From Streptomyces sp. NBC_00250 (GTDB taxonomy: Bacteria > Actinomycetota > Actinomycetes > Streptomycetales > Streptomycetaceae): a stretch of DNA of 64,000 bases. Location: the NCBI RefSeq assembly GCF_036192275.1, contig NZ_CP108088.1, positions 1-64,000 of the forward strand. The letters are read 5' to 3'. Positions 1-64,000 of this stretch are shown in pieces. The notes beneath the pieces were generated by a model. That model saw only the letters and a program-made list of their open reading frames with translations, was not told where the DNA came from and did no database searches. A program made the position numbers and the translations under genes. The first letter of the stretch is position 1. Each line of letters opens with the position of its first letter.

Positions 1-435
1 TCCCTTAGCGCTGCGCGCTAAGCAAGCGCAGCGGTTCGCTGCGCTCACCGCACCCCGCGTAGCGGGGTGGTCCCCTCCGCTGCGCTCCGGGGACTGAGGG
101 GGGCCGGCCCGCTGCGCGGTCCGGGTTGCGGGTGGGGAAGGCTCGCTGCGCGAGCCTCAAAGAGGGGGCGTGTTTAGGGCGGGACCACATTGCTGCGCAA
201 TGTGCCAGCGAACCGCCTCGCTGCGCTGGCGGGCCCGGCTTCGCCGGGCCGGGGCCGGCCCTTCGGGCCGGACGGGTTCGGGTTTCGCTTCGCTCCACCC
301 GAACGGCTCGCTTCGCGAGCCTGGGTGACCCCGTTTCACGGGGTCCGGGCCTATGGCCTGTTGCGCGGGTCCGCTGCGCTCCCCCGCCCTGGTCCTTCCG
401 GCTCCGCCTCCAGGACTGAAGCCCGCTTCGCGGGC
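1..435. repeat. Telomere-like array of short perfect palindromes
   Basis: Almost every 20-40 bases hold a perfect inverted repeat with a 3-nt loop. Examples are 4-22 (8-bp stem, TGC loop), 51-69 (GTA loop), 139-157 and 186-204 (8-bp stems, TGC loops), 232-250, 255-271, 305-321, 328-344 and 421-435 (TTC loops). Streptomyces linear chromosomes and plasmids end in such palindromes with GCTGCGC or GCTTCGC apexes, which fold on the 3' overhang during terminal patching by the Tpg/Tap system; the 186-204 hairpin closely resembles one in the archetypal telomere. The usual CCCGCGGAGCGGG opening is absent, so the outermost bases may be missing or the telomere may be a variant type. Confidence 0.85.
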
Positions 436-481
436 CTGGCCAGCAGCAGGGTGGGGGTGTCTGCCGTATCGCGGCTCCCGG

Positions 482-904
482 TCAGGGTGCGAAATACCAG
501 CAGTACAGAGGCTGACGAAAGCCCTCTGCCCTGCGGGCCAGATCCGCCAGCCCCATCAGGATCCCGGCCGCTGTCTCGGCTCGCACACCCTCATCCTTGA
601 CTGCGGCAAGCTCAGCCCATGCACCCGCAACCTCAACCAGCCGTTTATTGCTCGCCTGCACCAGAGCGGAGCACAGGCGAGAAGGGAGCTCGAACACCGT
701 GAAGCCGTCATTCTTCATCGGCACCACATCACGCGAGTCTGTAGCCACACCCCCTACTAGCAGGACCTCCCAGTCCGCCACCGCATCGTCGGGGTAGAAA
801 TCCGCGCACGCGAACGCGGGAAACCCATGCCGGCGCTGCCGCGGCCCGACCTGAGTAGCCACCTCATCATCCGGTGCCACGAAGAACTCGATAGTGATAG
901 GCAT
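482..904 (-). CDS. Hypothetical protein, 140 aa, next to the telomere
   Basis: Start chosen at the ATG giving MPITIEFFVAPDDEVA; an open frame continues upstream but looks unlike protein. The product is acidic, without signal peptide or membrane segment, and I recognise no catalytic motif. The N-terminal strand MPITIEFF followed by APDDE resembles a class of small Streptomyces proteins of unknown function. It is the first gene after the palindrome array and is transcribed toward the chromosome end. No strong ribosome-binding site is visible. The reading is supported mainly by codon bias and length. Confidence 0.6.
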   Translation of the reverse strand: MPITIEFFVAPDDEVATQVGPRQRRHGFPAFACADFYPDDAVADWEVLLVGGVATDSRDVVPMKNDGFTVFELPSRLCSALVQASNKRLVEVAGAWAELAAVKDEGVRAETAAGILMGLADLARRAEGFRQPLYCWYFAP

Positions 905-1298
905 CACCCGATCATGCCAGTCCACCCCTCGCAGTGATGTTTCATTCTGTTCTCCAGATTGAAACTGGCCCAGGGGCATGCCGCGGTGAGGCCCACCTCG
1001 CAGAGCGGGCTCCCCAGCCAGCAGGCATGGCGCCATCGCCGTAACCGCCACCACGTACCGGGGATCGCTGAACTTGCGGTGTACTCAACCAACCTGCGCA
1101 GGCACGCCCAAAGCCAGAAACCCACAGGTCAGACCACCGGGGCATTCCAAACCTGCACAGACTCAGTGAACCACCCAGCCAAAAACCCGCTCACCCGAAC
1201 TGCACAACACCAGGTCCTTGGGCTGTCCCGTAACTGGGCGGTACCCCCTTGCCGATCCCGGATCGGGCTGTGTCAGAGGCTGGTGACAGGATCGAGGG
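905..1298. other. Gap without a recognised gene
   Basis: About 390 bases with lower GC than the neighbours between two divergently oriented hypothetical genes. I see no convincing coding frame, repeat or RNA. Promoters for both flanking genes presumably lie here. Confidence 0.4.
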
Positions 1299-1955
1299 GT
1301 GCTGATCAAGGGATATGACGTAGGCCCATTGGTGCCGGGCGAGTCACTGCTGGTCCACCCGGGCTTCTGGTCGAACTACCTCTTGGCGATGTGTAGCGAC
1401 GGGGGGTGTGCCGAGCGCCCGGTTCCGGAGTGGTTCGGTGAGGACGGCGCCGATGCCGACGTCCTGTCCGAGGTCCTCTTCGATCCTGAACGCTGGCCAG
1501 TGTTCAGGGTGCCGGCACATGACGGCCCCGGATGCGTGGTGATCTACCGCAACTTGGATGGCGACTACGGCACCGACTACCTCCTCACCCATCCAGGCAG
1601 AAGCTACGTCGAGCAGATCGCCAGCTGGGACGGAGACTTCTCAGGCACTGGGCTGACATGGCACGACCTCATCCGGATCGCTGACAGCCCGTCCCTTGCG
1701 GCCGAAGGCGTCCAGGACACGGCCACCCGCTTCCTGCTACTGCTACCCCTCCTCACCGACCCGGACGTGCCGGAAACCGCATCGGCAAGGCTTACCGCCG
1801 CCCTGACCGCAGTCGGCGCGCCGCAAGACACTGCCTCCATCGCGGCAGAGCACCTGCTGGCCCACCTCACGAGAAGATCCCGCCACGACCCCACGTGGGC
1901 GTCTCCGCTGAGCCGAGCTCCCGGATCAGGGCCAGATGACGTCGTGACGTCGTGA
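1299..1955 (+). CDS. Hypothetical protein, 218 aa
   Basis: Begins with GTG (VLIKGYDVGP) just after a GAGGGG purine run. The sequence is soluble and acidic in its first half (for example WFGEDGADADVLSEVLFDPERWPVFRV is rich in D/E and aromatic residues) and helical and Ala/Leu-rich in its second half. I do not recognise a family. The last residues are encoded by a tandem TGACGTC repeat that runs through the stop codon. Codon bias is typical of Streptomyces, so a real gene is likely, but function is unknown. Confidence 0.6.
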   Translation: MLIKGYDVGPLVPGESLLVHPGFWSNYLLAMCSDGGCAERPVPEWFGEDGADADVLSEVLFDPERWPVFRVPAHDGPGCVVIYRNLDGDYGTDYLLTHPGRSYVEQIASWDGDFSGTGLTWHDLIRIADSPSLAAEGVQDTATRFLLLLPLLTDPDVPETASARLTAALTAVGAPQDTASIAAEHLLAHLTRRSRHDPTWASPLSRAPGSGPDDVVTS

Positions 1956-1960
1956 CGTCA
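1937..1960. repeat. Three tandem TGACGTC(G/A) units
   Basis: TGACGTCG, TGACGTCG and TGACGTCA follow one another directly at the end of the preceding gene and just past its stop. Each contains the palindrome GACGTC. It may be a chance run or a small binding-site array; nothing in the context decides. Confidence 0.5.
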
Positions 1961-2096
1961 ACCCACGGCCGACCATCAACTGAACGTTCATGAGAGTCCG
2001 TGTCCCGGCCGTACCGTCCCAGACGGTGCAGGCGAGTTGGGCCCGACAATGGCGGGGCCCGCCAACCCCGGAACGGGACTGGCGGGCCATCGCCGT

Positions 2097-2119
2097 CAGC
2101 GGCGCTCCGGGCGCCGCTG
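2097..2119 (-). terminator. Stem-loop after the secreted-protein gene
   Basis: CAGCGGCGC pairs with GCGCCGCTG around a 5-nt loop, 12 bases past the stop of the minus-strand gene ending at 2132. There is no T tract, as is common for Streptomyces terminators. Confidence 0.5.
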
Positions 2120-2131
2120 GTGCCCTGCCCG

Positions 2132-2548
2132 TCAGGGGCGTCCGTAGCGCTTGCAGGCGAGGGCCGTGACCGGGGGGTCGGTGCGGCCGTTGTCGAGGCA
2201 GACCCGCACGAACGCCGCTCCGCCGGGAACGTCCGCGGGGACGGTCATCGTGAATCGGGCACTGCCACCGCACACCGCGTACCTGCTCCAGTCCACCCTC
2301 AGTTGCCGACCCTGACTGTCCAGGGTGTAGACCGTGGTACCACGACAGCCCGCCGGGCTGACCGACTTGTGCGTCCCCTCCACCACAACCGAACGGTTGT
2401 ACCACTTGATGGTGCCCCAGGTGTACGTCTCCCCGTAGTAGACGTCGAACTGACTGTCCGGGACGACCGCGCTGGCGGCGGGTGCGGCAGCGAGCGTGCC
2501 AGCGCTGAAGGCAAGCGTGGCGGCGGCAGCGGCAAGACGTGTACGCAA
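2132..2548 (-). CDS. Small secreted protein, 138 aa
   Basis: The start is a TTG preceded by a GGGGGG ribosome-binding site seven bases upstream. It gives an Arg-containing N-terminus, a hydrophobic Ala/Leu core and an APAASA cleavage site, a standard Sec signal peptide of about 28 residues. The mature part (VVPDSQFDVYYGETYTWGTI onward) is beta-rich with a few Cys residues, suggesting a small disulfide-bonded extracellular domain. Function is not recognised. It is followed by a stem-loop terminator and stands alone. Confidence 0.65.
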   Translation of the reverse strand: MRTRLAAAAATLAFSAGTLAAAPAASAVVPDSQFDVYYGETYTWGTIKWYNRSVVVEGTHKSVSPAGCRGTTVYTLDSQGRQLRVDWSRYAVCGGSARFTMTVPADVPGGAAFVRVCLDNGRTDPPVTALACKRYGRP

Positions 2549-2719
2549 GACGGACCCCCCGTTGGCGAAAGCCCATCGACATGAAAGGCCCCCACCACTG
2601 TACGAAGGCCGGCGCCCAGCCATACAGAGAAACACCACTTCTCCGCCGGATACACCTCGAACCCGGCCCTGCTCACCACACAACGCTGGGCCCCGGCGAC
2701 CAGCCCACGGCGGACCGCG

Positions 2720-3335
2720 GCGCTCGGTGTCGAAGCCGTAGCGGCGGGCGAAGGCCGGCCACCTCGGGTCACCGCGCTGGCCCTCGGTCGCTGGAAGCCC
2801 GTACGCGCGCATCTGCTCGTAGGTGAGCAGCACCCGGTCACCGAGCTCCAGCAGCCGGTGCGCTCCACCCAGTCCCGCTCGATGTCCTCGCCGGAGCAGT
2901 CGAAGTCGCCGACCACGAGTAGACGGGCTTTGCGTTGCTCGTGGGCGACGCAGTGGCGGACGTCGTCGGCGTACTGAAGCCGCGGACCACGAGCACCGGG
3001 CTGCCCGCGAACTCGAGCCAGCCGGTCAGCTGCTGGCGGAGGGTGTCCTTCTCGGCTGCGACGTACACGGCCTGCTTCTGGCCCGTGGTGTGGTCCAGGC
3101 GGAACCAGTCGGGCATCTCGGCGGCGAACGCGCCGGCGTCCGGCCCGGCCGGTGGGACGTGGACTTCGCGGATGGTGTCGATCAGGTCGGGGAAGCGGCC
3201 TCCCGCTGGGCCTGTGCCAGCCGCGAGGACAGCCGGCGGTACGTCGGCGGCGTGTGCGGCAGCACGCCCTCGGCTGTCGCGACCGTCTCCGACTTCAACC
3301 CGACGTCGAGGTTCAGCAGGTGTCCAGCGTGTAGA
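2720..3335 (-). pseudogene. Broken Toprim-domain (Spo11/TopoVI-A-like) protein
   Basis: Three minus-strand frames must be joined to read one protein: an N-terminal piece with LNLDVGLKSETVATAEG and PTYRRLSSRLAQAQRE, a middle with LEFAGSPVLVVRGF, then VVGDFDCSGEDIERDWVERT and finally LLTYEQMRAYGLPATEGQRG. The GDFDCSGEDI motif is the acidic DxD part of a Toprim domain, as in plasmid and phage proteins related to the TopoVI A subunit. At least two frameshifts separate the pieces and the C-terminus dissolves near 2720. It is a decayed gene, probably from a mobile element. Confidence 0.6.
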
Positions 3336-3365
3336 GGCTGTCGCGCGGCGGCGGGCATCGCGGTA

Positions 3366-4964
3366 TTACTGGATCCGGCCTGCCTGCAGGCGCAGTTCTT
3401 CCCCGCCGAATCCGGCGCGGAAGCCGGGGTCGTGCGAGACCGCGACGACGGTACCCGGGTAGTGGGCCAGGGCCTGCTCCAGTTCCTCGACCAGGGACAG
3501 CGCCACGTGGTTGGTCGGCTCGTCCAGGACCAGAAGGTCCACCGGGCGTGTCACCAGCCGGGCCAGTGCCAGGCGCCGTTGCTGCCCCACGGAGAGCGCG
3601 ACCACGGGCAGTGCCAGGTCTTCCTCGTGGAAGAGACCGAGGGCCAGCAGCTCCTCGGCGTACTCCTCGGCCGGGCCGGGCCGGCCGGCCGCGAAGGCAT
3701 CGAGCAGGGGGCGCCGGCTGGGCGCGGCGGGCAGCTCCTGCGGCAGGTAGCCGATGCGGGCCGGGAGCCTCGCGCTGCCGGTGCCGGGCTCCAGGTCACC
3801 GGCCAGTACGCGCAGCAGGGTGGTCTTGCCCGCCCCGTTGGGGCCGGTGACCAGTAGTCGCCCGCCCGGAGCGACGGCCAGGTCCTCGATATGAAGTCGG
3901 CCTCCGACGGTGACACCGGCCAGCAGAGCGGGCTCGGCCTGGGGGCCTGCGGTCTTCAGGGCCGCGGTGAAGCGCAGCGGCTTCGGCGGGGCGGGTACGG
4001 GCGACTGCTGAAGCTTCCACAGCTGCTGACGGGCCGCGCGCACCTGACCGCCGAGCTTGGCCTCGTGGGAACGGCGGTGCTTGCCGAAGCCCTCCCGCGG
4101 GTCCTTGCCGCTCACGGCCAGCCGCTCGCCCGTGGAAGCGACGAGCTTCTCCGTCTGAGCCAGCTCGGTCAGCCACTCCTGGTGGCGCTGCTCCCAGCGC
4201 GCCCGGGCGGCGGCCTTGGCGGTGCGGTAGCCGGACCAGCCGTCGCCGTACCGGGTGATCGAGCGGGTGTCGCGGTCGACCTCCAGGATCACGTTGGTCA
4301 CCCGCTCGAGGAAGTCGCGGTCGTGAGTGACTGCGACGAGGGTGCCGCGGTGGGCGCGCAGCTGCCCGGCCAGCCAGTCGACGGCGTCGCGGTCGAGGTG
4401 GTTGGTCGGCTCGTCCAGCAGCAGCAGCTCAGGTTGCGCGGCCAGCACGCAGGCCAGCGCGAGGCGGGAACGTTCCCCGCCCGACAGGGTGCCGAGCACC
4501 CGGTCGGTGGTGAGGTGCCTCAGGTCCAGCCCGTACATCGCGGCCGTCACGCGCGCGTCGGCCTCGTAGCCGCCGCGTTCCTCGAACGCGGTGAGCAGCT
4601 CCCCATACGCGTCGAGGGCTGCCGCGTCGGTCAGATTCGCTTCGGCCTCCCGCAGGAGCCGCTCCAGTTCGCGCAGGTCGGCGAGCGCCTCGTCGATGGC
4701 GTCCTGGACGGTGAGGGCGGGGTCGAGGTCGAGGGTCTGGGCTAGGTGGCCGGTGCCGCCGGGGAAGGCGACGGTGAGCTCGCCGGTGTCGGGCTGCTGC
4801 AGGCCGGCGAGCAGGCGCAGGAAGGTGGACTTGCCGGAGCCGTTCTCGCCGATCACCCCCGCCCGTTCGCCGGGGCGGATTGTGAGGGTGACCTGGTCCA
4901 GGACGGAGCGGTCACCGAAGGCCTTGGAGACGTCTTTCATCGCCAGCTGGGCGCGTGCGTGCAT
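3366..4964 (-). CDS. ABC-F family ATPase, antibiotic-resistance (ribosomal protection) type
   Basis: 532 residues with two ABC domains and no membrane segments. Domain 1 has Walker A GENGSGKST at about 39-47, signature LSGGERSR and Walker B LLLLDEPTNHLD; domain 2 has GPNGAGKTT, a degenerate signature LSVGQQRRLAL and LLVLDEPTNHVALSLVEEL. The charged linker between them (RREGFGKHRRSHEAKLGG region) corresponds to the ribosome-probing arm. ABC-F proteins of this kind (TlrC, OleB, CarA, SrmB in Streptomyces) dislodge macrolides, lincosamides or pleuromutilins from the ribosome. The ATG start has an AGGGAAA site upstream. No biosynthetic cluster adjoins it, so it may be a stand-alone resistance gene. 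Confidence 0.9.
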   Translation of the reverse strand: MHARAQLAMKDVSKAFGDRSVLDQVTLTIRPGERAGVIGENGSGKSTFLRLLAGLQQPDTGELTVAFPGGTGHLAQTLDLDPALTVQDAIDEALADLRELERLLREAEANLTDAAALDAYGELLTAFEERGGYEADARVTAAMYGLDLRHLTTDRVLGTLSGGERSRLALACVLAAQPELLLLDEPTNHLDRDAVDWLAGQLRAHRGTLVAVTHDRDFLERVTNVILEVDRDTRSITRYGDGWSGYRTAKAAARARWEQRHQEWLTELAQTEKLVASTGERLAVSGKDPREGFGKHRRSHEAKLGGQVRAARQQLWKLQQSPVPAPPKPLRFTAALKTAGPQAEPALLAGVTVGGRLHIEDLAVAPGGRLLVTGPNGAGKTTLLRVLAGDLEPGTGSARLPARIGYLPQELPAAPSRRPLLDAFAAGRPGPAEEYAEELLALGLFHEEDLALPVVALSVGQQRRLALARLVTRPVDLLVLDEPTNHVALSLVEELEQALAHYPGTVVAVSHDPGFRAGFGGEELRLQAGRIQ

Positions 4965-5062
4965 GATTCGTTTCCCTGGGTTGGTTCGAACTGGGGAGCG
5001 GAAGGAACGCCGGGCCGCCGCAGCTCATCGGAGTGCGGTCTGCTCGGGCGTGGCGCCCTGAA

Positions 5063-5101
5063 TCAGCGGAAGTCGTAGTGCGAACCCATACCTCCGACCA
5101 T
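5063..5101 (-). promoter_or_regulatory. Possible leader peptide upstream of the ABC-F gene
   Basis: A tiny frame encodes MVGGMGSHYDFR or, from the second ATG (5089), MGSHYDFR, with a GGAGG directly before the second ATG. It ends about 100 bases before the ABC-F start, and a small hairpin (GGGCG/CGCCC, 5046-5058) follows. ABC-F and erm genes are often controlled by ribosome stalling on such leaders. This is an inference from position and layout only. Confidence 0.35.
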
Positions 5102-5675
5102 AACAAGACGAACCGTCTCGTGCCACCTGGATGCGGACCGGGAGCTGCCGGGACAAGTGGTGGCCAGGCCGGTCAGGCCTGAGGACCAGCGACACCCGGA
5201 GCCGGAGCGGCTGCGCCGGCCGCCCCACGACAACCATCGGCCAGCCGGGCCCGGTCTACTTCGTGCTGCACGGCGTCGGCGGCGAGCCACGGGCGCGCGA
5301 ACTGGCAGCCGCGCTGCACGCCGCCCTCTGCGGCGACCTCGGCCCCCTGACCCGCGCAGTTCCTCCACTGTGAGGCCGCATGACCGCCGGCTTCGACCGG
5401 AAGGGCGTGGGACGGGGACGGTCTTGCCCGCCCGGCCGCCAGTACACGGCGACAAACCCGTTCGGGCCGACTCGATCAGCGTGGCGTTGCGGCCCGGTAG
5501 GTCGCGAGCCGCAGGTATGTCCGGTCGACGTGGGATAGCCGCCTGTACTTCCCGCGCCGCGCTGCGACTCGTATGCAGCGCCTCGGGTCGTCGCGGTGGT
5601 AGCGGCGGGCGGCTGGGACCTGCGGGGTACTGCAGCTCCGATCTGACCCACCTTGGCGAGGGACGGATCCGGGCG
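5102..5675. other. Gap with a possible gene tail
   Basis: No intact gene. A plus-strand stretch at about 5236-5373 (PGPVYFVLHGVGGEPRAREL then a Leu/Ala helix and stop) has gene-like codon bias and may be the C-terminus of a lost protein; I cannot name it. The remainder shows nothing convincing. Confidence 0.35.
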
Positions 5676-7313
5676 TCAGGGACTGCCTGCTGCCCGCCCT
5701 GCGAGGTATCCGTGCGTGCGTCGGAGCGCGTCAGCCATCAGGCCGTTTGCGAGAAGTAGCATCCACCCTCCAGGCAGGAGCACGGTGCGAATCGTGTATC
5801 CCGGGTTGGCGTCATCCGAGGGCTCAAGGCCAAACGTCATCGCGAGCACCCACAGACCAAGAAGCGTCACGATGATGATCCAGCCGGTACAGATCACGCC
5901 TGCCGCCAGGCCGAACTTCTTCAGGTCTTGGCTGCCGGCCAGCCTCAGCAGGAACAGGAGTGCCAGGGCGAGGCCGGCCGCTGTACCGATGATCCCGGTG
6001 GGTATCGCCTGCCAGCTCGTCTCCACTCCGGGGATGCCGCTGGGAATCGCTTCCCAAGGGTGCTGCCAGTTGAAGCGCTCGACTACGTGTGCCACTTGAG
6101 TGCCGGAGGGCTCCTTCTTCCATGTCTCCGAAAAGAGCGGCCTGAAGCTCGCGTAGACGAGCGCTCCCGCTGCCACGAGGATCTCTGCCACATGGGTGCC
6201 GATCACTTCACCCACCGATGGGGGCCCGATCGGGTTCGGCACCTGCTGCGGCAGTATCTGCGTACCCGGCAACGCGGCGGGAGCCGATGAGGTGTCAGGC
6301 CCGGCCTCCGTCGTCCCACCGCCTTCATCGCCACCCGTCATGTACGGGGAATCGGGCTGATTACGAAAGGCGGCGTCTGGCGCTTCCGAGCCGTCGACAG
6401 CGAGGGCGCGCAAAGCGCTGGTGCGCGCCTGGATAGCCGCGCGGGCACCGGTGATCCCCATCCAGGCGCCCGGGCCGAGTGCGTTACCCAGCTCTTCCTC
6501 GCACCACTCCCGCACACGTAACGGTGTCGGGCGTTGGCCGGGGTCCTTGTGTAGGCAGGCGGCGATCAGTTGGCGCAGAGGTGGAGTGAAGAGGGACACG
6601 TCCGGGTCGTCGGCGACGACGCGGTGGGCAACGGCCCACTCGTTCTCCGCGGCGAACGCCTCACGGCCGGCGGCGAGGAAGTACAGGGTGGAACCGAGCG
6701 CGAAGATGTCGGAGGCCGCGCCGACGGCGCGGCCCGAAGCCTGCTCGGGCGACATGTACAGCGGGGTGCCGATCCGGGTGGAATGGCTCCGGTAGGTCAC
6801 CGACTGGGTCAGAGATTTGACGATGCCGAAGTCGATGACCTTCGGACCGCTCTCGTCCAGCATGATGTTCCCGGGCTTGAGGTCCCGGTGCACCACGTTC
6901 GCGGCGTGGATGTCGGCGAGGGCGTGGGCGATGCCCCAGGCCAGCAGCATCACCTGCTCGGTCGGCAGCGGACCGTGATCGGCCACCAGGTCCCGCAGGG
7001 AGGGCCCGGCCACGTACGTCGTGGCCAGCCATGGCCGCTCGGCCTGGGGGTCGGCGTCCAGCAACGGCGCGAGGTGGGCACCGCGCACCTTCTGTGCGGC
7101 GCCCACCTCGCGCGCGAATCGCTGTCCGAACTCCGCGTCTCCGGCGAACTCGTGACGGATCACCTTCAAAGCCGTTGGCTGCCCACCGGGGGAAAGAGCG
7201 AGAAACACCTGCCCCATACCGCCCTCGCCCAGCCGCGCCACCAGCTGAAAGCCCCCAAGACTGTCCGGATCGTCCGACTGCAATGTAGGAAATTGAAACG
7301 CTGCCCTCGTCAC
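5676..7313 (-). CDS. Membrane-anchored Ser/Thr protein kinase (Hanks type)
   Basis: GTG start with a GGGGAG site six bases upstream. The kinase domain spans about residues 20-280: glycine loop LGEGGMGQVF, catalytic Lys50 in ALKVI, HRDLKPGN at 142-149 with the catalytic Asp, DFG at 161-163 and the GTPLYMSPEQ activation-segment end. A Gly/Pro/Thr-rich linker follows, then about four hydrophobic segments between residues 370 and 535. That places the kinase in the cytoplasm and the C-terminal domain in the membrane; no PASTA or other sensor repeats are present. It is monocistronic, with a 250-base upstream region. Targets cannot be told from sequence. Confidence 0.88.
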   Translation of the reverse strand: MTRAAFQFPTLQSDDPDSLGGFQLVARLGEGGMGQVFLALSPGGQPTALKVIRHEFAGDAEFGQRFAREVGAAQKVRGAHLAPLLDADPQAERPWLATTYVAGPSLRDLVADHGPLPTEQVMLLAWGIAHALADIHAANVVHRDLKPGNIMLDESGPKVIDFGIVKSLTQSVTYRSHSTRIGTPLYMSPEQASGRAVGAASDIFALGSTLYFLAAGREAFAAENEWAVAHRVVADDPDVSLFTPPLRQLIAACLHKDPGQRPTPLRVREWCEEELGNALGPGAWMGITGARAAIQARTSALRALAVDGSEAPDAAFRNQPDSPYMTGGDEGGGTTEAGPDTSSAPAALPGTQILPQQVPNPIGPPSVGEVIGTHVAEILVAAGALVYASFRPLFSETWKKEPSGTQVAHVVERFNWQHPWEAIPSGIPGVETSWQAIPTGIIGTAAGLALALLFLLRLAGSQDLKKFGLAAGVICTGWIIIVTLLGLWVLAMTFGLEPSDDANPGYTIRTVLLPGGWMLLLANGLMADALRRTHGYLAGRAAGSP

Positions 7314-7569
7314 GAAGCACTCCCCCTCGTCTCCCCACGCGGGGATACCTCACGGCTCGACCGCCCGCCCGTTCGCCCCACGAGCGTAGAACCCTGCCTG
7401 CCGTTCCACCAGAACAGCCGAAGGCCCGAGTTGCCTCGCTCATTGGCACAAGGCAAGCAGCTGGCACAGAGCGCCTCAGCTCCGTGCCAGCAGGCCCCGG
7501 CAAGATCACCAACAGCATCCGGAATGTGTGCCAGAACCTAGGTTCGAGAGCACTTGTCGATGAGTGACG

Positions 7570-7698
7570 GGTTCTGGCACAGATCTTTGGGAGCCGTCGC
7601 GGAGCGTTACCTCGATGTTCGATTGCGAGGGACTGGCTCGTGCGAGACGGCGTACGCCTTGGTGTCTGACAGCCGGAAATGACGCTCCCTCAGGTGCA
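7570..7698 (+). mobile_element. Solo end of an ISL3-type insertion sequence
   Basis: Starts with GGTTCTGGCAC and matches, in inverted orientation and with only scattered differences, the terminal 128 bases of the ISL3 relic at 54100-54227. No transposase coding survives beyond the first tens of bases. It is therefore a solitary left-over terminus, abutting the 7773 gene. Confidence 0.7.
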
Positions 7699-7772
7699 CC
7701 GCTCCCAGGGGCAGCGCCCCGTTCGCCTATGAGACCGCAGTCGGTCTCAGTGGCCCTGACACTTCAACCGCC

Positions 7773-7979
7773 GTGGCGGCGCGGAAGGCTGCCCGGGCGA
7801 TGGCCCGCGCTGCCGCAGTGCGATTCTGCGGCGACGAGGAGTGGATGGAGGCAGCCGGGATCATGGTCGAGGTGATCTGGCACGCGGGCGAGGCCGCCGG
7901 GCTGTCGCCCTTGGAGGGGCGCCCCAACTGCCAGGACCACCTTCTGGAGTCCATGGACGGGGAGATCCCCCAAGACTAG
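7773..7979 (+). CDS. Small hypothetical protein, 68 aa, possibly 5'-truncated
   Basis: GTG start (VAARKAARAMARAAAVRF). The frame is open back to a stop at 7731, close to the ISL3 end, so the original N-terminus may have been replaced. The product is mostly helical, with a conserved-looking WMEAAGIMVEVIWHAGEAAG stretch, no signal peptide and no known motif. A 10-bp stem terminator follows at 8001. Real coding is suggested by codon bias and the terminator; function is unknown. Confidence 0.5.
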   Translation: MAARKAARAMARAAAVRFCGDEEWMEAAGIMVEVIWHAGEAAGLSPLEGRPNCQDHLLESMDGEIPQD

Positions 7980-8000
7980 GAGCCGGCGGGCGAAGGCTGA

Positions 8001-8032
8001 CAGGGCCGCCGCCCGAGGCGGTGGCGGCCCTG
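8001..8032 (+). terminator. Stem-loop terminator after the 68-aa gene
   Basis: CAGGGCCGCC pairs with GGCGGCCCTG around a 12-nt loop, 22 bases past the stop codon. Confidence 0.6.
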
Positions 8033-8117
8033 CGCTGCCCTGACATCACTGCGAACGCGAGGCGGCTGTCACCGCGCGTCGTGCCGTTGCCGAGGCCGAC
8101 AAGTCGTCGGCGGGTGT

Positions 8118-8144
8118 GGGGGCGGGACGGCTGGTCCCGCCCCC
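8118..8144 (-). terminator. Terminator of the clamp-like gene
   Basis: GGGGGCGGGAC pairs perfectly with GTCCCGCCCCC around a 5-nt loop, 17 bases past the stop of the minus-strand gene ending at 8161. Confidence 0.7.
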
Positions 8145-8160
8145 GCGGGCTGCTGCTCGT

Positions 8161-9480
8161 TCATGCCAGGCGGACGTGCATCAACAGGTGCTTGTAGCCC
8201 TGCCCAGCCATCTCGGGCCCCTCGGTGAAGAGTCCGGGCTTGCTGAGCCGTCCGTCCTTCATCTCACCCAGGTGCAGTGTGATGGTGTCGGTGGTGAACG
8301 TGCCGAGCGTGTCCAGGAGGAAGGCTGGGTTGAAGGCGGCGATGCCTCCGCGCAGGCCTTCGCCGGTGCCGTGGGTGACGGTCGTCGGGATGGGCATGCC
8401 CTTGGTGCGGGCCGCTTCTTCGGTCGTGTCCATGCGCGGGGCGAGTGTGAGGTTGCCGTCGGCGTCCCAGGCGAACATCACGGGGACGGACTTGAGACCC
8501 TTGGCGGTCAGGATGGCCTGGCACTTCTTCACTGCTCGTTCGGTCGTGGCGCGGTCGAGCTGGACCGACGTCTCGCACGTCTTGGGGAAGAGCGACTGGT
8601 ACCTGGGGAGGCCGCCGACCAGCGAGCGCATGGTGACGGTGACGGAGCCCAGCGACAGCGTGGCGCGCGGAGTGGACCGGTCGGTCCCGGGCTGTCCTTC
8701 GGCTTGGCCGGCTTCGAGGATGCCGATGCCCACGGCTCCATCGTGGGTCTTCAGCCGCTTGGCCAGGGCGGAGAGGGTGGCGGCCGGGATGAGCGCGTTC
8801 AGCGGCTCCTGTGACGGCTGCACGGCGACGGTGACGGGGACGGGGACGGGGACTTCCGCGACGGCGAAGCGGTAGCGGTCCGTGGCCGCCATGGTGAGCG
8901 TCTCGCCGTCCAGCGTGATCTGGATACCGGTGAGCACGGGCAGCGTGTCGTCGCGCCCCGCCGCGGGCAGTACGCGGTTGAGCTGTCGGAGGAAGGCCTG
9001 CGCGTCCATGGTGGCCATGGCGGGCACGGCGCCCAGCGGCTGCGTGTACTCGTGGATGTCGTGCGTGGTGACGGGCACTGTGAGCTGCTCGGTGGCCAGC
9101 AGGTCTCCGGCGAGCGACACGCAGGTCCCGGTCGCGTCGGCTTTGGTCTCACCGGCGACCATGGCCGCGAGCGTCTTCTTCAGCTCGGGGAAGTCGACGA
9201 GCGAGGAGCCCTTCGCGAGCGGCGTCGTGGCCGGGACCGTGACCGAGACGGCGGTCTCGAAGTCGTAGGCGCTGAAGGTGATCCGGTTCCGGCCGGTCTC
9301 GATCAGCACACCGCGCTGCGCGGGCGGCTGTGCCTTCGGGGCAATTCCGAATTCAGCGAAATTCAGGGCTTCGATGATATCCGCGTGACTTCCGGCGAAG
9401 TGGGCGGTCGGCTTTACGGGCTGCTTTTCCTCCATCTTCGTGGTGTCGGAGGTAGCGACCTGCGTGGTGGGAGTGGTCAT
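8161..9480 (-). CDS. Sliding clamp (DNA polymerase III beta, DnaN) family paralogue
   Basis: 439 residues with the three-fold repeated clamp architecture. Recognisable elements include ALNFAEFGI and RITFSAYDFETAVSVTVPA in domain 1, VLPAAGRDDTLPVLTGIQIT and LTMAATDRYRFAVAEVPV at the start of domain 2 (the DnaN hallmark 'LPVL.gi.i......l..ATD.yRla'), and SLVGGLPRYQSLFPK introducing domain 3. True clamps are about 375 aa; this has an N-terminal extension of about 45 residues and replaces the usual C-terminal MP(V/M)RL with LLMHVRLA. Family role: ring-shaped processivity factor for DNA polymerases. As a divergent subtelomeric copy it is probably not the housekeeping clamp. A degenerate second copy lies at 55782. 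Own terminator at 8118. Confidence 0.85.
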   Translation of the reverse strand: MTTPTTQVATSDTTKMEEKQPVKPTAHFAGSHADIIEALNFAEFGIAPKAQPPAQRGVLIETGRNRITFSAYDFETAVSVTVPATTPLAKGSSLVDFPELKKTLAAMVAGETKADATGTCVSLAGDLLATEQLTVPVTTHDIHEYTQPLGAVPAMATMDAQAFLRQLNRVLPAAGRDDTLPVLTGIQITLDGETLTMAATDRYRFAVAEVPVPVPVTVAVQPSQEPLNALIPAATLSALAKRLKTHDGAVGIGILEAGQAEGQPGTDRSTPRATLSLGSVTVTMRSLVGGLPRYQSLFPKTCETSVQLDRATTERAVKKCQAILTAKGLKSVPVMFAWDADGNLTLAPRMDTTEEAARTKGMPIPTTVTHGTGEGLRGGIAAFNPAFLLDTLGTFTTDTITLHLGEMKDGRLSKPGLFTEGPEMAGQGYKHLLMHVRLA

Positions 9481-9679
9481 AGCAGGCCGAACGCTCGCGC
9501 GCTCTGAACTCTGCGCAGATCCACTGAGCTGCCGAGCTGCCGCCCCTCCTGCTGCTGTTCATGGCGAAGTCGCGGCACAAGTCCGTCACGCCGCCCGGAA
9601 GTACTTCACGCCCGGTGCGGCCGCGCTCGCCGAGGTCACCAGCCTGCTCGCCCCCGGCGATCGCTGAGTACCTGATTCC

Positions 9680-9711
9680 TTTCACCCGGCTCGGTGACGA
9701 GCCGGGTGAAA
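9680..9711 (-). terminator. 14-bp perfect stem-loop terminator
   Basis: TTTCACCCGGCTCG and CGAGCCGGGTGAAA flank a GTGA loop. It lies 14 bases past the stop of the minus-strand HTH gene and ends in a T-rich edge on either strand. Confidence 0.85.
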
Positions 9712-9724
9712 CCACACTGAAGCA

Positions 9725-10261
9725 CTACGAGAAGGGAGTGGCGTGCTCCCGCAGGAAGGCCCCGGCATGAGCGGCGGCCTCTTCCTTCGTCGCGTACCAG
9801 GTGCCGGCCTCAGCGGCACCGCGCGTTTCGTCCGCGCCTACGCTCTCCCAGGCCCAGCCGCCGGACGACGGGTCCTGCACCAGTTCGGCGGTGCCACCGA
9901 AAAGTTCGAGCACCCCGCCCGTCTGCGCCGCCCTGGCCGCGGGGCGGGGAACCGCGTCGGGCCACTTCTTGCGCGCACCCTGACGGGTCATGCCCCAGAC
10001 CGCCCCCATCTGCTCATAGCTCGCGCCGTAGGAGCCGGCTGTCGCCGCTGCGGTCGCCGTCAGCTGCTTGACCTCCGTATCCACCACCTTCCAGGCAGCC
10101 AGGACGGACAGAGTCACATCAACCGGGTCCGCTTCCCACATGCGGGCCGTGGACAACCCTGACTGGCGGGAGCGAATGGCCGCCGCAATCGGGGTGAGGG
10201 CATCGGTCAGGGCCTTACCCAGCTCAGCCCGCTCTTCGGGGGTACCTTCAATCGACGTCAT
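9725..10261 (-). CDS. Putative HTH DNA-binding protein, 178 aa, probably autoregulated
   Basis: The ATG start gives MTSIEGTPEERAELGKAL. The middle contains YEQMGAVWGMTRQGARKKWP (about residues 93-112), which reads as a helix-turn-helix with the recognition helix MTRQGARKKW, as in resolvase-like or sigma-like HTH motifs. Before it is an Ala/Thr-rich helical part, and after it a Gly/Trp-containing domain of about 60 residues. There is no ribosome-binding site: the -10 box TATAGT lies six bases from the ATG, so the mRNA is probably leaderless. Two copies of AACTATAGTTGTCGT overlap the promoter, which suggests self-repression. No known family name. Confidence 0.7.
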   Translation of the reverse strand: MTSIEGTPEERAELGKALTDALTPIAAAIRSRQSGLSTARMWEADPVDVTLSVLAAWKVVDTEVKQLTATAAATAGSYGASYEQMGAVWGMTRQGARKKWPDAVPRPAARAAQTGGVLELFGGTAELVQDPSSGGWAWESVGADETRGAAEAGTWYATKEEAAAHAGAFLREHATPFS

Positions 10262-10304
10262 ACGACAACTATAGTTAACAATGGCTGTCACGACAACTAT
10301 AGTT
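10262..10304 (-). promoter_or_regulatory. Leaderless promoter overlapped by two 15-bp operator-like repeats
   Basis: Read on the minus strand, AACTATAGTTGTCGT occurs at 10304-10290 and again at 10276-10262, 28 bases apart. The first copy supplies a -35 (TTGTCG) and the second the -10 (TATAGT), with a 17-base spacer between them; TGTCGT then leads straight into the ATG. Each repeat contains the perfect palindrome AACTATAGTT. The arrangement suits a repressor binding two faces of its own promoter. Confidence 0.7.
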
Positions 10305-10587
10305 CCGGTGCACTGGGTGGCATCCGACCCAGCCCGACAAAGCGGCCACCAGACCCATCTGGCAGACCGTGGCAACGCATACACAGGCAAGCCTCCGCAG
10401 GACCTCTGCCTGAACCCTCAAATCCAGTTCGCGTGAGAGGAACAGGGGAGGGTCGTCACCCACTCCCCTGACCTGGCCGTTGCCTTGGCCGACGGCGCGA
10501 TACACCTCGTGGACTGCCCCGGGCGCAGTGGGCCGTCCGGGCGGCTCGTAGGCCGGGCGCGGGTAGTTGCAGCGTGTGTACGGGAAG

Positions 10588-10617
10588 CCGGCTTCGCCGG
10601 GTACCCGGCGAAGCCGG
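10588..10617. repeat. 30-bp perfect palindrome at the break in an RpiR gene
   Basis: The bases on either side of the centre between 10602 and 10603 are perfect reverse complements over 15 bp each way (core GCCGGGTACCCGGC). It falls exactly where the RpiR-type reading frame stops resembling its family. Confidence 0.9.
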
Positions 10618-10801
10618 GGGCGACGGCGAAGCGGGTGACGGACGGCTGGCTGACCCCGGCGAGCTCGGCGAGCTCGACGCTGGACAGGAACGGCACGTCA
10701 CCGGAGCGCCGCACCATGCAGTGCGCGATCCGCCGCTGCGTCGGTGTCAGCCGGCGCCCCTCGAAGAGCGCCTGCAGCCGGCCTGCCGGGCTGTCACTCA
10801 T
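10600..10801 (-). pseudogene. Truncated MurR/RpiR family regulator, N-terminal HTH only
   Basis: The ATG start at 10801 gives MSDSPAGRLQALFEGRRLTP, then IAHCMVRRSGDVPF and LSSVELAELAGVSQPSVTRF, which is the N-terminal helix-turn-helix of RpiR regulators (sugar-phosphate-responsive repressors or activators). After about 62 residues, at FAVAPGFAGYPA, the family match ends in the 30-bp palindrome and the SIS sugar-phosphate domain is missing; the frame runs on to 10418 without likeness. It is a gene fragment and is unlikely to give a functional regulator. Confidence 0.75.
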
Positions 10802-10999
10802 GCCGCCCCTTTCACCTATTCGCCCATCAAGCTCTTACATAAGGACATGCACATCGGGTCGGGTGCGGCACCCCTCGAACGCTCCCGATCGCAGGCGGAC
10901 GCACGAGACCGGGCCCGCGCCGAAGCGTGGACCCGGTACCGTCGGGCGAATTGAGGCGTCACACCGGGAATTCCCCGGAATGCCGCCGCCTTTCTCCGG

Positions 11000-11608
11000 T
11001 CAGTTACAGGAAGGACGGAACGTGCGGTTGACCAGGTAGGTGCTGGCGCCGCTGCTGGTCTTCATGAGCGCAGTGGTCTGGGCGCACCAGCCGTCCGTCA
11101 CGCGGACGGGGCCCGCGTACTGGCTGAAGAGGCCCTCGTCCACGTCGCAGGTGGCGCCGACGGTGTTCGGGCAGATCTTGAGCTTCATCCACTTGGCGCT
11201 GGCCGTGTTGTTGTCGAACATCGCGCAGGCGTTCCAGGGAGCGACGTTCTTCCGGTACATGAAGACCGTCCCCAGCCGCTGTTCAGGGGTCGGCACCTGT
11301 TCCGCGTGAATCAGGTAGTAGCCGGTGCCACACAGGTTCGCCGTGGCCGTGACGGCCGCCGGAGAGGCCTGGGCGATCTCGCGCGTGGCGCTGTCGGCCG
11401 TGGCGGAGACGGCCACGCCGCCGACCGTGGCGAGCGGGCCGGTGCCGATCTGCCGCGCGTCCTTCGCCGCGGGGGCCGCGACGACGGAACGCCCGGTCGA
11501 CTCCTGCCCGACGGCCGGGCCCGCGATTCCGGCCGTCAGAAGGCCGACCGCCGCGGCACCGACGGCCACCCGGGCGCCGTAGGAACGAATCACGTTCTTG
11601 AACTGCAT
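11000..11608 (-). CDS. Secreted spore-associated-protein-A-like protein, 202 aa
   Basis: The ATG (MQFKNVIRSYGARVAVGAAA) has a GGAGA site six bases upstream and opens a signal peptide cleaved near AGPAVGQ. After a low-complexity Ala/Thr linker of about 60 residues comes a domain with CGTGYYLIH, LGTVFMYRKNVAPWNACAMF and FSQYAGPVRVTDGWCAQ, which follows the pattern of Streptomyces spore-associated protein A (CGSGY..., ...NC.V, ...YAGPV, ...C..WGG), although the end differs. Such proteins are small extracellular or spore-surface proteins of unclear function. Monocistronic. Confidence 0.7.
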   Translation of the reverse strand: MQFKNVIRSYGARVAVGAAAVGLLTAGIAGPAVGQESTGRSVVAAPAAKDARQIGTGPLATVGGVAVSATADSATREIAQASPAAVTATANLCGTGYYLIHAEQVPTPEQRLGTVFMYRKNVAPWNACAMFDNNTASAKWMKLKICPNTVGATCDVDEGLFSQYAGPVRVTDGWCAQTTALMKTSSGASTYLVNRTFRPSCN

Positions 11609-12318
11609 GTGTTTCTCCAAGGTCGGAACTGGCTCACGTCGAAAAGCACGGGGCCCTCAGAGCCCCGCGTCGACCGCACGACACAGGGGGATGGCAATCG
11701 GACGCCGATCAGAATTCCTCCATCGAGTCACCTCGGCCCCCCCGAGGAACAGTCGACAACAGCAGCGGAATGGGCACGCCTTCCCGCTTCAAGTCCTTGC
11801 GGGAGAAGAGACTGGGCACATCCCGAGGGATAGTCAAGCGAGAATTACGCGAGGCCACTTGAGGTGTGTGATCCATCCCACGCCCATTCACCCCGCCTCC
11901 GGACGATCTCGCCGCCCCGCAACACCCCTGAAACATGAGGCAGGCGGCCTAAACCCCCTCTCGATCACCTCCGCCACCATCCCCCTCTCCATTGATCACG
12001 TTCGTGACAATCCAAAGAAAACGGACCTGACAAGGTCTGATCAATTCGCCTCGACGACTCCGTGACCGCCACGTAGCTTCTGTCGCGTCCGGTGCGGAAC
12101 CGTCCGCCGGACAACGGGGCTTTGGGGCGCCCTGGACCAGGGGCCGTCGGGACCCGGACTCTCGCGGAGGCTCACCTCCGTCTCCTGCGCCGACGGACAC
12201 CGCTGTTCGGTCGGAGCACGCGGTCCGCTTCCGGATGCGCTGTCGGCACTCGCCACGGCCTCCCTGGACGGCAACTGCTGCCGGGCGCGGTTTGCGCGCC
12301 ACCCCGTCTCGCACAGGA
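11609..12318. other. Long intergenic region, AT-richer core
   Basis: 710 bases between divergent genes. The stretch near 11990-12055 is clearly AT-richer than its surroundings and contains TGATCAC/GTGA and TGATCA half-palindromes, a reasonable place for promoters of the SapA-like gene and the ABC operon. No coding frame is convincing. Confidence 0.4.
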
Positions 12319-13044
12319 ATGAGTCAATACGGCAAGGCTTGTGGGAAGCAGGACGCTGTGGTTGAGACGGTGCTGTCCATCAGGGGGCTGTCGTACGAGG
12401 TCCCCGGGCGGTCCTTGTTCGTTTCGCTGGACCTCGAAGTCGCGGTCGGGGAGTCCGTCGCCGTAATGGGGCCTAGCGGTTCGGGCAAGTCCACGTTGCT
12501 GTCCTGCGCTCTGGGGCTGGTCCAGCCTTCCGGCGGGGCGGTCGAAGTGGGCGGGGTGGACATGGCCGGTCTGCGGGGCGCGGCCCTGGCCCGGCACCGT
12601 GCCGAACACATCGGTATGATCTTCCAGTTTGGCGAACTCCTGCCGGAGCTCTCTCCCACGGACAACGTCGCCCTCGCGGCGCTGCTGGCGGGGATGGGGC
12701 GCAAGGACGCGTACGGACGGGCGGAGGAGCTGCTGGCGCAGCTGGGAGTGCCGCTCGCGGAGTCCAGCGAGGAGCTGTCCGGCGGTGAGCGGCAGCGGGC
12801 CGCGGTGGCACGTGCGGTGATCAACTCGCCGACGCTGCTTCTCGGGGACGAGCCGACCGGTGCTCTTGACGAGGCGGCCAGGGAGAAGGTGGCTGACACC
12901 TTGTTCGACATGCCGCGGCGGTACGGCTGCGGCCTGCTCCTGGTGACCCACGATCCGGCGGTGGCGCGTCGCGCCGACCGCGTCATGGTCCTGACCGGAG
13001 GAGTTCTGGCCCCAGCCCCCGAAGGGCAGGCGACGGGCCGATGA
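12319..13044 (+). CDS. ABC transporter ATP-binding protein (LolD/MacB type)
   Basis: About 241 residues. Walker A GPSGSGKST, Q-loop in MIFQFGELLPEL, signature LSGGERQRAAVARA, Walker B LLLGDEPTGALD and an H-loop in LLVTHDP make a complete nucleotide-binding domain of the LolD/MacB family, which partners FtsX-like permeases. The start may be ATG 12319 or the GTG at 12358, which has the better-spaced AGCAGGA site. Its stop overlaps the next gene's ATG (ATGA), so the two are translationally coupled and form one exporter. Confidence 0.88.
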   Translation: MSQYGKACGKQDAVVETVLSIRGLSYEVPGRSLFVSLDLEVAVGESVAVMGPSGSGKSTLLSCALGLVQPSGGAVEVGGVDMAGLRGAALARHRAEHIGMIFQFGELLPELSPTDNVALAALLAGMGRKDAYGRAEELLAQLGVPLAESSEELSGGERQRAAVARAVINSPTLLLGDEPTGALDEAAREKVADTLFDMPRRYGCGLLLVTHDPAVARRADRVMVLTGGVLAPAPEGQATGR

Positions 13045-15245
13045 CACAGCACAGCCTGACCCGACAGCTGATCGCCGTCGGTGCGGCGGCGGGCCGCCGT
13101 ACCGAAGGGGGACGCGTACGATTCGTCGCCCTGCTCCTGGCCACGTCGATGCTGGCCCTGGCGGTGGCGTCGGTGCTCGCCACGCATGCCACCTACAGAG
13201 GGCAAGCGTCGCGCGGAGAGACGCGTACTCCGGTATTTCAGGAGGACGTGCCGGGCAGTACAGCCCTTGCCGCCTGGAGCGTCGCCGGCGACTCGGTACC
13301 CGGCGGCGCCCCCTACCCGGTCGTCTTCCTCACCCGGCTGTCCGAGGACGCTCCGCTGCCCCCCGGGGTGTCCAGCTGGCCCGAGCCCGGCGAGGCCGTG
13401 CTCTCGCCGGCGCTGAGGGATCACCCTGGGGCCGAGGACATCACGACCCGGTACGGCCGCATGGTGGGCACGATCGGCAACCAGGGGCTGCAGTCGCCCG
13501 ACGAGCTCTTCGCCTACGTCGTGCCGCTCAGTCCGGCTCAGGGAGGGACCGTCCGGCCGATCACAGGCTACGGACCGGCTGCCGGCCCCACGTTCTACAC
13601 AGTGGGACAGTCGGACAACGCGAAACCCGAGTGGACGTTCCTGGTCCTGACCGGGTTGCTCCTCGTCCTGCCGGCCACGGTACTGCTCACGGTGGCGGCG
13701 CGGACCGGCTCTCACGCCCGGGACCGGCGTACCGCTCTGGTCGCGGTGCTCGGTGCCACACCACGACGCCGAGCCGTGATTGTCCTGGGTGAAGCCCTCG
13801 GGCCCACCACGGCGGGAACCCTGCTCACGCTGGTCGCGGTCGCCGTCGCATCGGCCGTCGACATCCGCTTGCCCTGGGCCGGACACGTCTTGGTCGCTTC
13901 CGACCTGCGCGGCTGGTGGTGGGCGTTCCTGCCGGCGGTCCTCGCGACTGCGGCGCTGGTACTGGCGACCGTGGTGTTGTCGGACGCGACCGGGCGAAAG
14001 CGCGCGACCGGCAACCGGATCAGAGGGGCACGCCGGTCTCCTGCGAAGTGGGCCGTGGCATGCCCGATTCTCCTCCTGATCGCCGTCCGTGGACCGGACC
14101 TCTTCACTCCGGGCACTACCGCCCACGTCATGACCAATTGGGTCGGCGCGGCCGGCACCCTGGCCACGCTCCCCGCCGCCATCGCCGTCGCCACCGGTGC
14201 ACTGGGAAAGCAACTGGCCGGACTGGGACGCCGCTTCGGCCGACCGGGACTTCTCATCGCTGGCCGCCGCGCGGCGACCCACCCCGGCCCCCTGGCCCGT
14301 ATGACCGCCGGAGTGGTGGTCGCCATCGGGCTGCTCCTCCAGGTGGCTGCCTGGCAGGGCCATAACGGCGCGGTCGCCATCGCCGCGCAGGCGACGGCCG
14401 ACCGCATCGGGTCCTCGGCCCTCGTCATTGAGCCGCGAGCCGCCACGACCCGCCAGGTGACGGCGTTCTTCCGCTCGCTCCCCGCCAATACGGCGGTTCT
14501 TTCGCTGACCGCCAACCCTGAGGTGAACCGACTGACGATCAGGGGGCAGTGCCCCGCGCTCCAGAGCCTCAAGCTGGCATGCTCACCCAAGCGGTCGACC
14601 CTGTCGGGGCCGCCCGCGGATCCGCGCCTGCGTGAACTCTTCGGCTGGAACAACGGGAGCCGGCATGTGGTGCGCGTCGAACAGACCGACCCGGTGACAT
14701 CGCTGAACGATGGGAGAGGAATCACCCAGACCGTTCTCGTGTCCCGCAGCTCGGAAGATCTCTCAGTACCGCAGATCAAGCACCAGGCGTACCGGACGTT
14801 CCCCATGGGGGCCGAAGTCGACACGATCGGCGGCGAATGGCTCACCGGTGCCAAAGTGAACCAACTCCAGGGAAACTGGCTCACTCTCTTCGGCCTCGCC
14901 GGTATCGCCATGCTGGCGGCGGCTTCAGGCTTCGCCGGCTTGGCGGAGTTCCTCCGCAACGGCCGCGCACTCGCACCCGTGACGACCCTGACTGGCAGCC
15001 CGCGCGTCTACTGGTTCACAGCCGCCCACAGCGTTCTCGTACCCCTGGCCCTGGCTGGCGTCGTGGGCTCCGTCATCGGCGCGTGGCTTGCATACCCCAC
15101 CACCGAATCCGGTGCTTCGTACATCTCGGGGGATCTCCTCTTTGTGTGCATTGCGGCGTCCGTTCTCATCGGTGCCGCAGGCTGGGTGTGGGGTGCGCTG
15201 GTATCCATCCGCCAGGCGTCTACCTGGCGCCCACGCGGCGAGTAG
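13041..15245 (+). CDS. FtsX-like ABC transporter permease
   Basis: 734 residues. An N-terminal membrane segment (FVALLLATSMLALAVASVLA) is followed by an extracytoplasmic domain, then membrane helices at about 197-220, 255-275 and 300-320, a central set near 340-450, another extracellular region, and three C-terminal helices from about 615 on. The layout matches large FtsX/MacB-type permeases that move substrates from membrane or periplasm-side rather than conduct classical import. It overlaps the ATPase gene by 4 bases. The substrate is unknown; such pairs in actinobacteria often export peptides, antibiotics or lipids. Confidence 0.85.
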   Translation: MTQHSLTRQLIAVGAAAGRRTEGGRVRFVALLLATSMLALAVASVLATHATYRGQASRGETRTPVFQEDVPGSTALAAWSVAGDSVPGGAPYPVVFLTRLSEDAPLPPGVSSWPEPGEAVLSPALRDHPGAEDITTRYGRMVGTIGNQGLQSPDELFAYVVPLSPAQGGTVRPITGYGPAAGPTFYTVGQSDNAKPEWTFLVLTGLLLVLPATVLLTVAARTGSHARDRRTALVAVLGATPRRRAVIVLGEALGPTTAGTLLTLVAVAVASAVDIRLPWAGHVLVASDLRGWWWAFLPAVLATAALVLATVVLSDATGRKRATGNRIRGARRSPAKWAVACPILLLIAVRGPDLFTPGTTAHVMTNWVGAAGTLATLPAAIAVATGALGKQLAGLGRRFGRPGLLIAGRRAATHPGPLARMTAGVVVAIGLLLQVAAWQGHNGAVAIAAQATADRIGSSALVIEPRAATTRQVTAFFRSLPANTAVLSLTANPEVNRLTIRGQCPALQSLKLACSPKRSTLSGPPADPRLRELFGWNNGSRHVVRVEQTDPVTSLNDGRGITQTVLVSRSSEDLSVPQIKHQAYRTFPMGAEVDTIGGEWLTGAKVNQLQGNWLTLFGLAGIAMLAAASGFAGLAEFLRNGRALAPVTTLTGSPRVYWFTAAHSVLVPLALAGVVGSVIGAWLAYPTTESGASYISGDLLFVCIAASVLIGAAGWVWGALVSIRQASTWRPRGE

Positions 15246-15287
15246 CCCCGACCAGGGGCACCTGAACCTGAGGGATCCAAGCAATGG

Positions 15288-15317
15288 AAAGCCCCAGGTC
15301 GCTGACCTGGGGCTTTT
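15288..15317. terminator. 13-bp bidirectional terminator
   Basis: AAAGCCCCAGGTC and GACCTGGGGCTTT flank a 3-nt loop, followed by T's in both directions. It can end the ABC permease transcript (plus strand), and on the minus strand sits just behind the tRNA fragment, where a tRNA terminator would be. Confidence 0.9.
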
Positions 15318-15321
15318 GCAT

Positions 15322-15349
15322 TGGAGCGGATGGCGGGAATCGAACCCGC
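15322..15349 (-). tRNA. tRNA 3'-end fragment (T-arm to CCA), candidate attachment-site scar
   Basis: On the minus strand GCGGGTTCGATTCCCGC forms a perfect T-arm, followed by CATCCGCTCCA as 3' acceptor strand and CCA end; the acceptor strand resembles tRNA-Gly. The D-arm, anticodon arm and 5' acceptor strand are missing: the bases upstream do not fold with it. A T-arm-to-CCA remnant plus terminator is what remains when an integrative element uses the tRNA 3' end as its attachment site. Confidence 0.75.
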
Positions 15350-15484
15350 GCTCGCCCATCTCGATCACCCGGTGCCTGACCGGAAGTCGACAGGGCTTTC
15401 GCCCTGATGTGTCTGTCGGATCGGGCCTGAAACTGCCCTCGATGAAGATCAGCAGTTCTGCGGCGAAGCCCGGCGGCATCCGAA

Positions 15485-15607
15485 GCGGAACGCCCGATCC
15501 GCCGCCGCGTGACAGGCCTGCCCACCTTCGTCGTCACCCGCGGCGGCGAGTACTTCTTCATGCCGAGCCTGACGGCCCTGGGCCGGCTGAGCCGGATGCC
15601 GCACTGA
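15485..15607 (+). pseudogene. C-terminal fragment of an unrecognised protein
   Basis: The frame reads VTGLPTFVVTRGGEYFFMPS followed by LTALGRLSRMPH and a stop, with good codon bias. There is no upstream continuation or start with a ribosome-binding site, so it is the tail of a gene cut off near the tRNA scar. I cannot name the family with confidence. Confidence 0.4.
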
Positions 15608-15952
15608 CCGCAGACGCCCTCAGCCCACGGCGGACGGAACGACGCATATGAAAGACAAGGCCTCAAGCCCTACCTGCGCCCCTTTCGGATCCGGGCGAAC
15701 CCCGCATCATCCAGGCCCTCATCTGTCTGTCCCTCCTCCTGTCGGACCGCACCGCCACAGTTGTTCACTCCTGTCCTGTCGCAAGGGCCCGACCGTCCCG
15801 CGACCCGACCCGACCTCACCGGCACCAGAGCCACCCCGGTGAGGCGGATCCGCTGCGGGTGCGTGCTGCGCACCTCGCGGCTACGGTCGATGAGCACGCC
15901 GAGCAACCGGTGAGGCGTGTCGTGCCTGCCCTGGAGAAGGAGCGTGGTCGGT

Positions 15953-16429
15953 GTGGCCCGGAACCGCCGTCTGGTCCTCAGCTCGCCGTCCGAGGTCTGG
16001 AGCCTGCTGGCCGACGGCCACCGCTACGGGGAATGGGTGACCGGCACCCAACAGGTCCTCGAGGCCGATCTGCACTGGCCGGACGTGGGCGCCCGGCTGC
16101 GGGTCCGGGTCGGCCTCGGCCCTCTGACCCTCGACGACAGCTGCGTCGTCCGTATCTGCGAACCGCAGCGCCGTCTGGAGCTGGAGGCGAAGGCGGATCC
16201 CTTCGGCGCGGCCCGCATCGCCATGAACCTGATCCCCTGGGGCGAGAACACGCTCTTCGTCCTGGACTGGCACGCCCTGCGGGGCCCCGGCACCCGGATG
16301 CACGGACTCCCCATGGACTATGCCGTCCGGATCCGAAACGGCATGATGCTGACGAAACTGGCCCGGATCGCGGTGCGCGAGCACGGCGGAGGCGACGTCG
16401 GAGCCCCGCAGCACACGGGGAGCGGCTGA
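15953..16429 (+). CDS. SRPBCC (START-like) family protein
   Basis: GTG start (VARNRRLVLSSPSEVWSLLA) with an AAGGAG about ten bases upstream; an earlier in-frame GTG lies too close to it. The pattern of a first strand, then SPSEVWSLLADGHRYGEWV, then WPDVGARLRVRVGLGP and a long C-terminal helix (IRNGMMLTKLARIAVREHG) is that of polyketide-cyclase/dehydrase-like lipid- or ligand-binding proteins. At 158 residues it is a single domain with no signal peptide. The ligand is unknown. The following frame at 16430 shows no likeness to a protein. Confidence 0.75.
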   Translation: MARNRRLVLSSPSEVWSLLADGHRYGEWVTGTQQVLEADLHWPDVGARLRVRVGLGPLTLDDSCVVRICEPQRRLELEAKADPFGAARIAMNLIPWGENTLFVLDWHALRGPGTRMHGLPMDYAVRIRNGMMLTKLARIAVREHGGGDVGAPQHTGSG

Positions 16430-16671
16430 GTGGACGCCGCGGGCGGCGGCACGGGCACGGGGCGCTCCGAGCACCGGCTCTACGCCGTCCTCGTCCCACA
16501 CGGGCGCTACTGCCTGGTCCGGGTGCACGCGCAGCCCACGGGTCTTCAACCGGATGTCGACCACCGATCCGATCGCCACGCCGTCCGGCCGGGCGAAGTC
16601 GGCACTGTCCACACCCGATCGGTGTAAAGCTTCGTGGTCAGCCGCACCCCGCAGCCTCCGAGTAGCAGCCC

Positions 16672-16968
16672 TCACCAGAACGCGTAGTGCTCGTGCCGCC
16701 GGCGGAAGGCATCCCGCTCGATCGCTTCCAGCGGGAGCATCAGCGGCTCCTCGGAGTCCGCGCTGCCCAGTACCGCCGTCTGAATCTGCCGCCTGTCACC
16801 CCGTACGAACCCCCACCTTTCGTCCCAACTCAGCGTGCCACCGCACCCGCAGACTCCGCAGCCGATCACCGTGGACCGCTCCCGCGCGCGGGGCCGCACC
16901 GGGCTGGTCCACGGTGCTACTCCGAGGTTCTCGGGTCGTTCCTTGTGCGCGTGGTCCGCACTCTTCAT
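16672..16968 (-). CDS. Hypothetical protein, 98 aa, perhaps a C-terminal remnant
   Basis: The C-terminal half reads well (VIGCGVCGCGGTLSWDERWG, then LMLPLEAIERDAFRRRHEHY) with a CxxCxC cluster that could bind metal. The first 35 residues are Arg/Pro-rich and less convincing, and the protein directly follows a frameshifted region, so it may be the end of the decayed gene upstream. No family is recognised. Confidence 0.4.
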   Translation of the reverse strand: MKSADHAHKERPENLGVAPWTSPVRPRARERSTVIGCGVCGCGGTLSWDERWGFVRGDRRQIQTAVLGSADSEEPLMLPLEAIERDAFRRRHEHYAFW

Positions 16969-17430
16969 GACGTGCTGCCAGCCGGGTACCGGCCGCGGCG
17001 TCCGCGAGCTCGCACGCCCCCTCCGCCACCTGGTCGGCCTGCTTCTCGATGCCAGGCCCCGCCGTCTCCACCAGTCCCATGCCGGTCACAACGCCGCGCG
17101 GCCGCGGGGACACTGTCGGCCGGCGCCCCGGGGCATCACCGCTCTTCCCGGTCTGCGAGGCCGACGCGGCCTCCGACCACGTCCAGGAGCCGGCCGAGGC
17201 GTCCAGCACGGGCGGGAACTCCTTCGCCGGGGCCTGGGAGAGTGACAGGTCGCCCAGCAGTCCCTCCATCGGCTGCCGCCCGCGTTGAAGTAGGCGGTGC
17301 CGTACGTCACCTTCGAAGCCTGCGGGACGACCAACTGGTCGCCTCTGGCAATCATGGGCGTCACCGGCGGGTTGGTGTCGCCCATCTCCTCGGTCATCCG
17401 TACCCGCCACTCCCCGACCAGCACGACAAG
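16969..17430 (-). pseudogene. Frameshifted hypothetical gene
   Basis: Two minus-strand frames join near 17275: one gives EMGDTNPPVTPMIARGDQLV then VTYGTAYFNAGG, the other continues GLLGDLSLSQAPAKEFPPVL, WTWSEAASASQTGKSGDAP and a helix IEKQADQVAEGACELAD. Both have good codon bias, so they are one gene with a frameshift. Further pieces may extend to about 17640. Function is unknown. Confidence 0.45.
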
Positions 17431-17747
17431 CCGCGCCCTGGCCCAGGCCTGGCGGCGCTGGGCAGCTTGCGTGCGCTGTCGACATGCCGACCACGACCGC
17501 GTCCAGACGCCGGTAGGTGAACGGGGCCGGGGCGGACGTGCTGCTCGCGGCCCATCTGGCGCGCGACCTCCACCTCCCGGCGCATGCCCACCACCAGGGC
17601 TCCGAGAACTCGTCCCGCGCGGACGTAAGCGAATCGACAGCGTGGCGTTAGAGGAGAGGTCGAGGATATTGACATGCCGGGGGCGTCGAGGCGTTGGCTC
17701 ACCCTCTTCCCCGGCTCGACCACGCCACTATGCAAAGGAACATGGAT

Positions 17748-18179
17748 ATGCGCAGATTCAAGAGTGCCCTCGCGGCAGTTGCGGCCCTGGCCGCCTTCGC
17801 CGGGGTCGGTGTCGCCGCGGCGCCGGCGCAGGCGGCGACCTACTGCACGAACAAGAGCCAGAAGTTCTTCTGCGAGTACGGCATCTCGACCACGAAATTC
17901 CCCGACGGGACGAAGGAAGAGTTCGTCGTCGGCTCCGATCATGCGGTGTGGACGAACTGGACCCACACCGACGGCTCCTGGAACGGCTGGGTATCCATGG
18001 GCGGGTGGGTGAAGAGCGGGATCGAAATCGCTCATCTGCAGGACAACCCCTACAACTTCACAATCGCGGCCATCGGCAGCGACGACAACTACTGGTTCCG
18101 GGTGCGCTACACCAACGGCTCCTGGAGCAATTGGCAGGTGAGCTGCAACGTCAACCCGAACGGTCCGGGCTGCCCGTGA
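17748..18179 (+). CDS. Secreted PLL-like (beta-propeller repeat) lectin-type protein
   Basis: Of the close ATGs, the one giving MRRFKSALAAVAALAAFAGV is best spaced from AAAGGA (8 bases). The signal peptide ends at APAQAA. The mature 115 residues contain two related blades: SDHAVWTNWTHTDGSWNGWV and SDDNYWFRVRYTNGSWSNWQ, each with the Trp pattern of PLL/fucose-lectin-type propeller repeats, plus paired Cys residues. Full propellers have many blades; with two this must oligomerise or be a shortened member. It may bind glycans outside the cell. Alone in its orientation. Confidence 0.65.
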   Translation: MRRFKSALAAVAALAAFAGVGVAAAPAQAATYCTNKSQKFFCEYGISTTKFPDGTKEEFVVGSDHAVWTNWTHTDGSWNGWVSMGGWVKSGIEIAHLQDNPYNFTIAAIGSDDNYWFRVRYTNGSWSNWQVSCNVNPNGPGCP

Positions 18180-18697
18180 CCGCCGCAGGTGAGTGAGGCG
18201 AGCTGGACGCCCTGAAAGCTCGCCCCCGAGGGCACCTCCTGATCCGACAGGATGAGGGATTGAGAGTGCTACCGGCGAGGGCGGTCACGCGGGGAACAAG
18301 GCACCCTGGACCGGGACAGGGACAGGGCGGCCGGGGCTGCTGGTGGTCAAGGTCCTGCGCGACCGCCCAGTTCACCCCCCGGGCCAGCGGGCGGGGGCTG
18401 AGGACCAGCCGCGCTCGGCTTGCCCCCCGACGACGAGGACCTGCGTGACGTCGTTGAAGCCGACGCCCAGCGTGCCTTCCCGACTGGCGCTTCCGGCGGG
18501 TGGCTCGGACATCCTCGAGCGGTATCGGCACCTCGTCCTCCTGGCCGTCCTCGATGTCGGGGAAGGCGATGGCGGCGAGGTTGCGGCGGGCCCCCACCGC
18601 GACCCGAACCCCTGCCGTCGCCGATCCCTGGTCCGGACGCGGCCGCGGGCGCGGAGGGGGAACTGGAGAAGGCGCTCGATGCGCTGGTGGGCGCAGG
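18180..18697. other. Gap with degenerate minus-strand coding pieces
   Basis: Two short pieces in different minus frames look protein-like (NLAAIAFPDIEDGQEDEVPI near 18500-18600, and GTLGVGFNDVTQVLVVGGQA near 18420-18480), suggesting a frameshifted small gene. Nothing intact or recognisable remains. Confidence 0.35.
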
Positions 18698-19279
18698 CTA
18701 TTCGTCCCACTCGACCTCTGGTTCGGATTCCCGTACGAACCAGAGGTCGAGGGTGTACTGCTCAGCCGTGGGGCACTGTCTCCACGCTGCTCCTATCTGT
18801 TGATCGTCCCATTGCTCCTCGGCACCGCGCTGGGTACACGTGTTGTAGTAGGCAGCCGTGGCTTCGCGCCCGCTCCATGCCGCGTGCCCGTCGTAGACGC
18901 CGGGTCGGGGCAAGTCCATCGTGCCCGCCGGCCCGAAGGAGAGCTGATTGACGACGAGCTGGCCCGTCTCTGATTCCAGAGAGACCGGGACCGTGCCCTC
19001 GGCGTCTTCCGGGGGCTTCTGGGGGGTGTCCCACACCCTGATGACGACCTGTACCACGATGCCGGGTTGGAGGCATTGGAGGTAGAGGTGATAGCCGTCT
19101 CCGGCGACTACCTGGGTCCTTGACCGGTAGAACGCCGCGTCGCTGCCGAGGTAGGCGTCCGAGTCGTAGACCTCCACGAGCCCACGGTCCGGCCGGGCAC
19201 TGGTGCTGTACTCGGTGATGAGAGACACGAAGGCTCCGTCACTGATCAGGGAGTAATTTCCACGTAGACGCGTCCCCAT
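18698..19279 (-). CDS. Hypothetical protein, 193 aa
   Basis: ATG start (MGTRLRGNYSLISDGAFVSL). The product is soluble and acidic and beta-rich (VEVYDSDAYLGSDAAFYRSR, YHLYLQCLQPGIVVQVVIRV) with a Glu-rich C-terminus ending EPEVEWDE. No signal peptide, membrane segment or known motif is visible. No clear ribosome-binding site precedes the ATG. It reads as a genuine, family-unassigned cytoplasmic protein. Confidence 0.6.
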   Translation of the reverse strand: MGTRLRGNYSLISDGAFVSLITEYSTSARPDRGLVEVYDSDAYLGSDAAFYRSRTQVVAGDGYHLYLQCLQPGIVVQVVIRVWDTPQKPPEDAEGTVPVSLESETGQLVVNQLSFGPAGTMDLPRPGVYDGHAAWSGREATAAYYNTCTQRGAEEQWDDQQIGAAWRQCPTAEQYTLDLWFVRESEPEVEWDE

Positions 19280-19619
19280 CGAGAACGCGGTTCAAGGTGA
19301 GCATGCCGTAAACGCGGCGGCCTCCTGCCTCGTTAGGCTAATGGCCGCGCCGAGCCCGAGTGGGTCGCGGCCGTTGCGCCGCACGGTCCGGGCCCGGCGG
19401 CGGGGATTCTCACCCGGCCCGGCCCGGCCCGGCACAGAGCGGGAGCGGGAGTTGGCACCGATCGCCCGGCGTGCTCGTCGCGAGCCCGATTGCCAGCGGC
19501 GTCCTGGGCGAACTCGTCCGCTTGGCCCAGGAGCTCGAAGGCAAGTGGGGACGTCCACCCGAAGGGTCGAGTCATCTGCTTGTCGGTCGATCGCGCGATC
19601 CGACGATCACCCCGCCGAG
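19280..19619. other. Gap without an intact gene
   Basis: Highly GC-rich, with overlapping frames on both strands (for example plus-strand VASPIASGVLGELVRLAQEL near 19470-19540) that may be gene debris. No feature can be supported firmly. Confidence 0.35.
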
Positions 19620-19855
19620 TCGTACCCTCATCCCTCTTGACTTCGACGACCCCGGGCCCCGCGGCCTTCCTCGACCAGCCGCCCTACTACTGGGGCGAGC
19701 ACGGCCCGTACTTCCACCGGCCCCCGCAGCGGCGCCTGTGCTGCGCCATCCATCCACGGAGAGGGCCTCGACCTCCGCAACCGCACCGCTGAGGTCGCGA
19801 TCCACGAGGCCGGGCACGCCGTGGCCGGATTCCTCCTCGGCATCCACGTCGACTC
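19620..19855 (+). pseudogene. Fragment of an HEXXH metallopeptidase-like gene
   Basis: One frame reads LDQPPYYWGEHGPYFHRPPQ and, after a shift near 19765, LDLRNRTAEVAIHEAGHAVA followed by GFLLGIHVDSGG. HEAGHAVAG is the zinc-binding HEXXH motif of M41/FtsH-type peptidases, also found in small plasmid-linked proteins. Both ends and the frame are broken, so only a scar remains. Confidence 0.55.
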
Positions 19856-19867
19856 GGGTGGGGCTGG

Positions 19868-20058
19868 GCCTGGAGGCGTTCGCGGAGCTCGATCTCCTCG
19901 GGGGTGAGCGGGTCTTCTGGCCGGCGGATGCGGACGGGCTTGGGCCGCCACAGCGGCAGGTCATCGTCCGCCGCGGCCTCTTCGGCTTCAGCGTGCGCCC
20001 GGTAGAGCGAGGCGACCGAGGGCGACTTGCCCGCGTTCTTCCCGACCTTGATGGTGAG
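19868..20058 (-). pseudogene. N-terminal fragment of an actinobacterial conserved protein
   Basis: GTG start behind GGCGGAG. The piece reads VSLTIKVGKNAGKSPSVASL, YRAHAEAEEAAADDDLPLW and PKPVRIRRPEDPLTPEEIEL, a charged and coherent N-terminus, then meets the metallopeptidase fragment on the other strand around 19860. Function is not recognised. Confidence 0.45.
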
Positions 20059-20065
20059 CGACACC

Positions 20066-20360
20066 TCCGCCCTGCACGAGCTGGCGCGAATACGGAAGGA
20101 GGCTGGGGACCGAGAGGGCACTGAAGCCCTCAGCCTTGAAGTTGCCACTCAGGGCCACCACTTCCTCTTCAGCTCCCTACTACAGATGTGGGAGAGGGGA
20201 GGGGGTCGGGAGTACGCCGAAGCACTCTGCCGGGGAGCCGCTGCCCAGGGCGTCACCTACGATCTATGCGCCTTGGCCCGCCTGCAGGAGGAGGCTGGGG
20301 ACCGGGAGAGTGCCGATTCCCTCTACCGGGAACGGGCCAACTACGGCAACCCCACGCTAG
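20066..20360 (+). pseudogene. C-terminal fragment of a tetratricopeptide-like repeat protein
   Basis: Consecutive helical pairs: LHELARIRKEAGDREGTEAL, LLQMWERGGGREYAEALCRG and LCALARLQEEAGDRESADSL, a repeat of about 34 residues with A, L and Y/F in TPR-like positions. It joins the preceding fragment head to head and is cut at the right by the IS701 unit, which supplies its stop codon. Confidence 0.55.
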
Positions 20361-20385
20361 TACTCCAGCTGTAGATCGTGATCTT
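20359..20385. repeat. Left terminal inverted repeat of the IS701-type unit
   Basis: 27 bases that are the exact reverse complement of 22209-22235. Core TACTCCAGCTGTAG. A CTAG tetranucleotide at 20357-20360, the favoured target of IS701-family elements, adjoins it. Confidence 0.9.
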
Positions 20386-20525
20386 GCTGGCTGGGCCGCT
20401 GCGGGAACGCGCACGGCCACCGTTGATCATCGTTGCGTGAAGACAGAAGATCAGGTGGTGGCCGCAGGTCACGGCGTGGACCCTGCCCGCTGGCAGGAAA
20501 CATTCGAAGGCCTGATGGGCCGCAT
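20379..20525 (+). pseudogene. Duplicated IS701 left end with transposase N-terminus
   Basis: Matches 21456-21602 as a direct repeat of about 147 bases, offset by 1077. It includes the GTG start at 20437 and codons for VKTEDQVVAAGHGVDPARWQ and a little more before the frame leaves the family sequence. The repeat marks the edge of the cargo segment. Confidence 0.75.
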
Positions 20526-20554
20526 TGTCAGTGCGGTGCGCTTCACTGTCCGCC

Positions 20555-21349
20555 ATGGAGCTCACGCAAGCGGACGTCAACGATCTGCTGGCCCGACTCG
20601 GCCCCGGGAACAGCTACATGTACCTGCCCGGCGATCTGGACCTGCAGGACCTGACCGACCTACTCGAAGGCAGGTATGGCGCCCCGCGCACCCTCATCCT
20701 CGATGGCTTCACCGATCCGACGGTCGACGATTCCAGGGGGGCGGCTCTCATCATCCCCTTCGAGGACCGAGCCGTGATGCTACGGGCGTGGGCGTACGGG
20801 GATCAGTGGGTTGGCACGGGGACGGCGCGGGACGCAGAGGGGACCGAGCGGTCGGTGCTGGTAATCGCTCCCAGAGAGGTGCCCAAACCCTTGGGGGTCG
20901 CTCCGGACGAGGACGAGGACATCGACTGGATGGAGCGGCTCAGGCTGATCACCGGCTGGACACAGTCTGACCAGCGGCCGGAGATGGATTGGGTGGAGAT
21001 GGAGTCCCGCCTGGGCACCGCGCTGCCGAGCGACTACAAGCGCATGGTCCAGACGTTCGGCAAGGGCGCCTTCGACGGATTCCTGGACCTGAACCAGGAG
21101 CCGTGGACGAGTCTCAGGGAGGACGGCCTGCTCATCTGGGCAGGCACGGAGCACGAGAACCTGTATTGCTGGAGGGCCGACGGCGGCGACCCCGACCGTT
21201 GGCCTGTCGTGGTCCGGTCCTTCGACGGTGAGGATGTCGCCTTCGACTGCCAAGCCGCTGAGTTCGTCTGCCGCATCCTCATCGATCCGCATCACCCGTT
21301 CACGATGGCCCGCTTTTTCGATACTCACTGGTTCATGAACTACGGGTAA
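20555..21349 (+). CDS. SMI1/KNR4 (SUKH) family protein, transposon cargo
   Basis: ATG start (MELTQADVNDLLARLGPGNS) 30 bases after the first IS701 repeat. Residues 1-115 form a small alpha/beta domain (LDLQDLTDLLEGRYGAPRTL, VMLRAWAYGDQWVGTG). From about 135 on is a SUKH domain: MERLRLITGW, DWVEMESRLGTALPSDYKRM, FGKGAFDGFLDL, LLIWAGTEHENLYCW. SUKH proteins are immunity proteins against polymorphic (often nuclease) toxins, or stand-alone antitoxin-like proteins. No toxin gene adjoins; the gene stands between direct repeats of the IS. Cytoplasmic. Confidence 0.8.
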   Translation: MELTQADVNDLLARLGPGNSYMYLPGDLDLQDLTDLLEGRYGAPRTLILDGFTDPTVDDSRGAALIIPFEDRAVMLRAWAYGDQWVGTGTARDAEGTERSVLVIAPREVPKPLGVAPDEDEDIDWMERLRLITGWTQSDQRPEMDWVEMESRLGTALPSDYKRMVQTFGKGAFDGFLDLNQEPWTSLREDGLLIWAGTEHENLYCWRADGGDPDRWPVVVRSFDGEDVAFDCQAAEFVCRILIDPHHPFTMARFFDTHWFMNYG

Positions 21350-21513
21350 AGCGACTGGCCGAGCCCTGCTGTCAACGGCATCCACAGCGCGGTTGGCGGT
21401 GCCTTCGGGGAACGGGGCGGAAGCACTCACCTGCCACGGCAGACTCGCCAAATCATGATCTTGCTGGCGGGGTCGCTGCGGGAACGGGTACGGCCACCGT
21501 TGATCATCGTTGC

Positions 21514-22209
21514 GTGAAGACAGAAGATCAGGTGGTGGCCGTAAGTCACGGCGTGGACCCTGCCCGCTGGCAGGAAGCATTCGAGGGCCTGATAAGCCGC
21601 ATCGCGGGCCGGTTCGCTCGTGTTGAGCCCCGGCGCCGGGTCGGGCGGCCGGTGCTCGGACTGCTGTCGGACCTGCCGCGCAAAAACTGCTGGACGATCG
21701 CGGAGTGGGCCGGGGAGGCCAGTCCGCACGGCATGCAACATCTGCTGTGCCGGGCCTCCTGGGATGCCGACGCCGTCCGCGACGACGTGCGCGAATACGT
21801 CATCGAGCACCTCCACGACGAGGCAGCAGTACTGGTCGTCGACGAGACCGGCGACGTGAAGAAGGGCACCCACACGGTCGGGGTCCAGCGCCAGTACACC
21901 GGAACGGCCGGGCGGATCGAGAACTCCCAGGTCGCCGTCTACCTCGTCTCCTGGACCCGCTGGGTCACCCTCGCAATGCTCACTCACGCCTTCCTGGCCG
22001 TCGTCCGCGCCGACGAACACGCCCGCAACCCCGCCCCAAACGGGCTGGTCCCGCTGTCCTGTAACGAGATCCAGCGCCTGTTCATCACGCTCGTCTTCCA
22101 GCCCCTCCACGATGTCGCCCACCGACTCGGCTGGTCCGACTGGCGACGCCATCATCAGCAGCGATCCCGCACCAGCCATTACCAGCGACAAGCCGCATGC
22201 CAGACATGA
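21514..22209 (+). pseudogene. IS701-family transposase with a large internal deletion
   Basis: GTG start. It reads VKTEDQVVAVSHGVDPARWQ, then DLPRKNCWTIAEWAGEASPH and AAVLVVDETGDVKKGTHTVG with the first catalytic Asp of the DDE fold. After ENSQVAVYLVS the text jumps to WTRWVTLAMLTHAFLAVVRA and RLGWSDWRRHHQQRSRTSHY, the normal C-terminus. About 170-190 residues, including the middle catalytic region, are missing although the frame is kept. Inactive on its own. Confidence 0.85.
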
Positions 22210-22235
22210 AGATCACGATCTACAGCTGGAGTACT
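22209..22235. repeat. Right terminal inverted repeat of the IS701-type unit
   Basis: Exact reverse complement of 20359-20385 over 27 bases. It begins inside the last codons of the transposase remnant. Confidence 0.9.
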
Positions 22236-22370
22236 CGGCGACCCTGACGAAGCTGCCTCGCATGAGTCGATCATCCCTGGCTCGGCTCGCACGACAAGCC
22301 CTTCCCGGCTCGCGCGTGGAAAGCCCCACAACCAGAGAGCTGAGCCGAGCGCCTCCCATCAGCTTCCCGG

Positions 22371-24872
22371 CTACGTCGCCTGGAGCGCGTCCACCACGAC
22401 CATCCGCCGGACCCGCCGGGCCGGGACGACCGAGGCCGCGATGCCCGTCAGGAGCGTCGTCGCCAGGATGGCGAGGACCGTCAGGGCCGTGCCGCCCGAG
22501 GAGGCGAGGGCTTCCAGCGGGGAGACGTGGCCGGCGAGGACCGAGTGGGCCGCGAGCGTGCCGTAGACCAGTCCCAGGAGTGTTCCCGCGAGCGCTCCCG
22601 TGAGGGCGAGCAGCACCGACTCCAGGGTCAGCATCCGGCGCAGCTGCCCGCCCGCGAGGCCGATCGCGCGGAGCATCCCGAACTCGCGGGTGCGTTCCTC
22701 CACCGTGAGCATCAGGGTGGCGGCCACGCCGATCGCGGCGATCGCGATCGAGAAGCCGAGCAGGACTGTGACCACGAGCATCATCCGGTCGAGCATCCCG
22801 CGGATCAGGTCGGCGTCGGATCCGGTGTCCGCGATCCGGATCTCCGGGTGGGCGGCGAGGGCCCGGTCGACCGCCGCGCGGGCCGCGTCGTGGCCGGTGT
22901 CCCCCGCAGGGTTGAGGAGCACGGTGGAGACGGTGACTCCGCTCGGCGAAAGCCGGTCGAGGGTGGCCCCGGTGACGTACACCGTCGCCTCCGGGAAGAG
23001 GGAGACGGGCAGCGAAGCCGCGCCTGGTACGGCGGTGAGCCGGGTGCCGGCGACGGTCAGCGTGCTTCCCCGGCCCGCGAGGGTGAGCGCCTCGCCGTCC
23101 TTCAGGGTGCGGGCCGCTGCCACTCCCTCGGCGTCCGGGTTGAGGCCCGCCGGGTCGGCCGCCGCGACCAGCGTCTTCCGGCCGTCGACGGTGAGGGTCG
23201 CGGTACGCACAGGCGTGACCGTCAGTTCGCGAGAGGCGGCGCGCAGGGCGGTGACCGCGTCGATGGGCACCCGGCCTGCGTCCGTGTCCAGGGTGAAGAC
23301 CGCCGGCATTCGGCTCGCGAGCAGCGTGTCGAGTCCGCCCTTGGCGGCTCCGATCGCGGTCACGGCCGAGACGGCGACGGTCACGCCGACCAGCATCGCC
23401 GAGGAGGCGGCGGCGGTGCGGCCGGCGTTCGCCCGCAGTTGCTGTACGGACAGCCGGCCGACCGTGCCGAACGGCCGGCGCAGCGCCAGGCCGAGCAGTC
23501 CGACGAGCGGCGGCAGCAGATGGCGCGCGTACCGCAGGACGGCGAAGAAGGTGAGGATCGCGCCCAGCGTCACGACGAGCAGGGAGAGTGCCGAGCCGCC
23601 GAACGCGCCCAGCACAAGAAGTCCCGCACCGGCGACCAGCATCAGTACGGAGACCGACTCCCGGACGGCCCGACTGCCCGGCTCCGGCAGCTTCGCCGCC
23701 CCGCTCGCCGCGAGCGCGGCCATCGGGGGCACGGTGGCGGCGGCCCGGGCCGGCTTGCGCACCGCCCACAGGGTGAGCAGCACCCCGAAGGCCCCGGCGA
23801 GCCCGAACGTCCACCCGCCCGGCATCAGCGACACCTCGATGGGGCCCAGGTCGGCGAGGCCGGCGAGTAGTGCCGTGCCGAGGGCGCAGGCCGCCGCGCC
23901 CGCCGCGAGCCCGGTGGCGGAGGCGAGCGCGCCGAGCATGAGGCCCTGGCGGCGGATGATCCGGAGGATCTGCTCGCGGTCGGTGCCGATGCACCGCAAC
24001 AGGGCGAGATGGCGGGCGCGTTGGGCGAGGACCACGGAGAAGGTGTTGGTGACGACCATGCGCGCCACGGCCATCGCGATGAGGACAAACGACAGCGCAG
24101 CCGTCATCACGATTGCGTACATCGTTCCGGCGCTCCGCTTCGCGTCCTCGACGGCCCCGGCGTGTGTGAAAGCGGAGACCTTGCCGTGCAGTTCCTTCTT
24201 GACCGCCGTCGCCACCGCGAGGTCGTCCGCGCCCGGGGCGATGCCAAGGTCGAGGCGTTCCGCCCGTACCCCCGTTGCGTACGTCGGCACCTGCGCGTAC
24301 GGCACCCCGATCGCGGGCTGCCCGCCGAGGGTGTTCGAGGCGGAGGTGTCGAGGAGCCCGGTGAGCCGGACGTCCGCCGTGCCGCCGTCGGCCTTCGTCA
24401 GCCGTACGGTGCCACCCGGCCGTACGCCGACGCGCCGCGCGCTCTTCCGGTCCAGGACGACTTCGCCGGGGCCTTCGGGCCACTGGCCTTCGGCGAGGCG
24501 CTGCCAGCGCAGGGCCGGATCGGCGGCGATCGAGGTGACCAAGGCACGGTCGTCGAGGGGGCGCCCGGAGGGGGCGATCACGTTCGCGTGGCCGACGAGC
24601 CGCTCGGCCACCTCCATCACCTGCGGTACCCGTGCGGCGCGGGTCGCCGCGTCGGCGGAGAGCGGCGAACCGGCCCTGGGGACCACCTGGACGGGCGCGT
24701 CGCCGACGTCGGCGGCGGCCGACTGCTCGTAGGACCGGACGAGCGCGCCCGCACCGCCGACGGACAGGACGAGGAAGGCCACGCCGACGGCGACGGCCGC
24801 GCCCGTGAGCACCAGCTGGCGCAGCTGGGCCCTGAAGTCCTTGACGGTGAAGGTGAACAGTGACGACGACAT
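22371..24872 (-). CDS. Large FtsX-like ABC permease without its ATPase
   Basis: 833 residues from the ATG (MSSSLFTFTVKDFRAQLRQL) with GGAGG just upstream. Two FtsX modules: an N-terminal helix (VAVGVAFLVLSVGGAGALVR), an extracytoplasmic domain, three helices around 245-365 (MVVTNTFSVVLAQRARHLALL is the typical FtsX coupling region), a second unit starting near LSVQQLRANAGRTAAASSAM and three C-terminal helices ending RRMVVVDALQAT. Usually the ATPase gene lies directly upstream; here upstream is a promoter-like region instead, so the partner is elsewhere or lost. The substrate is unknown. Confidence 0.88.
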   Translation of the reverse strand: MSSSLFTFTVKDFRAQLRQLVLTGAAVAVGVAFLVLSVGGAGALVRSYEQSAAADVGDAPVQVVPRAGSPLSADAATRAARVPQVMEVAERLVGHANVIAPSGRPLDDRALVTSIAADPALRWQRLAEGQWPEGPGEVVLDRKSARRVGVRPGGTVRLTKADGGTADVRLTGLLDTSASNTLGGQPAIGVPYAQVPTYATGVRAERLDLGIAPGADDLAVATAVKKELHGKVSAFTHAGAVEDAKRSAGTMYAIVMTAALSFVLIAMAVARMVVTNTFSVVLAQRARHLALLRCIGTDREQILRIIRRQGLMLGALASATGLAAGAAACALGTALLAGLADLGPIEVSLMPGGWTFGLAGAFGVLLTLWAVRKPARAAATVPPMAALAASGAAKLPEPGSRAVRESVSVLMLVAGAGLLVLGAFGGSALSLLVVTLGAILTFFAVLRYARHLLPPLVGLLGLALRRPFGTVGRLSVQQLRANAGRTAAASSAMLVGVTVAVSAVTAIGAAKGGLDTLLASRMPAVFTLDTDAGRVPIDAVTALRAASRELTVTPVRTATLTVDGRKTLVAAADPAGLNPDAEGVAAARTLKDGEALTLAGRGSTLTVAGTRLTAVPGAASLPVSLFPEATVYVTGATLDRLSPSGVTVSTVLLNPAGDTGHDAARAAVDRALAAHPEIRIADTGSDADLIRGMLDRMMLVVTVLLGFSIAIAAIGVAATLMLTVEERTREFGMLRAIGLAGGQLRRMLTLESVLLALTGALAGTLLGLVYGTLAAHSVLAGHVSPLEALASSGGTALTVLAILATTLLTGIAASVVPARRVRRMVVVDALQAT

Positions 24873-25065
24873 GCCCTCCACGCTAGGAGGGAGAGGGGGC
24901 CCGCGCGGCCCCACCAGGCACGATTCGAGGTCATACCGCAGGGGGTACGTCCGAGGGCCGTGCGTACCTCTCCGGGATGACGATGCACCTCCAGGACGTC
25001 GGCGACCTTCCGCGGCAGTGACGCGACCTGCGGAAGAGCTCTCAGATCAGTGAATGGCTCATGGC

Positions 25066-26076
25066 TCAGGCGAGTTCGGCCCCCACACGATGCAGATAGC
25101 TGAAGTCCTTCCGCTCGCCGAAACGACCTGCGCCGCGGATTTCCCGCGTACCGAGATTGAGGGCCAAGCCGTTCACGGTGCCGAGCACCCAGCCCACCTC
25201 CGGGGCGAGGAGCGAGCCTGCGGCGGCCGCAGTCACGGCGACGGTGACCATGATGGATCGTTGGACCCAGGCGAATCGGGTGCTGCGTACGATCCGGTGG
25301 TAGTCCTCCGCCGCTTCGGAGATCTCGGCTCGAAGGTGTGCGAGCACGTCGGCCGGGTGCTCGTAGTCGCGACGCAGGTCACCAAGCATGGTGTGGATGC
25401 ATCGCATGAGCCGTTGACGCTCGTCGTCGTACTTCTCACGGAAGGCGATGACGTCCGCGATCGGGGTCGAGGAAGCGGGCAGCGGTAGCAGCCTGCCGAT
25501 CTCGACCTCCCAAGCAGGCCGCCACCCGGAGGGCCAGCGTGAAAGTCGGCCGGGGTGCCGCAAGGCCGAGTCCTCCGAGTACGAGTCATCCGTACATGGG
25601 ATCTGCGACGACCACGAGTCAGCGGCTGCGAGTTCTCGCGCGACAACACCGATCACGACTTGCGAGACAGCACGCGGGACCAGCATGTAATGACTGTTGT
25701 CGGGGGCCGTGAGTTGCGGACCAGCCAAGCCGAGTCGCTGCAACTCGCGCCGCAGCCAACCGGCGAGTTTGGTCCCCCAGAGCACGGTGTCACGATGGTT
25801 CAGTCCGGGAGTGTCTGCCCTGTGTGTCGCCAGTTCGAACAGATCTGCGCGCAGGGCTTGCGCGGCTGGGGAGTTGGACCACAGCAGATCCACGTCCAAG
25901 GATTGAGGCTTGTAGAAGCCGCGAGCCTGAAGGTCGGTCAGCACGGGCGGGATGACCAGTTGCCGAAGGTTGCCGTCGGCCGGCACCACGGTCGAAAGAC
26001 CGTCCCAGTACAGAAGCGCCTGGTGGATCAGCTCGGTCGGCGGCTCGATCCGCGGGTAGTAGAGCATGACTGGCAC
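25066..26076 (-). CDS. DUF6236-type protein with C-terminal membrane segment
   Basis: GTG start (VPVMLYYPRIEPPTELIHQA) five bases after AGGGGG; an in-frame ATG lies 9 bases on. The opening YYPRIEPPTELIHQALLYWD followed by STVVP is the hallmark of DUF6236, a family of unknown role. The C-terminus has one or two hydrophobic stretches (SIMVTVAVTAAAAGSLLAPE, VLGTVNGLALNLG). 336 residues. The family is scattered in actinobacteria, often near mobile DNA. No operon partner. Confidence 0.7.
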   Translation of the reverse strand: MPVMLYYPRIEPPTELIHQALLYWDGLSTVVPADGNLRQLVIPPVLTDLQARGFYKPQSLDVDLLWSNSPAAQALRADLFELATHRADTPGLNHRDTVLWGTKLAGWLRRELQRLGLAGPQLTAPDNSHYMLVPRAVSQVVIGVVARELAAADSWSSQIPCTDDSYSEDSALRHPGRLSRWPSGWRPAWEVEIGRLLPLPASSTPIADVIAFREKYDDERQRLMRCIHTMLGDLRRDYEHPADVLAHLRAEISEAAEDYHRIVRSTRFAWVQRSIMVTVAVTAAAAGSLLAPEVGWVLGTVNGLALNLGTREIRGAGRFGERKDFSYLHRVGAELA

Positions 26077-26782
26077 TTCGGCCCCCTGGCACGAGGTATC
26101 CACTATGGTTCCGGGTCGCTGACGAAACGAAAGCGGCCCGGACGGTATGACCTTCGCCGCCTCTCCATTGAATCCGCTGCGCGCGCTGCATGACACCTGT
26201 TCGGCTCCGCCCACCTGAGACGCCGACACCGGATGGAACGACGTCGAGCTCCGGCTCTGCCCGAGCGTCATGTACAGCTCGCGTCCCCGATGGCTAATCG
26301 TAGATGTCACGCCTGACTACATCACCGTGAAGGACGCAAGTAACCGAGGCGTCTTTCCCACAGTCCTGGCACGCTTGAACCCCGGCGCGCGACGCGGGGG
26401 TCAGCAAGCCCTGGCGGAAGTGGATCAGATGGGGATGCTGCGGGCGGCCCCGGCAGGTGCGCCTACCGGATGGCTCGCGAGGGCTCCACGAGGAGGGGCC
26501 GACTGGGCTCGCACGTCTGCCCGGCCTCCTCGAACTCAAAGGCTAAGCCGGGATGCGCCCGGCTTCAGAACAGGACGCGCCGGAGACAGGGCGCAGACCC
26601 GGCAGCGCTGACGATCAGTTGCCGCGCGGCCGGGTCGGGCCGCCTCGGGGCCGCGCGAGGAGGCTCAACGACGGCCGCCAACGACCGACGACGACAGACC
26701 GATCGGAGGTCAGCGGCACCTCGAAGGCAATGCAATGCAAGCTGTAGGCCGTGTGTCGGAAGTGGGTCCCTTTCCCGTCAGC
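26077..26782. other. Gap without a recognised gene
   Basis: 706 bases with overlapping weak frames and no recognisable protein. The part close to 26270-26350 is AT-richer and may hold the promoter of the DUF6236 gene. No repeats or stable hairpins noticed. Confidence 0.4.
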
Positions 26783-27175
26783 TCAGCTGAGGTGTCGTCG
26801 GACGAAAGGCGCCGTTCCCAAGACAAATGCGCTGAAGGCGACCAGTCGTTGGAGGCCGGGCTGAGCGGCGAGGTTGCTCTGCTGGATGCCACAGGTCGCG
26901 TACCAGTTGGCGGCGAGGTCGGTCGTCATGATGGCGCAAGCGAGGTCTATCCCTCGGCGCTTGCCGCTGACCAGAAGCGCCGCTGCAAGCAGGTCGAGGA
27001 GCGCCAGCGAGGACCAGTAGAAGTTGAGCCACCTCGGAGCCCATTCGTAAGGCTGAAGGCCGTGGTGAAGAAGGTCGGTGACATGCGCGACGGCGCCAAC
27101 GAGAAGCAGGCCGGCTGCAATAGCGCACACCACTATCACCACCCGGAGTCGGGTTCGGTGCATCCAAGCGATCAC
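26783..27175 (-). CDS. Small four-helix membrane protein
   Basis: 130 residues with hydrophobic segments at about 10-32 (VVIVVCAIAAGLLLVGAVAH), 50-68 (FYWSSLALLDLLAAALLV), 75-93 (GIDLACAIMTTDLAANWYA) and 107-123. GTG at 27175 or ATG at 27163 could start it; neither has a strong ribosome site. No known motif, though the layout resembles DoxX-like or other small Streptomyces membrane proteins. Its 5' end lies 65 bases from the IS5 relic. Confidence 0.6.
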   Translation of the reverse strand: MIAWMHRTRLRVVIVVCAIAAGLLLVGAVAHVTDLLHHGLQPYEWAPRWLNFYWSSLALLDLLAAALLVSGKRRGIDLACAIMTTDLAANWYATCGIQQSNLAAQPGLQRLVAFSAFVLGTAPFVRRHLS

Positions 27176-27239
27176 GTCACGGATCGTCCCATCCGCCAGG
27201 TGTCCCGTCAGGCAGTCCGCTGAGAGATGATCTCACTTT

Positions 27240-27797
27240 GTGAAACGTGGCGATCTGACCGATGCTCAGTGGGCCCGGCTGGAGCCGTTGCTGCCAACGG
27301 GCAAGAACCCTGGACGGTCGCCGATTTGGACCCGGCGACAGCTGATCAACGGCATACGCTGGCGGACACGCACCGGGGCGCCGTGGAGGGATGTGCCAGA
27401 GCGGTACGGTCCCTGGGGCCGCGTGTACGACCTGTTCCGTCGCTGGCAGCGGGACGGCACCTGGAAACGCTTCCTCGCCGAGCTGCAGGCCCAGGCCGAC
27501 GCAAAGCATCTGATCATGTGGGACATCGACGTCGACTCCACGGTGTGCCGGGCCCACCAGCACGCCGCCGGGCTCGAAAAGAGGGGGAACTGCAGGTCGA
27601 GCCGCCAGGTGGTGTCGACATCGAGCCGGCCGGCCGCGGACTCGGACGCTCATGCGGAGGTTTGACCCCAGAGGCACCGGGCGGTGGCCACCCACTACGA
27701 GAAACTCGCCGTCCGCCACGAAGACTCCGTCCTCGTCGCGGCCATCAACGAATGGCTGTGGCCGGCACGGAAATCAGATCGCCCCACCGCGGTGTGA
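27240..27797 (+). pseudogene. IS5-family transposase with internal deletion
   Basis: N-terminal part KRGDLTDAQWARLEPLLPTG, WTRRQLINGIRWRTRTGAPW, MWDIDVDSTVCRAHQHAAGL (first catalytic Asp in DIDVDSTV). After about 27590 the frame loses the family; the C-terminus reappears at ~27672 as AVATHYEKLAVRHEDSVLVA and AINEWL. Roughly the middle 100 residues, with the other DDE residues, are gone. The left boundary near 27215 (GAGATGATCTCACTTTGTG) looks like the element's end. Confidence 0.8.
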
Positions 27798-27813
27798 CCG
27801 GGAAAATCGCCCC

Positions 27814-28287
27814 ATGATCACAGACTTCACCGTGCGCTCCGCCCGACCCGCCGATGCGGGCCGCCTGGCCGAACTCCGATGGACGTTCAAGCAAGAGGAC
27901 CACGAAGGGCGACCACCGACCCCCGCTCGGCCCCTGGAAGAGGCAGAGCAATGGATCCACGACCGGCTCAGGGACGGCCACTGGCTGGCCTGGGTCGCGG
28001 AGACCGAAGGTGAAATCTGCGGTCACGTCTTCCTCTGTCTGGTGGAGCGGATGCCGGATCCCTACGAGGACAACAACCCGGTCGGCTATGTCACGAACTA
28101 CTTCGTCCTGCCGTCACAGCGGAACAAAGGAGCCGGCTCCGCGCTCCTTGAGGGGCTGAAGCAGCATTCCCGCAGTGCAGGCCTTGAGGGCTTGATCGTC
28201 TGGCCGTCAGAGCGCAGCACCCCGCTCTATCGGCGCCTCGGTTTCCAGCCCCCAGACGAACTGCTGGAACTTCCACTCGACACCTGA
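27814..28287 (+). CDS. GNAT family N-acetyltransferase
   Basis: 157 residues from the ATG (MITDFTVRSARPADAGRLAE). The GNAT fold is plain: strand/helix start, VGYVTNYFVLPSQRNKGAGS with the acetyl-CoA-binding Q/RxxGxG/A (QRNKGAGSALLEGL) at about residues 98-110, and the closing SERSTPLYRRLGFQ. It would transfer an acetyl group from acetyl-CoA to an unknown amine. It begins 16 bases after the IS5 relic, so its promoter may have been supplied or altered by the insertion. Confidence 0.85.
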   Translation: MITDFTVRSARPADAGRLAELRWTFKQEDHEGRPPTPARPLEEAEQWIHDRLRDGHWLAWVAETEGEICGHVFLCLVERMPDPYEDNNPVGYVTNYFVLPSQRNKGAGSALLEGLKQHSRSAGLEGLIVWPSERSTPLYRRLGFQPPDELLELPLDT

Positions 28288-28321
28288 CGAGATCCACTTC
28301 CGATACAACGGCCTAGCTGTA

Positions 28322-28860
28322 TTGACCCGCAGGGTTGTTGACGCGGCTGATGGGCGGGTGGCCGTCGAGTGCGGTGTGGCAGCGGTGGTGGTTGTAGGTG
28401 TGGAGGAAGGCCTGTCAGGGCTTCGGTTCGCTCGGTGTTGCTGGTGTAGGGCCGTAGGTAGGCCCATTCGTCGAGGAGGGTGCGGTTGAAGCGTTCGACC
28501 TTGCCGTTGGTCTGCGGCCGGTAGGGGCGGATCTTCTTGTGGGCGATGCCGGCCGTGGTCAGCGTCTGGGTGAACAGCTGGGACTTGTAGCAGGAGCCGT
28601 TGTCGGTCAGAACCCGTTCGACGGTGATGCCGTGGGCGGCGAAGAATGCGTTCGCGTGTTGCCAGAAGGCAGTGGCGGTGGGCTGGCGTTCGTCGGGCAG
28701 GACTTCGCTGTAGGCCGGGCGGGAGTGATCGTCGACGGCCGAGTGGATGTAGCTGTAGCCGATCACCGGCTTGCAGCTGCGGCGCTGGTCGGTGGTGGCC
28801 TTGCCGGTTGTGGTCGCCGGCTGTCCTGCCGACAGAAGGGCACCCTTCATGGTCCTGCGC
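28322..28860 (-). pseudogene. IS481-family transposase, C-terminal part with frameshift
   Basis: The rve integrase core reads VIGYSYIHSAVDDHSRPAYS (Asp), ERVLTDNGSCYKSQLF (Asp), RPYRPQTNGKVERFNRTLLD (Glu). Near 28415, after SNTERTEAL, a frameshift is needed to reach the family's end (HTALDGHPPISRVNN). The N-terminal HTH half is missing past about 28860. The end at 28315 (TGTATTGACCCGC) looks like the original terminus. Confidence 0.8.
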
Positions 28861-29028
28861 AGATGCTCGATACTCGGCGAGGGGCTGGGTGTTGCAGCAG
28901 TTCCCCGGCACGGAGGTTCGGGCGCAGTGAGATCCGGGCAGGTACCGTTCGTGTAGCGCCCTCTCCGCCGGGTCCAACTCCATTGGAGGCGAGGGCATTT
29001 GGGAGGGACCACGGGGGACGGAGGGCCC

Positions 29029-29436
29029 ATGGAAGCGATCACGGCCGAGCTCCTCACGGCGCTGGCCAGTGGCACTGCGGGCGCGGCGGGGCAGCAGGCA
29101 TGGATGTCGCTGCGCGACCTCGTGCGGCGTCGCACCGAACCGGACAGGGTGCCCGGCGCACCCGAGGAGGTCCCGTCAGGGGAGGAAGAACTCGTGGCCC
29201 TGGACGAGCAGGCCGAGAGCATGGAGCGGGCGCGAGCGCTCGCCCGCGTGCTGGCGCTGCGGGCCACGTACGACCACGCGTTTCGCGACGATCTCACGGC
29301 CTGGCGGAGCAGTGCGGAAGACGCCGCAGCCCGAACCGGTGCGGGTGATGTCGACAACCGCATCACGGGCGGCAGGCAGGACACCGTCATCATGGGGCGG
29401 GATTTCCACAGCCCCATCACATTCAACCAGCCATGA
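29029..29436 (+). CDS. Small helical partner of the NACHT protein
   Basis: 135 residues; the ATG (MEAITAELLTALASGTAGAA) follows GGAGGG by three bases. Residues 1-100 are helical with a hydrophobic/Ala N-terminus (an amphipathic or membrane-associating helix is possible) and an acidic middle. The C-terminus DVDNRITGGRQDTVIMGRDF matches the N-terminus of the NACHT protein downstream (DVHNVFSGNATYVIQGRDF). The gene is 189 bases upstream of that gene on the same strand. Likely an adapter, effector or regulator working with it; no enzymatic motif is visible. Confidence 0.7.
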   Translation: MEAITAELLTALASGTAGAAGQQAWMSLRDLVRRRTEPDRVPGAPEEVPSGEEELVALDEQAESMERARALARVLALRATYDHAFRDDLTAWRSSAEDAAARTGAGDVDNRITGGRQDTVIMGRDFHSPITFNQP

Positions 29437-29625
29437 CGCGGCGTCGGCCCTGCCGTGCCGTGATGGAGCGTCCAGACGTGGCGTCACGAGTCCGCCTCCA
29501 CGAGTCTGTACGTCCGGAGGCGCGCCGCCCGATATCGGAGCGGCAGGAACGCGACGTCGGGCGAAACGGGGATGTACAAGATGAAGCTTTCCTGTAGACC
29601 GCGGACAGAGACCGGCTGAGCGGCC

Positions 29626-32190
29626 ATGTCGGAGCAGGCACAGGGCGACGTGCACAACGTGTTCTCGGGCAATGCGACGTACGTGATCCAGGGCCGGGAC
29701 TTCAGTGCCGTTCACCTGCATCTGCCGTTGCCGCAGACGCCGCAGGACCGCGCCGCCGCCGAATTGGCGCGCGTGGTGCTCGCTCAGTGGCGGGACGAGG
29801 CGGGGGCTCTCGGCCTGGCCGGAAGCGCCAGGCTCGCGGTGGGCTGGCGGGCCGACTGGACGGTCGCCGATCACCGCGAGCACATCGGGGCGGACGTGGC
29901 AGGCAGCACTGCGGGCCTCGCCCAACTCGCCGCTGCCTTCCAGGCTCTGCCCGCCCAGCGTCTGGTGATCATCGGTGGTCCCGGCACGGGCAAGACGTCC
30001 CTGGCGATCCTTCTGTCGCTGCAGTTGCTGAGCCTGCACGATGTGACGAGGCCCGTTCCCGTACCGCTACTGGTTTCCACCTGGGACGCGAGCAAGGAAC
30101 ACTTCGACGTCTGGCTCGCGCGCCGCATCCACGAGGAATACATCGGCCTGAGCAGGGATCTCGACCGAGCCCGGATCCGCGACCTGGTGCGCGACCGGCG
30201 GGTACTTCCGGTTCTCGACGGCCTGGACGAACTACCGCGTCCGCTTCGGTCAGCGGCGCTGGCCGGACTCAACAAGACAGGCGCCGACAGCGCGCCGCTC
30301 ATTCTCGCCTCCCGCACGACGGAGTATGCCGAACTCGTCGAAGAAGAGACCGTGCTACAGGCGGCGGCCGTGATCAAGGCACAGCCGGTGGAAGGGGCCG
30401 CGGCGGCCGTGTACCTGCGCGGCTCCTCGCATCCCCAGCGCACCCGGCGCTGGCAGGGGCTCCTGGACCACATCACCCACCACCCCGAAGCCGTGTCGGC
30501 CAGGGCCCTCTCGTCCCCGCTCATGCTGTGGCTGGCCCGCACGGTGTACGCCCGCGCGGACGCCGATCCCGGCGAGCTCGTCGACGAATCCCGCTTTCCC
30601 GATGTCGTGGCCATCGAACGGCACCTGCTCGACTCCATCGTTCCGGCAGCCTTCCCCTCCGGACCGGCCTCGCCCCACCAGCCCCATCCAGTACGCGAGT
30701 GGGGGCACGCACAGGCGCAGCGTGCCCTTGGCTTCCTAGCCGCCCATCTCACCGCGGCAAAGACCAAAGAGTTAGCTTGGTGGGAGCTGCACCGAGCGAA
30801 GGCGCCGACGTTCCTCAAGGCGCCGGCGCTGCTGATCGGCTATGTCCTGCTGATGACGGGTTCCTCGTGGTTCCAGGACTGGATCACCAGAGGCGATGCG
30901 TTTCAAGCCTTCCAGGTAGCCGTGGGAGCCTGGGCCGCCACGATGTTCGGGACGATGGGAGGCTTACTCCTGCTGCTCTCGCACTTGTGGAAGGGGCCTC
31001 TGCCCCGTCGGCTCGCCATGTTCGGCAGCCACCGGTCGCGTATCCCAGGCCTGTTCTGGCTTCTTGTGTTTCTGGCACCCATCGTCTTGCTCCTGGCACA
31101 GGACAAGCCGTTCATGGCGCTGGGCTTCATCGTTCCGCCGCTGCTCATGATGGTCGTCGGCGCGCCCGCCGACACCGCGCAGGCCGTCGGACCGCGGGCA
31201 CTGCTGAGCGGAGAGCGGGCCAGCACCGTGCTCATGGTGCTCGGTGTCGCACCGGTGATCGGAGCCATCGGCACCCTCAGCATCGTCCACACCCCCGACC
31301 GCAGCGTGCTGTTCGGCAGTTGGATCTCCGGAACCGCCGGGGCGGCCGCGGTGATCGTGGCGCTTAGCCCCTGGACGCAGTGGCTGCTCGCGAAGGTGAC
31401 TCTCGCGGCTCTGGGAACGTTGCCATGGTCGACCATGGCGTTCCTCGAGGACGCGCGCCGCGTGGGTCTGCTGCGACAGGTCGGCGGCGTCTACCAGTTC
31501 CGCCACGCCCAGATCCAGGCAGGCTTCGCGGCCCGTCAGCGCGGCGGCGCCCCGGCGCGTCGGCGGCGCGCCCGCACCCGCGTGCCCTGGCCGGTCCGCC
31601 CGCTGCCCGCGGCGAGCACCACCCCACAGTCCGTACGCATCCCCGGTTACGTCGGGCCGCGGATCACCAGAGGGGGGCAGCCGGCCATGTACGTGGGGAT
31701 GTGGACGATCGCGCTGGTGTGGGTCGGCATCATCACCTTCGAGGACGGCTGGCAGGATCCCGGCGCCTTGCAGACCGTGGGCTTCTTCGTGGCGCTTCCC
31801 CCCGCCATCGACCTGCTGATCCCGCCCCTCACCTGGCGGCGCGCCGAGTTATGCCTGGACGAGAACGGGATCGAGTTCGCGTTGGGTAGGCGGACGCTCC
31901 GCTTCGAGTGGCGGGAGGTCGCGGACGTCGCACCGCGCCTGTTCGAACCGCCGCTCGGCAAGAATGACGACGGCACCGTCATGCTTCACCTGCGGCTCAC
32001 TGCCGAGGCAACTCCCGAGCCGCGGATCCGTGTCAACAGCGCGGGCTGGGTGGCCCTGTGGCCGCTCGACTGCCCCACCGGAGACCCGGGCGACGCGACG
32101 ATCCGACCCGAATTGGATGACGCGCTCGTACGCTTCGCGGGCGCACGATGGCAGCGGCCTCCGGCGGGGAGATTGACGGGCCGGCAGTGA
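29626..32190 (+). CDS. NACHT-domain STAND NTPase with membrane region
   Basis: 854 residues. Residues 8-26 carry the GRDF motif shared with the upstream small protein. The NACHT NTPase follows: Walker A GGPGTGKTS at 117-125, Walker B VLPVLDGLDE at 193-202 (NACHT-type D-x-x-DE) and SRTTEY as sensor. A helical arm reaches ~400. Then a block of hydrophobic helices at about 400-610 (ALLIGYVLLMTGSSW, FWLLVFLAPIVLLLAQ, VLMVLGVAPVIGAIG), and two more helices near 690-730 before a soluble C-terminal beta domain. No LRR, TPR or WD40 sensor is present. Bacterial NACHT proteins include anti-phage and signalling ATPases; here the effector is probably membrane disruption or tethering (inference). Confidence 0.85.
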   Translation: MSEQAQGDVHNVFSGNATYVIQGRDFSAVHLHLPLPQTPQDRAAAELARVVLAQWRDEAGALGLAGSARLAVGWRADWTVADHREHIGADVAGSTAGLAQLAAAFQALPAQRLVIIGGPGTGKTSLAILLSLQLLSLHDVTRPVPVPLLVSTWDASKEHFDVWLARRIHEEYIGLSRDLDRARIRDLVRDRRVLPVLDGLDELPRPLRSAALAGLNKTGADSAPLILASRTTEYAELVEEETVLQAAAVIKAQPVEGAAAAVYLRGSSHPQRTRRWQGLLDHITHHPEAVSARALSSPLMLWLARTVYARADADPGELVDESRFPDVVAIERHLLDSIVPAAFPSGPASPHQPHPVREWGHAQAQRALGFLAAHLTAAKTKELAWWELHRAKAPTFLKAPALLIGYVLLMTGSSWFQDWITRGDAFQAFQVAVGAWAATMFGTMGGLLLLLSHLWKGPLPRRLAMFGSHRSRIPGLFWLLVFLAPIVLLLAQDKPFMALGFIVPPLLMMVVGAPADTAQAVGPRALLSGERASTVLMVLGVAPVIGAIGTLSIVHTPDRSVLFGSWISGTAGAAAVIVALSPWTQWLLAKVTLAALGTLPWSTMAFLEDARRVGLLRQVGGVYQFRHAQIQAGFAARQRGGAPARRRRARTRVPWPVRPLPAASTTPQSVRIPGYVGPRITRGGQPAMYVGMWTIALVWVGIITFEDGWQDPGALQTVGFFVALPPAIDLLIPPLTWRRAELCLDENGIEFALGRRTLRFEWREVADVAPRLFEPPLGKNDDGTVMLHLRLTAEATPEPRIRVNSAGWVALWPLDCPTGDPGDATIRPELDDALVRFAGARWQRPPAGRLTGRQ

Positions 32191-32735
32191 GCGCTTTCAG
32201 CGTCTTCACCACCGCCGGCACCGCCTGGTACACCACCCTCGACACCCCCGCCGGGAGCGGACCCCCGACAACCGCGCACGGCGTGTGCCTGCCCGCGACC
32301 GACACCGACGAGGACAAGGCCGGCTACGCCCGCACCATCGCCCTGGTCACCGTCGACCACGCGGTCGAGTACCGCGAGGAGGACGAAGCCTCGGGCGGCG
32401 CACTGCTGTCGAAGGTCACGGTCGTCCAGCCGCTCAAGGGCGCTCCGGCCGCGAGGCTGACGATCGGGCAGTCCGTCCTGCGGCAGGCCGACGGCACCTA
32501 CGCGAAGACCAAGCCCGCCTATCTGCCACTCGAGCCGGGCCACCGCTACGTCGTCGGCACCGTCCCCGACGCGGCATACGACGACGGCTGGGTCTGGTTC
32601 GCAACTGCCGCCGACAACGACCTCGCCACAGCCACCACTCGTTGGACACGTGCCATCGACCACCAGGTCGCCCCGCACCCCGACCCCGCCTGCAACGACG
32701 TACTCAACGACAGGTCCAGCCCCGCCATGCCCTGA
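32187..32735 (+). CDS. Hypothetical third gene of the NACHT locus
   Basis: Starts at a GTG whose GTGA overlaps the NACHT stop, with GACGGG upstream, so it is translationally coupled. The 182-residue product begins VSAFSVFTTAGTAWYTTLDT and continues with beta-rich text (VTVDHAVEYREEDEASGG, LLSKVTVVQPLKGAPAARL, LPLEPGHRYVVGTVPDAAYD), reminiscent of an OB- or Ig-like fold. No signal peptide and no catalytic motif. The overlap is the main hint that it belongs to the same system. Confidence 0.65.
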   Translation: MSAFSVFTTAGTAWYTTLDTPAGSGPPTTAHGVCLPATDTDEDKAGYARTIALVTVDHAVEYREEDEASGGALLSKVTVVQPLKGAPAARLTIGQSVLRQADGTYAKTKPAYLPLEPGHRYVVGTVPDAAYDDGWVWFATAADNDLATATTRWTRAIDHQVAPHPDPACNDVLNDRSSPAMP

Positions 32736-32763
32736 CAGGAGCCCCCCGGCACTGAAGTCATGG

Positions 32764-34452
32764 TCATCCTCCGGTCGAAATGGAGAGAGCGCCGAGGTGG
32801 TGGGCGACTTGGGAAGGATGAGTCAACTGGGGGTAGTGCCCGGCCCCGGCGAGCTCGGCAACCGGGCAGTCGACGGCCATGATCAGCGGGTCGGCCGAGC
32901 CCACGACGATCTGGACCGGGATGCTCACCCGGTCCAGCAGGGCTCGTGACTGCTGACGCTCGGCGATATCCGTGCGAACGGCCGCGGCCACCCGGCGGGC
33001 AGCTCCGGGACGACGCAAGTCCGCTGCCGCGCTCTGCACTTCCGGCCCTTCGGGGACGCCGAGTGCCCGCGCCAGCCGAGCGGCGGGCATGCGTCGCAGC
33101 ATCGGCGCGGCCAGGGGCGAACGAGCCAGCCGGGGCGCGGGCGCCTGGAGGAACGACGGCGAGACGAGGACGAGGCGGCTGATGCGGTCCGGGTGGTCGA
33201 CGGCGAAGCGGAGCGCGGGTCCGCAGGCCAGGGAATGGGCGACCAAGGTCGGGCGGGTCTGTACCGGGATCAGCAGATCGGCCAGCCACGCGTCGACCGG
33301 CTGGGTCGTGGCGGCCGAGCGTCCCAGGCCCGGCAGGTCGGGGGCGAGAACAGGGCCGGGTATGTGGGCGGCGAGGGGTGCCCAGAGGTCGGCGTTCATC
33401 GGCAGTCCGTGCAGCAGGACGTGCTCGGGGTGGTGCCGCTCTCCGGCTACCCAGGTCGCGCTTCCGGCCGCGGAGCGGCGGAAGCCGTGCGGGCTCAGCC
33501 AGGGCGTTGCGGCCCCGAAGCGGGCGGCCACCAGGTCGTCGGCCCAAGCGCGCAGAGCGTCGGCGGCCGGGGGCATCTCCAGGCCGGCGCCCGCGGCGAA
33601 GGTACGGGCGGAGGCCGTCGGGTAGCGGTCGGCTGACAGGAACGACAGCGTCTCGGGGTCGGCGCCGGTCACTCTACGCGGGAGGCGCCGCAGGAGGCCG
33701 GCGGGAATGGAGCGGCGAGGTGCTCGTACGCCCATGTGGTCGGCGATCGTGCCGATCAGCTCGGGCAGGAGAGGGGTCTCGTCGTCGAGCACCCAGTAGT
33801 GCTCGCCTGCGGGCGATGCCGGGATCTCTGCCAGGAACCGTACGAGGTAGTCGATCGTGGTGATCGGCAGGAAGGTGTCGGGGCCGCCTGGCAGCGCGGG
33901 GAGCCGTCCCTTCCACAGATCCTCGACGAGGGCGGCCATGCCGACGTACTGGCCCGGGCCGATCACGGTGCTGGGATTGGCGATGGTCAGCGGGACCGCC
34001 AAGGCATCCGCCCGGGCGCGCACCGCGAGGTCGCCCTCGATCTTCGACGCCTCGTAGGCGCCCAGCCGGGCGTAGTCGAGGCGGCCTTCGGACGCGCTGA
34101 CGCGGTATCCGCTGATGTGCACCAGCCGTCGCAGCCTCGGCAGGCCGGCAGCCCATTCCACCACGTTGAGCGCCCCGGTTACGTTGGTCGCCCGCGCCTC
34201 CGCCTCACCGAGTCCGAAGGCGAAGCGACCGGCGGCGTTGTAGACGTCGCGGGCCTCGGGCAGCTCCGTCAGCGGTCTGGTGATGTCGGCGGCGACGATG
34301 TCGAGCTCGCCGATGTCAACGCCCTGGGAGATCAGCCAGGGGGTGAGTGTGTCGTTCCGTGCGACTGCTGCCACCCTCTGCCCCCGCGTGAGCAGCTCGG
34401 CGACGAGGGAGCGGCCGATGAAGCCGGTTGCGCCGAAGACGATCGCGTCCAT
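32764..34452 (-). CDS. Fusion of an extended SDR (epimerase-type) and an alpha/beta hydrolase
   Basis: 562 residues. Residues 1-320 are an NAD(P)-dependent extended SDR: GATGFIGRS at 7-15 as dinucleotide-binding loop, and an active-site region with YEASK (YxxxK: LGAYEASKIEGDL). From about 345 on is an alpha/beta hydrolase: HVLLHGLPMNADLW as oxyanion strand, LVAHSLACGPAL with the nucleophile elbow (AHSLA; Ser), SADPLIMAVDCPV with acid and AGAGHYPQLTHP with the His. An AAGGA site precedes the ATG. Preceded by a TetR-type operator shared with the tetR gene upstream. The chemistry could be sequential reduction/oxidation and ester cleavage of one substrate (inference). Confidence 0.85.
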   Translation of the reverse strand: MDAIVFGATGFIGRSLVAELLTRGQRVAAVARNDTLTPWLISQGVDIGELDIVAADITRPLTELPEARDVYNAAGRFAFGLGEAEARATNVTGALNVVEWAAGLPRLRRLVHISGYRVSASEGRLDYARLGAYEASKIEGDLAVRARADALAVPLTIANPSTVIGPGQYVGMAALVEDLWKGRLPALPGGPDTFLPITTIDYLVRFLAEIPASPAGEHYWVLDDETPLLPELIGTIADHMGVRAPRRSIPAGLLRRLPRRVTGADPETLSFLSADRYPTASARTFAAGAGLEMPPAADALRAWADDLVAARFGAATPWLSPHGFRRSAAGSATWVAGERHHPEHVLLHGLPMNADLWAPLAAHIPGPVLAPDLPGLGRSAATTQPVDAWLADLLIPVQTRPTLVAHSLACGPALRFAVDHPDRISRLVLVSPSFLQAPAPRLARSPLAAPMLRRMPAARLARALGVPEGPEVQSAAADLRRPGAARRVAAAVRTDIAERQQSRALLDRVSIPVQIVVGSADPLIMAVDCPVAELAGAGHYPQLTHPSQVAHHLGALSISTGG

Positions 34453-34465
34453 GAAGCATCCTTAA

Positions 34466-34483
34466 TAGATCGGTCTACATATT
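34466..34483 (-). promoter_or_regulatory. TetR-type operator before the SDR-hydrolase gene
   Basis: TAGATCGGTCTACATATT on the plus strand, 13 bases upstream of the ATG. The 12-base core is the exact reverse complement of the core of the second copy before tetR, and TAGA/TCTA form an inverted repeat. Confidence 0.75.
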
Positions 34484-34495
34484 TTTGAGGCACGG

Positions 34496-34520
34496 AAAAG
34501 CCCGCCGGTTTCCGGCGGGC
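34496..34520 (-). terminator. Terminator of tetR
   Basis: On the minus strand GCCCGCCGG, AAA loop, CCGGCGGGC, then TTTT. It lies 4 bases past the tetR stop and before the operator of the next gene, so tetR and the fusion gene are separate transcripts. Confidence 0.85.
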
Positions 34521-34524
34521 CATG

Positions 34525-35082
34525 TCAGCTCAGCAGCACACGGATCTGGCGGGCGACCCGATCCAACGGCTCCATACTGCGGTGCGTCCGGGCAAGCAGG
34601 AGCGCCCCCTCCACGAGGGCGAGGATCACGACCGCGACATCATCGGCATCGGGACGGCCCGCCAGCCGCGCACGCAGAGCCGCCTCCCATGAGGTGTACA
34701 CCTCCGAGCACGCTTCCTGCAGCGGGTCACTGGTGGCGGCGGTCTCCAACGCGACGGTGGCCACGGGGCACCCCTTGCGCCATCCGGACTCCTCCAGCCG
34801 GCCGCCCAGATGCCGCAGCACCGCGTCGGCGAACTCCGCCACCGACGCGCTGGAGTCGGCCAGACCCTCCAGGGCGTCACCGATCACGCGTCCGGCCCGC
34901 CGGACGGACTCGCCGACCAGCTGGTCCTTGCCCCCGGGAAAATGGAAGTACAACGATCCGCGGGGCGCGCCACTGGCCGCGATCACCTGGTTGAGTCCGG
35001 CACCGTGGTACCCCCCGGCCTCGATCAACTCCTGCGTCGCATCCAGCATTCGGACCCGCGTCTCCGTACCCTTCAACCCCAT
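34525..35082 (-). CDS. TetR family transcriptional repressor
   Basis: 185 residues. The N-terminal HTH is typical: MLDATQELIEAGGYHGAGLN, VIAASGAPRGSLYFHFPGGK. The C-terminal domain, with GCPVATVALETAATSDPLQE, is like the LmrA/YxaF or AcrR-type ligand-binding domain. An inverted-repeat operator sits 10 bases before its own start and another before the SDR-hydrolase gene, so it probably represses both and is relieved by a substrate or product of that enzyme. Start is the ATG at 35082. Confidence 0.88.
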   Translation of the reverse strand: MGLKGTETRVRMLDATQELIEAGGYHGAGLNQVIAASGAPRGSLYFHFPGGKDQLVGESVRRAGRVIGDALEGLADSSASVAEFADAVLRHLGGRLEESGWRKGCPVATVALETAATSDPLQEACSEVYTSWEAALRARLAGRPDADDVAVVILALVEGALLLARTHRSMEPLDRVARQIRVLLS

Positions 35083-35092
35083 GAGGGAACAG

Positions 35093-35110
35093 TAGACCGA
35101 TCTACATATT
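35093..35110 (-). promoter_or_regulatory. TetR-type operator before tetR
   Basis: TAGACCGATCTACATATT on the plus strand; differs from the 34466 copy only by an exchange of the two central variable bases, as expected for an inverted-repeat site. Confidence 0.75.
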
Positions 35111-35655
35111 CCTTCAAGCCTCCTTCCCGCAGCCCGCGTTGGCCAGGGGCGTTCTGTCTCGGCTCGCGGGGGTTGCGCCGCTGGTCCGCCGCCGCGTCTC
35201 CCACCTCGTACAGGGTGGTCGGCCGGCTCCTTTCGCAGGCAGGTAAATGTGAGGTGCTCGTAGACACTTCGGACTCGGTGGGCGCGTCTGAGCTCCAGGC
35301 CCCCTCAAGCCCGCAGGCGCCCAAGGTGGCGGCAAGCGAGCAGCGGCCGCGTCACATCAACGACTCGGGCACGACCTCCGTCACGTGGCCAGCACCACAC
35401 CTGCGCGCCGGCCGCTCTCCGGCCCGGCGAGGAACACCCGGCGGGGGCCGCTCGATTTCCACGACGACGACGGTGATCTCTTCCCCGACCTCGAAGTCTT
35501 CTGCCGGGTCCCCCTATTACGGTGAGAAACCGTAGGACAAGGGGGCTGGATCCCCAGCGACTTTCATTCGCTGCCGTCGACGGGCTCCACGGGTGCGAGT
35601 GCAGCCCCCATGGCCGCAACCGCCAGAGGAGCTCGTTTGCGCACGAAGTACTCCT
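35111..35655. other. Gap with weak coding remnants
   Basis: A minus-strand stretch near 35356-35520 reads DPAEDFEVGEEITVVVVEIE, reminiscent of an S1/OB-type strand pair, then Pro/Arg-rich text and a stop. Near 35564-35646 a 26-codon frame (VRKRAPLAVAAMGAALAPVE) follows an AAGGAG. Both look like gene debris; nothing intact. Confidence 0.35.
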
Positions 35656-35832
35656 TCAGTCCGAGGATGGAGGGTCGGAGCGTTTGATGGCCCGGCCGAC
35701 GAGCACGGCGAGCGGGATCACGACTGCGAAGTAGGCCGTGCAGATCGCTGCCGCCGTGGAACTGCCGGTCACCAGGAGGACGAGCCCTCCGAGGATGAGG
35801 GCCACGGTGAGGGTCAAGAGGAGCAGGCGCAT
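35656..35832 (-). CDS. 58-aa membrane protein
   Basis: ATG start (MRLLLLTLTVALILGGLVLL). Two hydrophobic segments (about 2-21 and 28-47) with an Arg/Lys-containing C-terminus RAIKRSDPPSSD predict a two-helix membrane protein. No good ribosome site is visible (AACCTCC precedes the ATG). The frame has good codon bias. It resembles the many small two-helix membrane proteins of Streptomyces; function is unknown. Confidence 0.5.
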   Translation of the reverse strand: MRLLLLTLTVALILGGLVLLVTGSSTAAAICTAYFAVVIPLAVLVGRAIKRSDPPSSD

Positions 35833-35875
35833 GGAGGTTCAACGACTACAGCTGCTTGGGGTCCTTGAGAACGTC

Positions 35876-35970
35876 TCACGACTTCTTGCCAGGGACACCG
35901 TCGGCGTCGCTGCCCGAGTAGCCGAGCTTCTGCTGCCACCGCTGGTAGGAGGCCTTGCCGGGGACCTGAG
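35876..35970 (-). pseudogene. C-terminal fragment of a peptidoglycan-binding domain protein
   Basis: Reads VPGKASYQRWQQKLGYSGSD then ADGVPGKKS and stop, the end of a Streptomyces peptidoglycan-binding-type domain (helical YQ..QQKLGYSG..ADG.PG) as found on cell-wall hydrolases. Nothing upstream continues it. Confidence 0.6.
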
Positions 35971-36109
35971 GCGCTGGCCGTCATTCCTCCTACACATCCG
36001 GGGGGGTGTTCGCGCACCGCACATTCCACGCAACGATGATCAACGACACCGACCCCAAGGGTGCGGCTCCGCCCCGCATGGAGGATGATGCGCGGCGGAG
36101 GGGATTCGA

Positions 36110-37129
36110 ATGCGTTCAGAAATGCGGGATCAGGTGCAGGCAGGGGCCCCGTGGCAGGCACAGGTTCCGGCCCGGGCGCAGACGCGGGTGCGGGTGAGAG
36201 ACCGGTTCGGCTCGGCGTTCACGGCGTCGGTCTCGGTGCTGTTCTTCGAGGCCGTGATCGGGGCGATCGTGTTCTACGTGTGGATGGAGACCCAGGAGGT
36301 CCCGGCCCTCGGCTACAACCTGTTCAACATCTTCTTCCTGTTCGTCATGGGATTGATCGGAGTGGCGGCCGGGGCGGTCGGCGCCGTCCTGCTGTCGGTC
36401 GTCGTGGTGATGCCGCTCGTGGCCGTCGCCGGATGGCTCGGCCGCACGGTCTCGGGGCGTGACGTCTGGTGGTGGATCCCGCTCCTGGCGGCCGTCGGCG
36501 GCACCCTGCCGGGGCTCGTCTCGGCGTCGATGGTGCCCGCCGGGTTCCCGGAGAACGTCTCATCGGGCCTCATTGGGTGGTTCATGGGCGCTGCGGCGCT
36601 CGGCATCCCGGCGCTGGTCGTCCGCAGGCTGGTGCTGCCGGACCGCCCGCGGGTTTCCGGCATCGCGGTGTTCGGCCGGGTGGCGCTGTGCGGGACGCTC
36701 GGCGTCGTCGTCACCGGCGCGCTCGCCGGTATCGCCCTGTACGCCGGGATCGGGTACGAACCTCCGCGGCTGACCGCGGAACGGCTCGCCGGGACGTGGT
36801 CCGACGGCAACGGCGGCAGGATCACCTTCACGGCGGACGGCAAGGTCACGGCCGACGGGGTCAAGACCTTCGGCTTCGACGACGACCGTCACGACGCGGG
36901 GCAGCCCTGCACCGGTTCCGGCACCTGGGTCCACCACAGGGGCGACGGGCCGTGGTCCCAGAATGTGGGGGTCTCCGTCGACGCCTGCGATGGGAGCCTG
37001 GGCCCCTGGGAGGTGTTCGGGACCCCCGAGCACCCGAAGCTGTACGTGCTCGTCGGCGACCCCGACGCCTGGGACCTGTACATTCTGGAGCCCGACGACC
37101 AGCCCCGCGAGGAGCCCGTCAGGGACTGA
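36110..37129 (+). CDS. Membrane protein with extracytoplasmic C-terminal domain
   Basis: 339 residues; the ATG (MRSEMRDQVQAGAPWQAQVP) follows GGAGGGG by six bases. Hydrophobic segments near 38-58, 68-105, 120-142, 150-170 and 190-212. After the last helix comes a domain of about 125 residues: PRLTAERLAGTWSDGNGGRI, TFTADGKVTADGVKTF and paired Cys (QPCTGSGTW, VDACDGSLGPW), a lipocalin/META-like beta domain that scores 'threshold' features in many Streptomyces lipoproteins. Role unknown. Confidence 0.7.
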   Translation: MRSEMRDQVQAGAPWQAQVPARAQTRVRVRDRFGSAFTASVSVLFFEAVIGAIVFYVWMETQEVPALGYNLFNIFFLFVMGLIGVAAGAVGAVLLSVVVVMPLVAVAGWLGRTVSGRDVWWWIPLLAAVGGTLPGLVSASMVPAGFPENVSSGLIGWFMGAAALGIPALVVRRLVLPDRPRVSGIAVFGRVALCGTLGVVVTGALAGIALYAGIGYEPPRLTAERLAGTWSDGNGGRITFTADGKVTADGVKTFGFDDDRHDAGQPCTGSGTWVHHRGDGPWSQNVGVSVDACDGSLGPWEVFGTPEHPKLYVLVGDPDAWDLYILEPDDQPREEPVRD

Positions 37130-37310
37130 GGCGACCGAAGCGGCCGCGGTGGAACAGGAGCGGCGCGGCGTCGTCCTCCGCGCCCAGGACCTCGACCGCG
37201 CCGACGACGATCAGGTGGTCGTCGCCGGTGTGGACGGCGCGGATTGTGCAGTCGATCCAGGCCAGGACGTCGGCGGGCCGGGGCGCGCCGGTGACCGGGG
37301 CGGGCGCTGC
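37119..37310 (-). pseudogene. C-terminal fragment of a flavin reductase-like protein
   Basis: Reads DVLAWIDCTIRAVHTGDDHL, IVVGAVEVLGAEDDAAPLLF, HRGRFGRLSP and stop. This is the end of flavin-reductase (FMN-binding split-barrel) proteins, where HTGDDH and PL(L/V)F(H/Y)RG(R/G)(Y/F) are typical. The N-terminal two thirds are missing, replaced by the pentapeptide-repeat fragment on the other strand. Confidence 0.75.
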
Positions 37311-37660
37311 TGGCAGGCATCGACAGCGGCGTACGGGTGGTCTCGGTACGCGGGGTGGACGCCGCGCACCTGGTTCTGACCGATACCGACCTGAGCGGCT
37401 GCCTGTTCTCCGGAGGGTTCCACCTTGACCAGATCCGCCTGGGGGCCGCTGCGCCTTCGCCCCCACCCCCACCGGTTTCCATCGCCGCTTCATATGGCCA
37501 TGCCGCTGGACCCGTCGGCACACCATGGCCGAGGAACACCACTGGCGCGCCCAAGAAGGCCAGCCAGCCCGCCCCGCCTTCGGGCCAGCCCTACTCGGAG
37601 GCCAAGGACTCGGCCCCGTGCGCACCTGTACCTCCACGGCCACAAGATCACCCGTAGGGG
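37306..37660 (+). pseudogene. Fragment of a pentapeptide-repeat-containing protein
   Basis: The first part reads VRVVSVRGVDAAHLVLTDTD followed by LSGCLFSGGFHLDQIRL; after a frameshift near 37450, FAPTPTGFHRRFIWPCRWTR and RHTMAEEHHWRA continue the same Streptomyces family. Pentapeptide repeats A(D/N)LxX form a right-handed beta-helix. It lacks both ends and a common frame. Confidence 0.65.
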
Positions 37661-37686
37661 TGCTTGATCACTTGAGGGTGCGATCG

Positions 37687-38160
37687 TTATTCGACACTCG
37701 GGCCCGTCTCGGCCGTCTGCCCCCGCCAGCGGGCGAGGTCACCTCGGGTGGCGAGGGTGCAGGGGTGGTCGTCGCCCAGTACCCGCACCTGGTCGGCGAG
37801 CAGCTCGGCCAGGTCCGCGGCAGCTCCGGCCGCATCCCCCGCCTCCCCCTGCCAATGGGCGAGGTTGTGTCGAGCAATGAGGGTGTCGGGGTGATCCTTC
37901 CCCTGTACTCGCACGCGGTCGGCGAGCAGCTCGGCGAACGCGGCGGCGGCGCCGGCCGCGATGAGGGCGTCGGCAGCGCTGCGGGCGGTCCGGTCGTATT
38001 GGCGGGGGGGGTGAGCGTGTGGCGGGTCGTGCGCTGGATGAGCTGATGGACGCGCACGACTTGGTTCGGGGTGCCGGGCGTGTGCTGGACGAGGGCCGTC
38101 AGGAGCGTGGTGGGGGGCCATCCCTGCGGGTGCGGGGAGCAGACTCTGTGACCTGCAGTT
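37687..38160 (-). pseudogene. Frameshifted C-terminus of a TPR / NB-ARC-type regulator
   Basis: The end reads RVQGKDHPDTLIARHNLAHW, GEAGDAAGAAADLAELLADQ, RVLGDDHPCTLATRGDLARW: kinesin-light-chain-type TPRs with the LG.DHP.TL..R motif. Upstream, in another frame, LLTALVQHTPGTPNQVVRVH and QLIQRTTRHTLT match the part before the TPRs in NB-ARC (SARP-related or FxSxx-COOH) proteins. The NTPase domain is absent. A dead remnant. Confidence 0.65.
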
Positions 38161-38514
38161 CTGACGCACACCCAGCCCGCCCCGAACCGCTTCCTCGACA
38201 ACCTCCCGCACGCGCTGCGCCGTCCCGAACAGTTCGACGCCTTCCGCCGCTTCGACCACTCTTACGTCGCCGGGCTCCTCCATGTCCTCCTCGCAGCGGA
38301 CCACGCGTTCGACGTCAAGCGCCGAATGCGCTGGTTCCTCCTCCAGCCAACCGCTCGCCATCAGCACTGCCAGCGTCTCAACGCCCGCTTCCCGGTAGTA
38401 CTCGGCATCGCGGGCGAGGACCGCCTCACGAAGACCGTTCAGAGCGACTTGTTCACTCAGCTGGAAAGAGGTTTCCGGCCTTGGGGTCGCGCTGTTGCCG
38501 CTGTCTACTCCTGA
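38160..38514 (+). other. Ambiguous coding region, both strands open
   Basis: The plus frame gives NRFLDNLPHALRRPEQFDAF, DHSYVAGLLHVLLAADHAFD and a stop at 38514; the minus frame (to 38538) gives LSEQVALNGLREAVLARDAE and LAVLMASGWLEEEPAHSALD. Both have acceptable third-position GC and neither matches a family I know. Gene debris continuing the TPR remnant is likely. Confidence 0.3.
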
Positions 38515-38522
38515 TCCGTCGG

Positions 38523-39068
38523 TCAGGCGGTCCAGCATGCTTCCAGAACATCATCGGTAATGCGTGACCACTGCGAGTCTTCGTCGCTGAACGGGAGCTG
38601 GTCGTCCAGGTTGATCTGGTGCTTGAAGCGGTTTTCCAAGAGGTCGAGGTCTTCTGCCTCCTGGCAGGCGATGGAAAATTCTTCGAACGCCACGACGGTA
38701 TGGACGAGGGATTCCACGTCACGGTTCAGCTGTTCGTAATCCTCGAGTGGGGTACCTTCGGGGAATGCGTACACTTTTCTGTCCGCCGGGTCCAGGGCGA
38801 TGATCATGTTTTGGAACCAGCCGATCTCCAGCCATGTTCCGCATTCTTTCGGGAGTTCTCCGTCTTCTTCGGAGAACCTGTCCGCGAGGTTGATGGGGTC
38901 GCCTTCGGTGCGGGACATGAACTGGTCGCTATGAGGCAGTCCGACTGCGCTGAGGAAGGCAGCTGTCTTTTCGTGCAGTGGGGGAAGGTGGTCGTATCGG
39001 GGGAAGAGGTTGATGCCTGTGATGCCGAATCTGTTGATGAGTTCGGACATGGTCACTGCAAAGTTCAT
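38523..39068 (-). CDS. SUKH-4 family immunity protein
   Basis: 181 residues; the ATG (MNFAVTMSELINRFGITGIN) lies six bases after GAGGTG. ELINRFGITGINLFPRYDHL, TAAFLSAVGLPHSDQFMSR and the acidic C-terminus are typical of SUKH-4 immunity proteins, which neutralise nuclease or deaminase toxins of polymorphic toxin systems. Codon use is noticeably less GC-biased than in the neighbours, which suggests recent transfer. No cognate toxin is adjacent. Cytoplasmic. Confidence 0.8.
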   Translation of the reverse strand: MNFAVTMSELINRFGITGINLFPRYDHLPPLHEKTAAFLSAVGLPHSDQFMSRTEGDPINLADRFSEEDGELPKECGTWLEIGWFQNMIIALDPADRKVYAFPEGTPLEDYEQLNRDVESLVHTVVAFEEFSIACQEAEDLDLLENRFKHQINLDDQLPFSDEDSQWSRITDDVLEACWTA

Positions 39069-39174
39069 CGCTGCACCTCGGGTGGTGATCCAAGCTTGCC
39101 GGAAGGGGTTCAGTGCCCGTGAGCGGCCTTCAAGCAGCGGCAGGCAATCGGGTGACGCACCCGTCGTCGAGCTA

Positions 39175-39415
39175 CGGCCCCAGCCTCAAGGCCCTCTGCT
39201 CGTCTGCCCTCACTGCAGCTCCGTTCCCGAATCCCTTCACGGCCGCTCCGCACGCTCGGCGGCTCTCGCAGGCCATGCCCGCCGCTCGCTCCTCCCCCGG
39301 TACCTGCAAACCTGCCAGTGCCATGAACGCAGCTGCCGCTGGCACCCCCGCCACCGCGGCTGCGCCGGCCCCCTTCTCCTAAGGATCTCATCGAGGGATT
39401 CGGTCGATGAGAAGG
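39175..39415 (+). pseudogene. Fragment of a Cys/His-rich Streptomyces conserved protein
   Basis: Reads LLVCPHCSSVPESLHGRSAR, LLPRYLQTCQCHERSCRWHP, RHRGCAGPLLLRI. The CQCHERSCRWHPRHRGCAGP box recurs in small actinobacterial proteins found near plasmid genes; its role is unknown and a zinc site is plausible. No start, and the frame runs on past the family's end. Confidence 0.5.
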
Positions 39416-39454
39416 TCACCGTACTAGGCACGCAGGATCGGTCCTCAGCGTTAA

Positions 39455-39640
39455 TGGCCGCTCCGTCGGCGTGATCGTTCGCACCAGTTATTGAACTTTG
39501 CGGAACAGACGGGTGGCTTCTTCTTTCGGGCCCCGGCCGCGTGCTGACGGGCTCGGCATGACCTCGGGTCGACGCTGACCATGCTCCAGTCGATCCGGCC
39601 CGCGAGGTCGGCGTCGGCCTGGACGGCACGCATGATCGGA
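39455..39640 (-). pseudogene. IS5-family transposase fragment
   Basis: Minus frame ADADLAGRIDWSMVSVDPRS then RARQHAAGARKK corresponds to the segment around the first catalytic Asp of the same transposase type seen at 27240 (DSTVCRAHQHAAG). Only about 50 residues survive, followed by an end-like sequence (TTGAACTTTGCGGAAC) near 39500. Confidence 0.65.
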
Positions 39641-39769
39641 GGACGTCGTCGGCCACTACCAGTGCTACCTCGACCACCGGCAGTCGCAGCGGCCCGAGGG
39701 CGAATACGACGACGTCACCTCCGAGGAACGGGCCGAGGCGCTGGCAGGAGCAAAATGGGCACGGCAGAC

Positions 39770-40249
39770 CTACCGGGGCCAACCGGGGTTGCCGGTCGAT
39801 GCGGTGAGTTCTTTGGTCATGAAGACGCGGCTGGTGCCCGGCGGATCACAGGGGACGTCGCCCAGACGCTTCCACCCCTGTTTCCGATAGAAGCCGGGGG
39901 CCTGGAAGGTGATCGTGTAGAGCACCGCCATGCGGCAGCCGCGGGTGTGCGCCTCGCCCTCGGCCTGCCGCAGAATCTCTCTTCCCAGCCCGCTGCCACG
40001 CAGCTGAGGCGGCAGGTAGAAGAGGTCGACGAAGAACAGCCCGAGCGAGGTGCGTCCGGTGAGTCCACCGACTACCTGGTGCGTCTGGGGATCACGGACC
40101 AGGACGGCGAGCGGTTTGCGGTCGGCGACTCCCGTGTTCTCCATGTTGAAACGGTCCAGCGCGTCGGAGATAACCGCGATGTCCGCCGGGATGGGGGCGT
40201 CGGTGACCACGAGGTCCGTCCGGAGTCCGGGATGTGGTGACGCGGTCAT
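39770..40249 (-). CDS. GNAT family N-acetyltransferase
   Basis: 159 residues from MTASPHPGLRTDLVVTDAPI. KPLAVLVRDPQTHQVVGGLT, LFFVDLFYLPPQLRGSGLGR with the acetyl-CoA loop (Q-L-R-G-S-G-L-G-R), TRGCRMAVLYTITFQAPGFY and RKQGWKRLGDVP make a standard GNAT domain. PFAM-level assignment is secure; substrate is unknown (could be an antibiotic, amino acid or protein). Divergent from an ArsR-type gene across a 140-base region with a palindrome, so probably under its control. Confidence 0.85.
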   Translation of the reverse strand: MTASPHPGLRTDLVVTDAPIPADIAVISDALDRFNMENTGVADRKPLAVLVRDPQTHQVVGGLTGRTSLGLFFVDLFYLPPQLRGSGLGREILRQAEGEAHTRGCRMAVLYTITFQAPGFYRKQGWKRLGDVPCDPPGTSRVFMTKELTASTGNPGWPR

Positions 40250-40349
40250 GGTTGCTCCAGTGCGTGAGCGGAGGCGGCACCGCCTCGCGGGTGGATGCAG
40301 GTGCAGGGCCGGCGAGCCCTGTACACATACCGACGCTATGACGCAGACG

Positions 40350-40367
40350 CTTCGACGAGCGTCGAAG
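40350..40367. promoter_or_regulatory. Palindrome between the GNAT and ArsR genes
   Basis: CTTCGACG, AG, CGTCGAAG: perfect 8-bp arms, 22 bases before the ArsR start and about 100 before the GNAT start. A natural operator for the divergently encoded winged-helix regulator. Confidence 0.6.
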
Positions 40368-40389
40368 GGAATTCGGCGACAATGGGACG

Positions 40390-41103
40390 GTGAACATTGA
40401 GCGCTCAGGTCAGGACGTGGGTGTAGACCTGGCGGGCGTGGCAAGGCTGCTGGCTGATGGGACCCGGGCCGCTTTCTGCCTGGCGCTGCTCGACGGCCGG
40501 GCGTGGACGGCGAACGAGCTGGCACGCTATGCCGGGGTCGCGCCCTCCACCGCGACGTCGCATCTGAATCTGCTCGTGAATGGCGGACTCCTCGTCGAGG
40601 AGCGTCACGGTCGCCACCGATACATTCGGGTGGCCGACCGCAGTGTGGTCGAACTGATCGAGAGCCTTGCCGCGCTGGCTCCGCAGCGCAGCGCCCCGCC
40701 ACGTTCGCTGTCGGCCTCCGGCCGGCAGCAGGCACTGGCCCGCGCGCGACTTTGTTACGACCACCTGGCCGGAACCGTCGCGCTCGCGATCACCGACGCA
40801 ATGGTCGAGCGCGCGCTGCTGGACTGGGGGCCCGAGCCGGCCCTGACCCGCAAGGGCGCCCTCTGGCTGGCCGAGGTCGGCATCACGGTGCCTGGCGGCT
40901 CACGCCGACCGCCGGTACGCGCATGCCTCGACTGGACCGAGCGCCGTCCCCACCTGGCGGGCGCAGTGGGTGCTGCCCTGTGCGCCCACGCGCTCGCCAC
41001 TGGATGGATGACGCGCATCGGCACTACCCGCGCTCTCGCCGTGACGCCCGTCGGCCGTCGGGCATGGCACGACCGCCTTGGCCTGCCGCCAGCTGCCCTA
41101 TAA
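40390..41103 (+). CDS. ArsR/SmtB-type winged-helix regulator, long form
   Basis: 237 residues from a GTG (VNIERSGQDVGVDLAGVARL). Winged helix at about 15-85: LLADGTRAAFCLALLDGRAW, ELARYAGVAPSTATSHLNLL, LLVEERHGRHRYIRVADRSV. The following 150 residues (YDHLAGTVALAITDAMVERA, LTRKGALWLAEVGITV, RACLDWTERRPHLAGAVGAA) form the extra domain of a well-known actinobacterial ArsR subgroup; no thiol metal-binding motif is seen. It likely represses the divergent acetyltransferase gene and itself. Confidence 0.85.
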   Translation: MNIERSGQDVGVDLAGVARLLADGTRAAFCLALLDGRAWTANELARYAGVAPSTATSHLNLLVNGGLLVEERHGRHRYIRVADRSVVELIESLAALAPQRSAPPRSLSASGRQQALARARLCYDHLAGTVALAITDAMVERALLDWGPEPALTRKGALWLAEVGITVPGGSRRPPVRACLDWTERRPHLAGAVGAALCAHALATGWMTRIGTTRALAVTPVGRRAWHDRLGLPPAAL

Positions 41104-41109
41104 TCCTGT

Positions 41110-41600
41110 GGCGGCCGTCGCCTTGGGCTTGCGCTCCGGGCACGACCTCGAGCCTGCGATGCAGGCCGGCCAGCTCGCCCGGGCTGATGCCCAGTTCCTC
41201 CGCGATCCGCGGCCGGGCCTCCTGCCGTCGGTCAGCCGGGCGAGCTTCTCGGAGAAGGCAAGGGAAGCCGTGGGACGGACTCTTCGAACCAACTCGTAGA
41301 TGGCATCGGCCGGCAGGCCGTCCAGTTGTCGACGAGCCAGCACACCGTCGTCCGCCCAGGGCTGGAGCATCTCCTCGACCATGGCCGCGTGTCCGCCACC
41401 GCGCACGCCATCCGTCGTGTGGCTGAGTACGAGGCCGAGCGGCGCGTCGGCAAGATGGCGCAGGAGCCGATCGATCACCAGCTTGCTGCTCGGGTCGATG
41501 TGCTGGGCGTCGTCGATGGTCAATACGATTGGGCCGCCCGATCAAGCGATGTCGAGAACGGTCTCAGCGATCTGCAGCGTTACCCCCTGTTGGAAGGGCT
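41110..41600 (-). pseudogene. Fragment of a LAL (large LuxR-type) regulator
   Basis: The minus strand reads FQQGVTLQIAETVLDIA, an in-frame stop, then GGPIVLTIDDAQHIDPSSKL, VIDRLLRHLADAPLGLVLSH and LDGLPADAIYELVRRV. LTIDDAQ is the Walker B of the AAA-type ATPase in LAL regulators. The Walker A, most of the protein and the LuxR HTH are gone, and the C-terminal end is frameshifted (ISPGELAGLHRRLEVVPGAQ). Confidence 0.7.
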
Positions 41601-41728
41601 ACAGGCTGTCGAAAGGCATCGAGCCGGCAGCCGAAACGAAGACCGATCATGTTGTCTCGATCGCCCAGCCGTTCGGGATCCAAGCGCTCTGAAAGCATCG
41701 ACATCTTCAACGACCCAGCGGCCAGAGG

Positions 41729-42100
41729 TCACCTCCCGGAAGTGGGGGAAGCCGAAGCCGCCTGCGCCGAGCTTTCGGTATGCCGAAGCTCGGCAAGGAG
41801 TTCGTTCTGTCCAGCCAGGAGTTCGGTGAGGATGCGCCGTGCGGCGCGCAAAAGTTCCGCCACGTCGCCGCCGGCGAGAGCGTAGCTGACGGTGGAACCG
41901 TCACGGATGGAGATCACGATGCCGGACCGCCTCAATACCGCGAGTTGCTGGGAGAGGTTCGACGGTTCGATCTCAATCACGTTCAAGAGTTCGCGTACGG
42001 GTACAGGGCCGTGCTGGAGCAGCTCCAGCACACGGATCCGGACGGGATGCCCGAGCATGCGGAAGAACTCCGCCTTGGCCTGATACAGCGGCACCTGCAT
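41729..42100 (-). CDS. ArsR family transcriptional regulator
   Basis: The ATG (MQVPLYQAKAEFFRMLGHPV) has GGGAGAG eight bases upstream, preferable to earlier in-frame ATGs. 123 residues: RIRVLELLQHGPVPVRELLN, VIEIEPSNLSQQLAVLRRSG and ISIRDGSTVSYALAGGDVAE make the ArsR winged helix. QVPLYQAKAEFFRMLGHPVR is typical of the group regulating sulfate permease or sulfur-oxidation genes. No ELCVCDL-type metal site. An inverted repeat lies about 140 bases upstream. Confidence 0.82.
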   Translation of the reverse strand: MQVPLYQAKAEFFRMLGHPVRIRVLELLQHGPVPVRELLNVIEIEPSNLSQQLAVLRRSGIVISIRDGSTVSYALAGGDVAELLRAARRILTELLAGQNELLAELRHTESSAQAASASPTSGR

Positions 42101-42236
42101 GCGAACAACTCTCCCAACCAACGGTTCGACCATTGCAGGTCCGGCAGCTGAAGCTGCCGGACCCTCGGTACCCAGATGCACCCATCCTCCCGTCTCCCAG
42201 CCCGGCCTGCCGTGGCCTGATCACATTCACATGTGC

Positions 42237-42260
42237 CGAGTTGAAGACTTTTTCAACTCG
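42237..42260. promoter_or_regulatory. Inverted repeat upstream of the ArsR gene
   Basis: CGAGTTGAA and TTCAACTCG, perfect over 9 bp with a 6-base spacer. It stands between the stop of the roadblock gene and the ArsR start; there is no T tract, so operator is likelier than terminator. Confidence 0.55.
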
Positions 42261-42291
42261 TGGGCATGCAGAGACGGAAACAAGGAGACGG

Positions 42292-42666
42292 CTACAGCTC
42301 CAGGCCCGCTTCGATTCTCCTGAGCTGGTGCCGGGCCATCGCCAAGTTCGCCCGGCCCTTGTCTAGAACGAGGTACAGGAACAGGCCGTTGCCCCCGCGG
42401 CCTCTGATCAGTCGCATGAGGTGGTACTGGCTGCCGAGGGTGATCAGCACATCCTCGATGTCGTCCTTGAGGCCCAGCATCTCCATCGTGCGGACCTTCG
42501 CCCGGATCACATCGGTGTTCCCCGCTGCGGCCACCGTCAGATCGAGGTCCTTGCCCCCGCCCAGCGTTCCCAGCGCCATGCCACTCGTGTAATCGACCAG
42601 CGCGACCGCCACGCTCCCCTCGATCGAGGTCATCGCCTCCTTCAGAGACGTCTCCACACTCAGCAT
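42292..42666 (-). CDS. Roadblock/LC7 domain protein
   Basis: 124 residues from MLSVETSLKEAMTSIEGSVA. The roadblock/LC7 fold is visible in VALVDYTSGMALGTLGGG, GNTDVIRAKVRTMEMLGLKD and EDVLITLGSQYHLMRLI, FLYLVLDKGRANLAMARHQL. Family members activate or regulate small Ras-like GTPases (as MglB does for MglA, and CvnB in Streptomyces conservons). No GTPase or other conservon member is next to it, so it acts alone or with a distant partner. Start has GGGAG nine bases upstream. Confidence 0.85.
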   Translation of the reverse strand: MLSVETSLKEAMTSIEGSVAVALVDYTSGMALGTLGGGKDLDLTVAAAGNTDVIRAKVRTMEMLGLKDDIEDVLITLGSQYHLMRLIRGRGGNGLFLYLVLDKGRANLAMARHQLRRIEAGLEL

Positions 42667-43000
42667 CCTTACCCACTCCCTCTGTTCTGGACAACGCCGG
42701 CCGACTCACACCCCGGCCGAGTGATGACCGCAGACGCTACCCACACGCAACCAGGAGTTATGGGAACACCGGGAAGATGGCAGAAATTGACCCCTCGCTG
42801 CTGCATACCACCGCTTCAAGGGCATCGGCCTCGATCGCGGCCCCTACCGGCTCCACCAGAACCCTCACCACCACCGGCCACTTGCCCCGGTCCCGCACCC
42901 TCTTTGCGCATGAAGACATCCTGGTGCCCTCGCGCGGTCGCATCATGGGTTCGCTGGATCGTCCGCCGTCCCGGGTGTCGCGCTGCCGGGCTAGCACCCA
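42667..43000. other. Gap before the integrase remnant
   Basis: Contains the promoter region of the roadblock gene. Short plus-strand frames may belong to the lost N-terminus of the truncated integrase, but no piece can be assigned. Confidence 0.35.
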
Positions 43001-43490
43001 ATGAGTTTACGGTGGTGTGCCGAGCAGAAGCGGGTCGCGCACCTGTGCACCGCGCCTGCGTACACCTCGTGCGGCCTGCATCTGATCCGGCGCGGCAAGG
43101 CTGGCGAGTTCAGGCCGGACACCGTCCGCCAGTACATGAGTCGCATCTACGACTGGCAGACCGAGGGTATGCGCCCCGACCCCACCGAGTTCCGCGCGAG
43201 GCTCCGCGTGTGGCGCAAGGCGTGGAGGGACGCCGGTGGCGAGATCACACGATCGGCAGCTCTCACCATCCCCTACCTGCTCAGGTGCCTGGAACGGTGC
43301 GACGAGAGCACGAACATCGGGAAGCGGGACGCCTTCGCCCTGGCGCTGGCCTACCACAACCTCCACCGCCGAGAGGAACTGACGGACCTGCAGAACAAGC
43401 GGGTGCGCGTCTTGCCGTCGGGGCTGCTCGTCGTCACGGCCTCGTCCAAGACCGGCCAGGAGCTGTCCCGTTCGGGTCGTGGTGTCGCCG
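43001..43490 (+). pseudogene. Truncated tyrosine site-specific integrase
   Basis: LHLIRRGKAGEFRPDTVRQY, MSRIYDWQTEGMRPDPTEF, WRKAWRDAGGEITRSAALTI and LALAYHNLHRREELTDLQNK form the core-binding domain and the beginning of the catalytic domain, including the first Arg (RREEL). VLPSGLLVVTASSKTGQEL is the next strand-turn; then the frame loses the family. HxxR and the nucleophilic Tyr are missing. The 3' end meets the convergent kinase gene. A dead integrase near a possible att scar suggests a lost integrative element. Confidence 0.65.
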
Positions 43491-43495
43491 TCAGT

Positions 43496-44038
43496 TCATT
43501 GGTGAGTGCCGGCGAGGAGAGCGTCGATCTCTTCGGCAAGGGTGGTGATGTTGACTGTCTGGGTGGTGTCGACAATCAAAGCGTGCCTGCCCAGTCCGAG
43601 CGGTCCTGGGTAGGCGGCCCAGACCGCGACGCGGTCGCAGATCTCCTCGCGGGTGAGATCCTGGTCGAGGTGGCCGCGGTGGCGTTTGCGTGTCCGGAAC
43701 CGTTCAGCGACAAGTTCGGTATCGCAGTCGCAGAACACCTCGACCAGCTGGGCGTCGAGTTGGTGGAGTCGGGCGGGGGCGGTGTCGCGGTGCCACCAGT
43801 TGACGAGGACTGCTCGCCCGGCGTCGGCAGCGAGCGCGAACAGGATGTCGTCGCTGGCCCGGCTCAGTCGGTAGCGCCATGGCTGATCGCCGATGCCGAG
43901 GGATTCGTAGAGCGATTCCAGGATCACGTCTTTGTCGATGACCGGCAGGCCGAGTTCCACGGCGAGCCTGCGGGCCAGGGTGCTCTTGCCGCTGGCCGGC
44001 AGACCGGAGACGATCACGAAGGCGTTGTCGGTCACCAC
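43496..44038 (-). CDS. P-loop kinase of the zeta-toxin/phosphotransferase type
   Basis: 180 residues from a GTG (VVTDNAFVIVSGLPASGKST). Walker A GLPASGKST at about 13-21; DKDVILESL carries the general base/acceptor Asp of this kinase group; LVNWWHRDTAPARLHQLDAQ and LVEVFCDCDTELVAERFRTR are typical of AAA-type small kinases (chloramphenicol phosphotransferase, gluconate kinase, zeta toxin). It would phosphorylate a small molecule; no antitoxin is adjacent. Neither start codon has a strong ribosome site. It lies between the integrase remnant and an IS630 copy. Confidence 0.75.
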   Translation of the reverse strand: MVTDNAFVIVSGLPASGKSTLARRLAVELGLPVIDKDVILESLYESLGIGDQPWRYRLSRASDDILFALAADAGRAVLVNWWHRDTAPARLHQLDAQLVEVFCDCDTELVAERFRTRKRHRGHLDQDLTREEICDRVAVWAAYPGPLGLGRHALIVDTTQTVNITTLAEEIDALLAGTHQ

Positions 44039-44100
44039 GTCAGTGTGTCGCAGCCCGATTTCCGCGCTGCCCGCAGGGTGAGGCCGACGCTGCGTCCTGC

Positions 44101-45223
44101 TCAGGCCGCTGTTGGCAGGGGTCTGCCGCCCCAGCGGATGGCTTTCTCGCTGCGGATGCGGGCGTGTTCGCGTCGCTGGGCGGCCAGGACGTCGGGGTGG
44201 CGGGCGTTGTTGTTGCGCCAGCGCAGGTAGGCGTGCAGGGCACGGATCTGGACGGTGTGGTTGGGGTGGTGGGAGTTGGCGAGGGTGAACTGCCGCAGGG
44301 GTCCGAAGTGGGCCTCGATGGGGTTGGCCCAGGACGCGTAGGTCGGGGTGAAGCACAGCTCGACCGTGTTCTTGACTGCCCACCGTTTCATCCGCCAGTT
44401 CGTGTGGGCGGAGAGGTTGTCGAGGATCACGTAGATCGGGGCGCCGTCCGGACGGGCCGCCCGGATCGTTCGCATGGCCGCCCAGGTGTGGTCGATGCCC
44501 TTACGTCTATGGTTGACGCCCCACATCTGGTCGTCCCCGACGGAGTAGCAGCCGTGGAAGTAGGTGATCCCGCGGGGTGCGGCGGAACGTCGCCGGCAGC
44601 CGGTCGGGGCGGCCTCGCTCGGCCCAGCAGGAGCCGGCGGTCGGGCGGATGCCCAGCGGCCCGAACTCGTCGAAGGCGAACGTGCGGTCGGTCCGCTCGT
44701 TGATCGCGTACTCGATGCAGGCGAGCTTGACGTCGAAGTCCGGGTCCGGAGACTCCTTCCAGGTCTTCCTGCGCTGGAAGGAGATCCCGCGGCGGGCCAG
44801 TAAGCAGCGCTGGGCCTCCCGGCCGATCCGGACGGGCCGGGCTATGTTCCTGCGCAGGTGATCGGCGAGCTTGCGGATCGACCAGCGGGTGAAGGGCTGG
44901 CCAAGGTTCGTCGGCCGGGTGGTGGCCGTCTGAACGACAAAGTCCTCGTCGTCACGGTTGAGCAGGCGGGGACGGCCTCCCGCCCACCGAGGGTCCAGGC
45001 ATGCAAGCCCGATCTCGTTGAACTTGTGGATCACGTCACGCACGGTGTCCTCGTCCGCCTGCACCAGCCGCGCGATCACTGGGACCGTGCTGCCGCCGGC
45101 CGAGGCCAGCAGCATCATCGCCCGCCGGAACCGCACCGAGCTGGTACTGCCCCGCCGCACGACCTGCTGCAGTTTCTGCCCTTCCTGCTCGGTCAGCCCA
45201 CGGACCTTGACCGGATGCGCCAC
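44101..45223 (-). mobile_element. IS630-family transposase, nearly complete, one frameshift
   Basis: From the ATG at 45223: MAHPVKVRGLTEQEGQKLQQ, HTH text RFRRAMMLLASAGGSTVPVI, then DRTFAFDEFGPLGIRP (first Asp). Near 44577, around ACCCCGCGGG, the frame shifts; from there ITYFHGCYSVGDDQMWGVNH, PIYVILDNLSAHTNW (second Asp), TPTYASWANPIEAHFGPLRQ (Glu) follow to the stop at 44101. All three DDE residues are present. Some IS630 elements use programmed frameshifting, so activity is not excluded, but a simple mutation is likelier. Confidence 0.85.
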
Positions 45224-45297
45224 CCTGCCTCCCCACGATGGTTGGAAGCGTCGTCACTTCCAACCAGCACAACGAGCGACCCGGTGAACGTTCACGG

Positions 45298-45658
45298 TCA
45301 CAGCATTAGCCGCGGAGGCGGACCAAACGCCGAGATCGCGACCAGCGCCCTCGATGCGGCCGCTGAGCAGCGTGTCTTCGACCAGATCCATCGGCTCGCC
45401 GACAAGGGCCAGACCACCGTCCTGATCACCGACGCCCTCGCCGGCCACGTCACCAACACGGCCAAGGCCACCGGCACCGACCCCGACGGCTCCGCTGTCG
45501 AGAGCCCCTCGGTCCGGCTCCGTATCCCCGCCGTCTGCCCGCCCGACGGTTACGGCTACGGCGGCTGCAAGAACGGTGATCACGGCTACGGCGACAACGG
45601 CTACGGCGACAACCGCGACAAGACTGGGAGGCGGCCCGGGAACGAGGCCGCGCGCTGA
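45298..45658 (+). pseudogene. Chimeric ORF: ABC-ATPase tail fused to a secreted-protein tail
   Basis: The first third reads IATSALDAAAEQRVFDQIHR and LADKGQTTVLIT, the post-Walker-B end of an ABC transporter ATPase. Without a stop it goes on as HVTNTAKATGTDPDGSAVES, the end of a DUF11-type extracellular repeat, and a Gly/Tyr-rich tail (GYGYGG, DHGYGDNGYGDN). The two halves come from unrelated genes joined in frame near 45430. There is no start codon with a ribosome site. A perfect 17-bp terminator follows. Confidence 0.7.
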
Positions 45659-45676
45659 CTGACCCAGATGTGACAC

Positions 45677-45713
45677 GGGACCGGATCGGCCGCCGAGCGG
45701 CCGATCCGGTCCC
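45677..45713. terminator. 17-bp bidirectional terminator
   Basis: GGGACCGGATCGGCCGC and GCGGCCGATCCGGTCCC with a CGA loop, followed by TTCGT. It serves the plus-strand chimeric remnant and the minus-strand esterase (ends 45798). Confidence 0.9.
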
Positions 45714-45797
45714 TTCGTACAGGCAGGTATCGCACGTGCGGGCTCTTGCCTGCGCCTTGGTGCCGGTGCCGGTGCCGGTCAGCAGCTGCTGGCAGCG

Positions 45798-46592
45798 TCA
45801 GAGAGCCGAACGGAAAGCGGGCAGGTATCCGCCCGACTGCCCGGTGGCCTTCGGGTGGTAGGAGTTGTACAGCGGGACGGACAGGCTGTGCAGCCAGGAG
45901 TCCGCGGAGCAGATCTCATGGCCCGTGAACTCGTCGACGACGCTGGAGAAGGTGAAGCCCGCGTTCGCGGCCTGCTTCGCCAGAACGCCGTTGAGGGTGT
46001 CGGAACCCCGGTTGATGGCCGCTCGCTCGGTCTCGCTGAGTCCGGCGATGCAGCTCCCGGACAGCTGGTAGAACCGGGGGTACCCGAGAACCACCACGCG
46101 CGCCTGGGGTGCGCGGCTGCGGATGTCCCCGTAGAGAGCGGAGAGGCCACCAGGCAGCGTGCTGTTCATCTTCCCGACTGCGGTGTTCACGGCCGCGACG
46201 CAGGTGGCCTCGCTGTTGAGCACGCAGGTCTGCATGATGTCCGCGAACCCGACGTCGTTGCCGCCCGCCGTGACGCTGACGAGGGTCGTGGACGCGTTCA
46301 GAGGGCCGAGCTGGCCGCTGCGGACGGAACCGGTGGTCGCACCGGAGCACGCGGTGAAGGAGAACGAGGAGGGAGAGTTGGCCGCTGCCCACAGACGGGG
46401 GTACGCGTTGGTGCTGCGCCGGCAGTCGCCGCTGTCCGAGAGGTAGCTTCCGGCACCCACGCCGGAGGAGTACGAGTCTCCGAGGGCCACGTAGCGGTGG
46501 CCGGCGGCGGCGGCCGGCTGGGCGACTCCGAGGGCCGCGGCGGCCACCGCGAGCGCGGTTGACGCGGACAGCACGAATCTTCGCCAGAGCAT
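45798..46592 (-). CDS. Secreted GDSL/SGNH esterase (lipase)
   Basis: 264 residues from MLWRRFVLSASTALAVAAAA, with signal peptide to AQPAAAAGH. Catalytic blocks: ALGDSYSSGVGAG (nucleophile Ser), TAGGNDVGFAD (Gly/Asn oxyanion residues) and NSYHPKATGQSGGY (Ser-His pair, SYHP). Six Cys residues in the known Streptomyces scabies-esterase-like pattern indicate three disulfides. It hydrolyses esters, probably lipid or polymer-linked, outside the cell. Monocistronic with a strong terminator. Confidence 0.9.
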   Translation of the reverse strand: MLWRRFVLSASTALAVAAAALGVAQPAAAAGHRYVALGDSYSSGVGAGSYLSDSGDCRRSTNAYPRLWAAANSPSSFSFTACSGATTGSVRSGQLGPLNASTTLVSVTAGGNDVGFADIMQTCVLNSEATCVAAVNTAVGKMNSTLPGGLSALYGDIRSRAPQARVVVLGYPRFYQLSGSCIAGLSETERAAINRGSDTLNGVLAKQAANAGFTFSSVVDEFTGHEICSADSWLHSLSVPLYNSYHPKATGQSGGYLPAFRSAL

Positions 46593-47082
46593 GGCGATCA
46601 GCCTCAAATCCAGAGTGTGGGAGGTGAGTTGGTTGAACGCGACACTTCTAGCAGGGTGCGCGTACCGGCGGGTAGCCCCCGGTATGGATGTCTTCCGCTT
46701 CGAGTGCATGCCCTTCGTCTCCGCGCGTAGACTCGTCCCGATTGCGCCAGGTACGCGCGTCAAGCGGCGGCGTAGGGAGATCCAGGGCGGTCGGCGTCGG
46801 AACACCATGCGGTTGTCCGTGGACCGCGGCCGGCGGGACTTCCGGAACGTGTGACCGGGAGGGTTACAGTCACGAGGCAGGGGGCCGGAGCCACTGGCAT
46901 TGGCTCCGGCCCCCTGCGTCCGGCGGGCGGTATCGGGTCGGCCGGTGGCCTCGGTGGGCTCCAACAGGGCGAAGTACCCCACGATGCCCCGGAGGACTAC
47001 GGCTTCACGGAGAAGCAGGGACGACCACAGAGGTTGAGTTCCCTGACCCGGTCCTGGCCGGGCGGCCGGCGCTGGTGGAGCC
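46593..47082. other. Gap with an orphan hairpin
   Basis: Apart from the 17-bp stem at 46877 no feature is clear. The 5' part holds the esterase promoter. The 3' part, in another frame, contains ALVEPWAERHGVDAR, which looks like the true N-terminal text of the DUF6087 gene displaced by a frameshift. Confidence 0.45.
46877..46917. terminator. Orphan 17-bp stem-loop
   Basis: GCAGGGGGCCGGAGCCA and TGGCTCCGGCCCCCTGC flank a 7-nt loop. No gene ends next to it on either strand; probably the terminator of a lost gene. Confidence 0.7.
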
Positions 47083-47457
47083 ATGGGCCGAGCGGCACGG
47101 CGTCGACGCGCGGTGCCGCTCAGCGGCGGTCCTCGTCGCGAGGCCCACGTCGACCCCGCCGCGCCGAGAGCGATCGAAGAGTGGACCGGCACGGAGTGGC
47201 AGGTGGTCGACGTTGTCGAGAACCTGGCCGCTGCCAAAGCCCTTCTACGCCCACCGCCGCCCGAGAGGGCGAAGCCTGCCGAGTGGGACCGGCCCGCGAT
47301 GAGCAAGGGCCGGGGCCGACACCGAAAGCCGACCTCAGGAGGAGTGGGACCAGGAGGCGGCCCAGCGCCCGACGGTGGTGCTTCTGGGGCCCGGTCCCTT
47401 CGCGGCCAGCAGGCCGGCGACGGCGTGGCCGCGAAGGCGTCCGTGGCCACGCCGTAG
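47083..47457 (+). CDS. DUF6087 family protein, possibly frameshifted at the 5' end
   Basis: 124 residues from ATG (MGRAARRRRAVPLSGGPRRE). RAVPLSGGPRREAHVDPAAP, RAIEEWTGTEWQVVDVVENL and AKPAEWDRPAMSKGRGRHRK are the signature of DUF6087, a Streptomyces-specific family of unknown role. In this family the segment before RAVPL contains EPWAxRR-type text, which here lies in another frame just upstream, so a one-base indel near 47110 may have removed the native start. C-terminal 30 residues are Gly/Ala-rich filler. Confidence 0.65.
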   Translation: MGRAARRRRAVPLSGGPRREAHVDPAAPRAIEEWTGTEWQVVDVVENLAAAKALLRPPPPERAKPAEWDRPAMSKGRGRHRKPTSGGVGPGGGPAPDGGASGARSLRGQQAGDGVAAKASVATP

Positions 47458-47593
47458 ACGGTGTCCGTGGGCCGCATGACTCGACGCCAATGCCGGCATG
47501 AATCGACGGTCTTGCCGGAAGGCGGCTACCGCTTCCCGGAGTCCGGCCGCACGGGCCGGTGGCTCGGCAGGCTATCGGGTCGTCGTCATACAG

Positions 47594-48238
47594 TCAGGCC
47601 TGCCCCACGGCCGACAGTGCGTCATGGGAGACGGCTCCGTGGGACGCCACGATCCGGGCGCTGCCGTCGGCGAGGTGGTAGCCCATTCCGACGACGGCGA
47701 CTTCACCCGCTTCGACCTGCTCCGACAGGACGCGGGAGCGTTCCAGAAGCAGGCTGACCGTGTGCCGTATGTGCTCGTCGATGATGTCACTGTCCTTGGT
47801 CAGGCCCGCAGCTCGCGCGGCCAGCACGCTCGGGGTGACACGCTCGACCACGTCGCGGACGAAGCCGTTCGCCGTGAACCCGTCCTCGACCGCGGCCCGT
47901 GCCGCCGCGACAGCGCCACAGGAGTCGTGACCCAGGACGACCACGAGACGGCTGCCCAGCACGGTGGTGGCGTACTCGACGCTGCCCAGTACCTCGGAGC
48001 CGAGTACGTGCCCCGCGGTGCGCACCACGAACAGGTCACCGAGCCCCTGGTCGAAGATGATCTCCGCGGCCAGGCGGGAGTCGGAACATCCCAGGACGAC
48101 AGCGAACGGTTCCTGGCCCGGGGCCAGCTCAGCTCGGCGGGCGGCGTCCTGGTTGGGGTGCCCGGGCGTACCCGCCACGAATCGGCTGTTCCCGGCGAGG
48201 AGGGTTTCGAGGGCTACTGCGGGTGAAGTTCTAGGCAT
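47594..48238 (-). CDS. Beta-class carbonic anhydrase
   Basis: 214 residues. Zinc site CSDSR at 51-55 (Cys51, Asp53, Arg55) and GHDSCGA with His104 and Cys107; VVLGCSDSRLAAEIIFDQGL and NAGH-like VRTAGHVLGSEVLGSVEYAT complete the signature. It interconverts CO2 and bicarbonate in the cytoplasm, feeding carboxylases or pH control. Start ATG (MPRTSPAVALETLLAGN). It runs opposite to the sulfatase gene 490 bases away and has no operon partner. Confidence 0.93.
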   Translation of the reverse strand: MPRTSPAVALETLLAGNSRFVAGTPGHPNQDAARRAELAPGQEPFAVVLGCSDSRLAAEIIFDQGLGDLFVVRTAGHVLGSEVLGSVEYATTVLGSRLVVVLGHDSCGAVAAARAAVEDGFTANGFVRDVVERVTPSVLAARAAGLTKDSDIIDEHIRHTVSLLLERSRVLSEQVEAGEVAVVGMGYHLADGSARIVASHGAVSHDALSAVGQA

Positions 48239-48728
48239 GCCGCCACCTTACGAGTCGCCGTCCGGGCCTGCGCTACCAGGCGTCCCTCAGGCCGCCGGGC
48301 ACGCTGTGCAGGTCCAGGGCGACTGCGTCCGAACGCTCCAGGTCGAAGGGTGACCAACGGCACGGTCGGTGAGCGCCGGCTGCTTTCGGGGTGAGGACCT
48401 CACAGCGGCAACTGGACGAGCCACCCCGCCGCATCCACCGGCTCCGGTGTTCGGCCGCACATGGTCCGCAATGCCGTACCAGGACATTGTTCTCACGCCG
48501 TCGAAGTCGCCCGGGATCGCCCCGGTGCCAGCCGCCTGGCCGTGCCGTCGGGGAGCGAGACTGCGTCTGATAGGCGGCATGTCCGTCACCCGGACGGATT
48601 CACGTCATGGCTTCCTCGCAGGCAGCACGTGTCTGCGCGACCTAGGTTCGGGCAGGGTGCACCGCTATCGGTGCACCCTGCACTGCGCGGCGCCACCGCA
48701 GGTGCAGCATGTCGAAGGGAAAGTGGCC
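48239..48728. other. Intergenic region between carbonic anhydrase and sulfatase
   Basis: 490 bases; open plus-strand frame without protein likeness. It contains a 13-bp inverted repeat near the sulfatase start and presumably both promoters. Confidence 0.4.
48652..48681 (+). promoter_or_regulatory. 13-bp inverted repeat upstream of the sulfatase gene
   Basis: GCAGGGTGCACCG, CTAT loop, CGGTGCACCCTGC; ends 47 bases before the ATG. It could be an operator, or an RNA hairpin in the leader. No T tract follows. Confidence 0.7.
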
Positions 48729-50354
48729 ATGACACGTCGCCCCAACATTCTGCTGATCGTCACGGACGAGGAGCGGGCGGCGATCCCGCGCCCCGACGGC
48801 TTCTCCCTGCCGGCACGAGAGCGGCTGGCCGCACGGGGCACGGTCATCGACCGGTTCTACTCAGCATCCGCGATGTGCAGCTCCGCCCGGTCCGTGCTCT
48901 ACACCGGCCAGCACCTGCCCGCCACCGAGATCTACGACAACGACAACATGCCGTACATCCGCCCGCTCGATCCGGGCCTCGGCACGCTGGGCACCATGCT
49001 CCGTTCGGCCGGCTACTACTGCACCTACCAGGGGAAGTGGCACCTCTCGAACGCCTACGTCACGCCGGAGCGCCCCGCACCGACGACAGACGCACTGGAG
49101 CCCTACGGGTTCAGCGAGTTCAACGACTGGGGCGACATCGACGGAGGAGCATGGGCAGGGTTGAAGATCGACCCGGTGATCGCCGGCCAGGCGGTGAGCT
49201 GGCTACGCAACAGGGCGCCCGCCGTGGCGGAGGACCAGCCCTGGTTCATGGCCGTCAACTTCGTCAACCCGCACGACATCATGAGCTTCGACTACGGCGG
49301 CTCCCCCCAGGTCCAGCTGCCGTTCGGTCTCGCTCACGCGGTAGTGGCCAAGGCGGCGGCCGACATTCCGGTGTACCGGAAACGCTGGGACTTCCCGCTC
49401 CCAGAAAGCCTGCACGACGATCTGTCCGGCGCGGTTCCCGCCGTGGCCGAGTACGCACGGATGCTCGACACCGTCTTCGGGCCCGTCGCCGACGACACAC
49501 ACTGGTACGACGGCCTGAACTTCTACCTCAACGCCCTGCACGACGTGGACCGCAGCGTCGAGCTGGTGCTCGACGCGCTGGAAGCCTCCGGACAGGCGGA
49601 CCACACTCTCGTCGTCTTCACGGCCGACCACGGGGAGATGGCTGGATCCCACGGTCTACGGCAGAAGGGGAATCTCGTCTACGACGAGAACTTCCACGTC
49701 CCGTTCATCCTCTGCCACCCCGACATCGACGGCGGCACGCGCACCGACGCCCTCGCGTCGGCGGTCGACCTCGCCCCCACGCTTCTCGAATGCGCAGGTG
49801 TCGCCCCCGCGGACATCGCCACCCGCTTTCCCGCGCTCAAAGGCCGCTCCCTCCTGCCTGCCCTGAACGGCTCGGCAGCACGCGAGGGAGTGCTGTCCGC
49901 CGTCGAGTCGCTCGTGACCCTGGACGCCTCGTTCTGGTTCGAGTTCGCCGACCCGGAAGCCCCGGCACGCGTCCAGAGCGGCGCCCTGCGCCCCGACTGG
50001 ACCAAGCGCGGATTCCTCCGTTGCTACACCGACGCCCGCTACACCTTCGGCCGGTACTTCTCCCCCCTGAACCCCAACCGCCCAGCGGACCTGAAGGATC
50101 TGTTCGCCGACAACGACGTCGTGCTCTACGACCGCCAGGAAGACCCGGCTGAAGTCCGCAACCTCGCAGCCGACCCCGCCCACCACGACCTCGTCCTGCA
50201 CTACTCCCGCCGGCTGGAAGCCCTGATCGACGCCGAGATCGGCACGGACACCCGCGCCTGGGTGACCGAACGGCCCCGGCTCCTCGGCTGGCCCACCTGG
50301 CACGGCGACACCGATCAGCCGGCCACGACGGCGGGGGGCACCTCCAGAAGGTAG
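48729..50354 (+). CDS. Sulfatase family hydrolase
   Basis: 541 residues from the ATG (MTRRPNILLIVTDEERAAIP); a GTG two codons upstream is an alternative. Metal-binding Asp in VTDEE; the formylglycine motif is CSSAR at 50-54 (MCSSARSVLYTG), instead of the usual CxPxR; GKWHL with its catalytic Lys and His; FTADHGEMAGSHGL near residue 300 gives the second Asp/His pair; C-terminal strand-rich subdomain. No signal peptide, so cytoplasmic. Family enzymes cleave sulfate esters, some phosphonates. A maturase (FGE) or spontaneous route must convert Cys50. Confidence 0.9.
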   Translation: MTRRPNILLIVTDEERAAIPRPDGFSLPARERLAARGTVIDRFYSASAMCSSARSVLYTGQHLPATEIYDNDNMPYIRPLDPGLGTLGTMLRSAGYYCTYQGKWHLSNAYVTPERPAPTTDALEPYGFSEFNDWGDIDGGAWAGLKIDPVIAGQAVSWLRNRAPAVAEDQPWFMAVNFVNPHDIMSFDYGGSPQVQLPFGLAHAVVAKAAADIPVYRKRWDFPLPESLHDDLSGAVPAVAEYARMLDTVFGPVADDTHWYDGLNFYLNALHDVDRSVELVLDALEASGQADHTLVVFTADHGEMAGSHGLRQKGNLVYDENFHVPFILCHPDIDGGTRTDALASAVDLAPTLLECAGVAPADIATRFPALKGRSLLPALNGSAAREGVLSAVESLVTLDASFWFEFADPEAPARVQSGALRPDWTKRGFLRCYTDARYTFGRYFSPLNPNRPADLKDLFADNDVVLYDRQEDPAEVRNLAADPAHHDLVLHYSRRLEALIDAEIGTDTRAWVTERPRLLGWPTWHGDTDQPATTAGGTSRR

Positions 50355-50459
50355 CCCGAGCCGATTGCGCGCCAGGACCGGGAGTACTGGACGGATGGCC
50401 GGCTGGCGGGCTCGTGCACCGTAGGCGGTGAGACGTCGAGGACCGTCGGGGATGAGTGT

Positions 50460-50770
50460 TCACCTCTGCCTGTGGGGATCAGGTCCCGTCTGCTGATGAG
50501 ACAGCAGACTAGCGACGGCCTGGACGATGCCGCTCCCGTTCTCGCGGCGGTCAGTGCCGGCCGGTTCTTGAGGTGGCCGATGGCGTGCTCGACTCGGAAG
50601 CCGCGGGAGGGGCCTGCCTTGCATTGGCGTTCGTACATCTCCTCGTACAAGTGGGGGGCGTACTTCCTGAACTTGCGATGCGGTGGCGTCACCACACGTC
50701 CGAGCTGGCCGATTCTATTGCAGGGCCCAATCGGGGACGCCGGGGTGATGGTGACGGTTGCCGGGCTCTC
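50460..50770 (-). pseudogene. IS5-type transposase C-terminal fragment
   Basis: Reads VTPPHRKFRKYAPHLYEEMY, ERQCKAGPSRGFRVEHAIGH, LKNRPALTAARTGAASSRPS. The (R)FRVEHAIGHLKN motif holds the catalytic Glu of DDE transposases (E in VEHAIG). The N-terminal part is not in the window. Sequence from 50771 to 51060 shows no gene. Confidence 0.7.
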
Positions 50771-51060
50771 CACGCTGGTGCAGCTTGCCGTCGGCAGGAT
50801 CGGGGTGCGAGGCCCTCACGGAGCTGGGCGTGGGCCGGGTGTAGCAGGCGTGCGCCCGGGCACCCACATCGAGCACATCAACGCCAGCGGGTGACACGCC
50901 TCGTGCACATGGCGTACGCGAAGGGCGCGGCCGATTCGGTGTGGTCCCGTCTCCCGACTCCCGGCACGCGCACGAGGACGTGCTGGATTGACCTGACGAA
51001 ACGTCAACTCTGGCTGTACTGTTCCTACTTCATGTAATCCGTCGGGGGGATGGTGCGGGC

Positions 51061-51546
51061 ATGACGTTCAATCAGGAGTGGGCCGGTCTCATGTCCGAGG
51101 CGAAGGAGCGGCAACCGGTCGGGATGCGACTCAATGCGGGGGAGAATCCTGCCGGCACCCCTGGGGCCGGTTCGCCCTTCGACTTAGTGGTCGCCCAGGA
51201 CGACCTGGGCGCGGTCGGCAACCAGGCTTTCCTGCTGCACGCCGAGCTGCGAAGGAAGGCCGACATCGCCGGCGCGGGCAGTAACACCAACGGAGCCGGC
51301 TCGACCGCCCAGGCGGCGCAGGAGCTGTCTGCGCACAACATGACCATGGGAGACGAGTTATCCACGACGCTCTCGGTCTGGGACTCGCAGGTCAAGACCG
51401 TCCTGCAGATGTGCGCCCATATCTCCAACCACCTGAACTACTCCCAGAAGACCCACGCGAAGAACGACGAACTGATCGAGGCGTCCATGCGTGGCCGTGA
51501 CGGCTCTGCGATGCCAGTGTCCGAGCTCTCCAAGTACATGTCGTAG
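51061..51546 (+). CDS. Small WXG-operon protein (helical), 161 aa
   Basis: ATG (MTFNQEWAGLMSEAKERQPV) eight bases after a GGGATGGTG run. Mostly helical and hydrophilic with TAQAAQELSAHNMTMGDELS and VWDSQVKTVLQMCAHISNHL, without signal peptide or membrane segment, like ESX/T7SS-associated small proteins of Streptomyces. It begins a three-gene operon (29-base gap to the next). Probable secretion partner or chaperone for the following WXG-type protein; no catalytic motif. Confidence 0.75.
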   Translation: MTFNQEWAGLMSEAKERQPVGMRLNAGENPAGTPGAGSPFDLVVAQDDLGAVGNQAFLLHAELRRKADIAGAGSNTNGAGSTAQAAQELSAHNMTMGDELSTTLSVWDSQVKTVLQMCAHISNHLNYSQKTHAKNDELIEASMRGRDGSAMPVSELSKYMS

Positions 51547-51574
51547 GACGAGCGGGCCGAAGGGGGGAGCAGCG

Positions 51575-53068
51575 GTGTTCACATACAAGGATCTCGTCGA
51601 GATGGATCTCGGCAAGCTCGGCACGGCCGTCGCCGGCTGGAAGACCATGGCCGACGAACTCGACAAACTGCGGACCGAGGTCTACGACGGCTTGGTGCAG
51701 ATGTCCGACTCGGCCAAGTGGGAAGGCATCAACGCCACGGTCACCAAGGACTTCGTACGTGGGACCGCGAAGGAATTTCTCGATCTGCACGCGGAGGCAC
51801 AGAGCATCCACCGGGTCCTGGAGGACGCGCACGCCGAGCTGACGAACATTCAGAAGCAGGTCATTTCGCTGGCCGAACAAGCCAAGGGCGGAGACGGGAC
51901 CGGGGGCGCCCCTCCCGCGCCGCTGATGGTGTCCGTCGGGGTCGGCGGCATCGTGCGCGTGACAGAGTTGCGATGCACGCCGGAACCGGCCTCACAGCGC
52001 ACCAAAGACTTGATGCAGTGGTACGCCGACACGATCACCGGCCTGGTGGCCCACGCCGCGGAGATCGACGCCGCCGCCACTCGCGCCCTCAAGGCAAGTC
52101 ACGGAGGCGACCCGCTCAACGCCGGCCACGCCGCGTACACCTCCCTTGACGAGGACCAACTGCCGCGCGCGATGAATCTGGCGTCGCTGGGAGGGAAGGC
52201 TACCGACCCGCAGCGGGGCGAGCTGCGGCGGCTTTGGGAGTCGCTGAGCCCGACCGCGCGGGGCGAGCTGTGGATGGCGCGCAAGGACGAACTGCTGGCG
52301 GCGGGCCTTCTCCATCCCACGGTGAAGCGAGCTGCGCCGGATGCCGGATCGGGACCATACGACGTCAAGTCGCCTGGCCTGAGGGACCGGTGGACGAGGG
52401 AGAAGATGAAGATGATCGTCGAGGGCGCCGACTTCGGAGGTCTCGACGACGCCTCCCGCCATATGGCGCACTATCTGGGCAACGACGGCGATCCCCTGAA
52501 GCTGCCCGTGGACAAGATGATGTCCGACGACAAGGACTTCAGAACCCACATCGACAAAACGGTCGAGAAGCACCAGGCCGCATGGCGTGAGCAGGCGCTG
52601 GAGGAGTTCCGCCGGAACGGCGGGCAGCCGGTCGCCATTCCGGTGGAGACCGGTAACGACGACTTCAGCTTCGATCAGGACAAGGACAAGAACTGGTTCT
52701 ATGCGGTGGGGTCGACGAGGTCCAACGTGACCGGGGTGGTGACGGTGGTGCCGGATGCCAACGGTCAGCCCTCGATCCGTCTCGACTACCAGGCCAATGT
52801 GTGGGACCGCTACAACTGGGACAAGGACAAGGGCGTCACCATATTGGGCATGGGGGTCCCGGACGGTGAGATGGCGAAGATGCACACCACGGGCCTTGCC
52901 CGGGAGTTCGACATGTCGGGCAGCAGCTCGGTGAAGCAGTACGACCTGGGTGGCTACGCTCCGAGCGGGCAACCGCTCCCCGCCCCGGACGAGCCTGGCC
53001 GGGAGGGCACGCGCACGGACCCGGGACGGGAACAGGGGGGAGTCCGCGACGACGGCGGACACCGCTGA
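51575..53068 (+). CDS. WXG-type (LXG-like) secreted protein, 497 aa
   Basis: GTG start (VFTYKDLVEMDLGKLGTAVA) after GGGGGGAGC. Residues 1-125 form a helical hairpin with KWEGINATVTKDF as the WxG turn, typical of type VII secretion substrates with long C-terminal modules. Residues 130-330: helices and linker; from about 340, WDRYNWDKDKGVTILGMGVP and MAKMHTTGLAREFDMSGSSS, the conserved end domain of a Streptomyces family. No nuclease or deaminase motif is recognisable, so the end domain's activity is unknown. Pro/Gly-rich C-terminal tail. Confidence 0.8.
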   Translation: MFTYKDLVEMDLGKLGTAVAGWKTMADELDKLRTEVYDGLVQMSDSAKWEGINATVTKDFVRGTAKEFLDLHAEAQSIHRVLEDAHAELTNIQKQVISLAEQAKGGDGTGGAPPAPLMVSVGVGGIVRVTELRCTPEPASQRTKDLMQWYADTITGLVAHAAEIDAAATRALKASHGGDPLNAGHAAYTSLDEDQLPRAMNLASLGGKATDPQRGELRRLWESLSPTARGELWMARKDELLAAGLLHPTVKRAAPDAGSGPYDVKSPGLRDRWTREKMKMIVEGADFGGLDDASRHMAHYLGNDGDPLKLPVDKMMSDDKDFRTHIDKTVEKHQAAWREQALEEFRRNGGQPVAIPVETGNDDFSFDQDKDKNWFYAVGSTRSNVTGVVTVVPDANGQPSIRLDYQANVWDRYNWDKDKGVTILGMGVPDGEMAKMHTTGLAREFDMSGSSSVKQYDLGGYAPSGQPLPAPDEPGREGTRTDPGREQGGVRDDGGHR

Positions 53069-53150
53069 AGCGTTCTCCAACGGGCCCCACCACCCGACTG
53101 CAACCGTCGGCACGCTCGCATCCGAATCCGCAACGCATCAGGAGTAGTCA

Positions 53151-53726
53151 GTGCGCCGCCCAGTCGCTGTCCTCACAGGAGTGGTCCTCACCGTGGCCGC
53201 AGCAGTCGTCGCTGCTGCGCTCGCCGTGCAGGACGCAGTTTCCGACCACGTGAACCAAGAGGAAAGCTGCTGCTGGTCGAGCGGTGTCACACCTGCCTGG
53301 ATGAGCGAACAGATCGGCATCAGGGTCCCGGCGGAGGCCTCGGACCGGCGCGCCGGGTACAAGACCGGCGAGCGCTACGACGTCGGACTTCTCGCTTTCA
53401 CCCTGCCCACCAAGGACGCCGATGCCTATCTGTTGCCGTTGAGGCCGGAGGGAACCGAGATGATCCCCAACCTGCACCCCCAGCAGAAGGGCTACAAGGC
53501 GACGGCGGGCTTCTCCCACCTGGGTCTGGTCGAGCCGGAGACGCTCGTCCAAGGGCTGCGGGAAGGCGGCTTCTGCCCTGGTGACGTCGCATCGCCCTAC
53601 GGCAAGGATGTCCAGTACTGCGTCGACCTCTTCGCACACACACTCGAATCAGGTCGTACTCGTGTATACATCAGGTCAACGATCGAGCCAGGTGTGACGC
53701 CTCCTCCGGCTGTGCCGACGAAGTAG
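53151..53726 (+). CDS. Membrane-anchored third protein of the WXG operon
   Basis: 191 residues; a GTG at 53151 is preceded by AGGAGTA. One N-terminal hydrophobic helix (VAVLTGVVLTVAAAVVAAAL) then an extracytoplasmic part with paired Cys (ESCCWSSG, GGFCPGD, VQYCVDL) and ARDAEA-like charged regions. No lipobox. Co-directional with the two upstream genes at an 82-base gap. It may be a membrane-bound immunity or partner protein for the secreted WXG protein (inference). Confidence 0.65.
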   Translation: MRRPVAVLTGVVLTVAAAVVAAALAVQDAVSDHVNQEESCCWSSGVTPAWMSEQIGIRVPAEASDRRAGYKTGERYDVGLLAFTLPTKDADAYLLPLRPEGTEMIPNLHPQQKGYKATAGFSHLGLVEPETLVQGLREGGFCPGDVASPYGKDVQYCVDLFAHTLESGRTRVYIRSTIEPGVTPPPAVPTK

Positions 53727-53784
53727 GGCAGACAGCTCTACGACGGGCTCGATCGCCGTGGTCGATCGTGCTCAGCGCCGAGAA

Positions 53785-54227
53785 CACAGCGTGGGCAGTC
53801 CGCCGACCCGCAGATGAAGCGCCTGACCGTCAGCCGGATCACAAAGCCCTGTTCAGCCAGAGGAAGGTCCCTCAGCCTGCGCTGATAACGGTCGTGGACC
53901 CGGCCCGAGAAGCGGCCGCAGTCCGGACATGCAGCCCCTGCGGCTCGGCCTCCCGCCACCACCTCGACCGTGCCGAAGCCGGCCGTAGCCGCCTCGACCT
54001 CCGTCTCGTCAATCCCGGCGAGCACCAGCGAGTCCCAGATCGGTGCGTCGGTCTGCATGACCATCACCGTCCACCGCCGACCACAGCAGCGAACGAAAGG
54101 CACCTGAGGGAGCGTCGCTTCCGGCTGTCAGACGCCTAGGCGTACGCCGTCTCGCACGAGCCAGCCCCTCGCAATCGAACAACGACGTCACGCTCCACGA
54201 CGGCTCCCCAAGATCAGTGCCAGAACC
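53785..54227 (-). mobile_element. Truncated ISL3-type element: one end plus transposase N-terminus
   Basis: The end at 54227 (GGTTCTGGCAC on the minus strand) matches the solo end at 7570. The transposase N-terminus follows: MQTDAPIWDSLVLAGIDETE, VVAGGRAAGAACPDCGRFSG, VHDRYQRRLRDLPLAEQGFV, RRFICGSADCPR. The CPDCG/CGSADCPR pairs form the zinc finger of ISL3 transposases. At about 53790 the frame diverges; the catalytic core and the other end are absent. Confidence 0.85.
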
Positions 54228-54278
54228 GAGAAACTACGGCACTCTCGTGTCCACGAACGTGGGACAGCCAGCCTCCCG

Positions 54279-54830
54279 TCAGAGTGGCCCGCCGCCGAAG
54301 GGGCCGCCGGAGCCGGGCTCGAACGTTGTGCCGAGGTTGTACTGCGCGATCCCGAAAGGCTGAAAATCGGCATCAGCAAGGACGCGATAGAGGAACTCCG
54401 AGGTGGACATGTCGTACCGGTGCCACGCGCCGACGTCATTGGACCGCGCGAGGACGGGGTACTCCCCCGGCCGCTCTGCATCGATCAGCCAGAAGTACTC
54501 GTCGGCCCACTCGGTAGAGCCCCACCCGACCAGTCCCTTGCCGCCCGGCGCGTAGATCGCATAGGGCTCCACGGCGGAGACGTTCCCGAACTTGCTGTCC
54601 TGGTCGACCGACAGGAAGACCCGCCACTGCGTCAGGAAGTCGAACGCCAGGCCTTCGTCGCGCCCCAGAAAGTAGAGGGAATCACTGAAGACGCCGCCGC
54701 TGAACACCTCGTAGAGCTCCTTGTAGTCCGCCGGCAGCGGAACCCCCAGCTCTCCCTCGATCGCCGCCCAGTCGACGGAGATCCCGAGCGGCTCCCACCC
54801 GGTCAGTTCGATCACACGCTGAACCCACAT
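54279..54830 (-). CDS. SMI1/KNR4 (SUKH) family protein
   Basis: 183 residues from MWVQRVIELTGWEPLGISVD (GAGAAG eight bases upstream). SUKH pattern: VQRVIELTGW, DWAAIEGELGVPLPADYKEL, YEVFSGGVFSDSLYFLG, VGWGSTEWADEYFWLIDAER, TSEFLYRVLADADFQPFGIA. A full single-domain member, and the third SUKH-type protein in the window. It would act in the cytoplasm as an immunity protein; no toxin gene adjoins. The next feature is the ISL3 relic's outer end, 52 bases away. Confidence 0.8.
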   Translation of the reverse strand: MWVQRVIELTGWEPLGISVDWAAIEGELGVPLPADYKELYEVFSGGVFSDSLYFLGRDEGLAFDFLTQWRVFLSVDQDSKFGNVSAVEPYAIYAPGGKGLVGWGSTEWADEYFWLIDAERPGEYPVLARSNDVGAWHRYDMSTSEFLYRVLADADFQPFGIAQYNLGTTFEPGSGGPFGGGPL

Positions 54831-54912
54831 ACAACCATCTTCTCGCACCGGCCTTCGTTCCGATGCCCCCCAACCCCCTCGTCACTCAGGTCAAGACAGG
54901 CAGCCATCGCAC

Positions 54913-55096
54913 TCAGCCGACCTTGGCGGGTTCCTCAGCCCGGGCTCGCGTGCTGGCGAGGTGAAAGGAGTCAGTGCCGGTCTCGATGATGGTGCCGTTG
55001 AAGGTGCGCCGGTCGACGATGGCCGCGCAGAGCCGGGGGTCGGTGAAGGCCTTGGTCCAGCCGCCGAACGATTAGTTCGAGGCGATCGCGACGTAA
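54913..55096 (-). pseudogene. Tail of an IS21-type IstB ATPase gene with in-frame stop
   Basis: Reads YVAIASN, stop, SFGGWTKAFTDPRLCAAIVD, RRTFNGTIIETGTDSFHLAS and TRARAEEPAKVG. ASN.(P/S)FSGWT(K)(T)FTDPRLC is the end of IstB-type helper ATPases. The upstream part of the protein is missing. Confidence 0.75.
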
Positions 55097-55143
55097 GCGG
55101 GTGTTCATCGGTCAAATCACCGCCGAGCTGGACCCGGCGCAAC

Positions 55144-55560
55144 CGTAGCCATGCCCAGACGGGCCTATGGCAGAGCGCGTCTGGAAGCAGAGGCCGCCTG
55201 CGTCCACGCGGACGCCTTCGCCGCCGAAATTGACCCCTTCTACATCCAGGAGCGGTCGCGTGGTTCGTCCACCACTGGAGCGGCCTGACCGGGTTCGACT
55301 GAGTCATCGCCTACGACGCCTACCGTGCCCCGGCCGTCCACGGACGGGAGTGGTGGCGGAAGCACCTCCCCACGCCTCCGACGAGACGTTCGACTCGACA
55401 ATGCGCTGAGCTCTGCCAGCTCGTCGTTGTCTGGGCGGCCCTCCGGAAGGGAGCCGGCCGCGCTGGGGACAAACGTCACGCTGTGCGCCGCGATGCCGCA
55501 GCGGGAGCGGCCGGTGCCGCCCTCAGCACGCGGGCGGGAGGATCCTAGGACCTCCACGAT
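55144..55560 (+). pseudogene. Degraded plasmid-type conserved protein pieces
   Basis: Plus-strand pieces in two frames: MPRRAYGRARLEAEAACVHA with DAFAAEIDPFYIQERSR, and FVHHWSGLTGFD, stop, VIAYDAYRAPAVHGREWWRK then HLPTPPTRRSTRQ. Codon bias suggests a former gene. I know similar text only from unassigned Streptomyces proteins. Confidence 0.4.
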
Positions 55561-55781
55561 GATCCGTCCGGTGGGTGTGTGGGCCTTGACTACTCCTTCC
55601 ACCATCTCCGTCGAGTGGGAGCTCTGTCCCCCACTTCCTCGGGACAAGGACGTGGGACCTGTGTGTGATCGGGGTTCCCCTCCAGTCGAGCGTCACGGCC
55701 GTGGGCTACCTCCTTGGGGTGTCTTCGGGGCCGGCCGGGGCCATTCCCCGCCGGAGGGGGCGGGGGTGGGGCTCGGCGTTG

Positions 55782-56330
55782 TCAGCTGAGCCGGACGTGC
55801 ATGAGCAAGTGGCTGTAGTCCCGGCCTCGTCATCTCCGTGCCTTCGGTGAAGAGGCCGGGCCTACTGAGGTGCCCGTCCTTCGTCTCGCCCAGGTGCAGG
55901 ATGATGGTGTCGCTGGTGAAGGTGCTGATCGCCGTCCAAGAGGTAGTAGGGATTGAACGCTGCGAGGCCGCCGTACAGGCGTTCGCCGCTGCCGTTGGTA
56001 ACGGTCGTCGGGACGGGCATGCCCTTGGTACGGGCGTCGCCTTCGGCCGTTTCCAGGCGGGGGGCGAACGGGATGTGGCCGCCGGTGTCCCAGACGAACG
56101 CCACGGGGACATCCTTGAGCCACTTGGCCCTCTGGATGGCCTGACACTTCTTCACTGCCCGTACGGTCGTGGCGCGGTCGAGCCGGGCGGACGTGGCGGA
56201 GGTCTGGGGGAACAGGCTCCGGTACTTGGGGAGGCTTCCTTCCAGCGGCCGCATCGTGAGGGTGATGCCGCCCAGGGACAGGGTGGCGCGGCGGATCCCG
56301 AAGCCCTCCGTGGCCTGCCCGGCTGGGCCG
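55782..56330 (-). pseudogene. Degenerate second copy of the clamp paralogue
   Basis: Aligned by eye with the C-terminal third of the 8161 gene: LSLGGITLTMRPLEGSLPKY, RSLFPQTSATSARLDRATT, RAVKKCQAIQRAKWLKDVPV, GMPVPTTVTNGSGERLYGGL, and after frameshifts LFTEGTEM and LLMHVRLS with a stop at 55782. At least two indels break it and the N-terminal two thirds are absent. Both copies run on the minus strand. Confidence 0.85.
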
Positions 56331-56819
56331 AGGCGGTCCACTTGACCCCAGGCAGCCGCAGGCACCGTTCGACCGGTCCGCCCTGGACCGGGACCGGCCC
56401 CCAGCCGCATCCGCCCCGCCCGTCACCTGCGCGAAGGACGCCGCGCACGGGCCCGGTCCCCGCCCAACCGCGGCAGCACGCCGCAGCAAAGCACGCGGGC
56501 CCTCGATGTCCCGGAGCCTCTCGTCGACGACGTGGACGCGCCCGAGGCCCTGCCTCCCTGGCCGACGAGTGGTCACGGCTCGATCGTCGTTGTGTACCAG
56601 CAGGGCGCACCCTTACTCGCGCGCGTACGAAAGAGGCTGCGCTCGTGGACCCACTCAACCACTTCGGAATGCTGTCTTCACCGCCCTGCTCGCCTGGTGG
56701 CTGACGAGCGTGACCTACAAGCGGACCGGTCGAACGGCCTCCCGGGCGGACCTGGAGAGCCATGCCGACAGTCTGCTCACCGCCGTGTCCCAACTCCGTG
56801 CCTCCGCGACCGCACCCTG
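56331..56819. other. Gap of degenerate sequence
   Basis: Between the dead clamp copy and the recombinase relic; mixed frames on both strands, none recognisable as a protein. Confidence 0.35.
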
Positions 56820-57060
56820 GAGGGCCACGAGTCCGCCCGCAAGCGCGACAACGCGATCGGTGGCGCGGGCGTCACCGACGAGTCGATGTTGTCCATGGCC
56901 CTCCACCTGCGCGAGCAGGAGATGAGCCCGACGAGACATCGCCAAACACCTCGTCATCACCACCGGCACGAAGAGGGGCCAGCACCCCTCACCCGCCACA
57001 GTCAAGCGCATGCTGCGCGAACACGACGAGCACACAACCGCGATGGAAACCGCAGGCTGA
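56820..57060 (+). pseudogene. C-terminal HTH of a recombinase-type protein
   Basis: SARKRDNAIGGAGVTDESML, SMALHLREQEMS and, after a shift near 56930, AKHLVITTGTKRGQHPSPAT, VKRMLREHDEHTTAM and stop. This is the HTH-like end of a recombinase/resolvase-type protein from Streptomyces mobile elements. The catalytic part is not present. Confidence 0.6.
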
Positions 57061-57247
57061 CTCGCGGCCCAGCCCTTGACGCTGTTTCCGCGAGATGAGT
57101 GATCACCTCGTGCCTGGCTTGGCTTGTGCGCCCACCAACTACCAGTAACGCACGTGGGGATGGGTGCCGTGCAAGAGGCCAGTGATCGTCACGGCGGGGG
57201 TTGAAACACCCCCGTCAGGCTTCGGGCGGAGACGGCGCGGCATGGTC

Positions 57248-57982
57248 TCACCACGGAATCGGCCCGTCCTCGGCCACAAAGGTGCCCGTCGCGCCGTCAT
57301 CGCCCACAGTCGCCAGGCCGACCGCGACGGCCGCGCCCTCCTCCGCCGTGCGCATACCGGTGTGGCGGTTGAGGTCGGTCGCGCAGTAGCCGGGACTCAC
57401 CGCGTTCACCAGGATCCCTTCGGCGCGCAGTTCATTGGCGTAGAGCACGGTGATCGCGTTCAGCGCGCTCTTCGACGTGCAGTAAGGGAGGAGGATCGAG
57501 AAGTAGGCGGACCACGGGCTGCCCGGGTCGGCCAGATGGGTGAGGGAGCCGAGTTCGCTGGACATGTTGACGATGCGTGCGGCGGCGGACCGGCGTAGCA
57601 GGGGGAGCATGGCGTGGGTCACCGCGATGACGCCGAACACGTTGGTCTCGTAGACCTGCCGGACGGTGGCGGCTGGGGTTTCACTCGGCTTTTGCGGTCC
57701 GGCGGCGATCGCGGCGTTGTTGACGAGGATGTCGAGGCGGCCGAACGTGGCGTCGATGTGCTTGGCGGCGGCCTGGACCGAGATCTCGTCGGTGACGTCC
57801 AGCGGAACGAACCGTACGTCGGCGCCGTCGGCGCGAAGCTCCTCGGCCGCCGCCTCGCCACGCTCGGCGTTGCGGGCGCCGATCAGCACGGTGATGCCGA
57901 GAGCTGCGAGCCTGCGCGCCGTTTCCTTTCCGATGCCCTTGTTCGCACCGGTGATCAGAGCAGTCTTCTGCGAAGTCGTCAT
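57248..57982 (-). CDS. Classical SDR oxidoreductase
   Basis: 244 residues from ATG (MTTSQKTALITGANKGIGKE) with GGGAGG nine bases upstream. TGANKGIG at 11-18 binds NADP(H); DILVNNAAI is the NNAG region; NMSSELGSLTHL contains the catalytic Ser; LPYCTSKSALNAI gives YxxxK (Tyr-Cys-Thr-Ser-Lys); SPGYCATDL is the P-G motif. Family oxidises or reduces alcohol/carbonyl groups; similar genes controlled by LysR neighbours often handle quinones or aldehydes. Divergent from the LysR gene across 70 bases. Confidence 0.9.
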   Translation of the reverse strand: MTTSQKTALITGANKGIGKETARRLAALGITVLIGARNAERGEAAAEELRADGADVRFVPLDVTDEISVQAAAKHIDATFGRLDILVNNAAIAAGPQKPSETPAATVRQVYETNVFGVIAVTHAMLPLLRRSAAARIVNMSSELGSLTHLADPGSPWSAYFSILLPYCTSKSALNAITVLYANELRAEGILVNAVSPGYCATDLNRHTGMRTAEEGAAVAVGLATVGDDGATGTFVAEDGPIPW

Positions 57983-58033
57983 GGCACCCAGCCTCCCCTC
58001 ACCCACGGGCGGCAGGGAAAGACCAGAAGACTC

Positions 58034-58053
58034 TGGATCTATAGTCCACAGAT
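58034..58053. promoter_or_regulatory. Probable LysR box and overlapping promoters
   Basis: ATCTATAGTCCACAGATATG contains an ATCT...AGAT inverted repeat of the T-N11-A type immediately before the LysR start. CTATAG within it can act as -10 in both directions. The regulator presumably binds here and controls itself and the SDR gene. Confidence 0.55.
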
Positions 58054-59001
58054 ATGAGTGAGCTAGAGGTGCGGGAGCTGAGGTACTTCATCGCCGTCGC
58101 CGAGGAACTGAACTTCAGCCGGGCCGCGCAACGTCTGGGGATGGCACAGCCCCCGCTGTCGAAGGCGATCGCTCAGATGGAGTCCCGGCTCGGTGTACGC
58201 CTGCTGGAGCGCACCACCCGGCAGGTGAGGCTGACCACCGCCGGTCAGGTGCTGCTCGACCAGGCCCGGATCGCGGTCGACGCGGTGCACGCGGCGGCCC
58301 GGCGAGCACGCCGGGCCGGTCAGCCGACACCCCAGCTCGTCGTGGCGGTCAAACCGGGAGGCGATGGCGGGCTGCTGCGGGAGATCCTCGCCGCCTACCG
58401 GGGAGCGGGTCCGCATCTGCCGCCGCCTGAAGTCGTCGTCGGCGGCAGCGGAGAGCCGATCGCCATGCTGCGGGACGGCCGTGCCGACGTAGCGCTGCTG
58501 CGCAGCCCGTTCGACGGTCAAGGGCTGGATTCCCAGACGCTCGTGGTCGAGCCGCGACTGGCCGTCCTCCCCGCCACGCACCGCCTGGCCGGACACCCGC
58601 GACTGCGGCTGACCGACCTCAAGGGCGAACCGATCCCACGCTGGAAAGGCGCCGCCCCCTCCGCCACCGCCTACTACACAGGATGCGACGGAGGGGAAGC
58701 AGGCGATGGCCACACAGGCTTGGCGCCGGCCGACACTCCTGAGGGGCCGCTCGTGGCCAGCGTCGAGCAACTCCTGGAGGTGGTCGCGCTGGGCCAGGCG
58801 GTGGCGTTCCTGTCACTCTCCACCACCGAGCGGCACCAGCGCCCGGACATCGCATACCGGCCGGTCACCGGCCTCAGCCCCAGCGCGGTCATGGTCGCCT
58901 GGCCGGAGACCTCGCGATCCGCAGCCGTCGCCGCCTTCGTCCGAGCCGCCCACGACGTCGCCGCCCACCACCCCGACCACTTGACCGCACTGGCCTACTG
59001 A
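58054..59001 (+). CDS. LysR family transcriptional regulator
   Basis: 315 residues from MSELEVRELRYFIAVAEELN. The N-terminal winged HTH is canonical: FSRAAQRLGMAQPPLSKAIA, QMESRLGVRLLERTTRQVRL. The C-terminal periplasmic-binding-like domain (LVVAVKPGGDGGLLREIL, VALLRSPFDGQGLDSQTLVV, LEVVALGQAVAFLSLS) senses a small molecule. Divergent from the SDR gene, the classic LysR arrangement, so it probably activates that gene when its ligand is present. A leaderless mRNA is possible, as TATAGT lies eight bases before the ATG. Confidence 0.9.
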   Translation: MSELEVRELRYFIAVAEELNFSRAAQRLGMAQPPLSKAIAQMESRLGVRLLERTTRQVRLTTAGQVLLDQARIAVDAVHAAARRARRAGQPTPQLVVAVKPGGDGGLLREILAAYRGAGPHLPPPEVVVGGSGEPIAMLRDGRADVALLRSPFDGQGLDSQTLVVEPRLAVLPATHRLAGHPRLRLTDLKGEPIPRWKGAAPSATAYYTGCDGGEAGDGHTGLAPADTPEGPLVASVEQLLEVVALGQAVAFLSLSTTERHQRPDIAYRPVTGLSPSAVMVAWPETSRSAAVAAFVRAAHDVAAHHPDHLTALAY

Positions 59002-59630
59002 CCGGGGGCACTCACCCCTCGTCATGACGATCACCGCAGGGCCAATTCCAGACAACCACCAGCGCGCAGAAAGGCACGCCGGGATTCCCGCGGTGTTCCG
59101 TACGTCTCCGACCCCCGTCCGCCCTTACAACGCGAGGCTCTTGAGACTCTCGGGGCCGAGTGGGCCTGCCGAGGGGTCTCGGGGGAAGTGACCGACGTCT
59201 CTACCCCAGGGGCGGCCCGGTGGCGCAGCGCAGTGTGGGGGCTATGACCGCAACCACCCATGCCCGCCTCTCCTCCCGTACCCGGACGGGCGGACCTCGT
59301 GACGGGGACGGGCTCCGGCGGCAAAGTGCTGAAGCCGACTACGAGTTCGGGATCAGGTTCGGACCCGGACTGCTCACCGGCATGATTCCGTCTCGGACAG
59401 TGGTGCGATGCTGTAGCTGCCATTGCGGCTATGCGATGGGGATCTACGCGACAAAGGGGTCGTGCAGATCCGGAACAACCATGCAGGTGCGGCGGCCAAC
59501 CCACTGACTGGGGTCCCTGGCGCTCACGCCGACGGCCATCCGTTCATCACCGGACTGTTCAAGCCGCTGTCAGCTCACACGCCAGCGCGACCACGGTGCT
59601 GCGGAAATCTCGAAGGGAACACGGAACGAC
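59002..59630. other. Gap without a recognised gene
   Basis: 629 bases with weak frames on both strands. A minus-strand stretch near 59035-59130 ends in text like TYGTPRESRRAFLRAGGCLE and could be a gene tail. The promoter of the large secreted protein must lie near the right end, where GC drops. Confidence 0.4.
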
Positions 59631-62384
59631 ATGCGTTTATGGCGACGTACGTCAGAAACGGTCCGCAAGCGACGTGGGGCGAGGATATCCACCAGGCGCC
59701 GCAGCGTCGCAGTGACCTTGATGGTTTCACTGAGCTTGCTGCTCGGCACGATCGCCGGGCCCGCAGCGCCCCCGGGCTTTGCGGTCGAACCTTCGCCCCT
59801 GTGCGCCACCCACGCCACGTCCTTCGCCACCGAGGGCGACCAGGGAACGCCGGTGACGGTGCGGCTGGGCTGCGCCAAGGAGGCGGGGGGTCTCCGCTCG
59901 CTCGCGGTGAAGGACGACGACCTGGTCATGGCCATCGACTTCCTGCCCACTGCCGAGGGTCGCCAGCACGTGCGCGACTTCATGCAGGCGCTGGTCGACC
60001 GGACCCGTGCCGATCAGGCCGCGGGCATGACGCTGGGGGCCGCCTTCACCAAGCGGGCCCAGGAGCACAGTGTCGGGATCTATCCGCCGCAGGAGGGGAG
60101 CGGGGACTTCGAGGGCACGGTGCACGTCGTGGACGACAGCCTCGTGATCGTCGCTGCGACCGATGCCGTCGGCTTCGGCGCGACCCCTATGCAGAAATTC
60201 ATCGCCAGCGGTGTCGCATGGGCGGTCACCGGCCTGGTCTGGGGCGGGTGCATGGCGTCGTTCAACGTCGGCGCGCCGGCCGCCGCTCCGGTGTGCGGCG
60301 CCGTCTCCGAGGGATTCGGCACGCTTGTCGGCGAGTTGCTCAACGCCTACTACGACGACAGGTCGCTCGGCGACGCGGATGTCTGGGCGGGGGCGCTGGC
60401 CGCTTCGTTCTGGCCGACTGTGAAGGGGGCTTTTCAAGGAGCGTTGCTGGCGTGGACTTCGGAGCGCGGCGCCCAGGCCATCGCCCAGGTGCAGCAAGCC
60501 CTGCGCAACTTCGGGACGAAGATCAAGTACTTGGGGTCGGTCACCACATACATGTCCGGCGTGATGAAGGACCTGGCTCCGAAGCTGCTGGCGTCGGTGC
60601 ACCGGCTCGAGCGGGGTGTCGGCAGCACCGACGCCCCCCTGCGGGTGATGGTGGTGGGTGATTCCATGACCCAGGGCATGGAGGGTGACTGGACCTGGCG
60701 GTACCGGCTGTGGGAGTGGTTCCGCGACCAGCACGTCGACGTCGACTTCGTCGGACCGTACCAGGGCACCAAGCAGCAGGCGGACCCCACCGGGCCCCCC
60801 GCGCCGCCCCGTCTCCAGGGGGAGGTACTGGAGAACCCCTCCGTCGCGAATCCTCCCGTCACGGGGGCGTACGCGCAGGGTGTGCGGGCGGGTTTCGACA
60901 GCGATCACTTCGCCGTGTGGGGACGGCAAGCCGCCCAGGACAAGGACCTGATCGGGCCCATGGTGGCCCAGTACAAGCCCGACCTTGTGCTGTTCGGCAT
61001 CGGGTTCAACGACATGGGATGGCTGGTCAGTGACGCGACGGGCACCTTGGACAGTATGAAGACCCTCGTCGACCGGGCCCGCGCCGCCAAGGGGGACATC
61101 CGTTTCGCCGTGGCGAACGTTCCCATGCGGCCGCTCATCGACGGCCGGCAGGACCTGATCGTCAAGACCAGGCAGTACAACACGATGCTCAAGAACGCGA
61201 TCCCGTCCTGGAGCACCCTCTCCTCCCCCGTGAAGCTGGTCGACTGGGAGGCGGCGTACAGCTGCGACACGAACACCTGCCCGGGTGGCTACGACAATCT
61301 GCACCCCAACGCCCTGGGAGAGTTCCAGATCGCGTCCGCCTTCGAACGCACCCTCCACGACGACTACGGCATCGGCCAGTTCGTGCCCGGCATCCCCACC
61401 ACGATCCCCCGGCGGCCGATCTACCCGGTGAACAGCGTCGTGGCAGAGTCCGTCCCGAGCGGGGTGAAGGTGACCTGGTCACCGGTGTTCGGGGCGCGCG
61501 GCTACACGGTCCGGTACCGGCTCGCGGGCGCCGCGAACTGGAACGAGACCCACGTCTCGACCAACCGCTACGACACGACCTGGACGGAGGACGGCTGGAC
61601 CTGGGAGTACCAGGTCAACACCGACAACGGCACCGACGGCGTGTCCGTGTGGTCCGAGACGGTCTCGGCGACTGCGCACCCGGAGACCGCCGCCCCGCCC
61701 ACGAACGTCTCCACCCGCCCTTCCTCCACCGGCCTCGATGTGTACTGGGACGCGCCGACCGGCGCGCACACGGACAGCATCGACCGGTACGAGATCATCA
61801 CCTGGGACAAGGACGTGCCGGGCTCCTACATCAACAGCACGGCGGTCAAGGGCACATCCGCGTGGATCGACGGCCTCGTACCGGGCCACCACTATCTCGT
61901 AGCGGTGGCGACCTGGAACCAGGCGGGCGGCGGGATGCCCATCGTGGCCAGGTCCGTGACGGTCGGCGCGGGCGTACCCCCCGTGCCGGCGGACGTGAGC
62001 ATCCAGTCCCTCGACGCCACGACCGTCCGCCTCACCTGGCAGGGCTCGGCCCAGGCGGCCGGATACCGGGTGTGGGTACGCAACGCCACCACGGGCGGCC
62101 CGTTCACGGCGGACCAGTCCTCCACCGACACCAACTCGCACGAGATCGCCTTCTTGTTCCCGGGCAACTGGAACTTCGAGTTCTGCGTCTCCGCGTTCAA
62201 CGGCGCGTTGGAGTCGGACCGGTCCGGTTGCGTCTCGGTCCCGCTCCCGCCCCCGTCGGCCGGTCTCGCCGGGCGCTCCGCGGCCGCCGGCCGCTCACCG
62301 GATCCTGTGGAGCAATCCCCCTTGCTGGAAGGCCGTTTCGCCGACCCCGGACGAGACCTGGTCGCAGCCGCCACCGGCCGCTGA
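59631..62384 (+). CDS. Large secreted SGNH hydrolase with fibronectin type III domains
   Basis: 917 residues. An Arg-rich N-terminus (RLWRRTSETVRKRRGARIST) precedes a hydrophobic core (VAVTLMVSLSLLLGTIAGPA): a long signal peptide. Residues 55-330 are a helical domain with a Gly/Ala-rich membrane-like stretch (VAWAVTGLVWGGCMASFN). The SGNH hydrolase follows: VVGDSMTQGMEG near 342 (Ser), GIGFNDMGW (Asn) and YDNLHPNALGEFQIA (Asp-His). Then three FN3 domains of about 95 residues each from ~605. Likely an extracellular esterase acting on polysaccharide or cell-wall acyl groups. The N-terminal domain may be a partner or toxin-like module. Confidence 0.85.
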   Translation: MRLWRRTSETVRKRRGARISTRRRSVAVTLMVSLSLLLGTIAGPAAPPGFAVEPSPLCATHATSFATEGDQGTPVTVRLGCAKEAGGLRSLAVKDDDLVMAIDFLPTAEGRQHVRDFMQALVDRTRADQAAGMTLGAAFTKRAQEHSVGIYPPQEGSGDFEGTVHVVDDSLVIVAATDAVGFGATPMQKFIASGVAWAVTGLVWGGCMASFNVGAPAAAPVCGAVSEGFGTLVGELLNAYYDDRSLGDADVWAGALAASFWPTVKGAFQGALLAWTSERGAQAIAQVQQALRNFGTKIKYLGSVTTYMSGVMKDLAPKLLASVHRLERGVGSTDAPLRVMVVGDSMTQGMEGDWTWRYRLWEWFRDQHVDVDFVGPYQGTKQQADPTGPPAPPRLQGEVLENPSVANPPVTGAYAQGVRAGFDSDHFAVWGRQAAQDKDLIGPMVAQYKPDLVLFGIGFNDMGWLVSDATGTLDSMKTLVDRARAAKGDIRFAVANVPMRPLIDGRQDLIVKTRQYNTMLKNAIPSWSTLSSPVKLVDWEAAYSCDTNTCPGGYDNLHPNALGEFQIASAFERTLHDDYGIGQFVPGIPTTIPRRPIYPVNSVVAESVPSGVKVTWSPVFGARGYTVRYRLAGAANWNETHVSTNRYDTTWTEDGWTWEYQVNTDNGTDGVSVWSETVSATAHPETAAPPTNVSTRPSSTGLDVYWDAPTGAHTDSIDRYEIITWDKDVPGSYINSTAVKGTSAWIDGLVPGHHYLVAVATWNQAGGGMPIVARSVTVGAGVPPVPADVSIQSLDATTVRLTWQGSAQAAGYRVWVRNATTGGPFTADQSSTDTNSHEIAFLFPGNWNFEFCVSAFNGALESDRSGCVSVPLPPPSAGLAGRSAAAGRSPDPVEQSPLLEGRFADPGRDLVAAATGR

Positions 62385-62406
62385 AGCCGACGCCCCACCC
62401 GCCCTC

Positions 62407-62441
62407 GCGTGCCCGCGGCCTCACTCCGCCCGCGGGCACGC
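62407..62441 (+). terminator. Terminator of the SGNH-FN3 gene
   Basis: GCGTGCCCGCGG pairs with CCGCGGGCACGC around an 11-nt loop, 22 bases past the stop codon. Confidence 0.75.
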
Positions 62442-62768
62442 CTGTGCAGGTTGCAACCACCCGACGGTCAGCAGTACACACCGTCCCCGCTGACTCAAGA
62501 CTGTCCACACGCGCCTCCAGGCGTCACCATGCTCGTGCCTTCCGCCGTCTCGCGCATTCATGCGGGCCTGCGTCACGCCGGGGCCAGTCCCGGATGGCGA
62601 GCTCGACGCCCGCGACGGCGAGGGCGCCCAGGATGAGACAAGCCGAACTCGTTTATCGGGCCGATGAGTGGCGCCGGACCGGTACCCGCCACCGTGGCGT
62701 ACCAGCCCGCCGCCGCTGATGGGCCCGGCTTCACGACACGCGGTGTCGCGTTCCTTCGTGAGCCCCGG
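62442..62768. other. Gap without a recognised gene
   Basis: 327 bases between convergent genes. I see no coding frame with protein likeness and no further repeat. Confidence 0.4.
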
Positions 62769-63530
62769 TCAGACCCCGGCGGTGACGAGGTCACTCAAGG
62801 GCTGGGCGGAGTCCGTTCCGGAGTGGCCGAGGGGGGCGTCGAAGCTCCAGACGAGGAAGAGCAGGAAGACCACCAGAGCGCTGAAGGTGGTGGCCAGCAG
62901 CAGTTCGCGCGCGGAGCGGCGGATCTGCAGGGTGTAGAGCAGGCCGAGGGTGACCAGGGCACCGGCGAGGAGGCCGAACCAGAGGGCTGCGGGCAGGGTG
63001 GTGCCGGAGGTATCCAGGCGCTGGTGACGGGCGTCGTCCGCCGCGGCCACCTGGTCCAGGAGCGGCTGGTAGGCCTGGGCCTGAAGCTCGTCCGCCGGGG
63101 TGCGATGAGCGATGTCGCTCCGGATACGGCCCAGCAGTTCGGCGCCGGTGCCGTCGACGGGCAGGTCGTCCTTCAGAGCGGGCCATTCGGCGGTGACCGC
63201 GTGCCGGGCGTAGGCGTCGATGTGCTCCTTGATCTGTGTTCGGAAGGCGGCAGGGTAGACGTCCAGGCGCTGATCGATCTCGTAAAGGGCCTGGGCCTCG
63301 CGCTGGACGGTGTCCTCGGCCGCGGTACGGGCCTCCCACACGCCGGCGATCGCCAGTCCGAGCACGATGGCGTAGACGACGCCAACCATCATGACCATGT
63401 ACTCCAGCACGTCCGGTGTCTCGGAGGTGTCTTCGTCGACGTCCACGCGGCGGTGCCGCAGGACGGTCGCCGTGACGACGAGAACGCAGACCAGGGCCGA
63501 GGCCAGGGCGTAGACGAGCCATTCCGGCAT
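62769..63530 (-). CDS. DUF4239 (bestrophin-like) membrane protein
   Basis: 253 residues from MPEWLVYALASALVCVLVVT with GGAG seven bases upstream. Two N-terminal helices (about 5-22 and 46-66: MVMMVGVVYAIVLGLAIAGV), a long helical cytoplasmic or extracellular middle (AAEDTVQREAQALYEIDQRL, with conserved E and Y), and two C-terminal helices (LPAALWFGLLAGALVTLGLL, LLLATTFSALVVFLLFLV). The order matches DUF4239, distantly bestrophin-like, with no defined role. Next to a Pro-rich protein gene 100 bases upstream on the same strand; they may be co-transcribed. Confidence 0.8.
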   Translation of the reverse strand: MPEWLVYALASALVCVLVVTATVLRHRRVDVDEDTSETPDVLEYMVMMVGVVYAIVLGLAIAGVWEARTAAEDTVQREAQALYEIDQRLDVYPAAFRTQIKEHIDAYARHAVTAEWPALKDDLPVDGTGAELLGRIRSDIAHRTPADELQAQAYQPLLDQVAAADDARHQRLDTSGTTLPAALWFGLLAGALVTLGLLYTLQIRRSARELLLATTFSALVVFLLFLVWSFDAPLGHSGTDSAQPLSDLVTAGV

Positions 63531-63634
63531 TGCACAACTCCATGACGCGCGAGGCGATGTGTATGAGATTGAGATACGGGGGGCGGACGCGGTCAGCCGG
63601 TCAAGGGCCCGGCGGCCGGACGTGAGGCGGACGA

Positions 63635-64000
63635 TCAGCCGCGGCCGCGGCGACGCGACCCGGGCCGCAAGGCGGCCACGGCCAGAACAGCCGGCAGGGT
63701 GATCACGACCGTGGACATGGTCATCGAGAGCTTGGCCGGAGCGGGACGGGACGGACCCCCCGTGTAGTGCGAGCGCGGCTCCCACCGGAACCCCTTGGGC
63801 GCCCCCGCCGGAGCGGGGGTCGTGATGCTCGGCGCCGAGGGCGCTGGTGGTGCCCACGCGGGGCCGGGTGCCGGGGGTGCCGGGGCGGCGGATGCCGGGG
63901 CGGCGGGTTCCGGAGCGACTTCCGGTGGCGAGAGCGCGGGCGGCCTCGGCGGCGCCGACTCGGGGACCGACAGGGACGGAGGCGGTGATGACGGCCGCGA
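63635..64000 (-). CDS. C-terminal part of a Pro-rich, membrane-anchored protein (runs off the window)
   Basis: 122 residues of a frame open to the window edge. A long Pro/Ala-rich stretch (PPRPPALSPPEVAPEPAAPA and similar) leads to KGFRWEPRSHYTGGPSRPAP and a C-terminal helix MTMSTVVITLPAVLAVAALR followed by RPGSRRRGRG. That is the plan of a cell-surface protein with a Pro-rich wall-spanning linker and a C-terminal membrane anchor; no LPxTG is visible. The N-terminus lies beyond base 64000. Confidence 0.65.
   Translation of the reverse strand, partial: SRPSSPPPSLSVPESAPPRPPALSPPEVAPEPAAPASAAPAPPAPGPAWAPPAPSAPSITTPAPAGAPKGFRWEPRSHYTGGPSRPAPAKLSMTMSTVVITLPAVLAVAALRPGSRRRGRG

Follow-up and report, generated by a model that had tools for sequence, protein, structure and literature searches.

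What is the significance of a short motif that is C-terminal in a small protein and recurs N-terminally in a NACHT protein encoded by the adjacent gene, and how many genes take part in the system that it may define? The question arises from a locus of Streptomyces sp. NBC_00250 (contig NZ_CP108088.1, positions 1 to 64,000; this whole stretch of 64,000 nucleotides is hereafter called the window), which the original prediction described as three genes.

Components of the locus

The first gene (29029..29436, + strand) is an ORF for a protein of 135 amino acid residues, a candidate Bell-like effector, which is predicted to be alpha-helical and to form a five-helix bundle (helices at residues 6-14, 18-34, 52-60, 65-81 and 83-104; pLDDT mostly 70-90, except in the motif and in one loop). 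Pfam, PADLOC and NCBIfam assigned it to no family, and a PDB fold search with its model gave a best E-value of 2.7. We call it Bell-like, and not Bell, because a clear transmembrane helix is lacking (its hydropathy over 19 residues peaks at 1.1); the corresponding peak ranges from 0.16 to 1.54 among 54 database relatives, of which some are fragments, and their N-terminal stretch is weakly hydrophobic (four of the 54, P0013, P0014, P0030 and P0045, were omitted from the alignment of small proteins). The family is frequent in Streptomyces, with a relative in 106 of 392 genomes at E<=1e-5, and no match to the small protein was retrieved at this threshold from plasmid and phage collections.

The second gene (29626..32190, + strand) encodes the receptor, a NACHT protein of 854 residues with a central NTPase of the NLR type, as observed both by Pfam (PF05729, E-value 4.5e-7) and by Foldseek, in which the top matches of its model were NLRC4 and NOD2 (best E-value 1.9e-5, whole-chain TM-score of ~0.27). 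The NTPase core and the helical region after it span approximately residues 98-342 (29917..30651, + strand; PF05729 and model), with the Walker A motif at residue 117. PADLOC matches were confined to the ATPase region (best E-value 0.0071), and the 12 NACHT records found on plasmids all have less than 60% identity, none of them covering 80% of the query.

Tripartite NLRs usually end in a C-terminal repeat sensor. Such a sensor is absent from the window receptor according to Pfam and the model, and a membrane region in its place, as originally proposed, is borne out by seven hydrophobic segments (19-residue scan) and by the helices that the AlphaFold model places at ~425-595 and 686-736. These correspond to a predicted multi-pass membrane region (residues ~425-595; 30898..31410, + strand; hydropathy scan and model) and to a C-terminal module, delimited in the model, of putative membrane helices (686-705 and 712-736) and a beta domain (738-841; module at 31630..32187, + strand), for which the Pfam search returned zero matches. 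Each of the 42 NACHT relatives scanned (P0055-P0096, retrieved with the whole protein as query) has four or more hydrophobic segments on the C-terminal side of Walker A.

The third gene (32187..32735, + strand) does overlap the NACHT stop, as had been noted (GTGA at 32187-32190, in an ORF open from 32148), but its membership in the system did not stand. PADLOC gave no match for its product. Of the 22 other relatives in the database, 18 begin with a [KQ]-H-K-R leader, by eye a signal or anchor, which is missing from the window copy, as it is from the four shorter relatives; moreover, homology of the window with L031, its nearest relative, stops at the NACHT stop. On these two grounds the third gene was ruled out as a component, and the locus is reduced from three genes to two.

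The shared motif

The two copies of the motif, defined by alignment and a motif model, lie at residues 106-132 of the small protein (29344..29424, + strand) and 7-31 of the NACHT protein (29644..29718, + strand), and both are unstructured in the predicted models, in the small protein with low confidence (pLDDT ~42). Their local alignment score is 50, compared with at most 28 for 53 other window genes, each taken at both of its ends. When the NACHT head was shuffled, this score was never reached in 5000 trials, and among 5000 double shuffles it was reached once, which confirms that the same motif occurs at the end of one protein and at the start of the other. In a broader background of 5000 comparisons, which set small-protein tails against the N-termini of proteins lacking a P-loop, the 99.9% level was 49 and the maximum 54, so the window pair alone barely exceeds background; beyond its own score, it is adjacency and recurrence that, at the sequence level, carry the case for the match.

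The motif had also been called rare. This is true within the 9.27 Mb genome, where a motif model constructed with both window copies included recovered these at E ~1e-10 and its next match at E 0.077, but the small-protein family that carries it is, as mentioned, common in Streptomyces. Asn11 and Gln22 of the NACHT motif do not vary across an alignment of the window protein with 26 relatives (34-89% identity), which were picked from 120 listed relatives after their N-termini had been seen.

Recurrence and partner-specific matching

Of 93 fetched loci, 78 yielded 80 distinct small proteins and 15 yielded none (no gene call, a product of >260 residues, or a duplicate). The fetched regions (80) surround the better-scoring places of the Streptomyces small-protein search and not every place, and their genes were called by a codon-usage script that may miss starts or small genes. 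The expected recurrence in adjacent pairs of small proteins and P-loop proteins was found: a P-loop neighbour is present for 42 small-protein relatives, and for 21 of these the score against the N-terminus of that neighbour exceeds the 99.9% background, the other 21 neighbours failing this cut, with some counted pairs on opposite strands or two genes apart. For 38 of the 80 small proteins there is no P-loop neighbour within two genes, in some cases because the contig ends or a gene call was missed. The partners (nine scanned) include NACHT and NB-ARC/TPR proteins; therefore, it is the motif that is conserved and not the receptor type.

Within 12 non-redundant pairs, the mean score was 62.6 with the own partner vs 47.8 with foreign partners, and 41 of 200,000 permutations were as high as the observed own-partner score; in this test, neighbours were selected for a P-loop, and nothing but foreign tails was used to select motif-bearing heads. 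An earlier permutation test (1 of 40,320 assignments, eight pairs) was set aside as biased, since its pairs were selected on their own score. The own head was best for five of the 12 tails and the own tail for four of the 12 heads. The window pair taken alone shows no partner preference, foreign receptor heads exceeding its own head for its tail in 5 of 13 and 3 of 11 cases (two separate comparisons). Together, recurrence and partner-specific matching support the homotypic interaction first suggested for the two termini.

A second motif-matched pair in the host genome scores 61 with its own partner, vs 28 and 40 for the cross-matches with the window pair. Only 12 of 1000 shuffles reach the score of the second small protein's tail against the window receptor, and therefore cross-talk is possible.

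Among 28 NACHT relatives with a called gene (32-78% identity), we identified by eye an N-terminal motif in five (L002, L003, L004, L005 and L029) and none in the other 23. A matching small neighbour is encoded at L002, L005 and L029, and at neither of the other two within the ~1.5 kb fetched. L029 and L083 are one locus, counted as a pair without partner because the motif head and the NACHT part lie in different frames. L005 carries a different motif, with resemblance to a BASS3 peptide from the literature (z of 6.1 for the small protein and 3.6 for the receptor). NACHT homologues without the small partner had been named as evidence against the pairing, and here the outcome is mixed: the motif was not seen by eye in 23 of 28 relatives, but three of the five that bear it have the matching neighbour.

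Relation to known systems

Bacterial amyloid signalling sequences (BASS) occur in NLR/effector pairs (PMC7889193, PMC9815663) and were discovered through motifs that a small effector carries at its C-terminus and an NLR, in matching form, at its N-terminus (PMC7889193, PMC8086366, PMC9815663). The window pair resembles the BASS NLR/Bell pairs, as there described, in its adjacent genes, in the placement of the motif on a small helical protein and an NLR, in its occurrence in actinobacteria and in the existence of several motif families; it differs in a receptor with a membrane region and a beta domain instead of repeats and in a small protein without a clear transmembrane helix. Since the motif layout is that of these published pairs, the description of the system as undescribed is not upheld. 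The window motif itself is not the RHIM-like BASS3, an assignment ruled out by z of 0.5 and -0.6 against the published peptide, BASS3 being the one family of ten that was scored. Many small-protein tails in this family read V-[IVL]-Q-[AG]-R-D, and the ARD pattern fits a remark in PMC9815663 on the end of BASS2.

The fungal NWD2/HET-S and PNT1/HELLP amyloid signalosomes follow the same two-gene logic, with an N-terminal receptor motif and a C-terminal effector motif, although motifs, receptors and effector domains (HeLo/HELL) are others (PMC7889193). Bacterial NLR-related antiphage NACHT proteins have the NACHT NTPase core in common with the window receptor. EAD-based conflict systems likewise join effector to core system by a homotypic adaptor, but EADs are folded, mostly helical domains (PMC8195603), whereas the window pair has a 20-residue motif.

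Proposed mechanism and alternatives

By analogy with the BASS systems, we consider it likely that the two genes form a receptor/effector pair operating as an amyloid-signalling NLR pair. The membrane-embedded NACHT protein would be the sensor; upon activation, its NACHT domains would oligomerise, as the NLR fold suggests, and gather the N-terminal motifs, which may then take a beta-arch/amyloid-type fold. This nucleus would template the matching C-terminal motif of the small protein, whose clustered helical domains would act, most likely on the membrane, leading to growth arrest or death. Amyloid formation, toxicity and a function in defence are inferred for the window pair, an anti-phage role being plausible.

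Alternatively, the effector could be the membrane region of the receptor. The small soluble protein would then serve as adaptor or brake, keeping hold of the receptor by way of the motif, and the receptor would open once the small protein is lost or the motif assembles. The weak hydrophobicity of the small protein and the hydrophobic segments present in all 42 NACHT relatives would suit this arrangement, which we nevertheless judge improbable: small proteins lacking a P-loop neighbour (38 of 80) are odd for a dedicated brake, and the NB-ARC/TPR partners L107 and L112 have one hydrophobic segment each, so what stays constant is not the membrane module. We give about the same low weight to an ordinary non-amyloid short linear motif, for instance a beta-strand pair, that merely tethers both proteins; it agrees with a motif unstructured in both models and with an amyloid reading that is itself inferential, but placement and layout are those of the BASS families, and amyloid-like aggregation was measured for a BASS3 peptide (PMC8086366). 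That the resemblance is a coincidence, or a low-information Gly/Asn-rich pattern, is very unlikely. Many Streptomyces small proteins do bear similar tails, and the score of 50 lies close to the 99.9% level and below the background maximum; such a chance match was nonetheless ruled out by the shuffles, the recurrence with its 12-pair permutations, the genome motif search and the second host pair.

Significance of the pair

Signalling by amyloid motifs has been proposed before for receptors of this kind, and the receptor/effector pair is probably a bacterial form of it, and thus a good test case and not a new principle. With two genes in 3.2 kb the pair is compact, its divergent sister pairs carry other motifs and so allow specificity swaps, and the membrane module on the receptor makes it possible to ask directly which of the two proteins acts on the membrane. 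More speculatively, the pair may represent a membrane-anchored class of NACHT amyloid receptors, in which sensing and nucleation would take place at the membrane, the soluble helical partner would be recruited by templating and pair-specific motif sub-variants would serve as private channels. A single genome could then house several amyloid circuits kept largely apart, including one built around a cyclophane peptide cassette.

A motif shared by two neighbouring proteins

The 135-aa small protein (29029–29436, plus strand) ends in GDVDNRITGGRQDTVIMGRDFHSPITFNQP and the 854-aa NACHT protein (29626–32190, plus strand) starts with MSEQAQ-GDVHNVFSGNATYVIQGRDFSAVHLHL, the same short motif thus lying at opposite termini (aa 106–132 and aa 7–31, respectively), as originally predicted. 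In local alignment tail and head score 50, the best score among 53 other window genes, with both ends tried, being 28; shuffling the NACHT head 5000 times never reached 50, and when both sequences were shuffled one of 5000 trials did. When tails were set against the N-termini of non-P-loop proteins as a broader background (5000 comparisons), the 99.9% level lay at 49 and the maximum at 54; the window pair is near the edge of this background and its significance therefore comes mainly from gene adjacency. A motif model of 27 positions, built from 17 segments including both window copies, retrieved these copies from the 9.27 Mb host genome with E about 1e-10, while the third-best match (E 0.077) was the tail of a different small protein.

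The small protein has 54 relatives at E<=0.01, all source-named ones from Streptomyces or Actinacidiphila, and in its alignment with 50 of them the helical domain and the tail are conserved, G114 and V120 of the tail being invariant. Its AlphaFold model (mean pLDDT 71.6) has five helices and an unstructured tail; no family match was present in Pfam, PADLOC and NCBIfam, and a fold search of the model gave none. Relatives at E<=1e-5 are present in 106 of 392 Streptomyces genomes and were not found at that threshold in the sole other same-species genome of the sample. The gene pair looks accessory: transposase gene pieces are found just 5' of it (an IS4/5-type DUF4096 protein piece at 27240–27665, plus strand, and an rve integrase core piece within 28230–29030, minus strand), and the window is the initial 64 kb of a 9.16 Mb contig.

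The NACHT identity was confirmed by PF05729, which scored over its cut-off, and the membrane region recurs: all 42 relatives scanned (P0055 to P0096) have four or more hydrophobic segments on the C-terminal side of Walker A. The AlphaFold model (mean pLDDT 75.5) gave nine PDB matches at E<=0.001, all NLRC4, NOD2 or NLRP3 chains (best E 1.9e-5; whole-chain TM-scores about 0.2–0.3). Motif residues N11 and Q22 are invariant across the window protein and 26 relatives, picked after their N-termini had been inspected; beyond P0097, many listed relatives start with a membrane segment or another domain in place of the motif.

Recurrence and partner specificity

We compared 93 loci (12 from named genomes, 80 further regions and the window), corresponding to 80 distinct small proteins. 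For 42 of these a P-loop protein of 450 aa or longer is encoded no more than two genes away; the other 38 lack such a neighbour. The recurrence expected from the original prediction was observed, since 21 of these 42 match the first 80 residues of their P-loop neighbour above the 99.9% background. Nine motif-bearing partners were scanned, six being NACHT and three NB-ARC/AAA proteins with TPR. Both genes are in order at the three loci examined as DNA (L031, L032 and L080, the first two reached via the small-protein search), and between the 15 closest NACHT and 14 closest small-protein clusters the longest contigs are equal in size in seven cases (126612, 108496, 84257, 17289, 436916, 117323 and 6330).

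Motif sub-variants co-occur within pairs (QEISGGTQHNVVFTR and QEISGGTQQNVVFAR in L036, EITGGDFKGPVFQGRDFNGPMNF and EIGGGEFRAPVILARDFTGPVHF in L074, DVHVEFSGTSNGPVVVGRDF and DVHGEFSGVAHGPVFMGRDI in L078). Across 12 non-redundant pairs, the own score was 62.6 versus a foreign score of 47.8, and 41 of 200,000 random assignments did as well; the best match was the own head for five of 12 tails and the own tail for four of 12 heads. For the window pair alone a partner preference was not found, foreign heads being higher in 5/13 and 3/11 comparisons. The two pairs of the host genome have own-partner scores of 50 and 61 and cross scores of 28 and 40, the latter reached by 12 of 1000 shuffles.

On the possibility that NACHT homologues lack the partner in most genomes, the result is mixed: 23 of 28 relatives from the first NACHT search with the gene called have no visible motif, and of the five that bear it (L002, L003, L004, L005 and L029) three have a matching small neighbour (L002, L005 and L029), none being found in the roughly 1.5 kb fetched at L003 and L004. 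The NACHT family overall is therefore not tied to the partner, and its motif-bearing members are in part.

L005 (from G018:C2) encodes, on the minus strand, a receptor (550–2721) related to the window NACHT and paired with a 142-aa protein (2721–3149) via a motif resembling the published RHIM-like BASS3 peptide. Since the published BASS3 peptide matches both L005 proteins and not the window motif, the receptor family seems, from these sequences, to change motif and partner together.

At seven loci (L094–L098, L100 and L119), motif-tailed small proteins adjoin proteins of ~1000 aa, AfsR/SARP-like by eye, whose N-terminus has no motif; L134 has a similar neighbourhood. At L033, L077 and L079 the small proteins have no motif partner, and the genes downstream of each encode a protein whose N-terminus reads MAVYGIDLGTTYSC and which by eye resembles Hsp70, as well as one of 875 aa.

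A second pair in the host genome

Another motif-matched pair in the host genome (L158, G000:C1:629500–639000; small protein 636234–636554, receptor about 630551–632790, both minus strand) flanks a cyclophane RiPP cassette on both sides. The cassette includes an FxsB-family radical SAM protein (TIGR04269, 537 bits versus a cut-off of 370), an FxSxx-like peptide with C-terminal CLPSSTSTS (by eye) and a GNAT gene on the opposite strand. By gene calls the five-gene order is kept at the related locus L163 (7864–13786), whose receptor also bears the motif at its N-terminus; this type of small protein occurs in only two of 100 genomes, the host and that of L163. Our literature search found no paper linking a motif-matched pair to such a cassette.

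The third gene

The original prediction of a three-gene locus did not stand. The third gene (32187–32735) abuts the NACHT stop, overlapping it by GTGA, and has no N-terminal leader of the type MKHKRTTLTVLAAAAVLTTAGAAWYTT ([KQ]-H-K-R) that opens 18 of 22 other database relatives and, judged by eye, may be a signal or anchor. It aligns with relatives only from TTAGTAWYTT onward, the leader being missing from four shorter relatives as well. DNA homology with L031, whose small protein is 90% identical to that of the window, extends to the NACHT stop and ceases there, and by gene calls the gene after NACHT differs in L031, L032 and L080. The most plausible reading of the overlap is that a rearrangement joined the two genes, not that they form an operon.

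Relation to amyloid signalling

The literature used for comparison comprised PMC7889193, PMC8086366, PMC12261475, PMC7885112, PMC9815663, PMC12881547 and PMC8195603. BASS families have been identified at the C-termini of Bell homologues and the N-termini of adjacent NLRs in bacteria, mainly multicellular (PMC7889193, PMC8086366, PMC9815663). The window pair has the same layout as described there, its motif joining a small-protein C-terminus to a neighbouring NLR N-terminus, and is a variant of this known arrangement and not the undescribed system that had been proposed. We consider it fairly probable that the motif-coupled NACHT/helical-protein pair works like BASS amyloid signalling, our confidence being tempered because the window pair alone is close to the limit of one background and has no preference for its own partner. 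We hypothesize that its putative function is antiphage abortive defence.
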